DNA of 64,000 bases from Candidatus Kapaibacterium sp. (GTDB taxonomy: Bacteria > Bacteroidota > Ignavibacteria > Kapaibacteriales > UBA2268), in NCBI GenBank assembly GCA_026418625.1, contig JAOABA010000011.1:1-64000 (forward strand), written 5' to 3'. Each line of letters opens with the position of its first letter. Within the stretch, counting starts at the first letter, position 1. Positions 1-64,000 of the stretch are shown here, piece after piece. The position numbers and the translations under genes are program-made. Below the pieces are notes generated by a model. The model was not told the DNA's origin. It ran no database searches and worked only from the letters and a program-made list of their open reading frames with translations.

Positions 1-22
1 CGGAGATGTGTATAAGAGACAG
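1..22 (+). other. Nextera/Tn5 mosaic-end adapter remnant (assembly artefact)
   Basis: CGGAGATGTGTATAAGAGACAG matches the 3' end of the Nextera read-2 adapter (..AGATGTGTATAAGAGACAG); its translation gives the MCIRDR N-terminus of ORF 6..602. Confidence 0.97.
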
Positions 23-602
23 GTCATATTACCCTGAAGGATTGAATCCGTTAAAAATTCTTATTGCTGATGAATATGTCCGAGCTGTTCGTGGGGGTTT
101 GGGCTCGGCAAAAACTGCAGCAAATTATGCAGCATCGCTCCTTGCAGGTCAGAAGGCGAAAGACGGCGGATATTCACAAGTCCTATGGCTAGATGGAATA
201 ACTCATGAATTCGTTGATGAAGTCGGTGCAATGAATATTATGTTTGTTATTGATGATGAGCTTGTTACACCTCCTTTAGACCAAGGCACCATTCTTGCAG
301 GAGTAACCCGAGATTCAGTTCTTAAATTAGGTAGGGAATGGGGTTTGAAAGTTTCTGAAAGACCACTTAAGGTTCACGAAATATTCGAAGCAAATGCTCA
401 AGGAAGGCTTAAGGAAGTCTTTGGAACTGGAACTGCAGCTGTAATATCTCCAGTCGGGCTCTTAGCATTCAAGGGACAGTCAATAATAATCAATGATATG
501 AAAATTGGCGAAATCGCCCAGAAAATGTATGACACAATCACAGGAATTCAGCACGGCGAAATCGAAGATAAGTATGGGTGGATTGTAAAAGTGGAAGTGT
601 AA
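23..602 (+). CDS. ilvE: Branched-chain amino acid aminotransferase, C-terminal part (5' truncated at contig end)
   Basis: Class IV aminotransferase sequence: VRGGLGSAKTAANYAASL, QVLWLDG, ITRDSVL-like GVTRDSVLKL, EVFGTGTAAVISPVG. Confidence 0.9.
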
Positions 603-629
603 ATAATTAAAAAAATTATTTGAATTTTT

Positions 630-660
630 AAAAACTGCCCCGAAAGGGCAGTTTTTTTTT
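630..660 (+). terminator. Rho-independent terminator after ilvE
   Basis: AACTGCCC-cgaa-AGGGCAGTT stem followed by T-run. Confidence 0.9.
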
Positions 661-888
661 ATTAATTATTTTGATAATATAAATAAAATTTTTATATTAC
701 TAAATAAATTTTTAAGTAATCCTAATTTTATTAATATTATGGAAAATTATCCTTGATATATTTGTTTTTTTCTACAAATAATGATTGTAGTCGTTTATTG
801 GACACTTTACTGAATTCAAAAGCTTACTGCTGATGTGAAGAATTATTAATAATATTACATTCTTTTTTTTAATTTTTTAGGAGAACTT

Positions 889-2049
889 ATGAAAATAACT
901 ATTAAAATACTATTGTTCTTGATAATATCAAATTTTTCATACACTCAATGGGTGCAATTACCAAATGGTTTGGGTGAAACTAGAATTTATTCTATAGCTG
1001 TAAACGACAATAAAATAATTGCAGGAACAGAAGGAAAAGGGGTTTTTTTAACAACCGATAATGGAAATAATTGGGAACCTATTGGGTTATCTCCACAAAG
1101 TATTGGTTGTGTAGCTTTTAGTGGGAACAACATTTTAGCCGGGACAGAATCATCAGGTGTATTTCTCACATCAGATAATGGAAAAAACTGGTTCAATACA
1201 TTAAAATATGATATGATAACAACAATAACCTCAAGTAGCAATATCATTTTTGCTGGTGGCTTTTCAGGGATTTATATATCTACTGATAATGGAAACAGCT
1301 GGACTAAAAATGAAAGTATTAATTCTTCAATAGGTAATATAGTAAACATAGGAAATACTGTCATTGCTAGTTCCCCTGTAGGTATATATAAATCTACCGA
1401 CAATGGTGATAACTGGGTTATGAGCACTACTGGACTGGAGCCAGGGGAATATTTTGCTTTGGGATTAAGTGATAAATATTTGTATACTTCTTCTGGTGGG
1501 ACAATTTATTTATCAACTGACTTTGGTACTAATTGGACAAAGAAAACTAATGTTAAAGCAGATATTATCTTTACTCTTGCAGTGCTAGGTAATAATGTTT
1601 TCGCTGGAACTCTTAGAGAAAACATTTTTTTATCTACAGATAATGGCACTAGTTGGGCTAAAAAAGATAAAGGTTTGATTGGTAGAACTGTCAAGACATT
1701 AGTAATAAGTAATGAAAATATTTTTGCTGCTACTGATGCTGGGGTTTTTAGAGCGAAAATATCGGATTTAATAACAACTTATGTAACAGAAGATTTTGAA
1801 AATAGGAATATTTTCTTAATTAGTCCTAACCCTGCTAGGAAATATATAGATATATCAGCGATCAGCAAAGATCTTAACTTTTCAAGTGAAAACACCAAAG
1901 TCGAATTATTCAATTCTCTTGGTGATATTGTTCTATCGCAATCAATTAATTTGATTTCCGATAAAGTTAGATTGTGGATTGATTTTTTACCTGCTGGTCA
2001 TTATTATTTGAAGTTTGGTAATCATTTTGAAAAATTTGTTATATTTTAA
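889..2049 (+). CDS. Secreted BNR/Ycf48-like beta-propeller protein with T9SS type A-like sorting domain (A1)
   Basis: Signal peptide; repeated STDNGNSWTK-type motifs; C-terminal ISPNPARKYIDIS...VELFNSLGDIV...YYLKFGNHFEKFVIF. Confidence 0.85.
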   Translation: MKITIKILLFLIISNFSYTQWVQLPNGLGETRIYSIAVNDNKIIAGTEGKGVFLTTDNGNNWEPIGLSPQSIGCVAFSGNNILAGTESSGVFLTSDNGKNWFNTLKYDMITTITSSSNIIFAGGFSGIYISTDNGNSWTKNESINSSIGNIVNIGNTVIASSPVGIYKSTDNGDNWVMSTTGLEPGEYFALGLSDKYLYTSSGGTIYLSTDFGTNWTKKTNVKADIIFTLAVLGNNVFAGTLRENIFLSTDNGTSWAKKDKGLIGRTVKTLVISNENIFAATDAGVFRAKISDLITTYVTEDFENRNIFLISPNPARKYIDISAISKDLNFSSENTKVELFNSLGDIVLSQSINLISDKVRLWIDFLPAGHYYLKFGNHFEKFVIF

Positions 2050-2122
2050 AAATCTAATAAACATTACAAAGGTTTCAATGATTTGTGAAGGTATGTTCCT
2101 TTTATTTTAAAATATAAAATTT

Positions 2123-3907
2123 ATGAAAAAAACGATAATATCTACGATTATTCTATTAATATTTATCTTATTAAACAGTTGCGGCACTGTCGAGCCAACT
2201 TCAAATAATAATATAAGCATTTTAGAGGGATTAAATATACTTGATACCCTTAATTCAAAATTCCGTGAATTAGCCGAAAAGACTGGTAGTGGTCCGATAA
2301 ATACATTAATGAAAACTAAGGAATGGCTGGCAGAATTGCCTAATGTCAGCGGAGCATCTATCCTTGATGATTATTTTATGATTATTCAACTTAAATCTGG
2401 TCTTTCTGTTACCTTCAATTTAGTTCTTGTTGATGCTGAAGGATACTCAATATTTCGTGGTGGCGGAGGAGAAGCTGAGTCTATAGCTATGGAAAAATTT
2501 AACGAATTACAAAAAAGAGAAATCCCAAACAAGAAAGTACTCTTTTATTCTGCTGCTTATTCTGAATTTTATAAGAAGGGAGAGTTGGAGAAAACTTTGT
2601 CTCATTTTGAGAAATCTAAAGAGAAATATGAAGTAACAGTTTTAAAAGATCAAGATTGTAAGCCAGAAATTATTGAAACATTTGGAAATTATGGATTGGT
2701 AATTATTGACACTCATGGTGAACCAGATGCTTTTATGACTGGTGGAAAAATAACCTTACTTTCTCAAGCAAAGTCTGAAGAGGACATCAAAGCAGTTTTC
2801 AAAAAAAATTTTGGTTCTGAGGAGAATTATTATAAAATTCTCAATAAAGAGTTGAGGTTGGGTGCGAGTATAAGATGGGAAATAGACACAACAAAACCAG
2901 GATGGCTTAAAGACTTTTCAAGTGGAGAACTTTATGCCACTTCAAAATTAATTATAAATCTCCCTAAATTATCGAATACTATAATTTTTGGCAACTGCTG
3001 CTATAGCGGTTATGGTGTAAAACCTCCCGATAAATACTCAGAATTATCTATTAGAACTGCTTTTCTTAAGACAGATCCAATAAGTTATTATGGATATAGC
3101 TTAAATAATGACCGTTCTACAGTTGTTACTGATCAATTCTCAAAATCAATGGAGGATAGTTTAGTGAAATCATTTGTTGTTGATCTTGATACTACAAAAC
3201 AGGCAAATCTCACTTATGATAATTTAGAGTTTTACGATCAGCATCTTTACCAATATGATTTAGATCGTGGTAATAAGAATCCGGATAAATTATGGTTCCG
3301 CCATTACAATCATAATGATTACTGGTTTGGAGGATGCATTACAGAATTCACAGACGAACGTGATGGACAAAAATACAAAGCAGTATGTATCGGTAAACAA
3401 AACTGGATGGCTGAAAACCTTCGTTATAATGCTCAGGGTAGTGTTATCTACAATAATAATAATGCCTTTCTTCCTCTTTATGGAAGATTATATGACTGGA
3501 ACACAATGATGAACGGTGAATCCGGCTCCTCATCAAACCCAAGCGGACGCAAAGGAATTTGCCCAAAAGGATGGCATATTCCCAGTAAAGCAGAATGGGA
3601 AGAACTACTTAAATTCGTTGGATATGATACCGGAAAACTCAAGGATACAATTCGATGGAAAACTCCAAACTCCGGTCATACAAACCTATACAGATTCACT
3701 GCATTACCGGGTGGTATTCAAACACCGCCTCCAACTTCCGCTTTCAGTTGGTTTAGCAATGCAGGATTTTGGTGGTCAACTGATGTTAGCACTACTCTAG
3801 CTGAAACTCATCGGATTATTTTCAATATAGTTGCAGATAATAATGTGGGTAGTTTAGAAGATGCTCAAATGCAATCTAAAGCTTCATGCAGATGTGTAAA
3901 GGATTAA
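2123..3907 (+). CDS. Lipoprotein with predicted clan CD (caspase-like) peptidase region and C-terminal FISUMP domain (B1)
   Basis: Lipobox LLNSC; YGLVIIDTHGE (His198) and NTIIFGNCCYSG (Cys292/293) after hydrophobic strands; FISUMP motifs KAVCIGKQNWMAENLRYN, GICPKGWHIPSKAEWEELL, WWSTD, SCRCVKD. Confidence 0.8.
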   Translation: MKKTIISTIILLIFILLNSCGTVEPTSNNNISILEGLNILDTLNSKFRELAEKTGSGPINTLMKTKEWLAELPNVSGASILDDYFMIIQLKSGLSVTFNLVLVDAEGYSIFRGGGGEAESIAMEKFNELQKREIPNKKVLFYSAAYSEFYKKGELEKTLSHFEKSKEKYEVTVLKDQDCKPEIIETFGNYGLVIIDTHGEPDAFMTGGKITLLSQAKSEEDIKAVFKKNFGSEENYYKILNKELRLGASIRWEIDTTKPGWLKDFSSGELYATSKLIINLPKLSNTIIFGNCCYSGYGVKPPDKYSELSIRTAFLKTDPISYYGYSLNNDRSTVVTDQFSKSMEDSLVKSFVVDLDTTKQANLTYDNLEFYDQHLYQYDLDRGNKNPDKLWFRHYNHNDYWFGGCITEFTDERDGQKYKAVCIGKQNWMAENLRYNAQGSVIYNNNNAFLPLYGRLYDWNTMMNGESGSSSNPSGRKGICPKGWHIPSKAEWEELLKFVGYDTGKLKDTIRWKTPNSGHTNLYRFTALPGGIQTPPPTSAFSWFSNAGFWWSTDVSTTLAETHRIIFNIVADNNVGSLEDAQMQSKASCRCVKD

Positions 3908-3931
3908 AAAAAATATTTATTTAGGTTTTTT

Positions 3932-5725
3932 ATGAAAAGTATTTTTATATTATGTTTTTTAACATTTACATTAGTTCTGGTATTTAGTGGCTGCGGCACT
4001 GTCGAGCCAACTTCAAATAGTAATATTAAAGTTCTGGAGGGTTTGCAAGTTCTGGATACAGTTAGTGTAAAATATATTGAATTTGCAGATATTGAAAATG
4101 GAAGTATATCAAAAGCTCTTGAAAAAACAGCAAACTGGGCAAAAAATCTTCCGAATGTCAGTCTTGTAAACTCTTTGGATGGTCTTAATATGAGAATTGT
4201 CCTCAAATCCGGTCAATTACTTGACTTTAATTTAGTCCCTGTTGATAATGAAGTTTATTCAATTTTTCGTGGGGGTGGAACCGGATTATTAAATGATGAT
4301 AAAACTGATGAGCTATTAAAGAGAACAATTCCAAGCAACAAAATATTAATTTTTGCTGCTGCATACAGCGAATTCTATAAACCCGGTGAATTGGAAAAAA
4401 TTACTTCACATTTTTCTAAATCTAAACTAAAATTTGATGTAAGAATTTTAAGAGATGAACAATGCACCCCTGACGTTTTAAGTAATATCAACAATTACGG
4501 TCTGGTTATAATTGATACTCATGGTAACCCTGATGGCTTTTTAATTGGGAAAAAGTTAGAATTTAAGACTAAACCTAAAACTGAAGAAGATGTAATTAAT
4601 TTGTTTAAAAGCGATTTCGGTTCGGATTACAGCTATAAAAAAATTCTAAATAATGAATTAATTGTCGGATTCTCTATTCAAATGGACTCAACAAAACCGA
4701 ACTGGCAGAAAACACCTATTTTAACAAAAAATAAGTATAAAATTTCCGCTACTTCAAAGTTCATAACCAATTTACCAAAATCTTCCGGAACAATCATTTT
4801 TGGAAATTGTTGCTATAGTGGATGGGGAGCTAAGTTATCTTCTGGTTATATGGACCCCCCATTAAGAACTGCATTCCTTAGTCTAAATCCGATAAGTTAT
4901 TATGGATATACTCACAATGATGAAACTTCAACTACTGTAACTGATAATTTTGCGAAGAAAATGGAAGATAGCTTAATAAAATCACTTGTGATTGATTTTG
5001 ACACAACAAAAAATGCCAACCTTACTTATGATAACAAAGAATTTAATGAACCAATTTACACTAATAATAAATTATGGTTCAGACATTATAACCACGATGA
5101 TTATTGCTTCAATGATTGTATAACCGAATTTATTGATGAACGTGACGGTCAAGTTTATAAGGCTGTATGTATCGGTAAACAAAACTGGATGGCTGAGAAT
5201 CTCAGATATAACTCACCCGGTAGTATGTGCTATGATTCCTCTGATGCTAATTGTGGTATCTTTGGAAAATTATATCCTTGGATAATTGCTTTAGCTGGAA
5301 GTAATGCTTCTATGACTAATCCAAGCGGTGTTAGGGGTATTTGTCCGAAAGGTTGGCATATTCCGAGTAAGGCAGAATGGGAACAGCTTTTTGCAAATTT
5401 CGGAACAGATACAGTTGCTCGAGCATTAAAAATGAAATCTGATTTATGGAAGAATTGGGTTGGCGAGACTAACAGCAGCGGCTTTTCTGCAATTCCCGGC
5501 GGCTTTTTTACTTGGACATTCGACATTTCGACCGGAAATGTCAGAAAATTTCAATTTAAAGGTGAACACGCTTTGTTTTTAAGCACATCAACAGATGGGC
5601 AGGGAAAAGTTTATGTGGTTAGTCTACAGTCTCAATCATCAAAGATTGTCCCATTCACAATCACAAATGATTTAGACCCAAACCAACCCCCTGCAAATGC
5701 TTCTTGCAGGTGTGTGAAGGATTGA
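3932..5725 (+). CDS. Lipoprotein with predicted clan CD (caspase-like) peptidase region and C-terminal FISUMP domain (B2, paralogue of B1)
   Basis: Lipobox VFSGC; YGLVIIDTHGN (His197), GTIIFGNCCYSGWG (Cys293/294); IGKQNWMAENLRYN, GICPKGWHIPSKAEWEQL, SCRCVKD; collinear with B1. Confidence 0.8.
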   Translation: MKSIFILCFLTFTLVLVFSGCGTVEPTSNSNIKVLEGLQVLDTVSVKYIEFADIENGSISKALEKTANWAKNLPNVSLVNSLDGLNMRIVLKSGQLLDFNLVPVDNEVYSIFRGGGTGLLNDDKTDELLKRTIPSNKILIFAAAYSEFYKPGELEKITSHFSKSKLKFDVRILRDEQCTPDVLSNINNYGLVIIDTHGNPDGFLIGKKLEFKTKPKTEEDVINLFKSDFGSDYSYKKILNNELIVGFSIQMDSTKPNWQKTPILTKNKYKISATSKFITNLPKSSGTIIFGNCCYSGWGAKLSSGYMDPPLRTAFLSLNPISYYGYTHNDETSTTVTDNFAKKMEDSLIKSLVIDFDTTKNANLTYDNKEFNEPIYTNNKLWFRHYNHDDYCFNDCITEFIDERDGQVYKAVCIGKQNWMAENLRYNSPGSMCYDSSDANCGIFGKLYPWIIALAGSNASMTNPSGVRGICPKGWHIPSKAEWEQLFANFGTDTVARALKMKSDLWKNWVGETNSSGFSAIPGGFFTWTFDISTGNVRKFQFKGEHALFLSTSTDGQGKVYVVSLQSQSSKIVPFTITNDLDPNQPPANASCRCVKD

Positions 5726-5766
5726 TTCCTAAAAATTATTTTTTTACTTTTTTTTTTGGAGCATTT

Positions 5767-6933
5767 ATGAAAAAATTAATATACTTCCTTGTGTTTGTAT
5801 TAACAACAAATTTTGCTTTCTCAAAGTGGTCGCAACTCACTAATGGTTTAGGGTATGGTTTGGTTTACTCCGTAGCTGTAAGTGGTAATAATGCTTTTGT
5901 TGGAACATTTAACAAAGGTGTCTATTCATCTACAGATTTGGGAAATAATTGGAACCCAACCAATTTGAATTCTAATAATGTAATTTCTCTTACAATCAGC
6001 GGGAATTCATTAATTGCTGGAACCGATGAAAATGGTATTTTCATTTCCACAAACAATGGACAAAGTTGGAGTAATACTTTGACTACTGGCTCCATAAACT
6101 CATTTGCTATAAGTGGGAATAAGATATATGCAGGGGGGCACAAAGAAGTTTATGTCTCCACCAATAATGGAAGTTCTTGGACTGAGATAAATACTGAGTA
6201 TGACTTAACAATAAGTGATATTAAAGTGAAAGGGAATTTAATAATTATCAGCAGTTCTATTGGTGTTCTTATATCTTCAGATAACGGAAATAGCTGGGAG
6301 CAATATAATGATGGATTTGATGATTTAAATGTTTCAACTTTAGCTGTTAATCAGAATAAAATCTTTGCGGGAACTTCAGGTGGAGGCATTTATTTATCAA
6401 CAGATGATGGTAATAGTTGGACAAAGAAAACTGAAATAAACACACTAAATATTACTACACTTCTTGCTTACGGAAATAATGTTTTTGCTGGCACTTTTAA
6501 CAATAATGTGTATTTTTCCTCAGACAATGGAAATAGCTGGACAAAGAAAGATAATGGGTTGAACAATCCTTCCACCAGATTTTTGACTATTGGCGGAGAT
6601 TATATATTTGCTGCTACTGATGGCGGTGTCTATAGATCTAAACTATCAGATTTGACTTCAACTGATGTAAATGATGAAATAAAAAAAAATGATATTTTCT
6701 TAATTAATCCAAATCCAGCAAGTGATTTTATAGAAATTTCAGGGTTTGAAGATAGATCCGACTTTTTGAAAGATGATTTTTCAATTAAAATTTATAATAC
6801 AATTGGAGAGTGTGTATTATTTGACAAACAAAATCAAAATGCTGGAACAATTAGATTGAATATTGATTTTTTAGCTAAAGGTTTTTATTATTTAAAAATT
6901 GGAAATCTAATTGAAAAATTCATAAAATTATAA
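5767..6933 (+). CDS. Secreted BNR/Ycf48-like beta-propeller protein with T9SS type A-like sorting domain (A2, paralogue of 889-2049)
   Basis: MKKLIYFLVFVLTTNFAFS signal peptide (ORF extends upstream to 5704 but ATG at 5767 is preferred); STDDGNSWTKK repeats; INPNPASDFIEIS..YYLKIGNLIEKFIKL. Confidence 0.85.
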   Translation: MKKLIYFLVFVLTTNFAFSKWSQLTNGLGYGLVYSVAVSGNNAFVGTFNKGVYSSTDLGNNWNPTNLNSNNVISLTISGNSLIAGTDENGIFISTNNGQSWSNTLTTGSINSFAISGNKIYAGGHKEVYVSTNNGSSWTEINTEYDLTISDIKVKGNLIIISSSIGVLISSDNGNSWEQYNDGFDDLNVSTLAVNQNKIFAGTSGGGIYLSTDDGNSWTKKTEINTLNITTLLAYGNNVFAGTFNNNVYFSSDNGNSWTKKDNGLNNPSTRFLTIGGDYIFAATDGGVYRSKLSDLTSTDVNDEIKKNDIFLINPNPASDFIEISGFEDRSDFLKDDFSIKIYNTIGECVLFDKQNQNAGTIRLNIDFLAKGFYYLKIGNLIEKFIKL

Positions 6934-6944
6934 TTTTCTAATAG

Positions 6945-6973
6945 CCTTCCGAAAGTTTTGAACTTTCGGAAGG
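6945..6973. terminator. Perfect 13-bp inverted repeat, terminator or palindromic intergenic element
   Basis: CCTTCCGAAAGTT-ttg-AACTTTCGGAAGG; no U-tract follows. Confidence 0.65.
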
Positions 6974-6998
6974 TTGAATTTATGTAATCCCGGAACTA

Positions 6999-7787
6999 CT
7001 AACCAGAAATTACCCTTTCTATCAATCTTTTAAATACCTTATATATCATAATCACTATGACAGGTAAAATTAAAAAAAATACCAGATTTGAAATTTTTGT
7101 GCTATGTAAATAATTAGCGAGAAAAAAAGAGAAAAGGTTTTCTTGATTGTTTGTTAAAATTAAGATTGCTATAATCTGTAATATTATGAAAATAGGTAAA
7201 GATATTATTGTCAAAAGACTGATAGTTTTCAGCTCATCAATATTTTTTAGCTTGAATGTCTCATAAGTTTGGAGTAAATAATAAAAAGCAAACCAAAGAA
7301 ATAAAAAGTAGATAAATTTAAATAGCAAAGGATTGTGTAATGTTGTAAAAAATATAAAATTTGTAAATCCAATATAGAGATAAGATATTGTCCCGGCTGT
7401 AAAGAAAGTTGTTAAGGGGTATCTAAGATGAAATTTATTAATTGATTTTCCTTTCCTGAATTTTATTAAATAATAACAAAGGACTGCCCCAAAACCCCCA
7501 AAAATAATATCATTGACCTGATCTTTAATGATTTCAGGCTTGAATAAATTCAATGCAAAAATCCTAAAAAGAATTTCAATTATTTCATAAGCTAAGAGAA
7601 TAAGAATTAGAACAAACCATTTCCTCTTAACTTTATATGCAGAAAGTAATATAAATATGAAGGCACCAGACCAGATATGGTTAAATGTCCAGAAATCAAT
7701 AAAGAAAATTGGATTGGAATAAATTACCTTATAAAGCCAGAGTGTGTTTGTATAGACTGTCTTAATTATCCAATCCATTATGAACAA
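6999..7787 (-). CDS. Polytopic integral membrane protein, possibly VanZ/DUF2238-like
   Basis: Multiple hydrophobic segments; AYEIIEILFRIF...KDQVNDIIFGGFGAVLCYYL resembles E..E/D..ND patterns of such membrane families. Confidence 0.5.
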   Translation of the reverse strand: MFIMDWIIKTVYTNTLWLYKVIYSNPIFFIDFWTFNHIWSGAFIFILLSAYKVKRKWFVLILILLAYEIIEILFRIFALNLFKPEIIKDQVNDIIFGGFGAVLCYYLIKFRKGKSINKFHLRYPLTTFFTAGTISYLYIGFTNFIFFTTLHNPLLFKFIYFLFLWFAFYYLLQTYETFKLKNIDELKTISLLTIISLPIFIILQIIAILILTNNQENLFSFFLANYLHSTKISNLVFFLILPVIVIMIYKVFKRLIERVISG

Positions 7788-8148
7788 GCTTAGTTGAAGT
7801 AATGCTCTTCCTTGCTTTAAAAACTGATATTTTGAATATCAGTATATATAAAAACAAGAATGAAAATAAATTTATAGTAAGAATATATAAAGCACTAAAG
7901 CCATAAAAAAAGGCTAATCCGAAAAGCAAAAAAGCACTATTGATAATTAAAGCCAAAGAAAAAGCTTTTAACCTAATTATGTTAATCTCATCTGACTCCT
8001 GTTTTTCTTTCGAAAGGGCAATTAATGTCATACCAATGATAAGAGAGAAGGCAAATAATTCTTCACTGATATTAGAATGCATCCAAAAGAAATATTTAGT
8101 TTCAAAAAATGATGAAACTATTGCAAAGACTGGAATATAGAAATTCAA
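7762..8148 (-). CDS. Small integral membrane protein, unknown function
   Basis: 128-aa ORF with several TM segments; overlaps the start of the next gene on the same strand. Confidence 0.5.
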   Translation of the reverse strand: MNFYIPVFAIVSSFFETKYFFWMHSNISEELFAFSLIIGMTLIALSKEKQESDEINIIRLKAFSLALIINSAFLLFGLAFFYGFSALYILTINLFSFLFLYILIFKISVFKARKSITSTKLVHNGLDN

Positions 8149-8254
8149 GGTCTAATTTAAAAATATTTTTTGCTATAAAAAGCAAAATAGCTGGAATTAG
8201 ACATAAATAGCCCACAATTCGGGTTTTATGGCTAAATAATATCATATTTTATTA

Positions 8255-8932
8255 TTAATAATTTCCTGTATAAACATAGGATTTAACAATTGAACCGTCA
8301 TCCATATGTGCTTCTACGTGAACAAGCCCAAATTTATGATTTGTTCGGAAGACAAATTTTTTAATTCCTGCTATTCTTGAATCTTGTTCTGTTGTGATTG
8401 TCTTAATGTAAAATAAGCCATAAGGAAAGTCATCAACGTCAGAACGTGCAATTACTTTTCTTGTTATCGTCTTTCCGTCTGACTTTGTGAGTTTATATTC
8501 ATCACCTACCTTTGCATTATATTTGACAATAGTATGAGGTTTACCATCTTTATTGAAATAGTCCTGTAAACCTTCGTTAGTGATTTTGAATTTTAGTTGT
8601 GTTTTAATTCTTCCGTTACTTATCATACTCGATGGAATTCGGTCAATATAGGTCTTTAGCTCGGGAATGTTTGGGACGTCGCATTCAACATCCATTGTAA
8701 CAACGCCATTTTCATTCTTGATGATTTTAATTTTTTCATTTAGATCAATAACTTTGTTGCCAATTATTGGAACAACATCGAAAGTATTACCAACCTGAGC
8801 CATTGGGATATTACCAGAACCGCCAAGCTGATTGGGATCTTCCTTACTATTGAAAATATTATTGATTTCATCGCAAGAAGCAAAAAATACTAGCGAGAAG
8901 ACTAAAAACAGACTAATTATCGTTGATTTCAT
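8255..8932 (-). CDS. Hypothetical lipoprotein
   Basis: Signal peptide with lipobox FFASC; no recognised domain. Confidence 0.65.
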   Translation of the reverse strand: MKSTIISLFLVFSLVFFASCDEINNIFNSKEDPNQLGGSGNIPMAQVGNTFDVVPIIGNKVIDLNEKIKIIKNENGVVTMDVECDVPNIPELKTYIDRIPSSMISNGRIKTQLKFKITNEGLQDYFNKDGKPHTIVKYNAKVGDEYKLTKSDGKTITRKVIARSDVDDFPYGLFYIKTITTEQDSRIAGIKKFVFRTNHKFGLVHVEAHMDDGSIVKSYVYTGNY

Positions 8933-9049
8933 AATTATACCTTAAAAAAATGTGACAATGCAATTTATAAAATAATCTATTCTTATCAAAGCATAAAAAC
9001 AACAAGCTTGATACAAAAGTTTTATTAAAAAATTATTATAAATTGCTAA

Positions 9050-9886
9050 TCAATACACCTCTGGGACCATATTCAACTCTTCTCTTGGGGGTCTGATATA
9101 ATTATCTACTATCTTTCTTGGAGGTAGTTCCATTGGCGGAGGTAATACATCCTCGTAAGGTATCATTTTCAAAATGTGAGCAATACAATTTAGACGAGCT
9201 TTCTTTTTGTCATCAGCGTTAACGTCATACCAAGGGGATTGCTTAGTGTCGGTATATTTGAACATTTCATCTTTAGCCATAGAAAATTCAACCCACTTGT
9301 TATATGATTCCAAATCCATAGGAGAAAGTTTCCAGCGTTTGGTTGGGTCTGTAGCTCTGTCCCGAAATCTTTTTTCCTGCTCTTCATCGCTTACTGAGAA
9401 CCAATATTTTAAGAGTATAATGCCGGAACGAATCAACATTTTTTCAAATTCTGGGCAGGAACGTAAGAATTCCATATATTCATCTTCTGTGCAAAAGCCC
9501 ATAACTCGCTCGACGCCGGCTCGGTTATACCAACTTCTATCAAAAATGACTATTTCGCCGGCTGCAGGAAGGTGGGCAACATAACGCTGAAAATACCACT
9601 GAGTTCTTTCGACATCTGAGGGTTTCTCGAGGGCAACGACACGGCAACCACGAGGATTCAATGGCTCGGTGAGGCGTTTAATCATACCACCTTTACCAGC
9701 AGCATCTCTGCCTTCGAAGATAATAACTACGCGTAATCCTTTAGCTTTAATCCAGTATTGAAGTTTGACAAGTTCGGCTTGAAGTTTTGCTAATTCGGCT
9801 TCGTAATATTCATTACTGATTTTTCCCTTTTTGTTGTATTTTTCGATGACTTTCTCCTCTTTATGAGAATTATGCTTATCTCCCAT
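9050..9886 (-). CDS. ppk2: Polyphosphate kinase 2 family protein
   Basis: Walker A FEGRDAAGKGG, RTQWYFQRYVAHLPAAGEIVIFDRSWYNRAGVERVMGFC, DPTKRWKLSPMD. Confidence 0.96.
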   Translation of the reverse strand: MGDKHNSHKEEKVIEKYNKKGKISNEYYEAELAKLQAELVKLQYWIKAKGLRVVIIFEGRDAAGKGGMIKRLTEPLNPRGCRVVALEKPSDVERTQWYFQRYVAHLPAAGEIVIFDRSWYNRAGVERVMGFCTEDEYMEFLRSCPEFEKMLIRSGIILLKYWFSVSDEEQEKRFRDRATDPTKRWKLSPMDLESYNKWVEFSMAKDEMFKYTDTKQSPWYDVNADDKKKARLNCIAHILKMIPYEDVLPPPMELPPRKIVDNYIRPPREELNMVPEVY

Positions 9887-10098
9887 ATTACCTCCTTGTA
9901 ATTAAATTTACAAGAAAATTATCGTAAAACTTAACAAATACTTTAAAAAAAACAAAATGAAGGGAAAAAAAGATTTTATAATTTCTTAATGTGTTATTAA
10001 GAAAAGATATCCAATTTTATTTTGCTTTGAGTAAATTATTCAATAATTTTAAAATTCTTTATTTTGAATTAATTATTTTATAATATAAAGGTTTTTCT

Positions 10099-13000
10099 AT
10101 GAGGCATCTGATAGTTTTATTAATGTGCATTTCTTTATTCTTTTCAAATGAACTTATCTCGAAACCGAAAGAGAAAGAAGAAAAGAAAGATACCACTGAT
10201 AAATTTGTTTCATCAACTTTTTCAGGCTTGAATTTCAGGTTAATAGGACCTGCAGCAACTTCTGGCAGGGTGGGTGATTTTGCTATTAATCCCAAAAACA
10301 AAAGTGAATTTTATGTTGCCATAAGCAGTGGCAATGTTTGGAAAACAACGAACAAAGGAGTTAGTTTTACACCAATTTTTGATTCCTATGGCTCCTATTC
10401 AATTGGTTGTCTTGCCTTGGATCCGAATAATCCGTTTGTTGTTTGGGTTGGAACTGGAGAAAATAACAGCCAGCGAAGTGTGGGATATGGCGATGGAATT
10501 TATAAATCTACTGACGGGGGCAAAAGCTTTACAAATATGGGTTTGAAAAAATCCGAGCATATTGGAAAGATTCTAATTGATCCTCGAAATTCTGATGTAA
10601 TCTATGTTGCAGCACAAGGTCCGCTTTGGGGTCCGGGTGGCGATAGAGGTTTATATAAATCCACAGACGGAGGAAAAACTTGGGAACAGTCCCTTAAAAT
10701 AAGCGAAAATACAGGGGTTACAGATGCTGTTTTCGATCCTCGAAATCCTGATGTTATTTTTTGTGCTTCTTATCAAAGGAGAAGGCACGTATGGACATTA
10801 ATAAATGGAGGACCTGAATCAGCAATATATAAATCAACGGATGCAGGAAAAACTTGGAATAAATTGACAAGTGGTCTTCCGTCTGTTGATATGGGAAAAA
10901 TCGGTCTTGCAATTCCTCCAACAAATCCAGACATAGTCTATGCAACTATTGAAGCTGCTTCGGGACAGGGTGGATTTTACAAATCAACTGATAGGGGGGC
11001 AAGTTGGAACAAAGTTAATAGCTTTGTTTCAGGGAGTGCTCAGTATTATCAGGAAATAGTATGCGATCCAATGGACGAAAATGTAGTTTATAATTTGGAT
11101 ACTTATACTCACGTAACTTATGATGGTGGCAAAACATTTGTCAGGCTTAGCAATAAATATCGTCACGTTGATGACCACGCCCTTTGGATTGATCCAGATA
11201 ATAACAAATATCTCCTTATGGGAGGCGATGGGGGTATTTATGAAAGTTACGATAGAGGTGAAACTTGGAGATTTTTCCCAAATTTACCTACAACACAATA
11301 TTATAGAGTTACACCTGATAATTCAGAGCCATTTTATTATGTTTATGGTGGCACACAAGATAATAATACTTGGGGCGGACCTTCAAGAACTACAAATTCC
11401 GGCGGTATAACTAATGAAGATTGGTTTATGGTTGTTGGTGGAGATGGTTATAAAGCTCAAATTGACCCCAAAGACCCGAATATTGTTTATGGACAGTGGC
11501 AGTATGGTAATCTTGTTCGATTTGACCGCAAGAGTGGGGAAGTTTTTTATATTCAACCTCAAGCCGAAAAGGGTGAAGAATTGCGTTGGAACTGGGACAC
11601 CCCATTAATTCTCAGTCATCATTCAAATACAAGGCTATATATAGCTGCTAACAGAGTCTTCCGAAGTGATGACAGGGCACAATCTTGGAAGGCAATCAGT
11701 CCTGATCTAACAAGAAGAATTGACAGAAACCAACTTCCTGTTATGGGAAAGATATGGGGACCAGATGCGGTTGCAAAGAGTGCTTCGACTTCTCTTTATG
11801 GAAATATCATTGCTTTGGTGGAATCACCTTTGAATGAAAATCTTATTTTAGTTGGAACTGATGATGGTTTGCTTCAAATTACAGAAGATGGAGGGAAAAA
11901 CTGGAGAAAGATTGATAAATTTCCGGGAGTGCCAGAGACAACTTATGTTAGTGATGTTTTTACTTCTCAATTTAACGAAAATGTAATTTATGTTACATTT
12001 AATAATCACAAGAATAATGATTTCAAGCCTTACGTTATAAAAAGCACAGATAAAGGAGCAACTTGGAAATCAATATCATCAAATCTGCCGGAAAATGGAC
12101 CGGTTTGGACAATCAACGAAGATCATAAAAATCCTGATTTACTATTTGTAGGGACAGAGTTTGGAGCTTTTTTTACGATAAACGGAGGCGAGAAATGGAT
12201 TCAATTCAAATCGGGACTTCCTACAATAGCAGTAAGAGATATTGAAATTCAAAGAAGAGAAAATGATTTGATACTGGGAACATTCGGTAGGGGTATTTAT
12301 ATTCTGGATGATTATACCCCATTACGAACTGTCTCAAAAGAATTGTTCGATAAACCTTATCATATTTTCCCAATTAAAGATGCTCTGATGTATAACGAAG
12401 ATGACTCAAGAAGCAAGAATGATCACGGCGAGACTTTTTATAGAGCAAAAAATCCACCATTTGGAGCTACATTTACATTTTATGTTAAAGATAAAATAAA
12501 AACTTTAAAAGAAAAAAGAATTGAAGAAGAGAAAAAGCTCGAAAAAGAAGGAAAGCCAATTAACTACCCGACCCCTGCTCAGTTAAAAGCTGAAGATGAA
12601 GAATTAAAGCCTTTTCTTATAGCGAAAATTATGGATGAGGAAGGTAATACAATCAGGTTGCTAACAACATCAATGTCGCCCGGAATCAATAGACTTACTT
12701 GGGATTTGAGATATCCAGATACATCTCCAGTTGATGATAAAACTGATATTAACAAAAGTTCTGGAATGGCTGTTATGCCCGGCAAATACAAGATTGTGCT
12801 TGCTCAAAGTGTAGATGGAGTTATTACTGTTGTTTCTGATACGGTTGAATTCATAGCAAAAGTTTTAGAAAATACTACATTACCACCAAAAGATAGAAAA
12901 TCAAGGGTAGAATTTCAGAAAAAAGTTGCAAGAATGCAGAACGCAGTCTTTGGAGCAAACAATTCAATTTCGGCTCTCAAGACTCAATTAGGCTCAATGA

Positions 13001-13368
13001 AGAACGCCTTTATGCTTTCTCCAAATGTTAAAAAAGAAGCTATAATGAAAGTAACCAATTTAGAAAGAGAACTTGAGAAACTAAACGAGAAGATAAATGG
13101 GGATAAGTCGCTTTCGAAAAGAAATGAAAACCAGCCACCTTCAATAAATGATAGATTAATGTATATTCTTTGGGGCATTTGGGGAACATCATCAGAACAA
13201 ACTAAAACACAGATTGATGCTTATAACATTGCCGGAGATGAGCTTGAAAAAGTTCTTACTTCATTAAGGAATATTGCTGAAAAAGAAATCATAGAGCTTA
13301 ATAAAGAACTTGATAATTTGGGCTCACCTTGGACACCCGGCAGAATTCCAAATTGGAAGAAGGAGTAA
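10099..13368 (+). CDS. Large secreted VPS10/sortilin-like BNR-repeat protein
   Basis: Signal peptide; many KSTDGGKTW / STDAGKTWNKL motifs; RLIGPAATSGRVGDFAINPKN start of propeller. Confidence 0.85.
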   Translation: MRHLIVLLMCISLFFSNELISKPKEKEEKKDTTDKFVSSTFSGLNFRLIGPAATSGRVGDFAINPKNKSEFYVAISSGNVWKTTNKGVSFTPIFDSYGSYSIGCLALDPNNPFVVWVGTGENNSQRSVGYGDGIYKSTDGGKSFTNMGLKKSEHIGKILIDPRNSDVIYVAAQGPLWGPGGDRGLYKSTDGGKTWEQSLKISENTGVTDAVFDPRNPDVIFCASYQRRRHVWTLINGGPESAIYKSTDAGKTWNKLTSGLPSVDMGKIGLAIPPTNPDIVYATIEAASGQGGFYKSTDRGASWNKVNSFVSGSAQYYQEIVCDPMDENVVYNLDTYTHVTYDGGKTFVRLSNKYRHVDDHALWIDPDNNKYLLMGGDGGIYESYDRGETWRFFPNLPTTQYYRVTPDNSEPFYYVYGGTQDNNTWGGPSRTTNSGGITNEDWFMVVGGDGYKAQIDPKDPNIVYGQWQYGNLVRFDRKSGEVFYIQPQAEKGEELRWNWDTPLILSHHSNTRLYIAANRVFRSDDRAQSWKAISPDLTRRIDRNQLPVMGKIWGPDAVAKSASTSLYGNIIALVESPLNENLILVGTDDGLLQITEDGGKNWRKIDKFPGVPETTYVSDVFTSQFNENVIYVTFNNHKNNDFKPYVIKSTDKGATWKSISSNLPENGPVWTINEDHKNPDLLFVGTEFGAFFTINGGEKWIQFKSGLPTIAVRDIEIQRRENDLILGTFGRGIYILDDYTPLRTVSKELFDKPYHIFPIKDALMYNEDDSRSKNDHGETFYRAKNPPFGATFTFYVKDKIKTLKEKRIEEEKKLEKEGKPINYPTPAQLKAEDEELKPFLIAKIMDEEGNTIRLLTTSMSPGINRLTWDLRYPDTSPVDDKTDINKSSGMAVMPGKYKIVLAQSVDGVITVVSDTVEFIAKVLENTTLPPKDRKSRVEFQKKVARMQNAVFGANNSISALKTQLGSMKNAFMLSPNVKKEAIMKVTNLERELEKLNEKINGDKSLSKRNENQPPSINDRLMYILWGIWGTSSEQTKTQIDAYNIAGDELEKVLTSLRNIAEKEIIELNKELDNLGSPWTPGRIPNWKKE

Positions 13369-13420
13369 AGAAAATTTATTAATTCAAAAAACCTTAAAAA
13401 TAAATAAATATTAATGATAA

Positions 13421-13687
13421 ATGGCTATAACACAAGAAGATATAGACAAAGCAACAGAGCTGACCAAAGAATATGGGGCAACTAAGTTGCTCCTCTTTGG
13501 CAGTGCTTTGTATGACCCAGAAAACTCAAAATATTTGGACTTGTAAGTGGAGGGGATTCCCGGAATCAATTTCTTTGAATACGCTGGTATATTAGAAACC
13601 AAAATAAATATACAAGTTGATATTGTTGATTTAGCAATTGATGATAGGTTTGTCAATCACATTACGAAAACAGGTAAATATTTTTAA
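13421..13687 (+). pseudogene. MNT-type minimal nucleotidyltransferase (MntA-like antitoxin) interrupted by in-frame TAA at 13544-13546
   Basis: MAITQEDIDKATELTKEYGATKLLLFGSALYDPENSKYLDL*VEGIPGINFFEYAGILETKINIQVDIVDLAIDDRFVNHITKTGKYF*; GS..LDLxVEG nucleotidyltransferase motif spans the stop. Confidence 0.75.
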
Positions 13688-13700
13688 GTCAGTTGAAAAG

Positions 13701-13970
13701 ATGATTGAAGAAGTTAAAACTGAATTTTTCTATCTTGAAAGAACAAAAAATGAGGTTAATGAGTTACTTAAATTGATGCTCAATAAAAATCCAACCAACC
13801 TGATTATTGCAGCTGCATCACAATATGTTTCGCAATTTTATAATGGAATAGAGAATATTCTCAAGAGGATTCTTAAAAATTCGAAAATTACTTTACAAAA
13901 ATTTGAAAACTGGCACACTGTTTCATTAAATGCTTTTGGTTTAAAAATTAATTTCAAAATAACTCGTTAA
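13701..13970 (+). pseudogene. HEPN-domain (HepT-like) toxin remnant, C-terminally truncated
   Basis: MIEEVKTEFFYLERTKNEVNELL...IAAASQYVSQFYNGIENILKRILK...LQKFENWHTV; reading frame ends soon after the conserved ENWH without an Rx4-6H motif. Confidence 0.6.
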
Positions 13971-13999
13971 AAATTTATAATAATATAAGGGAAAACAAT

Positions 14000-14212
14000 A
14001 TGGCAAGGGAATTTCAAGTTATAATAGAACAAGACAGCCAAGGATGGCTAATTGCTGATGTTCCAGCTTTGAAAGGATGTCATACTCAAGCAAAGTCCTA
14101 CGATGAATTAATCGAAAGAATTAAAGAAGCTATTGAACTGTGTCTCGAAGTCGAAAATGATGCACCGGTTAATAGGTTCATTGGCATACAAAATGTCTTG
14201 GTAGAAAAATGA
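14000..14212 (+). CDS. hicB: HicB family antitoxin
   Basis: FQVIIEQDSQGWLIADVPALKGCHTQAKSYDELIERIKEAIELCLE. Confidence 0.9.
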   Translation: MAREFQVIIEQDSQGWLIADVPALKGCHTQAKSYDELIERIKEAIELCLEVENDAPVNRFIGIQNVLVEK

Positions 14213-14427
14213 GTAACTTAAAATCTTATTCAGGTAAGGAGTTAATTACTATTTTACAAAGATATGGCTTTGAAGTTATTAGAATAAAGGGTAGCCATCA
14301 TTATTTACGACATAAGGATGGTAGGTCAACCGTGATACCAGTTCATTCGAACGAAAGTATAGGAATAGGTTTGTTTTTAAAAATCCTTAAAGATGTTGAT
14401 ATTCCTAAAGACGAATTTGACAAATAG
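14209..14427 (+). CDS. hicA: HicA family mRNA interferase toxin
   Basis: GKELITILQRYGFEVIRIKGSHHYLRHKDGRSTVIPVHSNESIGIGLFLKILKD; ATGA overlap with hicB. Confidence 0.92.
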   Translation: MSNLKSYSGKELITILQRYGFEVIRIKGSHHYLRHKDGRSTVIPVHSNESIGIGLFLKILKDVDIPKDEFDK

Positions 14428-14562
14428 TCTTTAATTTTACCATTTAATACTTCTTAATAATTGAAGCCTTTATAAAAATCTCATTAAAATCAATAGTTTA
14501 TCATCATTTTCATTTTTGACAAAAAAAACTAATAATTTTGATTTATGTGAATTTTCTTTATA

Positions 14563-14591
14563 AATCAAGGGGCTTTATCAGCCCCTTGATT
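14563..14591. terminator. Bidirectional hairpin between hicA and S9 peptidase gene
   Basis: AATCAAGGGGCT-ttatc-AGCCCCTTGATT. Confidence 0.85.
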
Positions 14592-14617
14592 AAGTAGTTA
14601 AGTTTCTAATTATATTA

Positions 14618-16885
14618 CTATTTCTTGCAGTATTTGTCAAGGAATTCGAAAAGTTCTTTATACCAAAGGATTTGATTTTGAGGTTTAAGAATCCAGTGGT
14701 TTTCCTTTTCCCAGAAGATAAGTTTTGAAGGCACTCCAAGAGATTGAGCCGCTGTGAAAGCTTCCAAACCTTGTGTATATGGTATTCTGTAATCTTTTTC
14801 TCCAACACTGATAAGAATTGGAGTGTCCCACTTTTTCACATATTCGTGTGGTGAGAATTTAGTGTATTGTGATTTATATTTATCATCCCAATAAGGACCG
14901 CCGAATTCCCAATTTGGAAACCACAGCTCTTCGGTTGAACCGTATTTACTAACTAAATTGAAAGCACCATTGTGAGAGACAAATGCAGAAAATCTTTTGT
15001 TGTGATTTCCTGCTAACCAGAAAACAGCATAACCACCGGCACTTGCACCAACCGCAGCAATACCTTTTTTGTCAATAAATGGTTCTTTAGCTATTGAGTC
15101 AGTTGCGGCGAGAATGTCTTGCATTGGTAAACCGCCCCAATCTTTGCTGATAGCATCGTTCCAAGCCTGACCGAAGCCGGGAACTCCACGCCTGTTAGGT
15201 GCAACAACGACATACCCTTTTGAAGCCATTAGGAAAAGGTTCCAGCGTAAGCTGAAATACTGACTAATGGTTGATTGTGGACCTCCCTGACAATATGTTA
15301 TCATCGGATATTTTTTGTTTGGGTCGAAAAATGGCGGATAAATGACCCAAGTATGAATTAGTTTACCATCTTTGGCTTTAATTTTACGCTCTGTTATGGT
15401 TGCTTCAACAATTGTATTATATTCAATATCATTTTCGAAAGTCAGTTTGGTAAGTTGGGAATTATCAATGTTTAGAGAATAAAGCTCATAAGGGCGAAGC
15501 ATAGTTCTCAATGGTGCAATTATTTTCTTGCCGTCAGGTGTTATGTCAAGGCCGCCATCAAGATTATGTCTGCCGTTTGTAAGAACTTTCCATTTTCCGT
15601 CCGCAACCTGTATCTGGTAAATTTGAACTGTCGGACCATCTTCTGCTGAGAAGTAAATATAACGACTATCAGGAGACCAAACAAAATGCCCAACCCATTG
15701 GTCTAATGTTTTGGATAATTCGGTAATAGTTCCAGTCTGGCGGTTATATAACATAAGCCTGATTCTATCGGATTCAAAACCGGGTCTTTGTTGGCTGGTG
15801 AAAGCAATCCATTTCCCATCTGGAGAATATTGAGGTGATTTGTCATAACCCATCATACCCTTAGTAATATTTTTTGTGCTTTTATCAGTTAAGGAATAAA
15901 TAAAAATGTCAGTGTTAGTGCTAAATGCGTAGTCTTCAACTTTTTTTGATGAGTAAGCAATTTCTTTTCCGTCAGGAGACCAAGCAATTTGTTCAGCGTC
16001 ATCAAAAGGTTTATCGGGAACATCATAAAGCTCACCGGGATTTAAGTCGATTGCGTTGCCACCATTTGAAGGCATAATGAAAAGATGACTATATTTCTCA
16101 TCAATCCATTCGTCCCAATGTCTAACGGGCAATTTATCATAAATCTTGACTGAAGATTTATCTAAATAAGGATATTTTTCTTGAACAGTCATTTTGAGCT
16201 TAACTTCTGAAGAAAAAGAGAAATACTTACCATCAGGCGACCATTTCAAATTACTAACTCCTTCGGGTAAGTCAGTTAATTTCTCAGTTTTTTCTGTTTC
16301 TAAGTTATATATATATATTTGCGGAGCTCCATCACGAGTGGAGATATATGCAATTCTTTTACTATCGGGTGACCAGCAAGGATCAAAATCCTGAGCGGGA
16401 TTGTCAGATATATTAAACTTGTTCGAACCGTCAATGTTCATTATAAAGAGGTCTTTATTTTTCTTATTTTCTTTGATGTCTGTTGTAGTAATTGAAAAGA
16501 CAAGTTTTTTTCCATCAGGAGAAATTTTTGCTCCGCCAACCATTTTAAGTGACATCATAATTTCTTCGGTAAATAATCTGGGACCTGGAGAACCAATGTG
16601 TGATTCCAGTATTTTATCAAAATGAGCACCTGAATCCCTTAGGAAGCTCTCGAATTGTCTATCGAACAAATCATCGACTTCAGCATCAGACATTTTAGTA
16701 AGTTGCTCGGGAGTATATCTGGTTAGGAAAATTGGTAGATGTTTAGCTTTATCTGGGGTTAATTTTTTGAATCTCTCTAACATATGCTTAGTAGCAGGAA
16801 AGGGAGATATGAAATCCTGTTCTTGACTATAAGATATGTTCAAGGTAAAAACTAAAAAAAATATTAATAATGATAGTTGTTTCAT
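14618..16885 (-). CDS. S9 family (prolyl oligopeptidase/acylaminoacyl-peptidase) serine peptidase
   Basis: TolB/WD40-like SPDGKWIAFTS repeats; GASAGGYAVFWLAGN nucleophile elbow; ISVGEKDYRIPY; ENHWI. Confidence 0.93.
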   Translation of the reverse strand: MKQLSLLIFFLVFTLNISYSQEQDFISPFPATKHMLERFKKLTPDKAKHLPIFLTRYTPEQLTKMSDAEVDDLFDRQFESFLRDSGAHFDKILESHIGSPGPRLFTEEIMMSLKMVGGAKISPDGKKLVFSITTTDIKENKKNKDLFIMNIDGSNKFNISDNPAQDFDPCWSPDSKRIAYISTRDGAPQIYIYNLETEKTEKLTDLPEGVSNLKWSPDGKYFSFSSEVKLKMTVQEKYPYLDKSSVKIYDKLPVRHWDEWIDEKYSHLFIMPSNGGNAIDLNPGELYDVPDKPFDDAEQIAWSPDGKEIAYSSKKVEDYAFSTNTDIFIYSLTDKSTKNITKGMMGYDKSPQYSPDGKWIAFTSQQRPGFESDRIRLMLYNRQTGTITELSKTLDQWVGHFVWSPDSRYIYFSAEDGPTVQIYQIQVADGKWKVLTNGRHNLDGGLDITPDGKKIIAPLRTMLRPYELYSLNIDNSQLTKLTFENDIEYNTIVEATITERKIKAKDGKLIHTWVIYPPFFDPNKKYPMITYCQGGPQSTISQYFSLRWNLFLMASKGYVVVAPNRRGVPGFGQAWNDAISKDWGGLPMQDILAATDSIAKEPFIDKKGIAAVGASAGGYAVFWLAGNHNKRFSAFVSHNGAFNLVSKYGSTEELWFPNWEFGGPYWDDKYKSQYTKFSPHEYVKKWDTPILISVGEKDYRIPYTQGLEAFTAAQSLGVPSKLIFWEKENHWILKPQNQILWYKELFEFLDKYCKK

Positions 16886-16927
16886 TTTTTGAATTCCGAA
16901 AAAATTAAAAAAATAAAATTAATAAAA

Positions 16928-16959
16928 AATCAGCAAAACTGTTTAGATTTTGCTGATTT
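16928..16959 (-). terminator. Terminator hairpin downstream of RND gene
   Basis: AAATCAGCAAAA-ctgtttag-TTTTGCTGATTT. Confidence 0.75.
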
Positions 16960-16997
16960 ATAAGTTTTGTTAACTGAATAAAATCAATCTAAATTAT

Positions 16998-19900
16998 TTA
17001 ATTTTCAGTTGAATTATTATTGTATTTAAGTCTTAATCTATGTTGTCTTAAGTTTCTCCATCTTGTGAATTTAACAGTGAATGCATATTGAATAAAATAC
17101 ATACACGGAACAACAACAAGTGTTAAAAAGGTTGAGAAAGTTAAACCATAGATAATTGCCCAAGCAAGGGGTGCCCAAAAGGCAACGCTATCCCCACCAA
17201 GGAAGATATTTGGGTTAAACTCCGAAAGAAAAGTCTCGAAATTAATATTAAAACCTATTGCAAGAGGAATTAATCCAAGCGAGGTTGAAGCAGCTGTCAA
17301 TGCAACAGGATTAAATCTGATAGCACCTCCGTTAACGATATTATCTTTAATTCTACCACCTTTTTTCCTCAATTCCTCAATGAAATCAATAAGAATAATT
17401 CCGTTTTTAACCACAATTCCAGCTAAAGCTACAACTCCTATACCTGTTACAACAATAGAAAAAGTCTGCTTAAATATGACAAATCCAAGGAAAACACCTA
17501 TTGTGCTTAAAATTACCTGTGTTAATATTATTAGCGGCTTTATAGCAGAGTTGAATTGAGTAACAAGAATCAGAAGAATTAATATAATCGAGATTAAAAA
17601 AGCTAATGAAAGGAATCCGGACGCTTCTTGTTGGTCTTCCCGTTCACCTGTCAGTTTGATTGAATATCCGAGTGGAATGTTTAGAGTGTTTACAACCGAC
17701 GCTATTTCCTTATTGATTTGATTAGCGTTGTAGCCTCCAATTACATTTGAGGAAAGTGTTATTGTTCTTTTTTGATTTTTTCTATTAATGCTTTCAAATG
17801 TGTTAATATATGATACTTTAGTAAAGGCAGAAATTGGAACTTGCTTGAATTGGTTTGTATTCATATCCCTGAAAGTGATTGGCATATTAAGGATAGCATC
17901 GAGATTATTTCTGTAATTATTATCAATTCTGATTTGAACAGGATACTCATCTTTGTCGTCTCTGAATTTTGTAGCCTCGCTGCCAAAAATCGCCGTTCTT
18001 AAAGCTATACCAACCTGAGCGCTGGATATGCCTTCAGAATTTGCCTTGATTCTATCAATTTCGATTAGAATTTCAGGTTTATTTTCTACCAAATCAGAGT
18101 TCAATTTTTCAATCCCCTCGATTTTGGCATCTTTAATTGCTTGTCTGAGTTGGCGTTCAAGTGATTGAAGCGTTTTAATATCGTCACCGCTTATTTCTAT
18201 GTTGATTGGCTTTCCAACCGGAGGACCGTTATTTTCCATAGAAACTAAGATTTCTGCACCGGGGAAGTTTTTTATCTTGTTACGTATTTCATCAAGATAA
18301 ACTTGAGTTGATTTTCCCCCTCTTTTAGCGTATTCGACAAAGGCAACGGTTATTTTTCCTTTGTGCGGTGTTATTGTTCTGTCAGGATTTGAAGGGTCCC
18401 CAGCTCCAACACCTACGTTTGAAATCACCGATTTAACAATTGGATTATTATTTCCTAAGATATTTTGAACTTTGCCCTCGATAATTTTTGTGACTGAGTC
18501 AGTAACCCTTGCATCTGTCCCAATTGGAAGTTTAATGTAAACATAAACAAAATTTGGCTCTGACTGTGGAAAAAATACAACTTTTGGAGGGAACATTGCA
18601 AAAATCACTATTGAAAGAATGAAAATTACAAACATCCCAGCAACAGCAACATAAGGCATTTTTCCTTTTAAAAAGAATCTTAAAGTGCCTTTGTAAAGGT
18701 TCATAAACCAAGGCAATACCTTTTCCTGAAATCCTTTGATTAATATTGGAGTTAGTATATATTGATTGAAATATCCAAGCACTACTAAGATGATTAAAAT
18801 ATTTCCAGCCATTGGGACAGAAATCAGATGGAAAAAGATAGCAAAAACAATCATCACAGCAGCGACAATATGAACTCTTTTCGGGTTAATTGGTTTGTTT
18901 GGGTCTTTGTGCATATAATCAGCGGCAAGGACTGGGTTAATAACAAAAGCAACAAAAAGTGATGCAACGAGGGTTAAAATCATAATGACGGGCAAATAAA
19001 ACATAAATTTACCTGCGATGCCCGGGAAAAACAGCAAGGGAAAAAATGGTGCTATAGTGGTCAATGTTCCTGCTATAACAGGTTTAATGACTTCTGTAGC
19101 GGCATATTTTGTTGCAGTTCGGATTTCCATTCCTTCTTTTGTGTAAAGTCTATGAGTGTTTTCAACGACTACTATGGCATCATCAACAATTATTCCCAAC
19201 GCCAGAAGGAATGTGAATGTTACAACTAAATTGAAAGAAAACCCAAGTGAAGGCATAAGTAAGAATGCCAAAAATGAGGAAATAGGCACTGCCAAACCCA
19301 CAAAGACAGAATCTCTTACACCCATAAAGAACATTAGAACAAGAACAACTAAAATAAAACCAATGATAACACTATTAATCAAATCATCAAGGTTAACTCT
19401 TGTTGGGATTGACCTATCACCAGTGATTGTAATTTTAACATCTTTGGGTAATTTTGTTTTGGAAAAGTCATCAACGATTTTGTAAATTTTTTCGGCTGCG
19501 TCAATAAGATTCTGTCCGCTTCTCTTGATAACACTTAATGTGATAACCGGTTCTCCGTTCAATCTGGCAAAGCTTTGTTGCTCTTTGATATCGTCCCTGA
19601 CAGTTGCAATATCCCTTAGATAAAGAATTGAGCCTCTACCACTTTTCACAATGATATTTTTAATATCCTCGACGTCCTTAAACTGGGATAAAATTCTAAT
19701 GTTTCTTCTTGTTCCATTGTTTAGAATTTCTCCGGCAGAGATATTTACGTTTTCGCTTCTGATAGCATTCTGAACATCATTAAATGTTATGGTAGCCGAC
19801 TGCATTTTGAATAAGTCTAAATCAACTTGGAATTCTCGCTCAGGTGCACCAATGATGTCCACTCTTGTTATTTCTTTTAAGGATTCAATAGCATCCTGAA

Positions 19901-20396
19901 TGTCTTCTGCATAGGTTTTTAATTTTCTTGATTCAATTTTTCCTGAAATATTTACAAACATAATTGGAAATTCAGAAAAATCTACTTCCTGAATAACAGG
20001 GTCTCTATCAAGGTCATCAGGTAAGAAGTTTTTAGATTTATCAACAGCGTCGCTCACCCTTTGTTTTGCTACAGAAGGTTCGACATCAGTTGTAAATTCA
20101 ACAGTAATAACAGAAACATCAGGTAAAGACTGGCTTCTAACCCTTTTAATTCCAGTTACAGCTTTTAACTGTTTTTCAATTGGCTTTGTAATCAAATTTT
20201 CTATGTCCGAAGGAGATGTCCCCGGATAGACAGTCTGAACAATGATTGTCGGGATTACGATATCAGGGAACTGTTCTTTTGGAAGATTAATATAAGCTAT
20301 AATACCAAGGATGATTATAGCAATAGTAAACATATATACCGGGATTTTGTTGTCAACAGCCCACGATGTTAATTTAAAATATCCGTTGTTTTTCAT
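16998..20396 (-). CDS. RND-family efflux transporter permease (AcrB/MexB-like)
   Basis: 1132 aa; VQTVYPGTSPSDIENLITKPIEKQLKAVTGIKRVRS, LGIIVDDAIVVVENTHR, GIVVKNGIILIDFIEE. Confidence 0.95.
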   Translation of the reverse strand: MKNNGYFKLTSWAVDNKIPVYMFTIAIIILGIIAYINLPKEQFPDIVIPTIIVQTVYPGTSPSDIENLITKPIEKQLKAVTGIKRVRSQSLPDVSVITVEFTTDVEPSVAKQRVSDAVDKSKNFLPDDLDRDPVIQEVDFSEFPIMFVNISGKIESRKLKTYAEDIQDAIESLKEITRVDIIGAPEREFQVDLDLFKMQSATITFNDVQNAIRSENVNISAGEILNNGTRRNIRILSQFKDVEDIKNIIVKSGRGSILYLRDIATVRDDIKEQQSFARLNGEPVITLSVIKRSGQNLIDAAEKIYKIVDDFSKTKLPKDVKITITGDRSIPTRVNLDDLINSVIIGFILVVLVLMFFMGVRDSVFVGLAVPISSFLAFLLMPSLGFSFNLVVTFTFLLALGIIVDDAIVVVENTHRLYTKEGMEIRTATKYAATEVIKPVIAGTLTTIAPFFPLLFFPGIAGKFMFYLPVIMILTLVASLFVAFVINPVLAADYMHKDPNKPINPKRVHIVAAVMIVFAIFFHLISVPMAGNILIILVVLGYFNQYILTPILIKGFQEKVLPWFMNLYKGTLRFFLKGKMPYVAVAGMFVIFILSIVIFAMFPPKVVFFPQSEPNFVYVYIKLPIGTDARVTDSVTKIIEGKVQNILGNNNPIVKSVISNVGVGAGDPSNPDRTITPHKGKITVAFVEYAKRGGKSTQVYLDEIRNKIKNFPGAEILVSMENNGPPVGKPINIEISGDDIKTLQSLERQLRQAIKDAKIEGIEKLNSDLVENKPEILIEIDRIKANSEGISSAQVGIALRTAIFGSEATKFRDDKDEYPVQIRIDNNYRNNLDAILNMPITFRDMNTNQFKQVPISAFTKVSYINTFESINRKNQKRTITLSSNVIGGYNANQINKEIASVVNTLNIPLGYSIKLTGEREDQQEASGFLSLAFLISIILILLILVTQFNSAIKPLIILTQVILSTIGVFLGFVIFKQTFSIVVTGIGVVALAGIVVKNGIILIDFIEELRKKGGRIKDNIVNGGAIRFNPVALTAASTSLGLIPLAIGFNINFETFLSEFNPNIFLGGDSVAFWAPLAWAIIYGLTFSTFLTLVVVPCMYFIQYAFTVKFTRWRNLRQHRLRLKYNNNSTEN

Positions 20397-20427
20397 TATG
20401 TCCTTTTGATTAATATCAATCTCTTAA

Positions 20428-21588
20428 TTAATTTTTTGAAGCAATTTGAATTGTCTGACCCTCATTGACTTCCGAGGAACCATCAGTAATGATTAAATCA
20501 TTTTTATTCAAACCCTCAGTAATGACTATGTTTCCATTATAGCTCAAACCTGTTTTCACAAATTTTCTTGTTACAATTGTTTTTCCATTGTTTTCAGAGG
20601 CAACATATATATATTCCTTGTTGTTTTCATCGCGTCTGATAAGATTTATAGGAACAACAATTGAATTTTCCAAAGTTATATCATTAATCTTGACTGCACA
20701 TAATTGGTTTGGTTTGATTGAATTCAAACCTGAAGGAATTTTAATCTCAACCCTGAAGGTTCTGTTAATCGGATTAATTGCTTTAGAAACTACAGAAATC
20801 TTATCGTCAAGTGATTTATCAAGCTCGGAGAAATTAATTGTTACATTGGTGCCTTGTTTGATTGTTGTTAAATAAGCCTCTGAAACATCGGCAACCACTT
20901 TGAGGTCAGACATAGCGGTTAATTTAACAACCGGTAAACCGGGGCTAACAAGCTCTCCGATTTTTGGTATGACTTCATCTACTACACCTGAAAATGGTGC
21001 ATAGATTTTGCAGTTTTCAATTTGTTCCTTTAATGACTGAAGCCTTTTTTCTAAAGATTCTTTATTGTTTTTTGCTTGAAGGTATTGAACTTCGGAACCG
21101 GCTTTTTGTTCCCAAAGTCTCTTTTGCTTTTCATACATCAAATTTGCAAATTCCAAAGATGTGAGCAGTTCTTGCTGTGATTTTTGCAGTAACGCATCAT
21201 CAAGCTGGATTAAAAGCTGACCTCTGTTAACTGATGAACCGTTTGAAACAAATATTTGGATTATTTGTCCGGGAACTTTAGAGCTAAGACTGACAGCTTT
21301 TGAAGATTCAACTTTTCCTTGAATTTCGATAAATCGTCTAAAAGTTTGGGGTTGAATGCTTTGAACATTCACATTAAGGTATTCACCATTATTTGTTGGT
21401 GATTTTTCTAATTCTTTTTCAAGGATATCAATTTTTGATTGAATCACCTTCATCTGTTCTTTAAGTTTTTTTAGTTCAGTTCTTTTAGTGTCCTGAGTTC
21501 CTTCAATTTTTTGGCAGGATTGGATAACAAAAAAAGAAACAGTCATTGCGAGTATGATTAATATTATTTTTTTCATTTTAACCCTCAT
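20428..21588 (-). CDS. RND efflux periplasmic adaptor (membrane fusion) lipoprotein
   Basis: Lipobox IQSC; VSLSSKVPGQIIQIFVSNGSSVNRGQLLIQLDDALL; CKIYAPFSGVVDE; ORF opens at 21636 but overlaps the upstream gene, so a later start is preferred. Confidence 0.92.
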   Translation of the reverse strand: MRVKMKKIILIILAMTVSFFVIQSCQKIEGTQDTKRTELKKLKEQMKVIQSKIDILEKELEKSPTNNGEYLNVNVQSIQPQTFRRFIEIQGKVESSKAVSLSSKVPGQIIQIFVSNGSSVNRGQLLIQLDDALLQKSQQELLTSLEFANLMYEKQKRLWEQKAGSEVQYLQAKNNKESLEKRLQSLKEQIENCKIYAPFSGVVDEVIPKIGELVSPGLPVVKLTAMSDLKVVADVSEAYLTTIKQGTNVTINFSELDKSLDDKISVVSKAINPINRTFRVEIKIPSGLNSIKPNQLCAVKINDITLENSIVVPINLIRRDENNKEYIYVASENNGKTIVTRKFVKTGLSYNGNIVITEGLNKNDLIITDGSSEVNEGQTIQIASKN

Positions 21589-21598
21589 AATAGTTATA

Positions 21599-22345
21599 TT
21601 AATTTTCTGATTTAATTTGGTGAAGCTCATCAACAAGATGAGTTGGAGCCTGCTTCCTTGAATTATTAAATATATCTTTTCTATATTGATTGATAAGTGT
21701 TTTTGAATTGGTATAAGCCATAATAAATACTTTGGTTAAATCTGAAACAACGTCTTCAGGATTTAAATTTTTGAACATTTCAGATTTGTGAATACTTAAT
21801 AGTAGTTGAATGGTGCCTGTAAGAGCAAGCCAAAGCTGTGTGATAGCATAGCAGGTGCTGAAATCATCATTAAAAATACCCGTTTCTATACCTTTTTGAA
21901 AAGTCAATAATTTCTCTTTGAAAATATCTTCTTCGATTTTTCTGAGGCTTTCAAGTGTTTCGGGTTTGATGTTTGATAGATTTAAAGTTCCTTCAGAATG
22001 CAATTCGTTTATCATATTGAAAAATTCGGGATAACTGACTGCAAAGCGATAATATGCTAAAGAGAAGCTTAATATCTTGTCTTCTATCGAATTAGCTTTT
22101 GAGTCTGCTTCGTTTAGAAATTTAATCAGGGTTGGAAAACCTTTTTCGAGCAATACAGAAGCATATAAATCATCTTTTGTCTTATAGTAAAGATAGAGTG
22201 TTCCTTTAGAAAGTTGGGCTTCTTCGGCAATCAAGTCCATTGAAGTGTTGTTATAACCAACTCTGAGGAATACTTTCAAAGCGGCTTTTAATATATCGAG
22301 CCGTCTTTTTTCTTTTTCTTTTTGTTTTCGTTCTAAGATGCCCAT
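21599..22345 (-). CDS. TetR/AcrR family transcriptional regulator
   Basis: RLDILKAALKVFLRVGYNNTSMDLIAEEAQLSKGTLYLYYKTKDDLYASVL. Confidence 0.95.
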   Translation of the reverse strand: MGILERKQKEKEKRRLDILKAALKVFLRVGYNNTSMDLIAEEAQLSKGTLYLYYKTKDDLYASVLLEKGFPTLIKFLNEADSKANSIEDKILSFSLAYYRFAVSYPEFFNMINELHSEGTLNLSNIKPETLESLRKIEEDIFKEKLLTFQKGIETGIFNDDFSTCYAITQLWLALTGTIQLLLSIHKSEMFKNLNPEDVVSDLTKVFIMAYTNSKTLINQYRKDIFNNSRKQAPTHLVDELHQIKSEN

Positions 22346-22357
22346 ATTAACCTCAGA

Positions 22358-23704
22358 TTAATTTTTTTCAACAATTTCAAAATAGCGTTTGTCAACATCT
22401 CCAATTAAATTTTCATAATCAGATTTTGCGATAAGGAAATCATAAATAGCCTGTGTCTTATTCAAACGAGCTTGACGAAGGGCTGTGTCTGCATCATTAA
22501 TTTCTACCTGACTGCCGGTTCCTTCCCTATATCGGATTGTTGCAATATTGTAACCAAGTTCAGCTTGTTTTACGGTATTTTGTTGAACTTTTATTCTGTT
22601 TAAAGCTATTTCCATTTGATTTAGGGCATTATCAAACTGCATCTTAATTATTTCGTAAAGCTGTTTATATCTTTCATCTACAATCAAGTAGTCAATTTTA
22701 GCTTGTTGAGTTCTTGCGTCAGTCTGAAAACCTTTAAAAATTGACAAGGATACATTAAGACCAACTGCAAGACTTTTTGCCGTGAGGAAATCAAAAGTAT
22801 TTGATTGTCCCTGAATAATATAATTTCCGAATAGTGCAACAGTAGGATAGAAATCTGATTTCTCAATCTCGATGATATCTTCGCTAACTTTTTTTTGGAG
22901 TTGAAATGCTTTCAAATCAAAATTGTAATTTGCTAAGTCATCGGGGGAGATTTTTTTAATATTTATTTCGCTGTCCTCTGGGATTTTTAGTTCCCCATCC
23001 AAGTCAATTTTATCATTTATATTCAATCCCATTTCGAGCTTTAAAGCGTTTAAAGCATTATTATAAGCATTTTCAGCCTGAAGAATGGCAGGTCGAATAT
23101 TTTCAACAGCCACTTCTGCTCTGATTTTATCGTATTCCGGTATGAAGCCTTCACGAAACATAGCATCAACAGATTTTAGGTTTTCCTCAGCATTGTTTAG
23201 GCTCATTTTCAGGACTTCAAGGTATTCTTTTGCGAGTAGAGCGCCATAGAAGGCTTTTTTAACATTGCTGACAGTTTTGGAAATTGTTGACTTATATTGC
23301 TCACGTGAAGCAGCAGAATAGATTTTTGCAGTTCCGAGACCAGTAAAAACAGCAGAATTAAAAACTATCTGATTTAAACTTGCTACTGTTTGAAATGAAT
23401 TATCAGCCCCGACTTTGATTGGAGTTAATTTACCACTGCTCGGATTCTGAAAATCGGGTAGAAAGAAAACAGGGGACTGAAGATTTCTTGTGTAATTTGC
23501 ATTTACTGATAGACTTGGAAGGGCATTTCCAATAGCTTCACGAACAGCTTGGTCAGCCTTTTCAATTGAATATTTAGCAGTTCTTGCTTCGTAATTATAT
23601 TTTACGGCAGTTGTGATTGCTTTATCCAAATTTATCTTATCAGGTGCCGAAAACAAATTCGAATACCCAATTATTAGTATGATAAATAACGTTTTTCTAA
23701 GCAT
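22358..23704 (-). CDS. TolC family outer membrane efflux protein
   Basis: OEP repeats: LDKAITTAVKYNYEARTAKYSIEKADQAVREAIGNALPSL; YREGTGSQVEINDADTALRQARLNKTQAIYDFLIA. Confidence 0.93.
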   Translation of the reverse strand: MLRKTLFIILIIGYSNLFSAPDKINLDKAITTAVKYNYEARTAKYSIEKADQAVREAIGNALPSLSVNANYTRNLQSPVFFLPDFQNPSSGKLTPIKVGADNSFQTVASLNQIVFNSAVFTGLGTAKIYSAASREQYKSTISKTVSNVKKAFYGALLAKEYLEVLKMSLNNAEENLKSVDAMFREGFIPEYDKIRAEVAVENIRPAILQAENAYNNALNALKLEMGLNINDKIDLDGELKIPEDSEINIKKISPDDLANYNFDLKAFQLQKKVSEDIIEIEKSDFYPTVALFGNYIIQGQSNTFDFLTAKSLAVGLNVSLSIFKGFQTDARTQQAKIDYLIVDERYKQLYEIIKMQFDNALNQMEIALNRIKVQQNTVKQAELGYNIATIRYREGTGSQVEINDADTALRQARLNKTQAIYDFLIAKSDYENLIGDVDKRYFEIVEKN

Positions 23705-23722
23705 ACATCAATCCTTAACAAA

Positions 23723-23778
23723 AAATGACTATAAATTAAAAAAATGACTAACAGTCATTTACTAAATAAAAGTCATTT
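23723..23778. promoter_or_regulatory. Candidate TetR-family operator with four half-sites
   Basis: AAATGACT at 23723-23730 and 23742-23749; AGTCATTT at 23753-23760 and 23771-23778; central AAATGACT-aac-AGTCATTT is a perfect inverted repeat upstream of the tolC-tetR-mfp-rnd operon. Confidence 0.7.
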
Positions 23779-23895
23779 AACGAAGAAAAAATTTAAAAAT
23801 TTTATAAACAAATAATTTTTTAAAAAAAAAGCTTATTCTGCCGAAATTACTATTGAATGGTTTTATAATTTGATTTTAAATAAAGTTTAGTAAGT

Positions 23896-26091
23896 ATGTC
23901 TTTGTTCATAGAAAGAGAAGAACTTGAAATATTAAGGAAAAAGCTCGATGACGCAGTCAAAAATGGAATTGGGTCAGTGGTTTTTATTTCGGGTGAACCC
24001 GGTTCAGGAAAAACCACACTAATCGAGCAATTTCTGAAAGAGTGCGATAGTTACTATGAGCAAAACATACTAACAGCATCGAGCAGATGCCTCGATATGG
24101 ATGGTGTTTCTCGTGGTTTTCTTCCTTGGAAGGAAATCCTGATTGAACTCGATGCTGACAAAGCAGCCGGAAAAGATGAAGAGAAAAAGAATAATTTCAA
24201 AAAAGTAATTAAAGTAATTTTTGATGATGCTGGTCCTGAGTGGATTCAAAGTATAGATGTTATTGGGGATATAGCAGCAGCTGCTTTAACTACAGCCAAA
24301 GCAATATCAAAAACTGACACCATTGATGTAGCAACCGGAGAAGTGAAAAAGCTCTCATTTGCTGAAAGACTCAAGAATGCATTCGATTACAGCGCAGGTG
24401 CTTGGCTTGGTGCAATACCTATGGTTGGTGGATTATTTGAGGCAATTTTTAAAACTTCTCAAAAATTAGCTGAAAACGAGCAACAGACCTTCTTGAAAAG
24501 CCAGGAAGACTTTTTCTGGCTTGTTTCAAAAAAATTGAGAGATATGGCAAAAGAAAACCCGATTGTAATTTTTCTTGACGATTTACAGTGGGCAGACTTA
24601 TCCTCAATTAATTTGTTGTTCTATCTGGCAAGGAATATCAAGGACAGAACATATCCTTTAATCATAATAGGTTCATATCGCTATGAGTGCCTCAAAGAAG
24701 GGCGTTTTAATCCAATCAAAGGAACAATTGAACAGCATCCATTACTGGAAAAAATCAACAACCTGATTCGTTATTCAGCACTTGAAGAAATACAATTAAG
24801 CCTTTTCAACAAGGCACAAATCAGAGACTTAATTAATATTACTTTTAAGAATAATGATTTTACTGAAAGCTTTGCAGCAGATTTATACAATTTAACAAAA
24901 GGGAATCCTCTTTTCGTAGATGAAACTCTTAAAAATTTACAGGAGAATTTCTTCATTTATCAAGATTCAAATAAGGTTTTTAAATTAAGAAGGAAATTCA
25001 CAATAAATGAAATACCTAAAACAATTGCGGCGGTTCTAAATGACAGATTTTTGAGGCTAAACGATGATATGCAGTTATTTTTGCAGGTAGCTTCAGTGCA
25101 AGGGGAGAGGTTTTCACTTGAAATAATCTCTAAAATTCTTGGGGAAAATTTGGTTAAAATTGAGAAAACTAACGCAAATCTAAGTGATATTCATAAAATG
25201 GTCCAAAAATCAGATGTGATTGATGAAAGTTTTCGTGAATATTATGAGTTTTCAAATAATTTGCTACAGAAATATGTATATGAATCTCTTAATGCTGATT
25301 TCAGGCTTTCTCTCCACAGAAAAGTAGCCAATGCCTACAGAGAATATCAAACAGAGGACGGATTAAAAAATTATGCATACCATCTGGGGGTCGCCACCAA
25401 AATTTTTGACCAGAACGGACAAATAACTGATAAAATAGCTAATATTAGCACGGATGATGTAAATGAAATTATTAATGCCTATAAAAAGCTATCAAATAAT
25501 TATATCAAGTCTTTCAGGTTAGAAGAAGCAAATATTATTTGTCATAATATTGTTAGGTTGTCAGGGTTAATAAATGATATAGAAGCTGAAATTGAATATA
25601 CAAATGTTATTGGGAAAGGTTTAAAATTATCAGGAAAGTGGAATGATGCTGAAAAATACTACAAGTCAGCTTATGAAAAATCTAATCTTATAAAAAATAG
25701 TGAATTATCTCAACAAGTAACAGAAAATTACATCAGTTTTCTTGAGCTAAAAGCAAGGTCTTTTGAAAAATCAAATAAATTAAATGAATCAATAAATATT
25801 TATTCTGATGCTTTAAAAATTCTGAATCCCTTACCGTTTGGTTTAATGGAAGCAAGATTGACAAAACAATTGCTGTGGCTTTTTATGATTACAGGCAAAG
25901 CGAATCAAATCAAAAAGCTGATTGATGAGACTTTGAATAAAGCAAAATCAACAGATCTCTATGATGAATTTTATGAACAGATTTTATCACTCATCAGTAA
26001 AGGAATTGATTTCAATTCTACAATTGGCGATGGAAGAAATAACCTTAAATTAAATCAAATCTTATCAACACTTCGAAATACCTATAAATAA
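23896..26091 (+). CDS. STAND-type AAA ATPase with TPR-like C-terminal region
   Basis: FIEREELEILRKKL, Walker A ISGEPGSGKTTLIEQF, Walker B IVIFLDDLQWADLSSINLLFYLAR, TKGNPLFVDETLKNL; helical repeats at C-terminus. Confidence 0.85.
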   Translation: MSLFIEREELEILRKKLDDAVKNGIGSVVFISGEPGSGKTTLIEQFLKECDSYYEQNILTASSRCLDMDGVSRGFLPWKEILIELDADKAAGKDEEKKNNFKKVIKVIFDDAGPEWIQSIDVIGDIAAAALTTAKAISKTDTIDVATGEVKKLSFAERLKNAFDYSAGAWLGAIPMVGGLFEAIFKTSQKLAENEQQTFLKSQEDFFWLVSKKLRDMAKENPIVIFLDDLQWADLSSINLLFYLARNIKDRTYPLIIIGSYRYECLKEGRFNPIKGTIEQHPLLEKINNLIRYSALEEIQLSLFNKAQIRDLINITFKNNDFTESFAADLYNLTKGNPLFVDETLKNLQENFFIYQDSNKVFKLRRKFTINEIPKTIAAVLNDRFLRLNDDMQLFLQVASVQGERFSLEIISKILGENLVKIEKTNANLSDIHKMVQKSDVIDESFREYYEFSNNLLQKYVYESLNADFRLSLHRKVANAYREYQTEDGLKNYAYHLGVATKIFDQNGQITDKIANISTDDVNEIINAYKKLSNNYIKSFRLEEANIICHNIVRLSGLINDIEAEIEYTNVIGKGLKLSGKWNDAEKYYKSAYEKSNLIKNSELSQQVTENYISFLELKARSFEKSNKLNESINIYSDALKILNPLPFGLMEARLTKQLLWLFMITGKANQIKKLIDETLNKAKSTDLYDEFYEQILSLISKGIDFNSTIGDGRNNLKLNQILSTLRNTYK

Positions 26092-26164
26092 TATTTATTT
26101 TTAATAGTTATAATCTAATTATTTATCCGAAAACTGAATTAAAACGGTGAAAAAAATTTAGACA

Positions 26165-26240
26165 GTCATTCTGACAAACAAAATTTGGAAGAATCCATTA
26201 CAATTTTAAATGGATGCTTCGCCTTCGGCTCAGCAAGACG
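26165..26240. repeat. Degenerate palindromic intergenic element, copy 1
   Basis: GTCATTCTGA...AGAATCCATTacaattttAAATGGATgCTTC...CTCAGCAAGAC: imperfect long inverted repeat, similar to 48488-48562. Confidence 0.6.
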
Positions 26241-26337
26241 TTGTGGTTTTATTAATTTATTACATATTTCTAATTTTAATAATAAATTAGCTTTTTTTTC
26301 GTAAAACCTTTGTTTATTAATATTTATTTGCAGGAAA

Positions 26338-28887
26338 ATGGCTGATTATCCTTTTAGAGAAATTGAACCAAAATGGCAGCGTTATTGGGAAGAGAATCAA
26401 GTTTACAAAACAAGTGATGACACAACAAAACCAAAATTCTATGTCCTTGATATGTTCCCCTATCCAAGTGGTGCGGGACTGCATATTGGACATCCCGAAG
26501 GATATACAGCCACGGATATTGTATCAAGATACAAGAGGATGAGAGGGTTTAATGTTCTTCATCCAATGGGTTTCGATGCTTTTGGGCTTCCAACCGAAAG
26601 ATATTCGATGCAAACTGGAATTCATCCTAATGAAGCAACAAAAAAGAATATTGAAGTCTTCAAAAAGCAACTTAAAATGCTCGGACTTGACTATGATTGG
26701 AGCAGGGAAATCAATACAACTGATCCATCATATTATAAATGGACTCAATGGATGTTTTTGTTGATATATAATTCTTGGTATGACGAAGAGCTAAACAAAG
26801 CAAGACCTATCTCAGAACTTCCAATACCAGATTATATTACTGATGAAAAGCAAAAGAACGAATACATTGATAGTCAGCGATTAGCATATATAGCAATGAT
26901 TCCGGTGAATTGGTGCGAACAGCTTGGAACTGTCCTTGCTAATGAAGAGGTAGATGAGTGGCGAGAGAAAGGTTATAAGGTGGAACGCAGACCAATGAGG
27001 CAATGGATGATAAGAATTACCAAATATGCGAATCGATTGCTTGATGATCTTGCTCTTGTTGACTGGCCACCCTCAACTCTTGAAATGCAGAAAAACTGGA
27101 TAGGGAAAAGTTATGGAGCAGAAATAAATTTTCAAATCGAGGGCACTGAAAAATTTATCAGAGTCTTTACAACAAGACCGGATACTATCTTTGGGGCTAC
27201 ATATATGGTTCTTGCTCCTGAACATCCTTACGTTAAGGAGATTACAACTGCAGAAAGAAAAGAAGAAGTTGAAAATTATATCAAACAAACCTCCGTTAAG
27301 ACAGACCTTGAAAGAACTGAACTAAGCAAAGAGAAAACAGGAGTTTTTACTGGTGCTTTTGCTATAAATCCTGCTACCAAGAAAGAAATACCAATCTGGA
27401 TTGCTGATTATGTTTTGCTTGGGTATGGAACTGGGGCTATTATGGCTGTTCCCGGACACGATGAGAGGGATTTCGATTTTGCAAAGAAATTTGGTTTACC
27501 AATCGTTGAAGTCGTTTCTCCGACTAATGAACCATCAGCTGAGCTTAAATCAGCATTTGTTGAAGATGGATTTAATGTCAATTCAGCTAATGATGAGGTT
27601 TCACTTGATGGACTAAGCACAAAAGAAGCATTCAAAAAAATAATTGATTGGCTCGAGCAAAAAGGAATTGGAAATTATAAAGTCCAATTCAAGCTGAGGG
27701 ATTGGCTATTTTCAAGGCAGCGTTATTGGGGAGAACCAATTCCAATTATATTTTTTGAAGATGGAACTAAAAGGGCTCTCGAATTTGATGAATTGCCGCT
27801 TAAATTGCCCGATGTCCAAGATTTTAAACCGGCTGGAACGGGAGAATCTCCATTAGCAAAGATTGATAGTTGGATAAAACATTTTGACGAAAAAACAGGA
27901 AAATGGGGGCGGTTCGAAACTAATACAATGCCACAGTGGGCTGGCTCTTGCTGGTATTATCTTAGATATATTGACCCGAATAATAATGAATTTTTCTGCG
28001 ATCCTGTTAAAGAAAGATATTGGATGTCTCCAAATGGAGTTGACCTTTATGTTGGAGGGGCTGAGCACGCAGTGCTACATCTACTTTATGCAAGATTTTG
28101 GCACAAAGTGCTTTATGATTATGGTTATGTTTCAACTCCTGAGCCATTTAAGAAACTCTTTCATCAAGGTTTGATTCTTGGTGAAGATGGAAGGAAAATG
28201 TCAAAGTCTTTGGGAAATGTTAAGAATCCGGATGAAGTTGTAAGAGATTTCGGAGCTGACTCATTAAGACTTTTTGAAATGTTCTTGGGACCATTACAGG
28301 ATTCAAAACCTTGGTCAGAGAAAGGTATCGAGGGAGTCTTTAGATTTTTGAACAGGGTTTGGAGGATGATTGTTGATGACAAAGGTAACTTGTCATCAGC
28401 AGTTCAGGAAATTGAACCAACACAGGAACAAGATTACGTACTTAATTACACAATTAAAAAAATAGCTGATGATATTGAAAGCCTTCATTTTAATACGTCA
28501 ATTTCACAAATGATGATTTTTGTAAATGAGTTTACAAAATCCGAATTTAGACCAAGAAAAGCTATGGAAAAATTCGTAATAGTTCTTTCACTATTTGCAC
28601 CACATCTTGGTGAAGAGCTATGGCGAATTTTGGGACATTCAAACTCAGTTTTCTTCGAGAAATATCCAGATTATGATGAAAGCAAAATAGTTTTAAAGCA
28701 AATTGAATTTGTTTTTCAGGTTAATAGTAAAATTAGAAGTAAGATGATGTTGAATTCGGATATGACTCAGGATGAAATAGAGAAAATTGCTTTGAAAGAT
28801 AGTAATGTTCTAAAACATATCAACAATCAGCCAATCAAGAAGACTATTTTCGTTAAGAATAAACTGATTAATTTTATTGTTGGTTGA
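26338..28887 (+). CDS. leuS: Leucyl-tRNA synthetase
   Basis: MFPYPSGAGLHIGHPEGYTATDI; KMSKSLGNVKNPDEVV; editing domain. Confidence 0.98.
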   Translation: MADYPFREIEPKWQRYWEENQVYKTSDDTTKPKFYVLDMFPYPSGAGLHIGHPEGYTATDIVSRYKRMRGFNVLHPMGFDAFGLPTERYSMQTGIHPNEATKKNIEVFKKQLKMLGLDYDWSREINTTDPSYYKWTQWMFLLIYNSWYDEELNKARPISELPIPDYITDEKQKNEYIDSQRLAYIAMIPVNWCEQLGTVLANEEVDEWREKGYKVERRPMRQWMIRITKYANRLLDDLALVDWPPSTLEMQKNWIGKSYGAEINFQIEGTEKFIRVFTTRPDTIFGATYMVLAPEHPYVKEITTAERKEEVENYIKQTSVKTDLERTELSKEKTGVFTGAFAINPATKKEIPIWIADYVLLGYGTGAIMAVPGHDERDFDFAKKFGLPIVEVVSPTNEPSAELKSAFVEDGFNVNSANDEVSLDGLSTKEAFKKIIDWLEQKGIGNYKVQFKLRDWLFSRQRYWGEPIPIIFFEDGTKRALEFDELPLKLPDVQDFKPAGTGESPLAKIDSWIKHFDEKTGKWGRFETNTMPQWAGSCWYYLRYIDPNNNEFFCDPVKERYWMSPNGVDLYVGGAEHAVLHLLYARFWHKVLYDYGYVSTPEPFKKLFHQGLILGEDGRKMSKSLGNVKNPDEVVRDFGADSLRLFEMFLGPLQDSKPWSEKGIEGVFRFLNRVWRMIVDDKGNLSSAVQEIEPTQEQDYVLNYTIKKIADDIESLHFNTSISQMMIFVNEFTKSEFRPRKAMEKFVIVLSLFAPHLGEELWRILGHSNSVFFEKYPDYDESKIVLKQIEFVFQVNSKIRSKMMLNSDMTQDEIEKIALKDSNVLKHINNQPIKKTIFVKNKLINFIVG

Positions 28888-28957
28888 TAATATTTAAATC
28901 TATTTATTCTATTGTTGAAGTAAATATTTTTGGCTATAATACAGAAAACAGAAATGG

Positions 28958-29602
28958 TTAGATACTGAGTAGTAATTCTTTCCAATAGTTTTCATCTTTA
29001 TTATCTGCACTTTGAGTATTTTTTAGTAAACTTTCAACATATTTTCCAATTACATCAAATTCTAAATTAACTTTATCACCAACTTTTAATAGATTAAGAG
29101 TTGTATTATTCCAAGTGTGAGGAATAATCGAAACTAAGAACCAGTCATTTTCTGCTTTTGCAGTTGTTAAGCTTACACCATCCATACAAATTGAACCAGT
29201 ATTGATTACATATTTACTAAATTCTTGTGGATAATTAATTTCAATTAATATCCCAGTTCTTTCTGGTTGAATAGATTTAACAATACCAACACAATCAATA
29301 TGACCGAGAACGATATGCCCACCCAGTCTTTTATTTAAAGTCAATGCTCTTTCGAGGTTAACTTTCTTACCATTTCTAAAGCTGCCAAGAGTTGTTTTTC
29401 TTAATGTTTCCTCAACTGCTTCTACCTCGAAAATATTTCCTTTAACCTGAACAACAGTTTGACAAGCACCATTGATTGAGACAGAATCATCTACGGCTAA
29501 GTCATTAATCATATGATTAGCTTTAACAGAAATTTTATAACCACCACCAATGGAAGTTATACTATTAATGATACCTATTTCTTCAATTAAACCAGTAAAC
29601 AT
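28958..29602 (-). CDS. ribE: Riboflavin synthase, alpha subunit
   Basis: MFTGLIEEIGIINSI; duplicated lumazine-binding barrel; DSVSINGACQTVV and GSICMDGVSLTTA. Confidence 0.95.
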   Translation of the reverse strand: MFTGLIEEIGIINSITSIGGGYKISVKANHMINDLAVDDSVSINGACQTVVQVKGNIFEVEAVEETLRKTTLGSFRNGKKVNLERALTLNKRLGGHIVLGHIDCVGIVKSIQPERTGILIEINYPQEFSKYVINTGSICMDGVSLTTAKAENDWFLVSIIPHTWNNTTLNLLKVGDKVNLEFDVIGKYVESLLKNTQSADNKDENYWKELLLSI

Positions 29603-29616
29603 ATTCACTCAAAATA

Positions 29617-29652
29617 AAAAGCCCTCGCTCATAAACGAGCGAAGGGCTTTAT
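29617..29652. terminator. Strong bidirectional-type terminator hairpin
   Basis: AAAAAGCCCTCGCTC-ataaac-GAGCGAAGGGCTTT. Confidence 0.9.
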
Positions 29653-29673
29653 TATTAGTTTGCCAGTAAGATA

Positions 29674-32600
29674 TTATCTTACTAATGTCATCTTGCTTGT
29701 TCTAACTTGATCGCCAGCTGTTAATCTGGTTATGTAAGTTCCGCTAGCAACAAATGAACCTGCTTCATTTCTACCATCCCAAATATAATTATGCTGTTTG
29801 GCAGATAGATTACCATTGAATAATGTCTTAACCACATTTCCAAATACATCAAGAATCTCAAGTTTAACATTGTCTTCTGTTGGCAGATAGAATGTTATTT
29901 GAGTATTTGTTGTGAATGGATTTGGTGAGTTTGGAGCTAAAGTAAGCTCTTCGACATTATCATAAGTTAAGGTAATTATCTTGGAGAAGGTTTCGCAATT
30001 TTCGATACCATCTCTATCAACTTGCCTTAAGCGATATTGGTAGGTAGTAAATGGAACGACTTCTTTATCGAAGTAGTTGTAACGGTTTACAACTGCAGAG
30101 TTGCCAACACCTTTAACGAAACCGATTGAATTCCAATCAGCATCTTCTTTTGTTCCAACTCTTCTTTCAACATAGAAGCCATAGTTATTATGCTCGGAAG
30201 CAGTCTCCCAGAATAAATCAATACCACCGCTTCTTACCTGACCATCAAAATTGGTAAGCTCAACAGGAATATCCGGACAGATTTCATATTCGGGATTTGT
30301 GCTGTGAGTTCTGTTACCAAAGTATGGTCTTATCATTGGTATCCAAGTTCCTCTGGAAAGCGTAGCTGTGTAATTATCAGCAGGTGAAATACCAAAGTGG
30401 TGCAAGTGAGCATAAGCGGGGTTACCAATAGTTGGCATAAACTGTATCCACTGTCCGCTCTTTCTTGTATTTTCAAAGGCAAAGAAGTTATTATTGATTA
30501 AGTTACCACTTGGGTTAGTTCTTCTAAAGTCTTTTTCTATAACAAGGTGGTAACCACTACCTCCTACAGGACCAACTGAAGTAACAGGTGGTGGAATGTA
30601 AATACTAGTGGTTCTCATACCAACTCTTGACTTAGAAGCACCGAGCTCAAGACCAGTTTCACCCATTTGACCGATAACCATCCAATAGTTGCCAGCGTTA
30701 AGAACAACAGGTCTTGGTAAGTTGAATTGGACATATTCACCGAAGAAGAATTCTCTTCTATCTTCATCATAACCACGTTGTCTGTAAATCAAGGTGCCGG
30801 GGACAGGAGTTCCGGGTTGTCCCTGATCAGTATAGACTTCGAATGATATATCGTCACCAGCTTGGTTTAATTCACCAAAGTATGCTTTGTAGCCTTTAAT
30901 AGTGTCTGGTCTTGTCAATGTAAATTTAACTGCAATTTGACCAGAACCGCTACCACCAACATAACCAGCACCTAAAGTGTTATTATCATAACCGCCGGAT
31001 GGACCATATATTGAACCATTACCACCTGCAGCGAATCCATAGAGGTTCAAACCACGTCCAGCAACACCTGTGAATGCATTGTCAGGAACATCATTTCTTG
31101 GATTTTGTGCTGGATCGTAAGCAAATACATCACCGAATCTCAATTCAAAGAAAGTGAATGTTGTATCATTTAGTGGTTCAATATCACCGCCGGGAACGAT
31201 TAAATTAGCAAGCATAAAGTATCTTCCGGGACCAGTTTTTCTTGCATTCCAATCAGGCATAGCGTATTCAAGAACGGTTCCGGGAGCAAGACCGGGCAGA
31301 GGTTGAACACGACAGTATATTGGATAAGGATCACCGGCATTACGATAAATCATAACTTTAACTAAGAATGAAGGAGCATAAACACTTGTGTTATTACTCA
31401 TTTTTACTCTAATTGGAATCTTGTCAGCTTGTGAAGCTGGAGCAATTGTATAGGGCCATTGTGCTTTCACAACTGAAATTTCGAGGTCTGTAATTTCTGA
31501 TGGGAAGAGAATTCTTACGTTATCAACAAAGAATGGGTCATCGTCATCAGGAATACAGGAGATACATTTCTTATTACCACCATAACCTTGATTTCTTGAA
31601 TATAGTTTTAGTCTGAACCTGAAGTTCTTAGCTCCGTCTTTTTCTGCAGAGATGAAGGTGTCTGGTATTGGAATGAATATTTTCTTATATTCGTAATCAA
31701 TACCGTCATCATAGATATCAGGTCTCAATCCATTGAGGAAACCAGCAGTTGGTGGAGAGAGAGCAGAGTCTTTATCACCTTCGAGGAATCCTCTCATTGC
31801 ACCACCGGCACCATAAAGGATGTAGGCAGCCATATTTGTTACAGGCTTAGCGCCACCACGTCTTGGATGATATCTCCAGCGTTTATCTTCAACATTTGTA
31901 ATAAACTGAATACCGTTTGGACTTGGTTGCATTAATTCTACAGCAAATTGATCAGGAACTGATGCAGCAGATCCAGCATAATTTGTCCAAACTGTAAATG
32001 GATCACCATTAACAACTGTTCGTGGTTCACAAGCGATTAGCTGTTGGTCACTCCATCCACGGGGCCAGTCAGGTTGATATAATGAACGTTGAACTGAAAG
32101 TGAAAGAACTGAATTATAACGTCCCATCATATTAATCGGGAATGAACGCAATTCATCACCACCATCGGCATTTGCTGGTGGTTCTGGATCTCTATTCATT
32201 CTAATGACTGGTGACTGCAATTTAAATGTTGAAAAGTCTGGATCTAAGAATGTAAAGTCTCTATTATTAGTAGCAGCATATTCACCTCTTGGAGGTAATG
32301 GGTATTTCGAAACTTCATCACCAGCTTGAACTTCGGCGTTAATATTAACCCATTTCAAAGTTGAAGGCATTGGGACTCTATTGACGATATGGAATGATGT
32401 TACATCATCACTAAAGTCATCCAATCTTTTCATAACGAATAATCTGACGAATGTTGTATCGTCAAAGGGCCATTCATCGCCTAAACCTTCATTTGTGATG
32501 GGGTTTGTCGGATCGGCTATAATATATGCTCTCATTCGCCCAATTTGATTAGCAACGAACTCATTAGCTTCAAATGGTGGGAATAGAATTTGAACGAAAC

Positions 32601-34362
32601 CATAAGGTGGAATACCGTTAAATCTTGATGTTCCCGGGAATGCTAATGGTGAAGCACTATAGTTTGAGCCAGATTTTGTAACATTGACATATCTAACTCT
32701 TACGAATGGATCTCCGGTGCATTCTTGAGCTAATGAATCTGGAAGAGCCAAGCAGGTACTATCAATTGGAACCAAACGGTTATATATGATTCTACCGGAT
32801 GCTTCATTGATAATTCTGAATCGGGCTCTAAATCTTAATTGTTGTGGTTGATAGTTCTTTCCTTGAGGACCTTGAATATTGTTTGTTAAGTTTTGAATTA
32901 AAGCAACTGGTTGAATTGCACCAATTCTTTCTTCACCAGCAAGTAACTCATAATTATTAACTTGTGAAGATGGAACTTGTTCAGTAAATTCAAGATCGGC
33001 ATTGGGGTCAGATTTTCTGACACGATATTGAATGTCAACAACACGGACTGTGTTTTTCCATTGTTTGAATTTTACAGCTAAGTAGTTATGAGGATAAGTG
33101 GCTTGGGCATTTTGAAATCTCATAAAATAGTGAGTTGATTGATAATATTCATTTGCCCATGGATAAACAGGAGCAGAGCCCTGTCCAAAGTTAACGTGTC
33201 GGGCAAAGCCAAATACACCAGCAGATGTATTATATCTAAATACTGTATTAGCTGGAACACCTCTACCACTAACAACTGCAACACCTTCAAATCTTTCATA
33301 AATGATGGTAACACTACTATCTTTTCTGTTAAGGACAACTTGAGCAGAACCAGAAATATATTGTGGAATACCGGGTCTGGCATCAGTTGGTCCTGTATAA
33401 TTACCAAACGGAGTTGCTAATGTTCTGTGAGGTGCAATGTTAATGAAATAAATTATCAGTTTATCAGCTGAATTAGATCTTTTGAAGTAAACTTTTCCAA
33501 AATCTTCGGCTTGATTATTATCTGGATTAAATTGAGACAAATGCATATCCCCAAAGAATGGAGCAATCAAAGCTGATCTATATGTTTGGAATGTTGCTTG
33601 ATCGAGTGCTCCGCCTCTGGTTCTGATACCAGCTTGAGGTGAAGTTGGTGAATTGGCTAACACTGAGAACTGATAACCCCAGTTATCAGGTGTGTTGTCA
33701 GTTAAACCATTGCCTACTCTACCACGAGTAAACCAATCCATAGACATTGGGTCATAACAGTCAGTGGCACCGGGTAAGATAGCTCTTTGACCAGTTGCAT
33801 CATAAGTATATCTTCTATTAGTCAAAGCAATCAAACCATTTGTTGATACATAAAAACTGTCATATCTCAAACCGTTGAAAATAAAGCTGAAACCAATTGG
33901 AATTGGACCAGCAATAGCATCATCAGTTGAGTCTGTGGGACCAGTGAAAAAATTCCCGTCTGATGCTGGATAGGCAGGGTTCCTAAAGAACCTTAATCCT
34001 TCCTGTGGATTGTCAATCCAGTATTGTGGGTCAATAAGTCTTGGACCCGGTAAAATCCTTCGCCACAAGTTTGGTTCGAATGTTGTATCAACGATTTCAG
34101 GAATGGGTCTCCAGTAATCTGGAGCTTCGTCATCGCTGTCAACAAAATAGTAACCTGTGGAGACAGGGGGTTGGGTTACAGGGTTTCCAATTTCCTGAAA
34201 AGGCATTGGATAGCTTGTTCCCTGATAGAAGCCCGGAACTTCAAAAAGAAGACTTCTTCTTTGAAGTTCGTCGCCTACTTGCTTGCTATCGTTTGCAAAT
34301 GTTGTGCTTGTATAGAACAACAACCCGCAAAGTGCAGCAATAAGTAGTAATGTCTTTTTCAT
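29674..34362 (-). CDS. Very large secreted/surface protein with T9SS type A sorting domain
   Basis: Start at MKKTLLLIAALCGLLFYTSTTFA (34362); VELTNFDGQVRSGGIDLFWETASEHNNYGFYVERR; NSPNPFTTNTQITFYLP...KTLFNGNLSAKQHNYIWDGRNEAGSFVASGTYITRLTAG. Confidence 0.9.
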   Translation of the reverse strand: MKKTLLLIAALCGLLFYTSTTFANDSKQVGDELQRRSLLFEVPGFYQGTSYPMPFQEIGNPVTQPPVSTGYYFVDSDDEAPDYWRPIPEIVDTTFEPNLWRRILPGPRLIDPQYWIDNPQEGLRFFRNPAYPASDGNFFTGPTDSTDDAIAGPIPIGFSFIFNGLRYDSFYVSTNGLIALTNRRYTYDATGQRAILPGATDCYDPMSMDWFTRGRVGNGLTDNTPDNWGYQFSVLANSPTSPQAGIRTRGGALDQATFQTYRSALIAPFFGDMHLSQFNPDNNQAEDFGKVYFKRSNSADKLIIYFINIAPHRTLATPFGNYTGPTDARPGIPQYISGSAQVVLNRKDSSVTIIYERFEGVAVVSGRGVPANTVFRYNTSAGVFGFARHVNFGQGSAPVYPWANEYYQSTHYFMRFQNAQATYPHNYLAVKFKQWKNTVRVVDIQYRVRKSDPNADLEFTEQVPSSQVNNYELLAGEERIGAIQPVALIQNLTNNIQGPQGKNYQPQQLRFRARFRIINEASGRIIYNRLVPIDSTCLALPDSLAQECTGDPFVRVRYVNVTKSGSNYSASPLAFPGTSRFNGIPPYGFVQILFPPFEANEFVANQIGRMRAYIIADPTNPITNEGLGDEWPFDDTTFVRLFVMKRLDDFSDDVTSFHIVNRVPMPSTLKWVNINAEVQAGDEVSKYPLPPRGEYAATNNRDFTFLDPDFSTFKLQSPVIRMNRDPEPPANADGGDELRSFPINMMGRYNSVLSLSVQRSLYQPDWPRGWSDQQLIACEPRTVVNGDPFTVWTNYAGSAASVPDQFAVELMQPSPNGIQFITNVEDKRWRYHPRRGGAKPVTNMAAYILYGAGGAMRGFLEGDKDSALSPPTAGFLNGLRPDIYDDGIDYEYKKIFIPIPDTFISAEKDGAKNFRFRLKLYSRNQGYGGNKKCISCIPDDDDPFFVDNVRILFPSEITDLEISVVKAQWPYTIAPASQADKIPIRVKMSNNTSVYAPSFLVKVMIYRNAGDPYPIYCRVQPLPGLAPGTVLEYAMPDWNARKTGPGRYFMLANLIVPGGDIEPLNDTTFTFFELRFGDVFAYDPAQNPRNDVPDNAFTGVAGRGLNLYGFAAGGNGSIYGPSGGYDNNTLGAGYVGGSGSGQIAVKFTLTRPDTIKGYKAYFGELNQAGDDISFEVYTDQGQPGTPVPGTLIYRQRGYDEDRREFFFGEYVQFNLPRPVVLNAGNYWMVIGQMGETGLELGASKSRVGMRTTSIYIPPPVTSVGPVGGSGYHLVIEKDFRRTNPSGNLINNNFFAFENTRKSGQWIQFMPTIGNPAYAHLHHFGISPADNYTATLSRGTWIPMIRPYFGNRTHSTNPEYEICPDIPVELTNFDGQVRSGGIDLFWETASEHNNYGFYVERRVGTKEDADWNSIGFVKGVGNSAVVNRYNYFDKEVVPFTTYQYRLRQVDRDGIENCETFSKIITLTYDNVEELTLAPNSPNPFTTNTQITFYLPTEDNVKLEILDVFGNVVKTLFNGNLSAKQHNYIWDGRNEAGSFVASGTYITRLTAGDQVRTSKMTLVR

Positions 34363-34442
34363 AAGCACTCCTTGTGTTAATAAAACCAATTAATTGGACA
34401 TAATGTTAATTAAAAAAATATTTATTTCAAAATAATGAGTTT

Positions 34443-36134
34443 TTATCTTTTGAATCTCCAACCTTTATCTTCGAATTCAAAAATCCAACCAACAACTTTA
34501 CCTTCATCAATATCTTCAAAATTATCCCAGTAATCAATATTATATGTGAATCGAGAACTTGTTTCATCAGCAGAAATACTGTCAGCTTGTGCTATAATTT
34601 TTTTAAATCTATCAATCCAAACTTGCATATTAGAGGGTCTCAGATCAATCCAACCTTTTTTACACCAGTAATTAATTAATTCATCATTTAATTCAATAAT
34701 TTCATCGGACCCAATGTTTGGAACAATCAGGTTTTTGCCTCTTAAATATTTTTTCCCGTCAGGTAATAGAATACCAAGACCGATTGATAGCATTTCACTT
34801 CTGAGAACATTATTTTTGCTAACTTCATTAAATGCTTCATTTGATAACTGCTCTGGCGTATAATTAACTATATTTTTGATTTTTCCAACAATCAAGTTAA
34901 TTATATGAGCTTCATAGAGGAGTTTGGATAACCTTGGTGGTCCTAAAGCTTCAAAAGCGATACTATGAATATTATATTTCTTCTCTAATTCGTTTAATTT
35001 CTTAATTGCTTGATTATGAAGCATACCACCTCTGTATGTAGGTCCTAATGAAAAGCTGTCGAGCCCTTGAATTACGTCGTGTCCTGTATTTCCGCCAAGT
35101 ATTTCGAATATAGTGTAAACAGCTATATCTTCGGGTGTAACAACTTCCATTTGACCTAATGAGCTAATAGCCTGAAATTCACCTTTCGAAAAAATGCCAT
35201 TTTCACCTGTATCAATAAAAACAGACTCATAATCTTTATTCAAATCCTGAACCCCAGTTAAATCATCTTTGCGGAATGGCTCAGTGATGGGTTTAGCATC
35301 TTGAATATTCATATCTACTAATCTAATTGGCTGTCCTTTACGATAAACCTTATCAAAAGCAATTTTTTTCCAAGCTATAGCAGCGGTGGGTTTAATTTCT
35401 TTAACCAAAGGTGCATTGGGTGTTCGAGCCATTAAAAACAATAGTAAGGTTTGTGCACCAGCTACACCAGATTTAGCTAATAAAACTCTTGAAGGACTTT
35501 CCTCGCTGTGAGTATAGGGTATGTTCAATCCCATTCCGCCTGTTCCACTGGTTCCAATTTTCATATACATTTTAACGCTGTTGTCAAGTAAGCTCCTATA
35601 AACCAGTTGAACGTGTCTTATTAACTGAGGCATATAAATACTTGCTAATAAGCGTTCTACGGTATCTTCGTTGATCTCATTTTTTGCCAAACCGACGCGA
35701 ACAGCTCTTGTTGTGGAATAGACATCTTGATAAGCAATTGCAGTCGCAGTGTTAATGCAGTCAATTACAATATCAGGTTTGGTTTCAGTAACGAGGTCGT
35801 AAATTGCTGAACTTTTTAAAATATTATCATCAAGTTCATCATAGATATCGCTAATAACAAGCTTACGCCAATCCTTGTTAGCAAGAACATCTGCCCAGTT
35901 GAGATCTTTGAATTCGGTTCGAGTAAAAATGTTACCCCATTTTGGGATAAACATTTCGGGATTTTTGTCTTTATACTCTTTACGAAGTGCTTCTACCGCT
36001 TCTTTAGCTTCGTTTTCTCTTAACGATGAAATGATAATAGCTGATGGATTATGCTCCATAAGTTTGTGACAAATAGCTGAACCTACAAGCCCCCATCCAC
36101 CAAGTACCAAAATCTTCTTATCTCTGATTTCCAT
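34443..36134 (-). CDS. NAD(P)-binding Rossmann-fold (short-chain dehydrogenase-like) protein
   Basis: KKILVLGGWGLVGSAICHKLMEH N-terminal dinucleotide-binding motif; 563 aa. Confidence 0.6.
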   Translation of the reverse strand: MEIRDKKILVLGGWGLVGSAICHKLMEHNPSAIIISSLRENEAKEAVEALRKEYKDKNPEMFIPKWGNIFTRTEFKDLNWADVLANKDWRKLVISDIYDELDDNILKSSAIYDLVTETKPDIVIDCINTATAIAYQDVYSTTRAVRVGLAKNEINEDTVERLLASIYMPQLIRHVQLVYRSLLDNSVKMYMKIGTSGTGGMGLNIPYTHSEESPSRVLLAKSGVAGAQTLLLFLMARTPNAPLVKEIKPTAAIAWKKIAFDKVYRKGQPIRLVDMNIQDAKPITEPFRKDDLTGVQDLNKDYESVFIDTGENGIFSKGEFQAISSLGQMEVVTPEDIAVYTIFEILGGNTGHDVIQGLDSFSLGPTYRGGMLHNQAIKKLNELEKKYNIHSIAFEALGPPRLSKLLYEAHIINLIVGKIKNIVNYTPEQLSNEAFNEVSKNNVLRSEMLSIGLGILLPDGKKYLRGKNLIVPNIGSDEIIELNDELINYWCKKGWIDLRPSNMQVWIDRFKKIIAQADSISADETSSRFTYNIDYWDNFEDIDEGKVVGWIFEFEDKGWRFKR

Positions 36135-36347
36135 AAATTAATTTTTAATAAATATTTACAACATATAAATTAACAAGTTCATAATTTACTAAATTCTTCA
36201 AATATAGCCAACAAAATTCGTTTATTTTTTTCTGCTGATTTGTTCTCCCAATTTTCAAATAACTTTTTTAATTTTTGTCATTCACAATATATTAAACACA
36301 TAAAAAGCAAAAAGGTCTCAAAATTTTATCAATTTTTTTTATTTTTT

Positions 36348-37634
36348 TTAATTTTTTTGGAATTTAAAAATTGTAATAGAGTCGTAAGTGCCATATAATA
36401 CAAGTAAATATAAGCCTTTGGGCAAGTTTTCAACATTTATGATTTTTTTTTCGGATAATTCACTTATGATTTTAACTTTTTCACCTAATAAATTAAAAAT
36501 TTCTGCTTTGTTAAAACTAACTTGATCATTTAATTCAATTTTTATGTAATTATTTACTGGATTCGGGTAAATTATTAAGTTAGAATTAATCTGCTTAACA
36601 TCTGTAGTTTTTGAAAATTTCAAAATCGTTCCATCGTTACCGAAAGCGTATGCAATCGGTTCTTCATTTTGTTTATGGACTCTGAAACCTTTTAAATCTT
36701 TAAATGTAGGGGACTGTAATGGTATCCAATTAATTCCACCATCATTGGTCTGAAGTATTACACCATTTCTTTTAGCAGCGAATCCAAGTTTATCGTCCAA
36801 AAATAAACCGTCAGATAACATATTACCAATGTCTCCTTGGTAGATTCTCACCCAACTTTTCCCCTTATCTGAAGTTTTTAATATTGCTTCCTGGCCCTGA
36901 GAGATGCCAAAAATATAACCATCGTAAGGGGTAAAAAAGTGAAATCCGCTGATTAAGATTTGTTCTTCTGAAAAATCAGTGTAAACTTCCCAATCTTTTC
37001 CAGCATTGCTCGAATAATATATTTTATCAGAGACATTTGAGTTTTTTCCAGCTAATGAAAAACAATTGAATTCATCAATAAATTTTATATCACGGAATAT
37101 ATCAGTTGTGTTGTTTGTGTTTGAATAAAACCATTTTTCTTCATCATCATCAAAATAAACTACAAATCCATTAAATCCTGTTATAAAAAAAATATTATTA
37201 AAATTTTTTCTGACTTTCATTGCTCCAAATGTAAGTGGGTTTTTCTCACCATCAAATTCGTAAAAGTTCCAAGATGAACCGTGATCTATAGAAAAAAACA
37301 GAACTCCACACATACATCTTGAGGAATAACCAACAATAAGAATTTGATTAAAGGTTGCTTCAACAGAAAAAAAGTAATAGCCTGTGAATTCTTTTAATTG
37401 CCAGTCGTTTCCAGCATTTGTTGTCTTTAAAATTATTGATCGGGCAGAACTCCATCCTACAGCATAAGCTGTATCGCTATCTAAAAAGCTGACATCGTAG
37501 ATTGTTTCTTTTAGGTTTAATGACTTTGGTGAAACATCAATCCATTCTGACATTAGATTTAATTTGTTACCCAAAAAAATGATTAAGCAAATTAAAATAT
37601 AAGAAATATAGTGATTAAAAGCCATCATAAACAT
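36348..37634 (-). CDS. Ycf48/BNR-like propeller protein with T9SS sorting domain
   Basis: YSSNAGKDW, KTSDKGKSWVRIY, QTNDGGINWIPLQ; C-terminal IYPNPVNNYIKIELND...LLGEKVKIIS...GLYLLVL. Confidence 0.8.
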   Translation of the reverse strand: MFMMAFNHYISYILICLIIFLGNKLNLMSEWIDVSPKSLNLKETIYDVSFLDSDTAYAVGWSSARSIILKTTNAGNDWQLKEFTGYYFFSVEATFNQILIVGYSSRCMCGVLFFSIDHGSSWNFYEFDGEKNPLTFGAMKVRKNFNNIFFITGFNGFVVYFDDDEEKWFYSNTNNTTDIFRDIKFIDEFNCFSLAGKNSNVSDKIYYSSNAGKDWEVYTDFSEEQILISGFHFFTPYDGYIFGISQGQEAILKTSDKGKSWVRIYQGDIGNMLSDGLFLDDKLGFAAKRNGVILQTNDGGINWIPLQSPTFKDLKGFRVHKQNEEPIAYAFGNDGTILKFSKTTDVKQINSNLIIYPNPVNNYIKIELNDQVSFNKAEIFNLLGEKVKIISELSEKKIINVENLPKGLYLLVLYGTYDSITIFKFQKN

Positions 37635-37703
37635 TCAAATTTAAAAACTTTTTCGTTAAAACAATTTAATAAGAGTTGATTGAATTTTAAAGCAGATTTA
37701 GAT

Positions 37704-39053
37704 TTAAATTTTTGTTGAAATCCATTTTCTTTTGTAAAGTATTCTAAGACTTAGTAAAGCAAAAACTATCTGACTTACCAGAATTCCATACCATATACCT
37801 AAGTAACTTAATGGTGTATATATTGACAAAACATAACACAGAGGTAGTTGCACTCCAAAAAAAATAAAAAGAACGATGCGCAAACTTCTATTATAATCAC
37901 CTGAGCCACTAATAACCCGAAGAGAGACAATTCCAATAGCAAAAGGTACATAAGTAAAAACAGTTATTCTTAGATAGATTACAATTTCTTTGATCAAAGC
38001 TGGGTCACTAATAAATATCGAAGTAAAATGTTCACCTGCAAGGAAAACTAAAATAATTAATACAACCATCAGAAATGAAAGTTGTTTAATTGAAGATTTA
38101 TGATATTGAAAAACCCTATCAATCTTATTTGCACCAAGATTTTGACCTGTTATTATTTCAATAGCCGCTCCAACAGCGAAAATTGACATAAAAACAAATA
38201 AATCCACACCTAAACCAAACATATAGGTTGTCAAAATTATAACGCCAAACATATTTGCAATTGAAGTTAGCATAATTCTGTTCACACTGACTGCGATTAG
38301 CTGGAGAGTAGCTGGAACACCGATTTTGAAAATTTTTTTGAAAATTTCATAATCAATTTTTAAAGACTTAAGCTCTAATTCAATCGGAGCGAACTTTTTT
38401 AAGATAAAAAATAGTGCAATAAAAAAGCCTAAATTTTGTGCGATTGCTGTAGCAAGTCCTGCCCCATAGATTTCCATTCTTGGAAAAGGTCCTAAACCAA
38501 AAATTAAAAAAGGGGCGATAATAGCATTAAGAATATTAGCTGTTATTAATATGGTCATTGGGAAAACGGAATTTCCAGCAGCTCTTACTATTGCATTTAT
38601 GTGAAATATTAAAAAATTAGCGGGAATACCAAATACAATCATTGATAAATATTGAATTGATAGTATTAATACCTCACCTTTGATGTTCATTAAATTTAGA
38701 ATAAAAGGAGAAAAGAAATAAAAAGCTATTGCTAAAGCGATGGCAATAAACAACATTAGCAACAAAGATTGGGTAGCCGTATGATTAGCTTTGCTTTTAT
38801 TACCTTCTCCTATTCTTCTTGCAACAACAACACCAGAGCCAACAGCAAAACCACTAGCTATTGAAAACAGAAAAAAAATCAATTGCTCACAGACTTTTAG
38901 AGCAGCTATGGCAGTTGGGCTAAGACGACTGACATAATACATATCAACCCAAGTATAGAGATTTTGTATTAAAAAGCTAAAAGCTAAGGGTAATGCAAAC
39001 TTTCTAAGAGATGAATCTATCGGTCCAGATATTAAATTTACGCTTTTACTCAC
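37704..39053 (-). CDS. MATE family efflux transporter
   Basis: LRKFALPLAFSFLIQNLYTWVDMYYVSRLSPTAIAALKV; 12-TM pattern. Confidence 0.93.
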   Translation of the reverse strand: MSKSVNLISGPIDSSLRKFALPLAFSFLIQNLYTWVDMYYVSRLSPTAIAALKVCEQLIFFLFSIASGFAVGSGVVVARRIGEGNKSKANHTATQSLLLMLFIAIALAIAFYFFSPFILNLMNIKGEVLILSIQYLSMIVFGIPANFLIFHINAIVRAAGNSVFPMTILITANILNAIIAPFLIFGLGPFPRMEIYGAGLATAIAQNLGFFIALFFILKKFAPIELELKSLKIDYEIFKKIFKIGVPATLQLIAVSVNRIMLTSIANMFGVIILTTYMFGLGVDLFVFMSIFAVGAAIEIITGQNLGANKIDRVFQYHKSSIKQLSFLMVVLIILVFLAGEHFTSIFISDPALIKEIVIYLRITVFTYVPFAIGIVSLRVISGSGDYNRSLRIVLFIFFGVQLPLCYVLSIYTPLSYLGIWYGILVSQIVFALLSLRILYKRKWISTKI

Positions 39054-39176
39054 TTCATTAAATTTGAAATTTGCTCAAATGAATTATTTAAAAATACTTT
39101 TTTTGTTTATTTTAGCAAACTAATATAAAAATTTAATTAAAACATTTTAGTTATATTAGTTTTATAAAGAATTTAG

Positions 39177-40307
39177 ATGATGATTGTTGATGTAATAATA
39201 ATAACCTCTATAATTATTTTAGTTACCCGCACAGTCTTATTTTCCGTAGGAGCATACAAAGAGAGGAATAAAAAAATTGAATTTTATGATGAGAGAGAGT
39301 TTCCTTCGGTTTCGGTTGTGGTTCCTGCGAGGAATGAAGAAGAAAACATAGAAAATTGTATTAAATCAATTGCTAAAAGTAATTATCCTACTAATAAATA
39401 CGAAATTATTGCTGTTAATGACCGTTCCACCGATAATACTGGAGAAATATTATCAAATCTGAGCAAAGAGATATCAAATTTAAAAATTGTCAATATTGAT
39501 GAGGTACATCAGCATATTAATTTGAAGGGAAAGCCCGGTGCAGTTCAATCAGGTATTGATGAAGCAAAAGGAGATATTGTTTTAATGACTGATGCTGATT
39601 GTAAAGTTGGAGAGAAATGGATAAAAAAAATTACATCCTGCTATAAAGATCCTAAAATTGGTTTTGTTGCATCATTTACAAATGTTGAAGGAAAAGGTCT
39701 ATTTAATAAAATTCAAGCTATAGAGTGGATATATATGCACACATTGGGTTGTGCGGGGATTGGTTTAGGGCATCCACTTGGTTGCTTTGGAAATAATATT
39801 TCCGTCCGAAAGTCAGATTTCGATGAAATAGGTGGCTTTGAAAAAATTCGCTTTTCTGTTACGGAAGATTTAGCACTTATTACAGAATTCCATAAACAAG
39901 GCAAAGGGATCATTTACCTTGTAGATGAGGATGCTGATATTGATACTTTGCCTTGCAAAACATTAAGGGAGTATATCAGACAACATCACAGATGGGCAGT
40001 TGGAGGAATGGAACTTGGCTGGAAGGCTGTTTTTTTTGTGATTTCATCAATAGCTTTATGGGTTGGATTGATTACATCAATAATAATCGGTAATTATTTT
40101 TTGGCATTGTTGTTTCTTTTAATTAGAGTTATTGGTGATTATGCTGTAATACTACCATCAATTCTTAGATTAAAAAAGATGGAGTTAATTCCTTGGATAA
40201 TTCCATCAGTTATGTTTTTCATAATATTAGAAATTTTTGTTCCTTTCCTTCTTTTGAAAAAAACAATAACTTGGAAAGATCAATCTTTCAGAAGATTAAA
40301 GACTTAA
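39177..40307 (+). CDS. Family 2 glycosyltransferase (membrane anchored)
   Basis: SVSVVVPARNEEENIENCIKSI, AVNDRSTDNTGEI, VLMTDADCKV, RQHHRWAVGG; C-terminal TM helices. Confidence 0.93.
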   Translation: MMIVDVIIITSIIILVTRTVLFSVGAYKERNKKIEFYDEREFPSVSVVVPARNEEENIENCIKSIAKSNYPTNKYEIIAVNDRSTDNTGEILSNLSKEISNLKIVNIDEVHQHINLKGKPGAVQSGIDEAKGDIVLMTDADCKVGEKWIKKITSCYKDPKIGFVASFTNVEGKGLFNKIQAIEWIYMHTLGCAGIGLGHPLGCFGNNISVRKSDFDEIGGFEKIRFSVTEDLALITEFHKQGKGIIYLVDEDADIDTLPCKTLREYIRQHHRWAVGGMELGWKAVFFVISSIALWVGLITSIIIGNYFLALLFLLIRVIGDYAVILPSILRLKKMELIPWIIPSVMFFIILEIFVPFLLLKKTITWKDQSFRRLKT

Positions 40308-40311
40308 ACTT

Positions 40312-41835
40312 ATGAACACATTAGAAATTCGTAAACAGAATAGTCCGTTATTGCAAGACGTTCTGAAATTAATGTATATAATCAGAGATATTCATAATTC
40401 TGCTTCATTGCTTGGTTGGGACCAAGAAACTTATATGCCAACAGGTTCAGTTAATGCACGTGCAAGTCAGTTAGTTACGTTGGAAACAATTGCTCATAGA
40501 CTATTAACATCAAAAAAAGCAAGAATTTTAGCAGAAAAAATTGAGCAGTATAATGGGGGGTCGAATTCATTTGAAAAGGGTATATATCGAACATTTCTTA
40601 AGGAATATAATCTTGCGGTAAAGCTGCCTCAAAAATTTGTCGAGAAATTTACAAAGGCAAGGACTTATGCAATTGAAAGCTGGAAAAAAGCCCGACAAAT
40701 GAATGATTACAATATCTTTGAAAAGGATTTTGATTATTTAACTAAACTTAAAATAGAGCAAGCTAATTATTATGGCTTTTCTGAAAATCCATACGATGCA
40801 CTCATTGATCTATACGAACCCGGAATGACCTATTCATTTTTATTGCCATATTTTGAAGAGATAAAAGAGGAAACAAGAAATATTCTTGATGATGCACTTA
40901 GAGTAAGTTCATTGATAAATGATAAATTCCTGTATGATTATTATGATAATGATATTCAATTTACAATGGCAAGACAAATTTGCGAGAAAATGGGTTTTGA
41001 TTTTTATTACGGAAGGTTGGATAAATCTATACATCCATTCACAACTTCATTTTCACGTAAGGATGTAAGGCTAACGGTTAGAGTGATAGAAAGGGATTTA
41101 AGGAGTAGCATTTTTTCAGCGATTCACGAAGCTGGTCACGGTCTGTATGAACAAAATATTAGTCACGAATATTATAGAACATTTCTTGAAGAGGGTTCAT
41201 CTTATGGTATTCACGAATCCCAATCTCTTCTCTGGGAAAAAATCATTGCTCGGACGTTAGAATTTTCTAATTGGTTTTTGCCAATTCTCAAAGAATATTT
41301 TCCATCTCTTTTAAAAAATGTTACCTCAATAGATTTTTTCAAAGCAATTAATAAAATATCCAAATCCTTTATGCGAACTGAAGCAGATGAACTTACTTAC
41401 AATCTACATATAATAATGAGATTTGAAATAGAAAATGATTTACTAAATCAAAAAATAAGGGTCAGAGATATTCCTGAAATCTGGAATCAGAAGTTTTATG
41501 ATTATTTTAGTTTGAGACCAGTTAGTTTGCGGGAAGGGTGTCTACAGGATATACATTGGGCTCAAGGTAGCTTTGGTTATTTCCCAACTTACACTCTTGG
41601 CAAGATTTATTCTGCAATGATTTGGAAAAAATTACAAGAGGATATTCCTGATGTATTAAACAACATTGAAAATGGAAATTTTATATTAATAAAGAACTGG
41701 CTTAGGGAGAATATCCATCAGTATGGGAAATTGTATGAACCACAAGTTCTTATGAAAATGATCACCGGTAAAAATTTTGATGTTGGGGATTATAATCAAT
41801 ATATAAGAAAAAAAATTTCAATGTTAAGCATTTGA
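40312..41835 (+). CDS. M32 family (thermostable) carboxypeptidase
   Basis: LLGWDQETYMP; AIHEAGHGLYEQ zinc motif; HESQSLLWEKI; ADELTYNLHIIMRFEIE. Confidence 0.96.
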   Translation: MNTLEIRKQNSPLLQDVLKLMYIIRDIHNSASLLGWDQETYMPTGSVNARASQLVTLETIAHRLLTSKKARILAEKIEQYNGGSNSFEKGIYRTFLKEYNLAVKLPQKFVEKFTKARTYAIESWKKARQMNDYNIFEKDFDYLTKLKIEQANYYGFSENPYDALIDLYEPGMTYSFLLPYFEEIKEETRNILDDALRVSSLINDKFLYDYYDNDIQFTMARQICEKMGFDFYYGRLDKSIHPFTTSFSRKDVRLTVRVIERDLRSSIFSAIHEAGHGLYEQNISHEYYRTFLEEGSSYGIHESQSLLWEKIIARTLEFSNWFLPILKEYFPSLLKNVTSIDFFKAINKISKSFMRTEADELTYNLHIIMRFEIENDLLNQKIRVRDIPEIWNQKFYDYFSLRPVSLREGCLQDIHWAQGSFGYFPTYTLGKIYSAMIWKKLQEDIPDVLNNIENGNFILIKNWLRENIHQYGKLYEPQVLMKMITGKNFDVGDYNQYIRKKISMLSI

Positions 41836-41921
41836 AAATTTAACCTTATCAGTTGTAACTTTTTTCATAAATAAAGGTTAATATAGTTTGATCTAATAAA
41901 TATTTAAGTGAATTTTGTTTA

Positions 41922-43391
41922 ATGAATATAAAACTAACAATATTAATTGTTTCCTCTCTATTTACGGTATTATTAGCTCAAAGACCTACTAAAGAGAACC
42001 CCTCTCAACCAATCATATTAAGGAATGCTGACAGTCTTATCGGAACAAAGACTGAATTTGGTAATATTAGGGAATTCATTGGTAATGTGATTTTTGAGCA
42101 TAGCAATGTTATTGTTAGGGGAGATAGAGCTATTCATTATATTGATGACAACAAAGCAGAACTAAATGGCAATGTTGAAATAGTTCAGGATGATATGATA
42201 TTGCAATCCGATCAAATTTTTTATGATGGCTCCACTGGAATAGCTCAGTCACCAAAAGGAGTGAAAATTAAAGACAAGAATGCCAACTTAAAAGCAGATT
42301 TCGGAGAGTATAACACAAAAACACAAATTGCAGATTTTAAAAATAATGTTACTATCACAGATGACACAGTCTCTATCAGAAGTGATGCAGCAAAATATTT
42401 TAAGAAGACAAGAATGAGTTATGCTTCCGGCAACGTGCGTATAGAGGATGATTCGACAGTTATTTTGGCTGATTTTATTGAATACAATCGGAATGATCGT
42501 CAGAGCAATGCTTATGGGAATGTTTTTATTAAAGCTAAATTACAACAAATTTATCTAACTGGTGATACTGTTCTTAATTATCCATCAGAGAAATATACAA
42601 TTGCTTATGGAAATCCAACTCTCATTCAGATAGACACTGTTGATAAACGAAATGAAGAATTATCTTTGCCAGAAATCAATTCAAAAAGTAATGACCAACC
42701 AGTTTTATTTAATGGCAGATATTACGCATTAAAAGAGGATAGAAAAACTTTCAGTTTTAGACTTGATACGATTATCATCTCAGCCGATACAATGGAAGCT
42801 TTCCGCTCAGCCGATAGAGAACTTTATTATTTTAAATCTAATGTTCAAATCGTCGGAACGAATATCAAGGGAAAATCGGATTTGGTTATTTATGATAGGA
42901 TTCAGGAACAAGTAGATTTGTTTGGTCTGCCAATTGTTTGGTATGATTCAACTCAAATAAATGGAGATACTTTAAAAGTCAAGCTTAAAGATAAAAAAAT
43001 AAGAGAAATTTCTGCTTTGGGAAATGCTTTTACAGCCTCAAGAGATGACACTTTAAATCCTACAAGAATAAATCAGATTTTTGGTCAAAGGATAGTAATA
43101 AAATTTGAAAATGATACTATCAATGGTGTTTTCAGCTATGGAGATGCTAAAAGTCTTTATTTTTTGAGAAGTGAAGATTCGGAAGAGGGGGTATCTCGCT
43201 ATGGATGTGACTCATTGTTTGTCGAGTTTAAGGAAGGCAAGGCAATCAAAATTCATTGGCTCGGTTCAGTCGTTGGAGAATATATTCCTGAAAATATTCT
43301 CTCGGTTTCATCAGAATATTATTTTCTTCCAAATTTCAAATGGAATGAGAAAAAACCTCAAAGAAAACAAATAAAATTAAAATATATTTAA
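41922..43391 (+). CDS. OstA/LptA-like LPS-transport-type periplasmic protein
   Basis: Repeated GNVIFEHSNVIVRGDRAIHYIDDNKAELNGNVEIVQDDMILQSDQIFYDG OstA-type units. Confidence 0.8.
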   Translation: MNIKLTILIVSSLFTVLLAQRPTKENPSQPIILRNADSLIGTKTEFGNIREFIGNVIFEHSNVIVRGDRAIHYIDDNKAELNGNVEIVQDDMILQSDQIFYDGSTGIAQSPKGVKIKDKNANLKADFGEYNTKTQIADFKNNVTITDDTVSIRSDAAKYFKKTRMSYASGNVRIEDDSTVILADFIEYNRNDRQSNAYGNVFIKAKLQQIYLTGDTVLNYPSEKYTIAYGNPTLIQIDTVDKRNEELSLPEINSKSNDQPVLFNGRYYALKEDRKTFSFRLDTIIISADTMEAFRSADRELYYFKSNVQIVGTNIKGKSDLVIYDRIQEQVDLFGLPIVWYDSTQINGDTLKVKLKDKKIREISALGNAFTASRDDTLNPTRINQIFGQRIVIKFENDTINGVFSYGDAKSLYFLRSEDSEEGVSRYGCDSLFVEFKEGKAIKIHWLGSVVGEYIPENILSVSSEYYFLPNFKWNEKKPQRKQIKLKYI

Positions 43392-43472
43392 TAATTGATT
43401 GAAATATCATAAATTAATTTGCATTTGATTAGATAAAACATTAAATTAACAGCAACTAAAATTGGAAAATTA

Positions 43473-46400
43473 TTGAAAAAAATCATACTAATATTAACTT
43501 ATATTTTTCTCTTAGCGGTTGTTAATGCAACTGCCCAAAAGACATCCGCATACGAAGGAACTTATTTCATAGTAGGTTTTATGCAAAATGAAACCTCAAT
43601 TGATAACCGTTATGGCGGATTATTTTTAAGACTTTTTATAACTTCCACTCAAAATGCCAAAGTAAAAATTGCTATTCCAAGGTCAACACAAATTTATGAT
43701 ACTGTAGATTTTAATATAACAAAAAACAAAGTTTTGGTTTATGACTTACCGACGAGATTAGAAAACAGAGAATCTGAAATTATCCAAAGGAAATGCGCAG
43801 AAATTTTTTCTGATGTTCCAGTTACTGTTTATGCATTCAATACTCAATATTTAACCGGTGATAGCTATTCAGTTATACCTGTTAGTCATTGGGGAAAAGA
43901 ATATATCTCATTAAATTATCCTAATGACCAATATAATTTACCTAATGACCCAATTGGACCACTTGACAGCCTTTCCTTGCTCGAAGCAAGAAAGAATCAA
44001 TTTATGATAATGGGGGCTTATAACGAAACCGAAGTAGAAATAATACCGAAAGCCATTACAACAAGGGGTAAGCAAATAAATCGTTCCTACAAAGTATTGA
44101 TAAATAAAGGTGATTGTTATCTCGTCCAATCTTTAGGTTCTCAAAAAGGAACCTCTGATCTTACAGGCTCAATAATTAGATCAAATAAACCTATTGGAGT
44201 TTTATCTGGTCACGTGAGAACTTCCATTCCACAGAATATTTCACGAGACTCAAAAAATCATTTATGTGAAATGTTAATGCCAACTGATTCTTGGGGACGA
44301 AAATTTATTACAGTTCCTTTTGGTGTTAATGAATATGGCGATTTAATCAGGGTTACGAATGTAAAACCAAACACAAATGTTACGATTAAATACGGGAATA
44401 CAATCAAGAATGCATATCTTTCTGAGATTGGCTCCTTTGCTGATTTTGCCCCAATCGGTGAACCTGCAATAATTACATCAGACCATCCAATTCAAGTTGG
44501 TCAATTTATGATGCATATTGACGATCCTGACGACTCGCCTTATTATGATCCCTGTTTTGTAGTTATTCCGCCATTGGAGCAATATGTTTCTAACATAGTT
44601 TTCGAAACACCGGGGAATATTGTTGCTATTTCACCACCTTCACGTGGTGAGCAATTTTCCGGGCATTCACTAGCTATTATAGCTGATAAAATAGCTCTCC
44701 AGACACTTACACTCGACGATCAATACGTAAAAAACTCGACACTCATCGAAAGTAATCCCATAGGAGATTATTTTTGGACAAGGGTAAGATTAAAACAAGG
44801 AACTCATCAGTTGAAAGCAGACTCAGGAAGTTTTTCAGGAATTATTTACGGTTACGGTATGGCTGATGCTTATGCAATGGTATTAGGGTCCTCGCTTTCA
44901 AATCCGTATAAAAAGGATACTATAGCTCCAACAATATCAATAACGGAAGAATGTGGTCAAATAAATGGTTTAGTGCGTGAATATCTCGATTCTAATGCTT
45001 CAGGTATTGATATATTCTACGTAATAACAGATTTAACTTATAATTATAAATGGAAAATTGATGAATTTAATCGTGGCACAGATCAATTTGAAATAAAATT
45101 TGAGGCTAAACCCACTGATATGCTAAAAGATGGAAGGTTTGCTATTGAAGTAAGAGACAAAAATGGGAACGGAACGAAATACATTTTTAATTATCAAGCT
45201 TTAAAACTCAATTTTCCAAGAGATATTCATTTCGGTGAAGTTGACTTAAATGATTCAGTCTGTTATAAATTTAAAATTATTAATACCGGCGATTCTATTG
45301 AAATTCTTTCTGCTAATATATTAAATGATGAAAGAGTTCGATTCCAGATTTTAGAATCAACTCCACGATTGCTGAGGAAAAATGATACAATTAATGTTAT
45401 TGTTTGCTTTGAACCTCGTGGCGACACAACTTCACTAAATTCAATGCTTAGAATTAACATTAACTGCGATCGGATAATACAAATTCCAATAAAAGCTATA
45501 ATTTCCTCGAAGTCACTTCTTACGATAGGATATGATTTTGGAAAAATTAGGGTAGGCGATAGTGTATGTTCTTATATTTATGCGATAAATGATGGGAACA
45601 GGGTATTAAGATTAGATTCACTTGATTTTGAAATTGAAAAATATTTGATATATGACACAACTGGTATTTTCCCGAAAACTTTAAATCCGGGGGACACTCT
45701 AAAAATAGAAGTATGTTTTAAGCCCCTTGAAAGAGGTATTTTCAGCAGTAAATTTGAATTTAAAAATCAATCAAATATTAATAATTTTGATTATGTTAGA
45801 GGTCAGGGAATAGCTCCGGAAATTAACTCTTTAGTTGTTGACTGGGAAAAAAGAAGAGTTGGAACTATAAACGATACTACCATAACAATAACCAATAAAG
45901 GAGAAATAGAAGCAAGATTAAAATTTGATAGTTTTACTATTTCAAATACTAATTTTATTACTGATGAAATAATTTCGATTGATACTCTTTTGCTTCCCGA
46001 TTCTTCAATTTCAATAAAAACAAGTTTCATTCCTGCGAAAGAAGGAAAACATAGTTCAATAGCAAATCTGATTATTGATTGGAAATTCCATCAACCTATA
46101 AATATTGAATTAATAGGCGAAGGAACTTTACCGATTATCGAAGTAAAGGATATTTATTTAGGGAAAATACCAGTTTTCAGCACGATAGACACTACTGCAA
46201 CGATTCTTTGGTCTCAAGGTAGTGAAAAACTAACAATAGATTCTATTGTTATTAAAAATCCATTACAATCCATTGATATTAGTTTAATAGACTCTAAAGA
46301 TCTAATATTAGATATCAATGACAGTCTAAGGTCAAAAATTAATTTCGCTCCAAAATATGCAGGATTGCATCAAGTTTTTCTTGATGTAACAAGCGATGCA

Positions 46401-47486
46401 GCTCCGAATTTCAGGAGAGTCCAACACAGTATTCGCATTTGGGGCGAGGCTTTTCCATTGGACACTCCCGATGCGGAAGTGAAAATTTTTATACCTAATA
46501 AAATTATTTATTGCCAAAAGTCAAGAATAAATATTATTTTGCAAAACACTGGAAATGTTAAGTTAAAATTAACAAATTTGATTTTGAATAAAGGAAATAA
46601 TTTTGCTGAATGGAGTCAACCTATCAATCTGCCGATTGATATTATGCCTGATTCCATATTGAGTTTTGATATTGATATTTTGCCTGAACAAGGATATGAC
46701 GGCAAAATCAATATTCAGGCAATCTTTAATGATACTATTGTTAAAACAGCAGATATAATAATTCAACCTATTTATCAAAACTTGTTAGTTTTAAATCCTG
46801 AAGAGATAAAAGCCAATCCCGGAGACACTGTAAAGGTAAAATTATCAGGGAAATTTCCTAATAGAACCGATTTACCAGTTGATTTTTCATTGAATTTTAG
46901 TATCTGGAGAGAAGCTTTCTTACTGCTTAATTGCTCAGAGCTGAGAATTTATTCTGGTGTTGATATATCAAAATCAATTAATCTTAGTTTTTCTCAATTG
47001 TATGATAATATATCAGTAAAAAGTTCAGAGAAATTTCTTGTTGATTCAGATTTAGCTGATTGGGAATTAGAATTCACATTTCTAACTTTACTTTCTGAGA
47101 AAAATAAACAGGAGGTAAGGATTGAGGCAAGTTCTGATGAGTGTTACAAAAAAGGGTGGAAAAATATTTTTGCGAACGTAACCGATGTGTGTGCATATAC
47201 TGTTAGGTCAATCGAATTATTAAAGGATATTCCCAGTATTGAAATATACCCAAATCCCGCTTCAGATGTCCTTACAATTAATATAAATTTACATAAAAAA
47301 GATAGGTTTGAGATTGAATTATTTGACGCTTCAGGAAAAAAATGTTACGAAAATAAAATTTTTGATTTGGAAAAAGGTTTATATTCAATTAATTTTGAAA
47401 TAAGTCATCTTAACGATGGCTTATATTTATTAATTATATCGAATAATGATTTTATAAAAAGAAAATTATTTATTATTTCAAAGTAA
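43473..47486 (+). CDS. Large secreted protein: IgGFc-binding-like N-terminus, choice-of-anchor D/ASPM-like repeats, T9SS sorting domain
   Basis: TTG start; EGTYFIVGFMQNE...VPVTVYAFNTQYLTGDSYSVIPVSHWGKEYI; repeated IHFGEVDLNDSVCYKFKIINTGD; EIYPNPASDVLTINI. Confidence 0.75.
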   Translation: MKKIILILTYIFLLAVVNATAQKTSAYEGTYFIVGFMQNETSIDNRYGGLFLRLFITSTQNAKVKIAIPRSTQIYDTVDFNITKNKVLVYDLPTRLENRESEIIQRKCAEIFSDVPVTVYAFNTQYLTGDSYSVIPVSHWGKEYISLNYPNDQYNLPNDPIGPLDSLSLLEARKNQFMIMGAYNETEVEIIPKAITTRGKQINRSYKVLINKGDCYLVQSLGSQKGTSDLTGSIIRSNKPIGVLSGHVRTSIPQNISRDSKNHLCEMLMPTDSWGRKFITVPFGVNEYGDLIRVTNVKPNTNVTIKYGNTIKNAYLSEIGSFADFAPIGEPAIITSDHPIQVGQFMMHIDDPDDSPYYDPCFVVIPPLEQYVSNIVFETPGNIVAISPPSRGEQFSGHSLAIIADKIALQTLTLDDQYVKNSTLIESNPIGDYFWTRVRLKQGTHQLKADSGSFSGIIYGYGMADAYAMVLGSSLSNPYKKDTIAPTISITEECGQINGLVREYLDSNASGIDIFYVITDLTYNYKWKIDEFNRGTDQFEIKFEAKPTDMLKDGRFAIEVRDKNGNGTKYIFNYQALKLNFPRDIHFGEVDLNDSVCYKFKIINTGDSIEILSANILNDERVRFQILESTPRLLRKNDTINVIVCFEPRGDTTSLNSMLRININCDRIIQIPIKAIISSKSLLTIGYDFGKIRVGDSVCSYIYAINDGNRVLRLDSLDFEIEKYLIYDTTGIFPKTLNPGDTLKIEVCFKPLERGIFSSKFEFKNQSNINNFDYVRGQGIAPEINSLVVDWEKRRVGTINDTTITITNKGEIEARLKFDSFTISNTNFITDEIISIDTLLLPDSSISIKTSFIPAKEGKHSSIANLIIDWKFHQPINIELIGEGTLPIIEVKDIYLGKIPVFSTIDTTATILWSQGSEKLTIDSIVIKNPLQSIDISLIDSKDLILDINDSLRSKINFAPKYAGLHQVFLDVTSDAAPNFRRVQHSIRIWGEAFPLDTPDAEVKIFIPNKIIYCQKSRINIILQNTGNVKLKLTNLILNKGNNFAEWSQPINLPIDIMPDSILSFDIDILPEQGYDGKINIQAIFNDTIVKTADIIIQPIYQNLLVLNPEEIKANPGDTVKVKLSGKFPNRTDLPVDFSLNFSIWREAFLLLNCSELRIYSGVDISKSINLSFSQLYDNISVKSSEKFLVDSDLADWELEFTFLTLLSEKNKQEVRIEASSDECYKKGWKNIFANVTDVCAYTVRSIELLKDIPSIEIYPNPASDVLTININLHKKDRFEIELFDASGKKCYENKIFDLEKGLYSINFEISHLNDGLYLLIISNNDFIKRKLFIISK

Positions 47487-47500
47487 AGAAGGATTATAAT

Positions 47501-48373
47501 ATGAAGATTCGATTACTTCTATTAGCAATAATGTTTTTTCTGTTTTCAAATCTAAACTCTCTGCTTTCTCAGTTAGAATCTGAAACAAACCCACTGGAAC
47601 CTGGATTTACGACATCAAGAATTTATCTTGGACCAGTAGCGGGTTACAATAGGTCGTTACACACTGTTGACCTCTCATCTTTTGCCGAAGATCCACTCTG
47701 TCCTTTCTTTACAAATGGAAGTGGTAATGGCTTTTTCGTCGGTTTCTTCTATGAGCAGTTCATTGGTGGATTAATGTCTAAGCACTCAATAGTAGCAAGA
47801 GTTCTTTATAATGTTCTTCCCGCTTCGTTAACTAAAGAAGGAGATACCTATCCTTCACAGGTCGAAGATCCAAATGACCCACAAAAAACGACAATTGTTT
47901 ATTCATCAACAAGACACTCAGTCAATGTTGATTATAATCTTTTATCGCTTGACATTATGTATAAATTTAGAGTCGCTGGCGGTCTTGTGTTAACAGTTGG
48001 ACCAACATTTGATGTGCCAATGACAAAAAATCTTCAACAAAAATATGAATTGATTGAGCCAAACTATGTGAAATTCAAGAGAGATGAAGAAGCTATTAGA
48101 ACTAAAGGGTATCAGTATATAAATAATGATAGAACAATTATTGTTTATGATGGTGATATAGCACGTAATTATCCCGGAAAAGCAACTCAGGAAACATCAG
48201 CTGGATTCAGATTTGGCTTGAAAGGCGGTATTCAATATGAAATAGTTACAGGTAATATCTTTGATATTATTCCAGGTGTATTTTATAACTTGGGATTGAC
48301 AAATGCTACCGATGCTCAAAGCTGGAAAGTTAATGCTCTTCAAATTGGTGTAGATATAAGATTTGCTCTGTAA
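47501..48373 (+). CDS. Outer-membrane beta-barrel-like protein
   Basis: Signal peptide; YLGPVAGYNRSLHTVD, DYNLLSLDIMYKFRVAGGLVLTVGPTFDVPM, GVDIRFAL terminal strand. Confidence 0.65.
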   Translation: MKIRLLLLAIMFFLFSNLNSLLSQLESETNPLEPGFTTSRIYLGPVAGYNRSLHTVDLSSFAEDPLCPFFTNGSGNGFFVGFFYEQFIGGLMSKHSIVARVLYNVLPASLTKEGDTYPSQVEDPNDPQKTTIVYSSTRHSVNVDYNLLSLDIMYKFRVAGGLVLTVGPTFDVPMTKNLQQKYELIEPNYVKFKRDEEAIRTKGYQYINNDRTIIVYDGDIARNYPGKATQETSAGFRFGLKGGIQYEIVTGNIFDIIPGVFYNLGLTNATDAQSWKVNALQIGVDIRFAL

Positions 48374-48401
48374 TATTTTATAATTAACATCAAAAATTTT
48401 T

Positions 48402-48433
48402 AAGCTGCCTTTTTTTCAAGGCAGCTTTTTTTA
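48402..48433 (+). terminator. Rho-independent terminator
   Basis: AAGCTGCCTT-tttttc-AAGGCAGCTT followed by T-run. Confidence 0.9.
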
Positions 48434-48487
48434 TTTAAACCCAGATTATTATTCTAGAACCGCTTAGTTGGACCATCTTATTTTGCT

Positions 48488-48562
48488 GTCATTTAGGCAA
48501 ATGTAAATTGGAATAATCCATTATTATTTGAAATGGATGCTTCACCTAAGGATCAGTCTAAC
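48488..48562. repeat. Degenerate palindromic intergenic element, copy 2
   Basis: GTCATTTAG...TTGGAATAATCCATTATTATTTGAAATGGATGCTTCACC...GATCAGTCTAAC aligns with 26165-26240. Confidence 0.55.
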
Positions 48563-48732
48563 ATTTGTTCAAATTTATATACTCTTTGACTAAATGAGGT
48601 TTAATTGACAGTTTTCTGAGAAAACAGCTTAGATTTAATTTTTATGTTTAAATTATATATTAAACTTCTGAAGACAATAACTACTTGCTTAATGCTGTAA
48701 ATCTCAGTTGAATGATTTAATTAATAAAAAAA

Positions 48733-49641
48733 TTATCTACCCCTGATTGTAGTAATATTCTCTTCTTCTCTGTCTGTTACTATTTGTAGATCTTTCAAAT
48801 TTCTTTGAAGGGAGAGCAAATAATCGCAGTCAATAAAATTGCCACGAATGAAAATTGTTTTTAAGCATTTCAGATTCTTCAAACTTACGGGCAACCTTGT
48901 CAAATCATTGCCGTCGAGATTTATTCGCTGGAGGTATTGCAAATTCCCCAAAGCCTCCGGTAAGTCAGTCAAACCCAAATTTGTAAGTACTAGTTCTTTC
49001 AGATTTGTATATCTTAGAATATCCTTTGGGAAGTCAGTCAACTCCTGACCAGTTAAATCGAGTATTTCAACATTTTCTGGTTCTGCATTTGCTTCTCTCA
49101 ATGACTGATAAACAATAAACTTAGTAATTTCAGGGCAGTCAGAATCTTTAGAGGTAATGCTTGCCTTATTTTTGTCAGTTGTCTCTTGTTTTGGTGGGTT
49201 ATTTTCAAAATTATCAGAAATATTATCCTCATTAAAGTTAAAACCGGTTCGCATTTGTTCCCTGATGGAATTTTTTAGCGAATTGACAGCCATCGGGCTT
49301 CCGTCCCTTTGTTTGACAACTTTATCAAAGCTGTTGAAAGCCATTTCAAAGTAGTTTTGAGCGGTTCTTAGGAGGTCTTTGTTACCTGTTTTTTTTGCTA
49401 AATCCCTGTAATAATAACCGAAAAATTCATTAGCAACACCTTGCCAGTAAAAATCATTGCTCGAAGTGACTATCCTAAAACCTTTATCGAGAAAATCAAA
49501 AGCAAGATTGAAATTACCAGCCTCTCGATAAGTATTTCCAAGCTTTAAATATCTTTTACCAAGCTCAAGACCTGATTGACTGTAAGTTTCATTTCCAGAA
49601 ATTATCAGTAATAAAATTAAGAATAATATTATTTTTTTCAT
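48733..49641 (-). CDS. Secreted/periplasmic protein with TPR-like N-terminus and leucine-rich repeats
   Basis: TNLKELVLTNLGLTDLPEALGNLQYLQRINLDGNDLTRLPVSLKNLKCLKTIFIRGN LRR pattern; signal peptide. Confidence 0.75.
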   Translation of the reverse strand: MKKIILFLILLLIISGNETYSQSGLELGKRYLKLGNTYREAGNFNLAFDFLDKGFRIVTSSNDFYWQGVANEFFGYYYRDLAKKTGNKDLLRTAQNYFEMAFNSFDKVVKQRDGSPMAVNSLKNSIREQMRTGFNFNEDNISDNFENNPPKQETTDKNKASITSKDSDCPEITKFIVYQSLREANAEPENVEILDLTGQELTDFPKDILRYTNLKELVLTNLGLTDLPEALGNLQYLQRINLDGNDLTRLPVSLKNLKCLKTIFIRGNFIDCDYLLSLQRNLKDLQIVTDREEENITTIRGR

Positions 49642-49660
49642 TGTTCCCTCGTTTGATTAA

Positions 49661-50551
49661 TTATTTTGATTTAACCCAAGGTGAAATTCTGATTCCAACT
49701 GAAACAGCGCCATAAGGTGAGTTCTTTAAATTTCTGATTCTAATTCCATCTTGAAATTGCATATCATCCCAAGGGTCATAAATTGAGTATGAAATAAATA
49801 TACCCATTGGAATGCTGCTAACGTGAACGATATTTCCTTCGACATAACCTAAAAATCCACTGAGAGTAGACTTTTGATTTAAATCGCTTAATGCATTCAA
49901 ATCACAACCATAGAATCCAAAACCTAAAGCACAACCTAAAGAAACAGGTCCAGCTTTGAATCGAGGGGGTTTTAAAGCAACACCTCCGGCATATACAAGG
50001 TCGGTTAATTTTGCCTGACTTGATTTTAATCTCAATTTAGGAACGTAAACATCAAAAAATACATCAAAATAATCACCAATATCAATTATAGTAGCTAAGC
50101 TTAACTCAACTCTGCCACCAAAGCCCAATCCAGATTCGACTTCAAAATCAAGATTGGTTTCTCCTCTTAGAAAACCAGCTAAAGAAAATATAGGTTGAAC
50201 TTTTTTCTGTGAAGTTGGTAAGCCTTGTCCGCCCAACATCGCACAAAAAGTTGAATCCAAAGTCCATATTCTACTGGCAAATCTTACTAATTCACTTCTT
50301 CGCATTCTTTGGAAGTTATCGGGAAAATTCGGAAGACGCCTTGGAGGTTCTAACCCCATTCTAATAAGCTCTTTTTCGAGGAAAACTCCATCATTATATA
50401 TTTCTGTAATCTCAGTATAGAGCATTGTGGATGTCATTTGCGAAAATTCGGGCATTTTTCCGGAATAATAGTTGCAACTGTATCCAAAGCTTTTCTCTGA
50501 GAGTAAGGATATCAGTAAAACTATTGAAATTAATAAAGCAATCCTTTTCAT
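49661..50551 (-). CDS. Hypothetical exported (outer membrane-like) protein
   Basis: Signal peptide; alternating beta-type pattern ending GAVSVGIRISPWVKSK. Confidence 0.55.
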   Translation of the reverse strand: MKRIALLISIVLLISLLSEKSFGYSCNYYSGKMPEFSQMTSTMLYTEITEIYNDGVFLEKELIRMGLEPPRRLPNFPDNFQRMRRSELVRFASRIWTLDSTFCAMLGGQGLPTSQKKVQPIFSLAGFLRGETNLDFEVESGLGFGGRVELSLATIIDIGDYFDVFFDVYVPKLRLKSSQAKLTDLVYAGGVALKPPRFKAGPVSLGCALGFGFYGCDLNALSDLNQKSTLSGFLGYVEGNIVHVSSIPMGIFISYSIYDPWDDMQFQDGIRIRNLKNSPYGAVSVGIRISPWVKSK

Positions 50552-50783
50552 TAACCAACTCCTTTTGTTAAATTTTCTCTTTATTTACAATGCAATAAGT
50601 GGCATCTTGCCGAATAGAAATGTCCTTTAAATCAATACAAACATAATAAAAAATAAACCAAAATTTAAAATAAATAAAGGCTAAAACTTAATTGTTGAAA
50701 ACTTGTGGAAAAGTGCGAAGGTATTTTTTGTCACTCTTTAAGATTATTGGCATAAATCTTAATTTTGTTAAAATGAAATAAAA

Positions 50784-50811
50784 TGTAGAGACACAGAATT
50801 CTGTCTCTACA
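50784..50811. repeat. REP-like palindrome
   Basis: TGTAGAGACACAGAATTCTGTCTCTACA imperfect palindrome. Confidence 0.6.
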
Positions 50812-50823
50812 GCTCTCAAACTT

Positions 50824-50844
50824 CCGAAGTTTTCAAAACTTCGG
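50824..50844. repeat. Perfect palindrome CCGAAGTTTT-c-AAAACTTCGG
   Basis: 10-bp arms with 1-nt centre; resembles the inverted repeat at 6945-6973. Confidence 0.6.
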
Positions 50845-50915
50845 ATGTTTTGAAAATCAAGAATCGCACAGTTTTATGCGAATTTTTATTTTTTTAAAGA
50901 TAAAAAGTATTTTAT

Positions 50916-51207
50916 TTAGATAGGTCTAAGACCTGTCTCTATGATATTCATTATGCACTGCAAATGATTTGGCATAATTATAAATTGATCTAACTGTAAA
51001 TTATTATAATGTGTTGGCAGGTCCAACCAACATTTTTCCACAATTTTCCCCAATTCGTTCAATTGCATTTTTCCATCTGATATTTCGCCGAAAAAATGCA
51101 ATTTGTTGTAAGAGCAAATTGTTATGAAATATGCTCCGATTTGAGAATAATCATAATTGTGTAATCGTACGGATTCAATTCTATATTTGTTTTGGAATTT
51201 TGAGATA
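50916..51207 (-). pseudogene. REP-associated tyrosine transposase (RAYT / IS200-like Y1 transposase) N-terminal remnant
   Basis: Extended reverse-strand frame reads KFQNKYRIESVRLHNYDYSQIGAYFITICSYNKLHFFGEISDGKMQLNELGKIVEKCWLDLPTHYNNLQLDQFIIMPNHLQCIMNIIETGLRPI*; no good start codon, short. Confidence 0.8.
50918..50942. repeat. REP-like palindrome overlapping the 3' end of the RAYT remnant
   Basis: AGATAGGTCTAAGACCTGTCTCTAT. Confidence 0.55.
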
Positions 51208-51226
51208 TTTATAAATTTTTAGTTGT

Positions 51227-51257
51227 GAGGACAGGTATAATAAGACCAGTCTCTATT
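51227..51257. repeat. Degenerate REP-like copy upstream of the RAYT remnant
   Basis: GAGGACAGGTATAATAAGACCAGTCTCTATT resembles the copy at 50918-50942. Confidence 0.4.
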
Positions 51258-51286
51258 GAGCTTTACAGAATAGCTAAATTTTCATT

Positions 51287-52327
51287 TCAAAACCATTTTT
51301 TTCGTTTAAAATAAATTAACATTGATAATCCAATTGAAAACATAATAAACATAATCAAGGGATAACCCCATTTCCAAGTCAATTCGGGCATAAAATGAAA
51401 ATTCATCCCGTAAATACTGGATATAAACGTTAGAGGAATGAAAATTGTTGAAATGATTGTTAATACTTTTATAATGTCATTCAATTTGAAACTGACGCTT
51501 GAAAGATAAATATCCATCATTTCTGCGACAAGTTCACGCTGGGTTTCAATCGTATCAATAACTTGAATGATATGATCATAGAGGTCTTTGTAATAAATAC
51601 CCAAAGGGTTTGTGTCATTTCGGACATCCATTTCAAGTTTTCGGATAATCTCCCTGAGGGGCCAGACAGCCTTCCTGATAAATATTATATTCCTTTTCAA
51701 ATTATGAATGATATCCATTGTTTTTGGTTCAGGACCTTTTAGCATTTCGTCTTCGAGTTCTTCAATTTTCTCTCCGATTTCCCCAAGAATGTAATAATAC
51801 TTATCTACAATAGAATCTATTAAAGAATAACTTATGAACTCAACACTGTAGTTTGTTAACTTGGTGTGTTTACCTCTTATTCTATCCTTTACAAAATTGA
51901 AAATATCTGTTTCTCTTTCCAGAAAAGTAAAAAGAATTTTTTCTCCAATTAAGAACGCAACCTGTTCAGAAGTGATGCTGTTCTCTGTCAGGGAATAATC
52001 AATAAGTTTTAATTCGATGAAGTTGAATCCATCAGTAATATCAAGCTTTGGATAATGCTCTGTATTTGCAATATCAGCGAGAATTAAAGGGTGAATTTTG
52101 AATCTTTCGCCAATTTTTTCGAGAACACTCGTGTCGTGAAGTCCAATTATTTCAACCCAATAGTGTGTGTCGTCTTTTTTTATTTTTAGCTGATCAATAC
52201 TTTCTAATGAATATTCTTTGTGACTTTCTGAATTTATCTCAAAAACATTTATAATTGTTTTTTCAGTCTTTTTTTCACCTATAAAAACAATAGATTCAGG
52301 TGGTAACCCATACGATTTTTTCTTCAT
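51287..52327 (-). CDS. corA: CorA family magnesium/cobalt transporter
   Basis: IFIPLTFISSIYGMNFHFMPELTWKWGYP with GMN motif; two C-terminal TM helices. Confidence 0.95.
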   Translation of the reverse strand: MKKKSYGLPPESIVFIGEKKTEKTIINVFEINSESHKEYSLESIDQLKIKKDDTHYWVEIIGLHDTSVLEKIGERFKIHPLILADIANTEHYPKLDITDGFNFIELKLIDYSLTENSITSEQVAFLIGEKILFTFLERETDIFNFVKDRIRGKHTKLTNYSVEFISYSLIDSIVDKYYYILGEIGEKIEELEDEMLKGPEPKTMDIIHNLKRNIIFIRKAVWPLREIIRKLEMDVRNDTNPLGIYYKDLYDHIIQVIDTIETQRELVAEMMDIYLSSVSFKLNDIIKVLTIISTIFIPLTFISSIYGMNFHFMPELTWKWGYPLIMFIMFSIGLSMLIYFKRKKWF

Positions 52328-52390
52328 ATTGTTTATTTAATTTTTAAAAGAACAACAGGATTAATTTATCAAAAATTGTTTAAAAAAAAA

Positions 52391-52413
52391 GAGGCTGTAA
52401 TATTAACAGCCTC
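52391..52413 (-). terminator. Terminator downstream of S41 protease gene
   Basis: GAGGCTGT-aatatta-ACAGCCTC with A-run on + strand (U-run on transcript). Confidence 0.8.
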
Positions 52414-52440
52414 AGAAATAAAAAATAGATAGAGAAACTC

Positions 52441-54096
52441 TTATTTTAGACGAGCTATTTTTATAGCTTCAGGGAATAATTCAATAGCTTTCTTGATTTG
52501 TGGATCAATTGTATAAAAAACCTCAAGGAATTTATTCCTGTCCCAAATCATTCTTGCAATAGCGGATTTGATAGAAATTTTAATAAATTCTTCATCAATT
52601 TTGTAAGCTTCGTTGTCCCATTCAATTTCTTTAGAAACAGCTAATTTTTTGAAATCTTCAAGCATAGCATCAGTTATCTGATAATTCTTAAGAAAAGATG
52701 TAAAATCGGATGCATACTTAGATTTGATGGAGCTTCCCTGAGATTGCATAATACCTGTGGCAAACTCGAAAAAGAGATTTTTCCTTCTAATTTCAGCAGA
52801 AAATCTTGTTATTGTGTCTTGTTTAATGATATAATCAGGAGTTATTCCGCCACCACCAAAAACAGTTCTTCCTCTTTTAGTTTTGTAAATTGGAAGATTA
52901 TTGATATCAATTTTTTCATCGTCTTTTTTGGCTTTTTTATTGATTTCATTTACTTGCTGAATAATTTTTTCTTTTGCATTTTCAAGATAGGAGCCTTCTT
53001 CGAGCTCTAACCTTCCGACCAGATGTCTATATTTATCTTTGTCTTTATATGGTCTTTGAATGCTTCTACCAGATGGGGTGTAATATTTGGAAATAGTCAA
53101 TCTAAAAGCAGAACCATCTCCTATTTCATATTGCCTTTGAACTAATCCTTTTCCATAAGAAGTTTCACCGACTATTAAACCCCTATCAAGATCTTGAATA
53201 GCACCAGATACAATTTCACTTGCTGAAGCAGAACCAGCATTAATTAACACAATTAAAGGAAGGTTCTTGAATTTACTTCCGCCGGTTGAAATATAGCTTT
53301 CATCGAATCTATTTTTTCGTCCGATAGTGTAAACAATTGTATCACCTTTGTTCAAGAATTCGTCTGCCATTAAAACAGCCTGATTGAGAAATCCGCCGGG
53401 ATTGCCTCTGAGGTCTAAAATTAGTTTTTTCATTCCTTGGGCAGATAAGTTGTTTAAGGCATCGACTAATTCGTCGTGTGTGGTAGCAGCAAACCTATTA
53501 ACTACGATAACACCAATATCAGTATTATCAATAATATAAGCAGCATCAACTGTGTTGATTGGAATTTTATCACGAGTTATAGTAAACTTCAGTGTTTCTT
53601 TTTGGTTCGGTCTGACGATTTCGACTTTCACTTTTGTCCCTTTTGGACCCTTAAGTTTTTTCGGAACTTCGGACCTACTGAGACCGACGGCATTTTCATC
53701 GTCAATTTTAATAATTTTGTCACCAGACATTAAACCAAGCATTTCGCTTGGACCGCCGGGAATTGGGGTAACAATTGTGATTGTATCATTAATAATATCG
53801 AATTCAATTCCTATTCCCTCGAAACTTCCTTGAAAGTCTTCGTTGACTCTTTTCATTTCTTCGGCTGGAATATAAACCGAATGAACATCAAGCTCGTTCA
53901 ATGCAGCTTTGATAGCCGCTTCGGTCAACTTTTGAGTATCAACTTCTTCGACGTAATTTTTAGCTGCAGTGTTAAGGACATAATCGAATTTTCTAACCTG
54001 ATCAAAAATTGAGTCGCCCGAAACGAGGGGTTGAATGAAAAATCCAATTAGAACACCTAAAATTATTGCACCTGTAACAATCAGATACTTTTTCAT
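52441..54096 (-). CDS. S41 family C-terminal processing peptidase
   Basis: PDZ region; KKLILDLRGNPGGFLNQAVLMADEFL; INAGSASASEIVSGAIQD; GETSYGKGLVQ. Confidence 0.95.
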   Translation of the reverse strand: MKKYLIVTGAIILGVLIGFFIQPLVSGDSIFDQVRKFDYVLNTAAKNYVEEVDTQKLTEAAIKAALNELDVHSVYIPAEEMKRVNEDFQGSFEGIGIEFDIINDTITIVTPIPGGPSEMLGLMSGDKIIKIDDENAVGLSRSEVPKKLKGPKGTKVKVEIVRPNQKETLKFTITRDKIPINTVDAAYIIDNTDIGVIVVNRFAATTHDELVDALNNLSAQGMKKLILDLRGNPGGFLNQAVLMADEFLNKGDTIVYTIGRKNRFDESYISTGGSKFKNLPLIVLINAGSASASEIVSGAIQDLDRGLIVGETSYGKGLVQRQYEIGDGSAFRLTISKYYTPSGRSIQRPYKDKDKYRHLVGRLELEEGSYLENAKEKIIQQVNEINKKAKKDDEKIDINNLPIYKTKRGRTVFGGGGITPDYIIKQDTITRFSAEIRRKNLFFEFATGIMQSQGSSIKSKYASDFTSFLKNYQITDAMLEDFKKLAVSKEIEWDNEAYKIDEEFIKISIKSAIARMIWDRNKFLEVFYTIDPQIKKAIELFPEAIKIARLK

Positions 54097-54224
54097 TTAA
54101 ATTAGCTCCAAGCTATGGTTTATAAAAATAAATGTAATATAAGATAAATATTATCAAAAGAAATGACAAAGGAATAATTAAAATATTTTAACTAAACCTA
54201 AAAATCACCTTTTAATATTAAATT

Positions 54225-55706
54225 TTAGTAATTATCTATTTGTGCTCTTTGAAGTCTGTCCGAGAAATCAACATAAACAGTTTTCCACTCAGTAAATATA
54301 TCGAACACGGTCCAACCACCTTCTCTATGTCCATTTCCGGTTCCTTTGACTCCACCGAAAGGCATATGTGCTTCAGCTCCAATTGTAGGTGCATTTATAT
54401 AAGTAATTCCAGCTTCAATATCTCTAATAGCATTAAAGGCATAATTGACATTTGTTGTATAAATCGAAGAGGAAAGACCAAATTCACAATCATTAGCTAA
54501 TTCAATTGCATCTTCAAATGATTCAGCTTTTGTTACAGAAAGTATTGGACCAAAAATTTCCTCTTTAAATAGTCTCATATTTCTTGTTACATCAGCAAAA
54601 ATAGTTGGTTCGAAGAAGTAACCTTTAGCGAGATCCCCATCAGTGGCTCTTTTGCCTCCGAGAACTAATCTAGCACCTTCTTCAAGACCAATTTTTACAT
54701 ATTCTTCGCAGGTGTCAAGTTGTTGTTTATGAATGACAGGACCAACCTGAGTCTGTGGATCTAATCCACTACCAAGTCGTAATTTTGATGCTTTTTCTAC
54801 TAATAAGTCAATGAATTTTTCATATATATCTTTGTGAATGATGAGTCTTGATGTAGCAGTGCATCTTTGACCTGTAGTTCCAAAAGCACCCCATAAAACA
54901 CCTTCGAGAGCCAGTTCAAGGTTTGCATCTGGCATAACAATTTGCGGATTTTTCCCACCCATTTCGAGTGAAACTTTTTTGTTTAATCTACCACAAATTT
55001 CACCTATTTGGCAGCCAATTGTTGTTGAGCCGGTGAATCCTATTAGATTAACATCAGGATGTTCAACAATCATATTACCCATATATCCTTTTCCAAAGAT
55101 AACATTGAAAACACCCGGGGGTATTCCTGCTTCGTCCATTATTTCAGCAAAAATAAATCCCGAATGAGGAACATCTTTGGAAGGTTTATAAACAACTGTA
55201 TTTCCTGCTGCTATTGCAGGTAAAATTTTCCAAGATGGAACTGCAATAGGGAAATTAAATGCCGTAATTACGCCACAGACGCCGACGGGAACACGAAAAG
55301 ACATATTCATTTTATTGGGCATTTCACTCGGTGCATTATATCCAAAAAGCCTTCGGGTTTCGGAGGCTGCGTAATAAGCCGTATCTATTGCTTCTTGGAT
55401 ATCACCGCTTGTCTCAAAAACTGGCTTTCCCATTTCACGAGTCATTATTCTTGCAAGTTCTTCTTTTCTTCTTGTAAAAATATCCCCAACTTTTCTTAAA
55501 ATGTCTCCTCTTTTTGGGGCTGGAATTAGTCTCCATTTTTTGAAAGCATCTTTTGCAGCTTTAACAGCCAAATTAACATCTTCGAAACCCGATTCAGGAA
55601 ACTCACCTATAATATCTTCTGTGTTTGCGGGGTTGATATTTTGATAGAACTTACCAGAAATTGGCTCAAGCCACTGACCATTAATATAATTTTTAAATTT
55701 TTCCAT
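54225..55706 (-). CDS. Aldehyde dehydrogenase family protein
   Basis: FNFPIAVPSWKILPAIAAGNTVVYKPS; LIGFTGSTTIGCQI; SLEMGGKNPQIVM; GQRCTATSRLI; start MEKFKNYINGQWL at 55706. Confidence 0.95.
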   Translation of the reverse strand: MEKFKNYINGQWLEPISGKFYQNINPANTEDIIGEFPESGFEDVNLAVKAAKDAFKKWRLIPAPKRGDILRKVGDIFTRRKEELARIMTREMGKPVFETSGDIQEAIDTAYYAASETRRLFGYNAPSEMPNKMNMSFRVPVGVCGVITAFNFPIAVPSWKILPAIAAGNTVVYKPSKDVPHSGFIFAEIMDEAGIPPGVFNVIFGKGYMGNMIVEHPDVNLIGFTGSTTIGCQIGEICGRLNKKVSLEMGGKNPQIVMPDANLELALEGVLWGAFGTTGQRCTATSRLIIHKDIYEKFIDLLVEKASKLRLGSGLDPQTQVGPVIHKQQLDTCEEYVKIGLEEGARLVLGGKRATDGDLAKGYFFEPTIFADVTRNMRLFKEEIFGPILSVTKAESFEDAIELANDCEFGLSSSIYTTNVNYAFNAIRDIEAGITYINAPTIGAEAHMPFGGVKGTGNGHREGGWTVFDIFTEWKTVYVDFSDRLQRAQIDNY

Positions 55707-55906
55707 AAAATCCTCTGTTTTTTTAATAAACGTTTGACAATTCATACAAAATTAGATATTTTTCAAGGAAAGACAATTAGATTTCATTGTATTAAAATCA
55801 TTTTATTTAAGGATTTTGATGACTTCAGCTAATATGTTCATAATTCAATTTTTTGTATTTTCGATAATTATTTAATTTTAGTTTATTTGATTAATATTTT
55901 TAGAAA

Positions 55907-58756
55907 ATGTCTCTCAGTTGGAATGAAATAAAAGCAAGAGCACAAGAATTCATTAACGAATGGGCGAAAGAGACTTCTGAGGAGGGGGAAGCTAAGACAT
56001 TTTGGGATGAATTTTTTCAGGTTTTTGGCTTGAATAGACGCAGAGTTGCATCTTTTGAGGTTAAAGTAACCAAAGGCTTAAGACAAAATGGGTATATTGA
56101 CCTTCTTTGGAAAGGACAACTACTCGTTGAACATAAATCAGCCGGGAAAGATCTCGATCTTGCTTACCAACAAGCAATTGATTATTTCCCAGGATTAAAA
56201 GATTACGAACTTCCAAAATATATTTGTGTATGTAATTTCCAAAAGTTCAGACTTATTGACCTTGATGAAAGAACAGAAGTAGAATTTGAATTAAAAGATT
56301 TAGTAGATAATATTTATCACTTTGCATTTATTGCGGGTTATAAGAAAAGGACTTATCAGGATCAAGATCCAATAAACATTGAGGCTGCTTATAGGATAGG
56401 TAAGTTTCACGATGAAATTAAATTAAGTGGTTATAATGGACATCCTCTTGAGGTTTATCTTATTCGAATCTTATTTTGCCTTTTTGCAGAAGATACAACA
56501 ATTTTTGAGAAAGATTCCTTCAGATATTTAATTGAGAATAAAACAAGAGAAGATGGAAGTGATTTGGGAACCAATTTAGCACAATTGTTTCAGGTTCTTA
56601 ATACTCCATTAGATAAAAGATTAAGCACTTTGGATGAGGATTTTAATAGTTTTCCTTATATCAATGGAAATTTGTTTAGCGAGACTTTACCAATTGCTTC
56701 ATTTAATAAAAAAATGAGAGATGCTCTTCTTGAGTGCACCGACCTTGATTGGTCGAAAATTTCACCAGCAATTTTTGGCTCTTTGTTTCAGTCTGTCAAA
56801 AATCCTGAAGAAAGAAGAAATCTTGGAGCTCACTATACTTCTGAAAAAAATATTTTAAAAGTTATTAAACCTTTATTTCTTGATGATTTATATGATGAGT
56901 TCGAAAAGATTAAAGGAAACAAAGGTAAATTAAGGGAGTTTCACCAGAAAATTTCTAATCTAAGATTTTTGGATCCTGCTTGTGGATGTGGTAACTTTTT
57001 AGTTGTTTCTTATAGAGAACTTCGAAAATTAGAATTGAAGATATTGAAAGAGCTTTATAACAGTGGTCAGCAGATAACTGACATAAGCACAATTTCAAGT
57101 GTTAGTTTGGAGCAATTCTATGGTATTGAAATAGATGAGTGGCCCGCCAGAATATCTGAAGTTGCAATGTGGCTAGTTGATCATCAAATGAATATGCTGC
57201 TGTCAGAAGAATTTGGACAATATTTTATTAGACTACCTTTAACACAATCAGCTCACATTCATATTGGGAATGCTTTGAGAATGGAATGGGAATCATTACT
57301 TGATATTGATAGAACCGTTGACATTCATTCCCTGAAAGCCAATATAATTAAAATAGCTGAGCCTGAGATTCAATATGGGACTGTAAATCTTTATACCAAG
57401 GAATTTCAAATAATTGATAAAGCACCCGAAAGAGAGAAAACAGATTTAAGATTTGATTATATTATGGGCAATCCTCCATTTGGTGGGGCTCGAATTATGA
57501 ATAAAACACAGAAGGAAGAATTAATTAAAATTTTCGAGGGTGTTAAAGGTTCTGGGAATTTAGATTACGTTACCGGCTGGTATTTGAAAGCAGCAAAATA
57601 TATTCAGAATACTAAGATTAGAGTTGCTTTTGTTTCAACAAATTCGATAACTCAGGGAGAACAGGTAGGAATCCTTTGGGGGGAATTATTTAAATTAGGC
57701 ATAAAGATTCATTTTGCTCATCAAACTTTCCGATGGAATAATGAAGGAAAAGGGATTGCAGCTGTTCACGTAGTTATTATTGGTTTTGGAAATTTTGATA
57801 TTGAAAGAAAAAAAATTTACATTTACGAAGACAAAAAAGGCGAACCAAATGAAAGGATAGTAAAAAATATTAATTCATATCTTGTGGAAGGAAATGAATT
57901 TATACTACCAAGAAGAAACAAACCAATATGTGATGTTCCTGAAATGATTTTTGGTAATATGCCTAATGATGGAGGATATCTTCTATTATCTGATGAAGAA
58001 AAAAAACAATTTATTAAAAAGGAACCTGATTCCGAGAAATTTATAAAACCTTTGATAAGTGCTTTTGAATTTCTGAATGGAATAAAAAGATGGTGTTTAT
58101 GGTTGAAAAACATTGAACCAAGCGAATTAAAGAGATTAAAGCACGTATTAGAAAGGGTTAAAAAAGTAAGAGAACATAGATTAAAGAGCAAAAGAAAAAC
58201 AACAAATTTATTAGCGGATTATCCTTATTTATTTGGTGAAATTAGGCAACCAAAGACTAATTTTGTTGTTTTACCAAGGGTTTCATCAGAAAATAGGTAT
58301 TACATTCCTATGGGGATTTTTGATCCAAATTTTATTGTTAGTGATAGTTGTTTAGCTATTCCCAATGCAAATCTTTATCATTTTGGAGTTCTTACCTCAG
58401 AAATGCATATGACTTGGGTTAAATATACCTGTGGAAGACTGAAAAGCGATATAAGATATTCCAAAGATTTGGTTTATAACAATTTTCCTTGGCCAACTTC
58501 ACCTGATGAGCAAAGTATAGAAAGAGTAAAAACTTTAGCACAAAATATTTTAGATATTAGAAATAAATACCCTGATTCTTCATTGGCTGACTTATATAAT
58601 CCATTGACTATGCCAAAAGATTTATTAAAGGCACACAAAGAACTCGACAAAGCAGTTGATCTATGCTATCGCCCACAACCTTTCACATCTGAAACTGAAA
58701 GACTTGAATTCCTGTTTGATTTGTATATGAAATATACTCAAAACAGCACCAAATAA
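55907..58756 (+). CDS. Type IIG (MmeI-like) bifunctional restriction endonuclease/N6-adenine methyltransferase
   Basis: N-terminal GYIDLLWKGQLLVEHKSAG (PD-ExK-type); LGAHYTSEKNILKV; FLDPACGCGNFLVVSYRELR; DYIMGNPPFGGARIMN; C-terminal TRD-like region. Confidence 0.9.
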   Translation: MSLSWNEIKARAQEFINEWAKETSEEGEAKTFWDEFFQVFGLNRRRVASFEVKVTKGLRQNGYIDLLWKGQLLVEHKSAGKDLDLAYQQAIDYFPGLKDYELPKYICVCNFQKFRLIDLDERTEVEFELKDLVDNIYHFAFIAGYKKRTYQDQDPINIEAAYRIGKFHDEIKLSGYNGHPLEVYLIRILFCLFAEDTTIFEKDSFRYLIENKTREDGSDLGTNLAQLFQVLNTPLDKRLSTLDEDFNSFPYINGNLFSETLPIASFNKKMRDALLECTDLDWSKISPAIFGSLFQSVKNPEERRNLGAHYTSEKNILKVIKPLFLDDLYDEFEKIKGNKGKLREFHQKISNLRFLDPACGCGNFLVVSYRELRKLELKILKELYNSGQQITDISTISSVSLEQFYGIEIDEWPARISEVAMWLVDHQMNMLLSEEFGQYFIRLPLTQSAHIHIGNALRMEWESLLDIDRTVDIHSLKANIIKIAEPEIQYGTVNLYTKEFQIIDKAPEREKTDLRFDYIMGNPPFGGARIMNKTQKEELIKIFEGVKGSGNLDYVTGWYLKAAKYIQNTKIRVAFVSTNSITQGEQVGILWGELFKLGIKIHFAHQTFRWNNEGKGIAAVHVVIIGFGNFDIERKKIYIYEDKKGEPNERIVKNINSYLVEGNEFILPRRNKPICDVPEMIFGNMPNDGGYLLLSDEEKKQFIKKEPDSEKFIKPLISAFEFLNGIKRWCLWLKNIEPSELKRLKHVLERVKKVREHRLKSKRKTTNLLADYPYLFGEIRQPKTNFVVLPRVSSENRYYIPMGIFDPNFIVSDSCLAIPNANLYHFGVLTSEMHMTWVKYTCGRLKSDIRYSKDLVYNNFPWPTSPDEQSIERVKTLAQNILDIRNKYPDSSLADLYNPLTMPKDLLKAHKELDKAVDLCYRPQPFTSETERLEFLFDLYMKYTQNSTK

Positions 58757-58855
58757 AAAATCAGCAATAGAAACCAAATTATCTCTTTAAAATTTATGCA
58801 TAATTAATTATTTTGTTAGTCTGTAAAAAGCTTTAACAAATTTTTTCTTAAATAA

Positions 58856-60376
58856 ATGATTAATAGAAAAGGACCGAGAAGTATAATTCAAAATTTAGGT
58901 TTGATATCAGGAATTTTATTGTTCTTTATTTTCATCAATATAAATTTAATTCCGGATAACATTCCTGCTTCGAGGATGGCTGCTGTTGCATTTATTATGG
59001 CTATTTGGTGGATGACAGAGGCTGTGCCACTTGCTGTAACAGCACTATTGCCGATAATCATTTTTCCATTTCTTGGGATTTTGGACTCGAAATTAGTAGC
59101 AACTCAATATTTCAACAGCACGATAATACTTTTTTTAGGGGGCATCATTATAGCCGTAGCCATAGAGAGTTGGGGGCTTCACAAAAGGATTTCTCTACAT
59201 ATAATTAAAATTATCGGTGGGGGACAGAAAGCTCTTATTTTCGGCTTTATGTTAGCCTCGGCACTTGTGTCAATGTTCATCAATAATACTGCAACTGCAG
59301 TTATGATGTTCCCGATTGGTTATGCAATTATTCTTCAACTCGAAGAGAAATATGATAAAGACTTGGTCAAAGGGTTTAGCGTAGCTCTAATGTTGGGAAT
59401 TGGCTATTCTTGCTCAATTGGTGGGGTTGGAACTCTTGTTGGAACTGCACCAAATTTGATATTCCAAAGAATTTTTCAGATGAATTTTCCAAATGGACCC
59501 CAGATTACCTTCAGTAACTGGCTTCCGATAGGTTTTTCAATTTCAATATTAATGCTAATTGCATCTTGGTTTATTTTAACAAAGCTATTTATTAAAAAAG
59601 GTAGTAAATTACAAATTGACAAGAATTTCGTAAAAGAGGAATATTTAAAATTGGGTAAATCAATTTTCGAGGAAAAAGTTCTTCTCATAATATTGTTAAT
59701 TACGGGCTTTTTATGGATTTTCAGACTTGAACTCAATCTTGGATTTGTAATTATTCCGGGATGGTCAAATTTTTTTGGCATCGAAAAACTCGTTGATGAT
59801 GGGACGGTTGTGATTTTTATGGTTTTATTACTCTTTATAATTCCGTCAAAGACAAAACCAAACTCAACAATATTAGACAACAAGTTGTTTAAAAAAATTC
59901 CTTGGGATATAGTTTTGCTTTTTGGAGGTGGATTTGCACTTGCTGAAGGCTTTCAACAAACAGGATTATCAAAAGTAGTTGGGGAGCAATTATCAGTAAT
60001 TGGGAATATTCATCCTTTAATAATGATAATTATTATTTGCACAATTTTAACATTTCTCACAGAGTTGACATCCAATACAGCTACTGCTCAAACTCTTTTA
60101 CCGATTATTGCGGCATTATCTGTAACATTGGAAATTAATCCACTCTTGCTAATGATACCTGCTACTATATCAGCTTCCTTTGCGTTTATGCTACCAGTTG
60201 CAACACCACCTAATGCGATTATTTTCAGTTCAGGAAAAGTAACCATCAAAGAGATGATGAAAGCAGGGATTTTCCTTAACCTAACGGGAATAATTATAGT
60301 TAGTTTAATAATGTATTTCATTGGAAGTTCGATTTTTGGATTTGACCCAAATATTTTTCCAAAATGGGAAAAATAA
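58856..60376 (+). CDS. SLC13/DASS family anion:sodium symporter
   Basis: AIWWMTEAVPLAVTALLPIIIFPFLGI; MFINNTATAVMMFPIGYAI; GGVGTLVGTAPNLIF; MLPVATPPNAIIFSSG. Confidence 0.95.
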   Translation: MINRKGPRSIIQNLGLISGILLFFIFININLIPDNIPASRMAAVAFIMAIWWMTEAVPLAVTALLPIIIFPFLGILDSKLVATQYFNSTIILFLGGIIIAVAIESWGLHKRISLHIIKIIGGGQKALIFGFMLASALVSMFINNTATAVMMFPIGYAIILQLEEKYDKDLVKGFSVALMLGIGYSCSIGGVGTLVGTAPNLIFQRIFQMNFPNGPQITFSNWLPIGFSISILMLIASWFILTKLFIKKGSKLQIDKNFVKEEYLKLGKSIFEEKVLLIILLITGFLWIFRLELNLGFVIIPGWSNFFGIEKLVDDGTVVIFMVLLLFIIPSKTKPNSTILDNKLFKKIPWDIVLLFGGGFALAEGFQQTGLSKVVGEQLSVIGNIHPLIMIIIICTILTFLTELTSNTATAQTLLPIIAALSVTLEINPLLLMIPATISASFAFMLPVATPPNAIIFSSGKVTIKEMMKAGIFLNLTGIIIVSLIMYFIGSSIFGFDPNIFPKWEK

Positions 60377-60486
60377 ATGCGAAATGTAACAGAATAAAAA
60401 AAGCCATTGATTAATTGTTCTTGATTTACTCTCGATTAATTAAATTGTTATTTTCGTTTTTACAAAAATTGATTTTATATTGAATT

Positions 60487-61857
60487 ATGAAAACAGCAAT
60501 TGAACCATTTAAGATTAAAACAGTCGAAGAAATTCCCATAACAACCAGAGAAGAGCGTGAAATTTATATCAAAGAAGCTTTTTATAACACTTTCTATCTA
60601 AAGTCTGACACGGTTACTATTGATTTACTGACAGACAGCGGAACAACAGCAATGAGCTCCAAACAATGGGCACATATGCTTGACGGTGATGAAGCCTATG
60701 CCGGTTCAAGAAGTTATTTTAAATTTGAAAGTATATTAAGAGAAATAACCGGTTTCAAGCATATTATACCAACACATCAGGGGAGAGCAGCCGAAAGAAT
60801 TTTATTTTCCGTTATTAGCAGACCGGGTTTAATAATTCCTAATAACACACATTTTGATACAACCCGAGGAAATGTTGAATTTTCAGGAGCTACAGCTATT
60901 GATTTACCTACCGAAATCGGAACTAAACCTGAAATTCCGGGCGATTTCAAAGGTAATATGAATATTCCAGCTCTGAAAAATTTGATTGAAACTTATGGCA
61001 AGGAAAATATCCCATTATGTTTTATTACAGTTACTAATAACACAGGGGGTGGTCAGCCTGTTTCGATGGAAAATATACGAGAAACAAAAAAACTTCTTAG
61101 TGAATATGGAATCCCTCTTTTTCTTGATTGTTGCCGTTTTGCTGAAAATGCTTACTTTATCAAAATGAGAGAGCCGGGTTATCAGGATAAGACCATTCAG
61201 GAAATAGCTCAAGAAATGTTTTCCTATGCTGATGGTTGCACGATGAGCGCCAAAAAAGACGGTCTAGCAAATACCGGAGGGTTTATTGGGACAAATGATA
61301 CTGATTTAGCAGAGAAGTTAAAAGTTAATTTGATTGTTACAGAAGGCTTTCCCACTTATGGCGGCTTAGCTCGAAGAGATTTAGAAGCTCTTGCAATAGG
61401 TTTCAGGGAAGTATTGAACGTGAATTATCTTGCTTATAGGGTTGGTCAGGTTAAATACCTTGGCGATAAGTTGTTGGAGGCTGGTGTCCCAATTTTAGTT
61501 CCTACTGGTGGACACGCTGTTTATCTTGACGGAGCTCGCTTTGCACCACATATTCCTCGTCATCAGTTCCCCGGACAAAGCATTGCCTGTGAAATTTATC
61601 GGGTTGGAGGCATTAGAGTTGTTGAAATTGGCTCAGTCATGTTTGGAAAGACCGATGAATCTGGTAATTTTATTCCGGCATCTATGGAACTTGTCAGACT
61701 TGCTATTCCTCGTAGGGTATATACAAAAAGTCATATTGATTATGTTGCAGAAGCAGTAATTGAAGTTTACCAGAACAGAGATAAACTAAGAGGAATGAGA
61801 TTAACTTACGAGGCACCATTACTGAGGCACTTCACGGCAAAGTTTGAGTACGTTTAA
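60487..61857 (+). CDS. tnaA: Tryptophanase (beta-eliminating lyase, PLP dependent)
   Basis: IDLLTDSGTTAMS, GDEAYAGSRSYF, IPTHQGRAAERI, MSAKKDGLANTGGF; residues distinguishing TnaA from tyrosine phenol-lyase are TnaA-like (FDTTRG, VEIGS, LRHFTAK). Confidence 0.88.
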   Translation: MKTAIEPFKIKTVEEIPITTREEREIYIKEAFYNTFYLKSDTVTIDLLTDSGTTAMSSKQWAHMLDGDEAYAGSRSYFKFESILREITGFKHIIPTHQGRAAERILFSVISRPGLIIPNNTHFDTTRGNVEFSGATAIDLPTEIGTKPEIPGDFKGNMNIPALKNLIETYGKENIPLCFITVTNNTGGGQPVSMENIRETKKLLSEYGIPLFLDCCRFAENAYFIKMREPGYQDKTIQEIAQEMFSYADGCTMSAKKDGLANTGGFIGTNDTDLAEKLKVNLIVTEGFPTYGGLARRDLEALAIGFREVLNVNYLAYRVGQVKYLGDKLLEAGVPILVPTGGHAVYLDGARFAPHIPRHQFPGQSIACEIYRVGGIRVVEIGSVMFGKTDESGNFIPASMELVRLAIPRRVYTKSHIDYVAEAVIEVYQNRDKLRGMRLTYEAPLLRHFTAKFEYV

Positions 61858-61879
61858 TATTTCATTTTTAAATGGGATA

Positions 61880-61928
61880 CAAGGATGTTTAATCTACTTT
61901 TTTGTGATTTGTAGTTTAAACATCCTTG
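61880..61928. terminator. Convergent terminator hairpin
   Basis: CAAGGATGTTTAA ... TTAAACATCCTTG. Confidence 0.75.
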
Positions 61929-61937
61929 ATTTATTAA

Positions 61938-63779
61938 TTAATCCATTGATACAATTGGGATAACAATTCTATTTCCCTTTTGCCTTGCAATAAGGTAATA
62001 AAGACCTTGACCTAAATCAATATCCCATTTAAAAGAGCCATTACCGGCTGATATTAACTTTTCGGTGCAATAAAGTTTATTACCCAATAAATCGAAAACT
62101 GAAAATTCAGTCATTTCTGTAAAATTATCTTTAGCCGAATAATTGATATTTAGTGATTTACTGAAAGGATTCGGATAAGTCCAAATTTCAAGAAGACCAT
62201 CTTCGCTTGAAAATTTCCAGTTATCAACGGACAAGCTTGGTATGATTTCACCTTCAAGCTCAACAAAAAAATCTTTAGCATTAAATGCGTCGCTTGAGAT
62301 TTTAATTAAACCTTTATAAATTCTTTCCTGTGGGCGATAGGAAAATCTGACAATTACTTTAACAGAATCTTTTGGTTTAATTGAAATTGGAACCTTCACA
62401 ACCTGATGGAAATTGAATGCATCGTCATCGTTTTCTTCAATTTTTAAATAATTTATGTTAAGCTCCATATCTCCGTCATTTCGGATATAAAGATCAATAT
62501 CTTTCTTCATATCAGTTTGTTTGAGTTGTCCGAAATTAATCTTCGTTCCGTAATTAGTGGCGATAATTGGACCTTGGTTACCTTTTCCAGCGGTTCCAAC
62601 AACGTCAATATATCTATAATCAGGGATTGAATTGGTATAAACTGAAAGTTGAGCAGAATGTGATTTTTTATCTACTTTTGGCGAGAAACGAATGACTAAT
62701 TTATGAGATTGTCCCTTTTTTAACGTAACAGGCTTATTTGTTTTTACTTCACCAGAAACAATACTGAAAGCGGGATCTTCCTCCCACCAAGAGGTTTCCT
62801 TGATTATTAAGTTTTCTGTTCCAATGCTTTTCAGTTCCAGTTCAATATCACGAGTTGAGTCAACAGGAACGTGACCAAAATCAATTCTCAAGGGTTCAAT
62901 TGAAAGAACAGGACCGTCAGGTGGAATATTCCCTAAAAGCCAAACCATAGCACGATAGAGCAATGAACCTCTTGGAATATCACCAGCAAAACCCTCGAAT
63001 CCCATACTCCAAGCAGCTATTCTTGATTTACCCCACTCGGCTTTAATTCCAACTAAAGTATCAGTTGCGTAAGCATTATTTTTGCGAATTACGTGATCGA
63101 CAGGTGAAAATTTGTTTCTATCAAGAGTTTGAAAAACATTGACACTTAAATAGTTAGCGAGGGGCCACCAAACTTCGTTACCAGCATTGAAGCCGATATT
63201 ACACCATTTTACAATGTTTTTACCGATAGGGCATTCTAAATCTCCACGAATCCAAAAAGACCACCACATAAGAGTGCTGCCTTGTTGTTGATGGAAAGGA
63301 AGAACTCCGACATAACGAATTCCAAGTGTATCAGTCAAGAACTTTTGAACCTCTGTGCTTTTATTACTGCTTCCCGGGTCGAAAGCGTAGTATAAGAATT
63401 TTCTGCCGGTGATCATAACATTCTTTCCAGCTTCTATCATTTCCCTGATTTTCTGCAGAATGCTGAGTCCACCAACATTAGCGTTCAAAGGAAGATCTCC
63501 AAGTGGAAAAATTGCTAAATCATAGTCTGTTATTTTATACTGGCTAAATGTTGAGGTTGAAAAACTTGCTACTTTAGCGTATTTTGCATAAGTATCAGTA
63601 TAAGCCTCGTCGGTAAAATATTTACCATAAGCTGCATCAGCGAACTCCGTATCAAAATTATTAAAAAGAATGTATTTATACGGATTAGCCTGAATTTTGT
63701 CATTATTATCTTCGCTTTTTGCAATAAATAGCGGGCTAACTAAAAGAATACCAATAAAAAGAAATAATAACTTTTTCAT
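61938..63779 (-). CDS. Secreted protein with choice-of-anchor D/ASPM-like domains and T9SS sorting domain
   Basis: LRIDFGHVPVDSTRDIELELKSIGTENLII, INFGQLKQTDMKKDIDLYIRNDGDMEL; WTYPNPFSKSLNINYS...LLGNKLYCTEK...GLYYLIARQKGNRIV. Confidence 0.85.
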   Translation of the reverse strand: MKKLLFLFIGILLVSPLFIAKSEDNNDKIQANPYKYILFNNFDTEFADAAYGKYFTDEAYTDTYAKYAKVASFSTSTFSQYKITDYDLAIFPLGDLPLNANVGGLSILQKIREMIEAGKNVMITGRKFLYYAFDPGSSNKSTEVQKFLTDTLGIRYVGVLPFHQQQGSTLMWWSFWIRGDLECPIGKNIVKWCNIGFNAGNEVWWPLANYLSVNVFQTLDRNKFSPVDHVIRKNNAYATDTLVGIKAEWGKSRIAAWSMGFEGFAGDIPRGSLLYRAMVWLLGNIPPDGPVLSIEPLRIDFGHVPVDSTRDIELELKSIGTENLIIKETSWWEEDPAFSIVSGEVKTNKPVTLKKGQSHKLVIRFSPKVDKKSHSAQLSVYTNSIPDYRYIDVVGTAGKGNQGPIIATNYGTKINFGQLKQTDMKKDIDLYIRNDGDMELNINYLKIEENDDDAFNFHQVVKVPISIKPKDSVKVIVRFSYRPQERIYKGLIKISSDAFNAKDFFVELEGEIIPSLSVDNWKFSSEDGLLEIWTYPNPFSKSLNINYSAKDNFTEMTEFSVFDLLGNKLYCTEKLISAGNGSFKWDIDLGQGLYYLIARQKGNRIVIPIVSMD

Positions 63780-63795
63780 TTTGTCCTCATCATTA

Positions 63796-64000
63796 TTAAT
63801 TAATTATAATTACCGGTTTTGTATATCTTTTATTTTTGATTTCTAACATAATAAAGTAAAGACCACTGCTCAAGTCTGTTTCGATTTCAAAAAAATTTTC
63901 ATTTGCAGAGAAAGTTTCTTTTTGGGAGGAATAAACGATTTTACCATCAGATGAAACCACATTAATTTTTGCAGGAGAATTTGATAAATCAAATAAATTA
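63796..64000 (-). CDS. C-terminal part of another T9SS sorting-domain protein (truncated by window)
   Basis: Reverse strand reads NLFDLSNSPAKINVVSSDGKIVYSSQKETFSANENFFEIETDLSSGLYFIMLEIKNKRYTKPVIIIN*; not in the ORF track because it runs off the window. Confidence 0.8.
   Translation of the reverse strand, partial: NLFDLSNSPAKINVVSSDGKIVYSSQKETFSANENFFEIETDLSSGLYFIMLEIKNKRYTKPVIIIN

Follow-up and report, generated by a model that had tools for sequence, protein, structure and literature searches.

Tandem exported lipoproteins of Candidatus Kapaibacterium with a predicted CHAT-like clan CD peptidase domain and a C-terminal FISUMP domain

Two open reading frames, W1 and W2, lie in the same direction with 24 bases between them in the window, i.e., the whole stretch of 64,000 nucleotides that was analyzed. 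Their products are 50% identical in a pairwise alignment and are exported lipoproteins to judge by their lipoboxes (LLNS-C20 in W1 and VFSG-C21 in W2). The following features were assigned.

2123..3907, + strand: W1, lipoprotein of 594 aa with an N-terminal subdomain, a predicted clan CD (CHAT-like) domain, and FISUMP
2123..2182, + strand: W1 signal peptide and lipobox, lipidation expected at Cys20 (sequence; Cys at this column in 21/25 rows)
2210..2458, + strand: W1 N-terminal subdomain, residues 30-112, two helices and three strands, candidate pro-domain (predicted model; free-standing copies in relatives)
2456..2464, + strand: W1 Arg112-Gly-Gly, conserved, putative site of self-processing ahead of a disordered linker (Arg in 23 of 25 rows, Lys in one, a gap in one; low-pLDDT linker)
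2534..3331, + strand: W1 predicted clan CD peptidase-like domain, residues 138-403 (model, Foldseek, profile comparison)
2714..2716, + strand: W1 His198 codon, candidate catalytic His (25/25)
2999..3001, + strand: W1 Cys293 codon, candidate catalytic nucleophile (25/25)
3344..3904, + strand: W1 FISUMP domain (TIGR02145)
3932..5725, + strand: W2, tandem paralogue of W1, 597 aa
4022..4270, + strand: W2 N-terminal subdomain, residues 31-113 (alignment to W1)
4268..4276, + strand: W2 Arg113-Gly-Gly, conserved (alignment to W1)
4340..5113, + strand: W2 predicted clan CD peptidase-like domain (alignment to W1)
4520..4522, + strand: W2 His197 codon (homologue alignment)
4811..4813, + strand: W2 Cys294 codon (homologue alignment)
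5126..5722, + strand: W2 FISUMP domain, ancestry apparently unlike that of the W1 FISUMP (TIGR02145; tree conflict)

The reading frames, the lipoboxes, and the motifs YGLVIIDTHG and IIFGNCCYSG had been given in a preliminary description of this DNA and were all correct on re-check, as was the numbering of the His and Cys residues (His198/Cys293 in W1 and His197/Cys294 in W2). The C-terminal FISUMP domain named there was likewise found in both proteins, with matches to TIGR02145 (E 2e-40 for W1 and 5e-42 for W2; 139 and 145 bits versus a curated cutoff of 41.65) and PF09603 (E 2e-26 and 6e-23, respectively). FISUMP, from about residue 400 to the C terminus, was the sole annotation obtained from Pfam and NCBIfam; the approximately 390 residues preceding it had no match in either collection. 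W1 and W2 are the only full copies in the host genome, and the similarity of a third FISUMP protein, encoded on another contig, is confined to the FISUMP domain.

Two beta-propeller (BNR/Sortilin-like) Por_Secre_tail proteins, 43% identical to each other, flank the pair (889-2049 and 5764-6933). Propeller genes also occur near other homologues (L062 6368-7483, directly upstream, and L045 14523-15758). The first open reading frame of the window (6-602) starts with MCIRDRS, a peptide that often stems from sequencing adapters at contig ends, and the first bases of the contig may be artefactual.

Homologues were sought in 391 genomes of the same class, with a contig scan as a second source. The genome search returned close homologues of the same architecture as well as more distant relatives, about 700 residues long, in which the tail is a different one. 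The contig scan found nothing with a two-row alignment and 16 loci with a 14-row alignment; its loci come from Sphingobacteriales, Bacteroidales, Prolixibacteraceae, Ca. Kapaibacterium records, and Terrimonas ginsenosidimutans NA20 (L067). Homologues were present in 2 of the 60 nearest genomes (the window's own counted), in 25 of the 391 genomes of the class (E up to 0.01, distant relatives counted), and in 10 of 396 genomes drawn from the phylum. The distribution is patchy and scattered across Bacteroidota, and tandem arrays recur, with four or more copies in G157, three in G086, and two in L059. Among close homologues, fusion to FISUMP is the rule. No conserved operon was found around the FISUMP-type homologues. 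Carriage by mobile elements is unsupported, as viral contigs held no relative of the peptidase part and plasmids held FISUMP matches only, on two plasmids. In L045, a TIR-TPR protein (5528-7198) is encoded directly upstream of a homologue, and another TIR-like gene lies downstream. The lipoprotein encoded on the minus strand of L158 (3242-5401) contains STHG and FSACE motifs, matches no Pfam family over the cutoff, and is possibly another unannotated clan CD lipoprotein.

In an alignment of 25 homologous regions, which are 24 to 56% identical to W1, H198 is the only invariant His and C293 the only invariant Cys (25/25 each), bearing out the residue pair singled out beforehand. G199, directly after H198, is invariant too (25/25), while the remaining four His and three Cys residues of the W1 N-terminal region vary. 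Because W1 and W2 are 50% identical and the His, the next Gly, and the Cys are invariant in 25/25 rows, the motif pair, judging from these alignments, is not a matter of chance. Cys292, the first Cys of NCCYSG in the window, is replaced by Met in 16/25 rows; therefore, C293 is the candidate nucleophile. The residue after the dyad Cys varies (Y, N, W, F, or E), and GG replaces SG in two homologues. Distant relatives, including those with other C-terminal tails, retain the dyad: their His motif reads THG (or AHG) and their Cys motif, for example, NSCES or NSCEG. In other relatives, the pair reads RGHG and ESCHG. A criterion for clan CD, a conserved aromatic residue in L5 after beta5 near S1, was also compared: Tyr325, at the end of beta5 in the predicted model, is Y in 20 and F in 5 of the 25 rows.

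An AlphaFold2 model of W1, covering 385 mature residues, reached a pLDDT of 84.7 and a pTM of 0.87. Its elements follow the caspase-hemoglobinase order; H198 comes immediately behind beta3 (192-196) and C293 immediately behind beta4 (287-291). Between beta3 and beta4, a hairpin and helices are inserted, as in CHAT-like layouts. The clan CD spacing proposed in the preliminary description was thus right as to the placement of His and Cys, but the gap of 95 residues between them is long for C14. Foldseek searches against the PDB gave probabilities of 1.00 for Csx29 (CHAT), 0.98 for separase, 0.97 for SAVED-CHAT, and 0.91 for Craspase CHAT; a metacaspase and several caspases ranked lower, with low-probability unrelated folds interspersed. 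The best E-value was 3.3e-3, none fell below 1e-3, and TM-scores were low; therefore, the clan CD assignment rests on the agreement of independent lines. The full-length model gave a weaker Foldseek list than the N-terminal one, and among its 50 matches listed there was no confident CLec match for the FISUMP part.

Profile-profile comparison, with alignments built here, gave P values of 0.0027 for CHAT, 0.069 for C14, and 0.08 for C25, versus 0.22 to 0.54 for reversed controls. As a yardstick, the same test gave 0.0019 for CHAT versus C25 and 0.0003 for CHAT versus C14. The CHAT alignment (P 0.0027, His half) places THG on CHAT AThG; a second segment, weak and nonsignificant when taken alone, sets the Cys motif on CHAT LsaCetG. 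The CHAT model PF12770 had zero matches among the 25 members, even at E 1, and the Pfam models for C14 (PF00656) and C25 (PF01364) gave no match. Sequence searches of the PDB with one protein and with the 25-row profile returned chance matches only, and the PADLOC anti-phage defense models had no match. By prediction from model and sequence, the unannotated region is a clan CD domain. As Foldseek and the profile comparison favor CHAT while the Pfam model finds no match, it is best described as a lineage of clan CD that is closest to CHAT/separase and lies outside the PF12770 model. Identity as a C14 metacaspase was set aside, as CHAT/separase match better in both comparisons. The earlier caspase-like reading therefore holds for the clan CD fold, since structure prediction returned the caspase-hemoglobinase topology and clan CD peptidases make up the credible Foldseek matches, but not for the nearest family, which is CHAT/separase rather than C14.

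Ahead of this domain, the AlphaFold2 model of W1 shows two helices and three strands (residues 33-103) and a poorly predicted, low-pLDDT linker (residues 113-128). R112-G113-G114 lies at the junction of subdomain and linker, 26 residues upstream of beta1; the R112 column holds R in 23 rows, K in 1, and a gap in 1. Self-cleavage occurs 30 residues ahead of beta1 in MARTX-CPD, and in pro-RgpB the cut follows an Arg (PMC4357240). By analogy, Arg-Gly-Gly is a plausible candidate for a self-processing site. In another family of the phylum, an RGHG/ESCHG clan-CD-like secreted protein (L155 3091-4990 and L156 2657-4541) has a similar subdomain in front, and a separate lipoprotein of 106 residues, consisting of the N-terminal subdomain only, is encoded just downstream. 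Similarity between the free subdomain and that of its neighbor extends over 31 residues only (E 3e-5). Such a free subdomain lipoprotein would fit a role as pro-domain or inhibitor.

FISUMP is the tail of most close homologues. In L062 7689-9695, it is replaced by FGE-sulfatase (PF03781, E 3e-49), and the same contig also encodes a FISUMP-type copy (13813-15729). L066 and similar loci have a choice-of-anchor L tail (NF038133, E 2e-9 in L066). The core is conserved while the C-terminal module changes across the family. The architecture first described, with its FISUMP fusion, is thus real, but at least three tails are interchangeable, FISUMP among them. At eight distinct loci, the gene for the choice-of-anchor-L type is followed directly by one for a small protein of about 150 residues (L066 9364-9828; also L019-L022, L024, L025, L029, L032, L049, L051, and L071). 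This small protein has no Pfam match over the cutoff, is absent beside the FISUMP type, and is a candidate cognate inhibitor or partner.

Within the pair itself, W1 and W2 are 18% identical over FISUMP residues 501-585, versus 65% and 89% in the flanks and 54% in the protease part. Over this FISUMP segment, W2 shares 51% identity with a Kapaibacterium copy (L052 6813-9851), while the protease parts of these two proteins are 32% identical. The switch in similarity lies near residues 400-426. In the protease tree, W1 and W2 are sisters (100/100), and a tree that places W2 beside the Kapaibacterium copy is rejected (p 1.5e-7). In the FISUMP tree, W2 groups with the Kapaibacterium copy (97/90), and a grouping of W1 with W2 is rejected at p 0.028 in a test run after the pattern had been seen. 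Exchange was also tested at L059, L052, and L056 and was nonsignificant. Since the FISUMP test was post hoc and the other candidates were nonsignificant, a single event is claimed, in W2 only, the conflicting trees indicating one probable exchange of the FISUMP domain.

The Capnocytophaga-type surface export signal, C-X-K-(D/E)2 or an acidic stretch following the lipid Cys, is absent in the window, where the sequence reads CGTVEP; four homologues, namely L053, L063, and the two copies in L059, do fit C-X-K-(D/E)2.

We consider it fairly probable that W1 and W2 are lipid-tethered clan CD proteases, with FISUMP as a recognition domain for a target or ligand and the N-terminal subdomain as a pro-domain. 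Proteins would be cleaved by the His-Cys dyad, either at the cell surface or within the periplasm, and FISUMP, by binding a target or ligand, would direct the protease in place or time. The lipid-bearing N-terminal subdomain would be the pro-domain that holds the protease. In the weakest step, a cut at Arg-Gly-Gly would release the peptidase-lectin part from its anchor or from inhibition. A fuller scheme, which we regard as quite unlikely, has self-processing CHAT-type envelope proteases with exchangeable lectin-fold sensors, in which a ligand bound by FISUMP, FGE-sulfatase, or choice-of-anchor L would trigger the Arg-Gly-Gly cut and free the protease of its lipidated inhibitory pro-domain, with the free pro-domain lipoproteins or the small downstream protein as cognate inhibitors. 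If true, the scheme would place outside the cytoplasm a counterpart of the caspase-CLec conflict systems that act within cells, with domain exchange rather than retroelements as the source of diversity.

The predicted clan CD fold, the export signal, and the envelope location would also suit a general digestive protease, i.e., a gingipain-like nutrient enzyme with FISUMP as a mere tether to extracellular protein or glycoprotein and no gating or sensing. Indeed, Bacteroidota employ secreted clan CD proteases, and C25 was present in 41/41 genomes searched. However, patchiness, tandem arrays, and tail exchange between paralogues fit recognition diversity better, and the N-terminal subdomain is conserved and interface-like, so we consider a digestive role unlikely. 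Duplicated Por_Secre_tail proteins flank the pair, and two homologues have a propeller gene nearby, as might be expected of a transpeptidase or sortase-like enzyme joining cargo to the surface, perhaps the neighboring Por_Secre_tail beta-propeller proteins themselves. The type IX sortase, PorU, belongs to clan CD (C25). Yet the genome has C25 proteins already and such neighbors are missing at most homologous loci, which makes this role very improbable.

Somewhat less remote, at a slim chance, is a pseudoenzyme that keeps fold and dyad as a structural scaffold or binding site without cleavage. Pseudo-orthocaspases do occur in bacteria (PMC6426788). Pseudo-forms usually lose the dyad, whereas here no other His or Cys is invariant across the 25 divergent rows, and the dyad is retained with other tails. 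FISUMP is also a known target domain of diversity-generating retroelements (DGRs) (PMC4159848), and the 18% identity between W1 and W2 over its residues 501-585 might suggest a receptor whose FISUMP loops are mutated by reverse transcriptase. However, RVT_1 had no match in the host genome and a match in just 1 of 8 homologue-bearing genomes, and the 51% identity of the W2 segment to that of another genome speaks for exchange. The DGR hypothesis was rejected as largely refuted, and we give it almost no chance.

The lipid-tethered protease favored here can be compared with several known systems. CHAT (PF12770; Csx29/TPR-CHAT and SAVED-CHAT) and separase (C50) provide the nearest solved folds and share the hairpin between the His and Cys strands, and the THG and Cys motifs of the W1 family align with CHAT AThG and LsaCetG. 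In contrast to CHAT, W1 and W2 have no Pfam model match and are exported lipoproteins with an N-terminal subdomain and a lectin-like tail; the CHAT proteins matched here are intracellular. Fusions of metacaspase and FGE-sulfatase have been reported (PMC3501461). They likewise join a peptidase of clan CD to an FGE/CLec-type module, and family member L062 has FGE-sulfatase itself. However, the peptidase there is C14, whereas the W1/W2 domain has no C14 match, follows a lipobox and N-terminal subdomain, and usually precedes FISUMP. A DGR target uniting CHAT, TIR, and a variable CLec domain has been proposed as a sensor-effector (PMC10907252). It also joins a CHAT-type domain and a variable CLec domain in one protein, but W1 and W2 have neither TIR nor reverse transcriptase, are exported lipoproteins, and appear to vary via domain exchange.

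Gingipain (C25) and MARTX-CPD (C80) have their clan CD domain behind an N-terminal part as well, with a self-cleavage site (Arg in RgpB; PMC4357240) that is putative in W1/W2; neither is a sequence match or a top fold match for W1/W2. FISUMP lipoproteins such as Mfa2-Fib_succ_major are known DGR targets and resemble W1 and W2 as lipoproteins with FISUMP at the C terminus, but their N-terminal domain is a fimbrial anchor instead of a predicted peptidase fold; similarity between FISUMP and DUF1566 has also been described (PMC4159848). No description of the exact clan CD-FISUMP lipoprotein architecture was found in the literature searched. Fusion of a clan CD peptidase with a C-type lectin fold is already known (PMC3501461, PMC10907252); the novelty lies in a CHAT-like lineage without a name, in its placement on lipoproteins, in tails that can be interchanged, and in the exchange event.

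Clan CD enzymes serve regulated proteolysis in settings that range from apoptosis to CRISPR-linked proteases; most of what is known about their CHAT branch comes from conflict systems inside the cell. The homologue in the named strain T. ginsenosidimutans NA20 makes experiments feasible. Overall, the CHAT branch would reach the cell envelope through this conserved, unannotated CHAT-like lineage of exported lipoproteins, in which the dyad is constant and the tail changes, and FISUMP, a widespread domain, would gain a testable function in recognition for a tethered protease.
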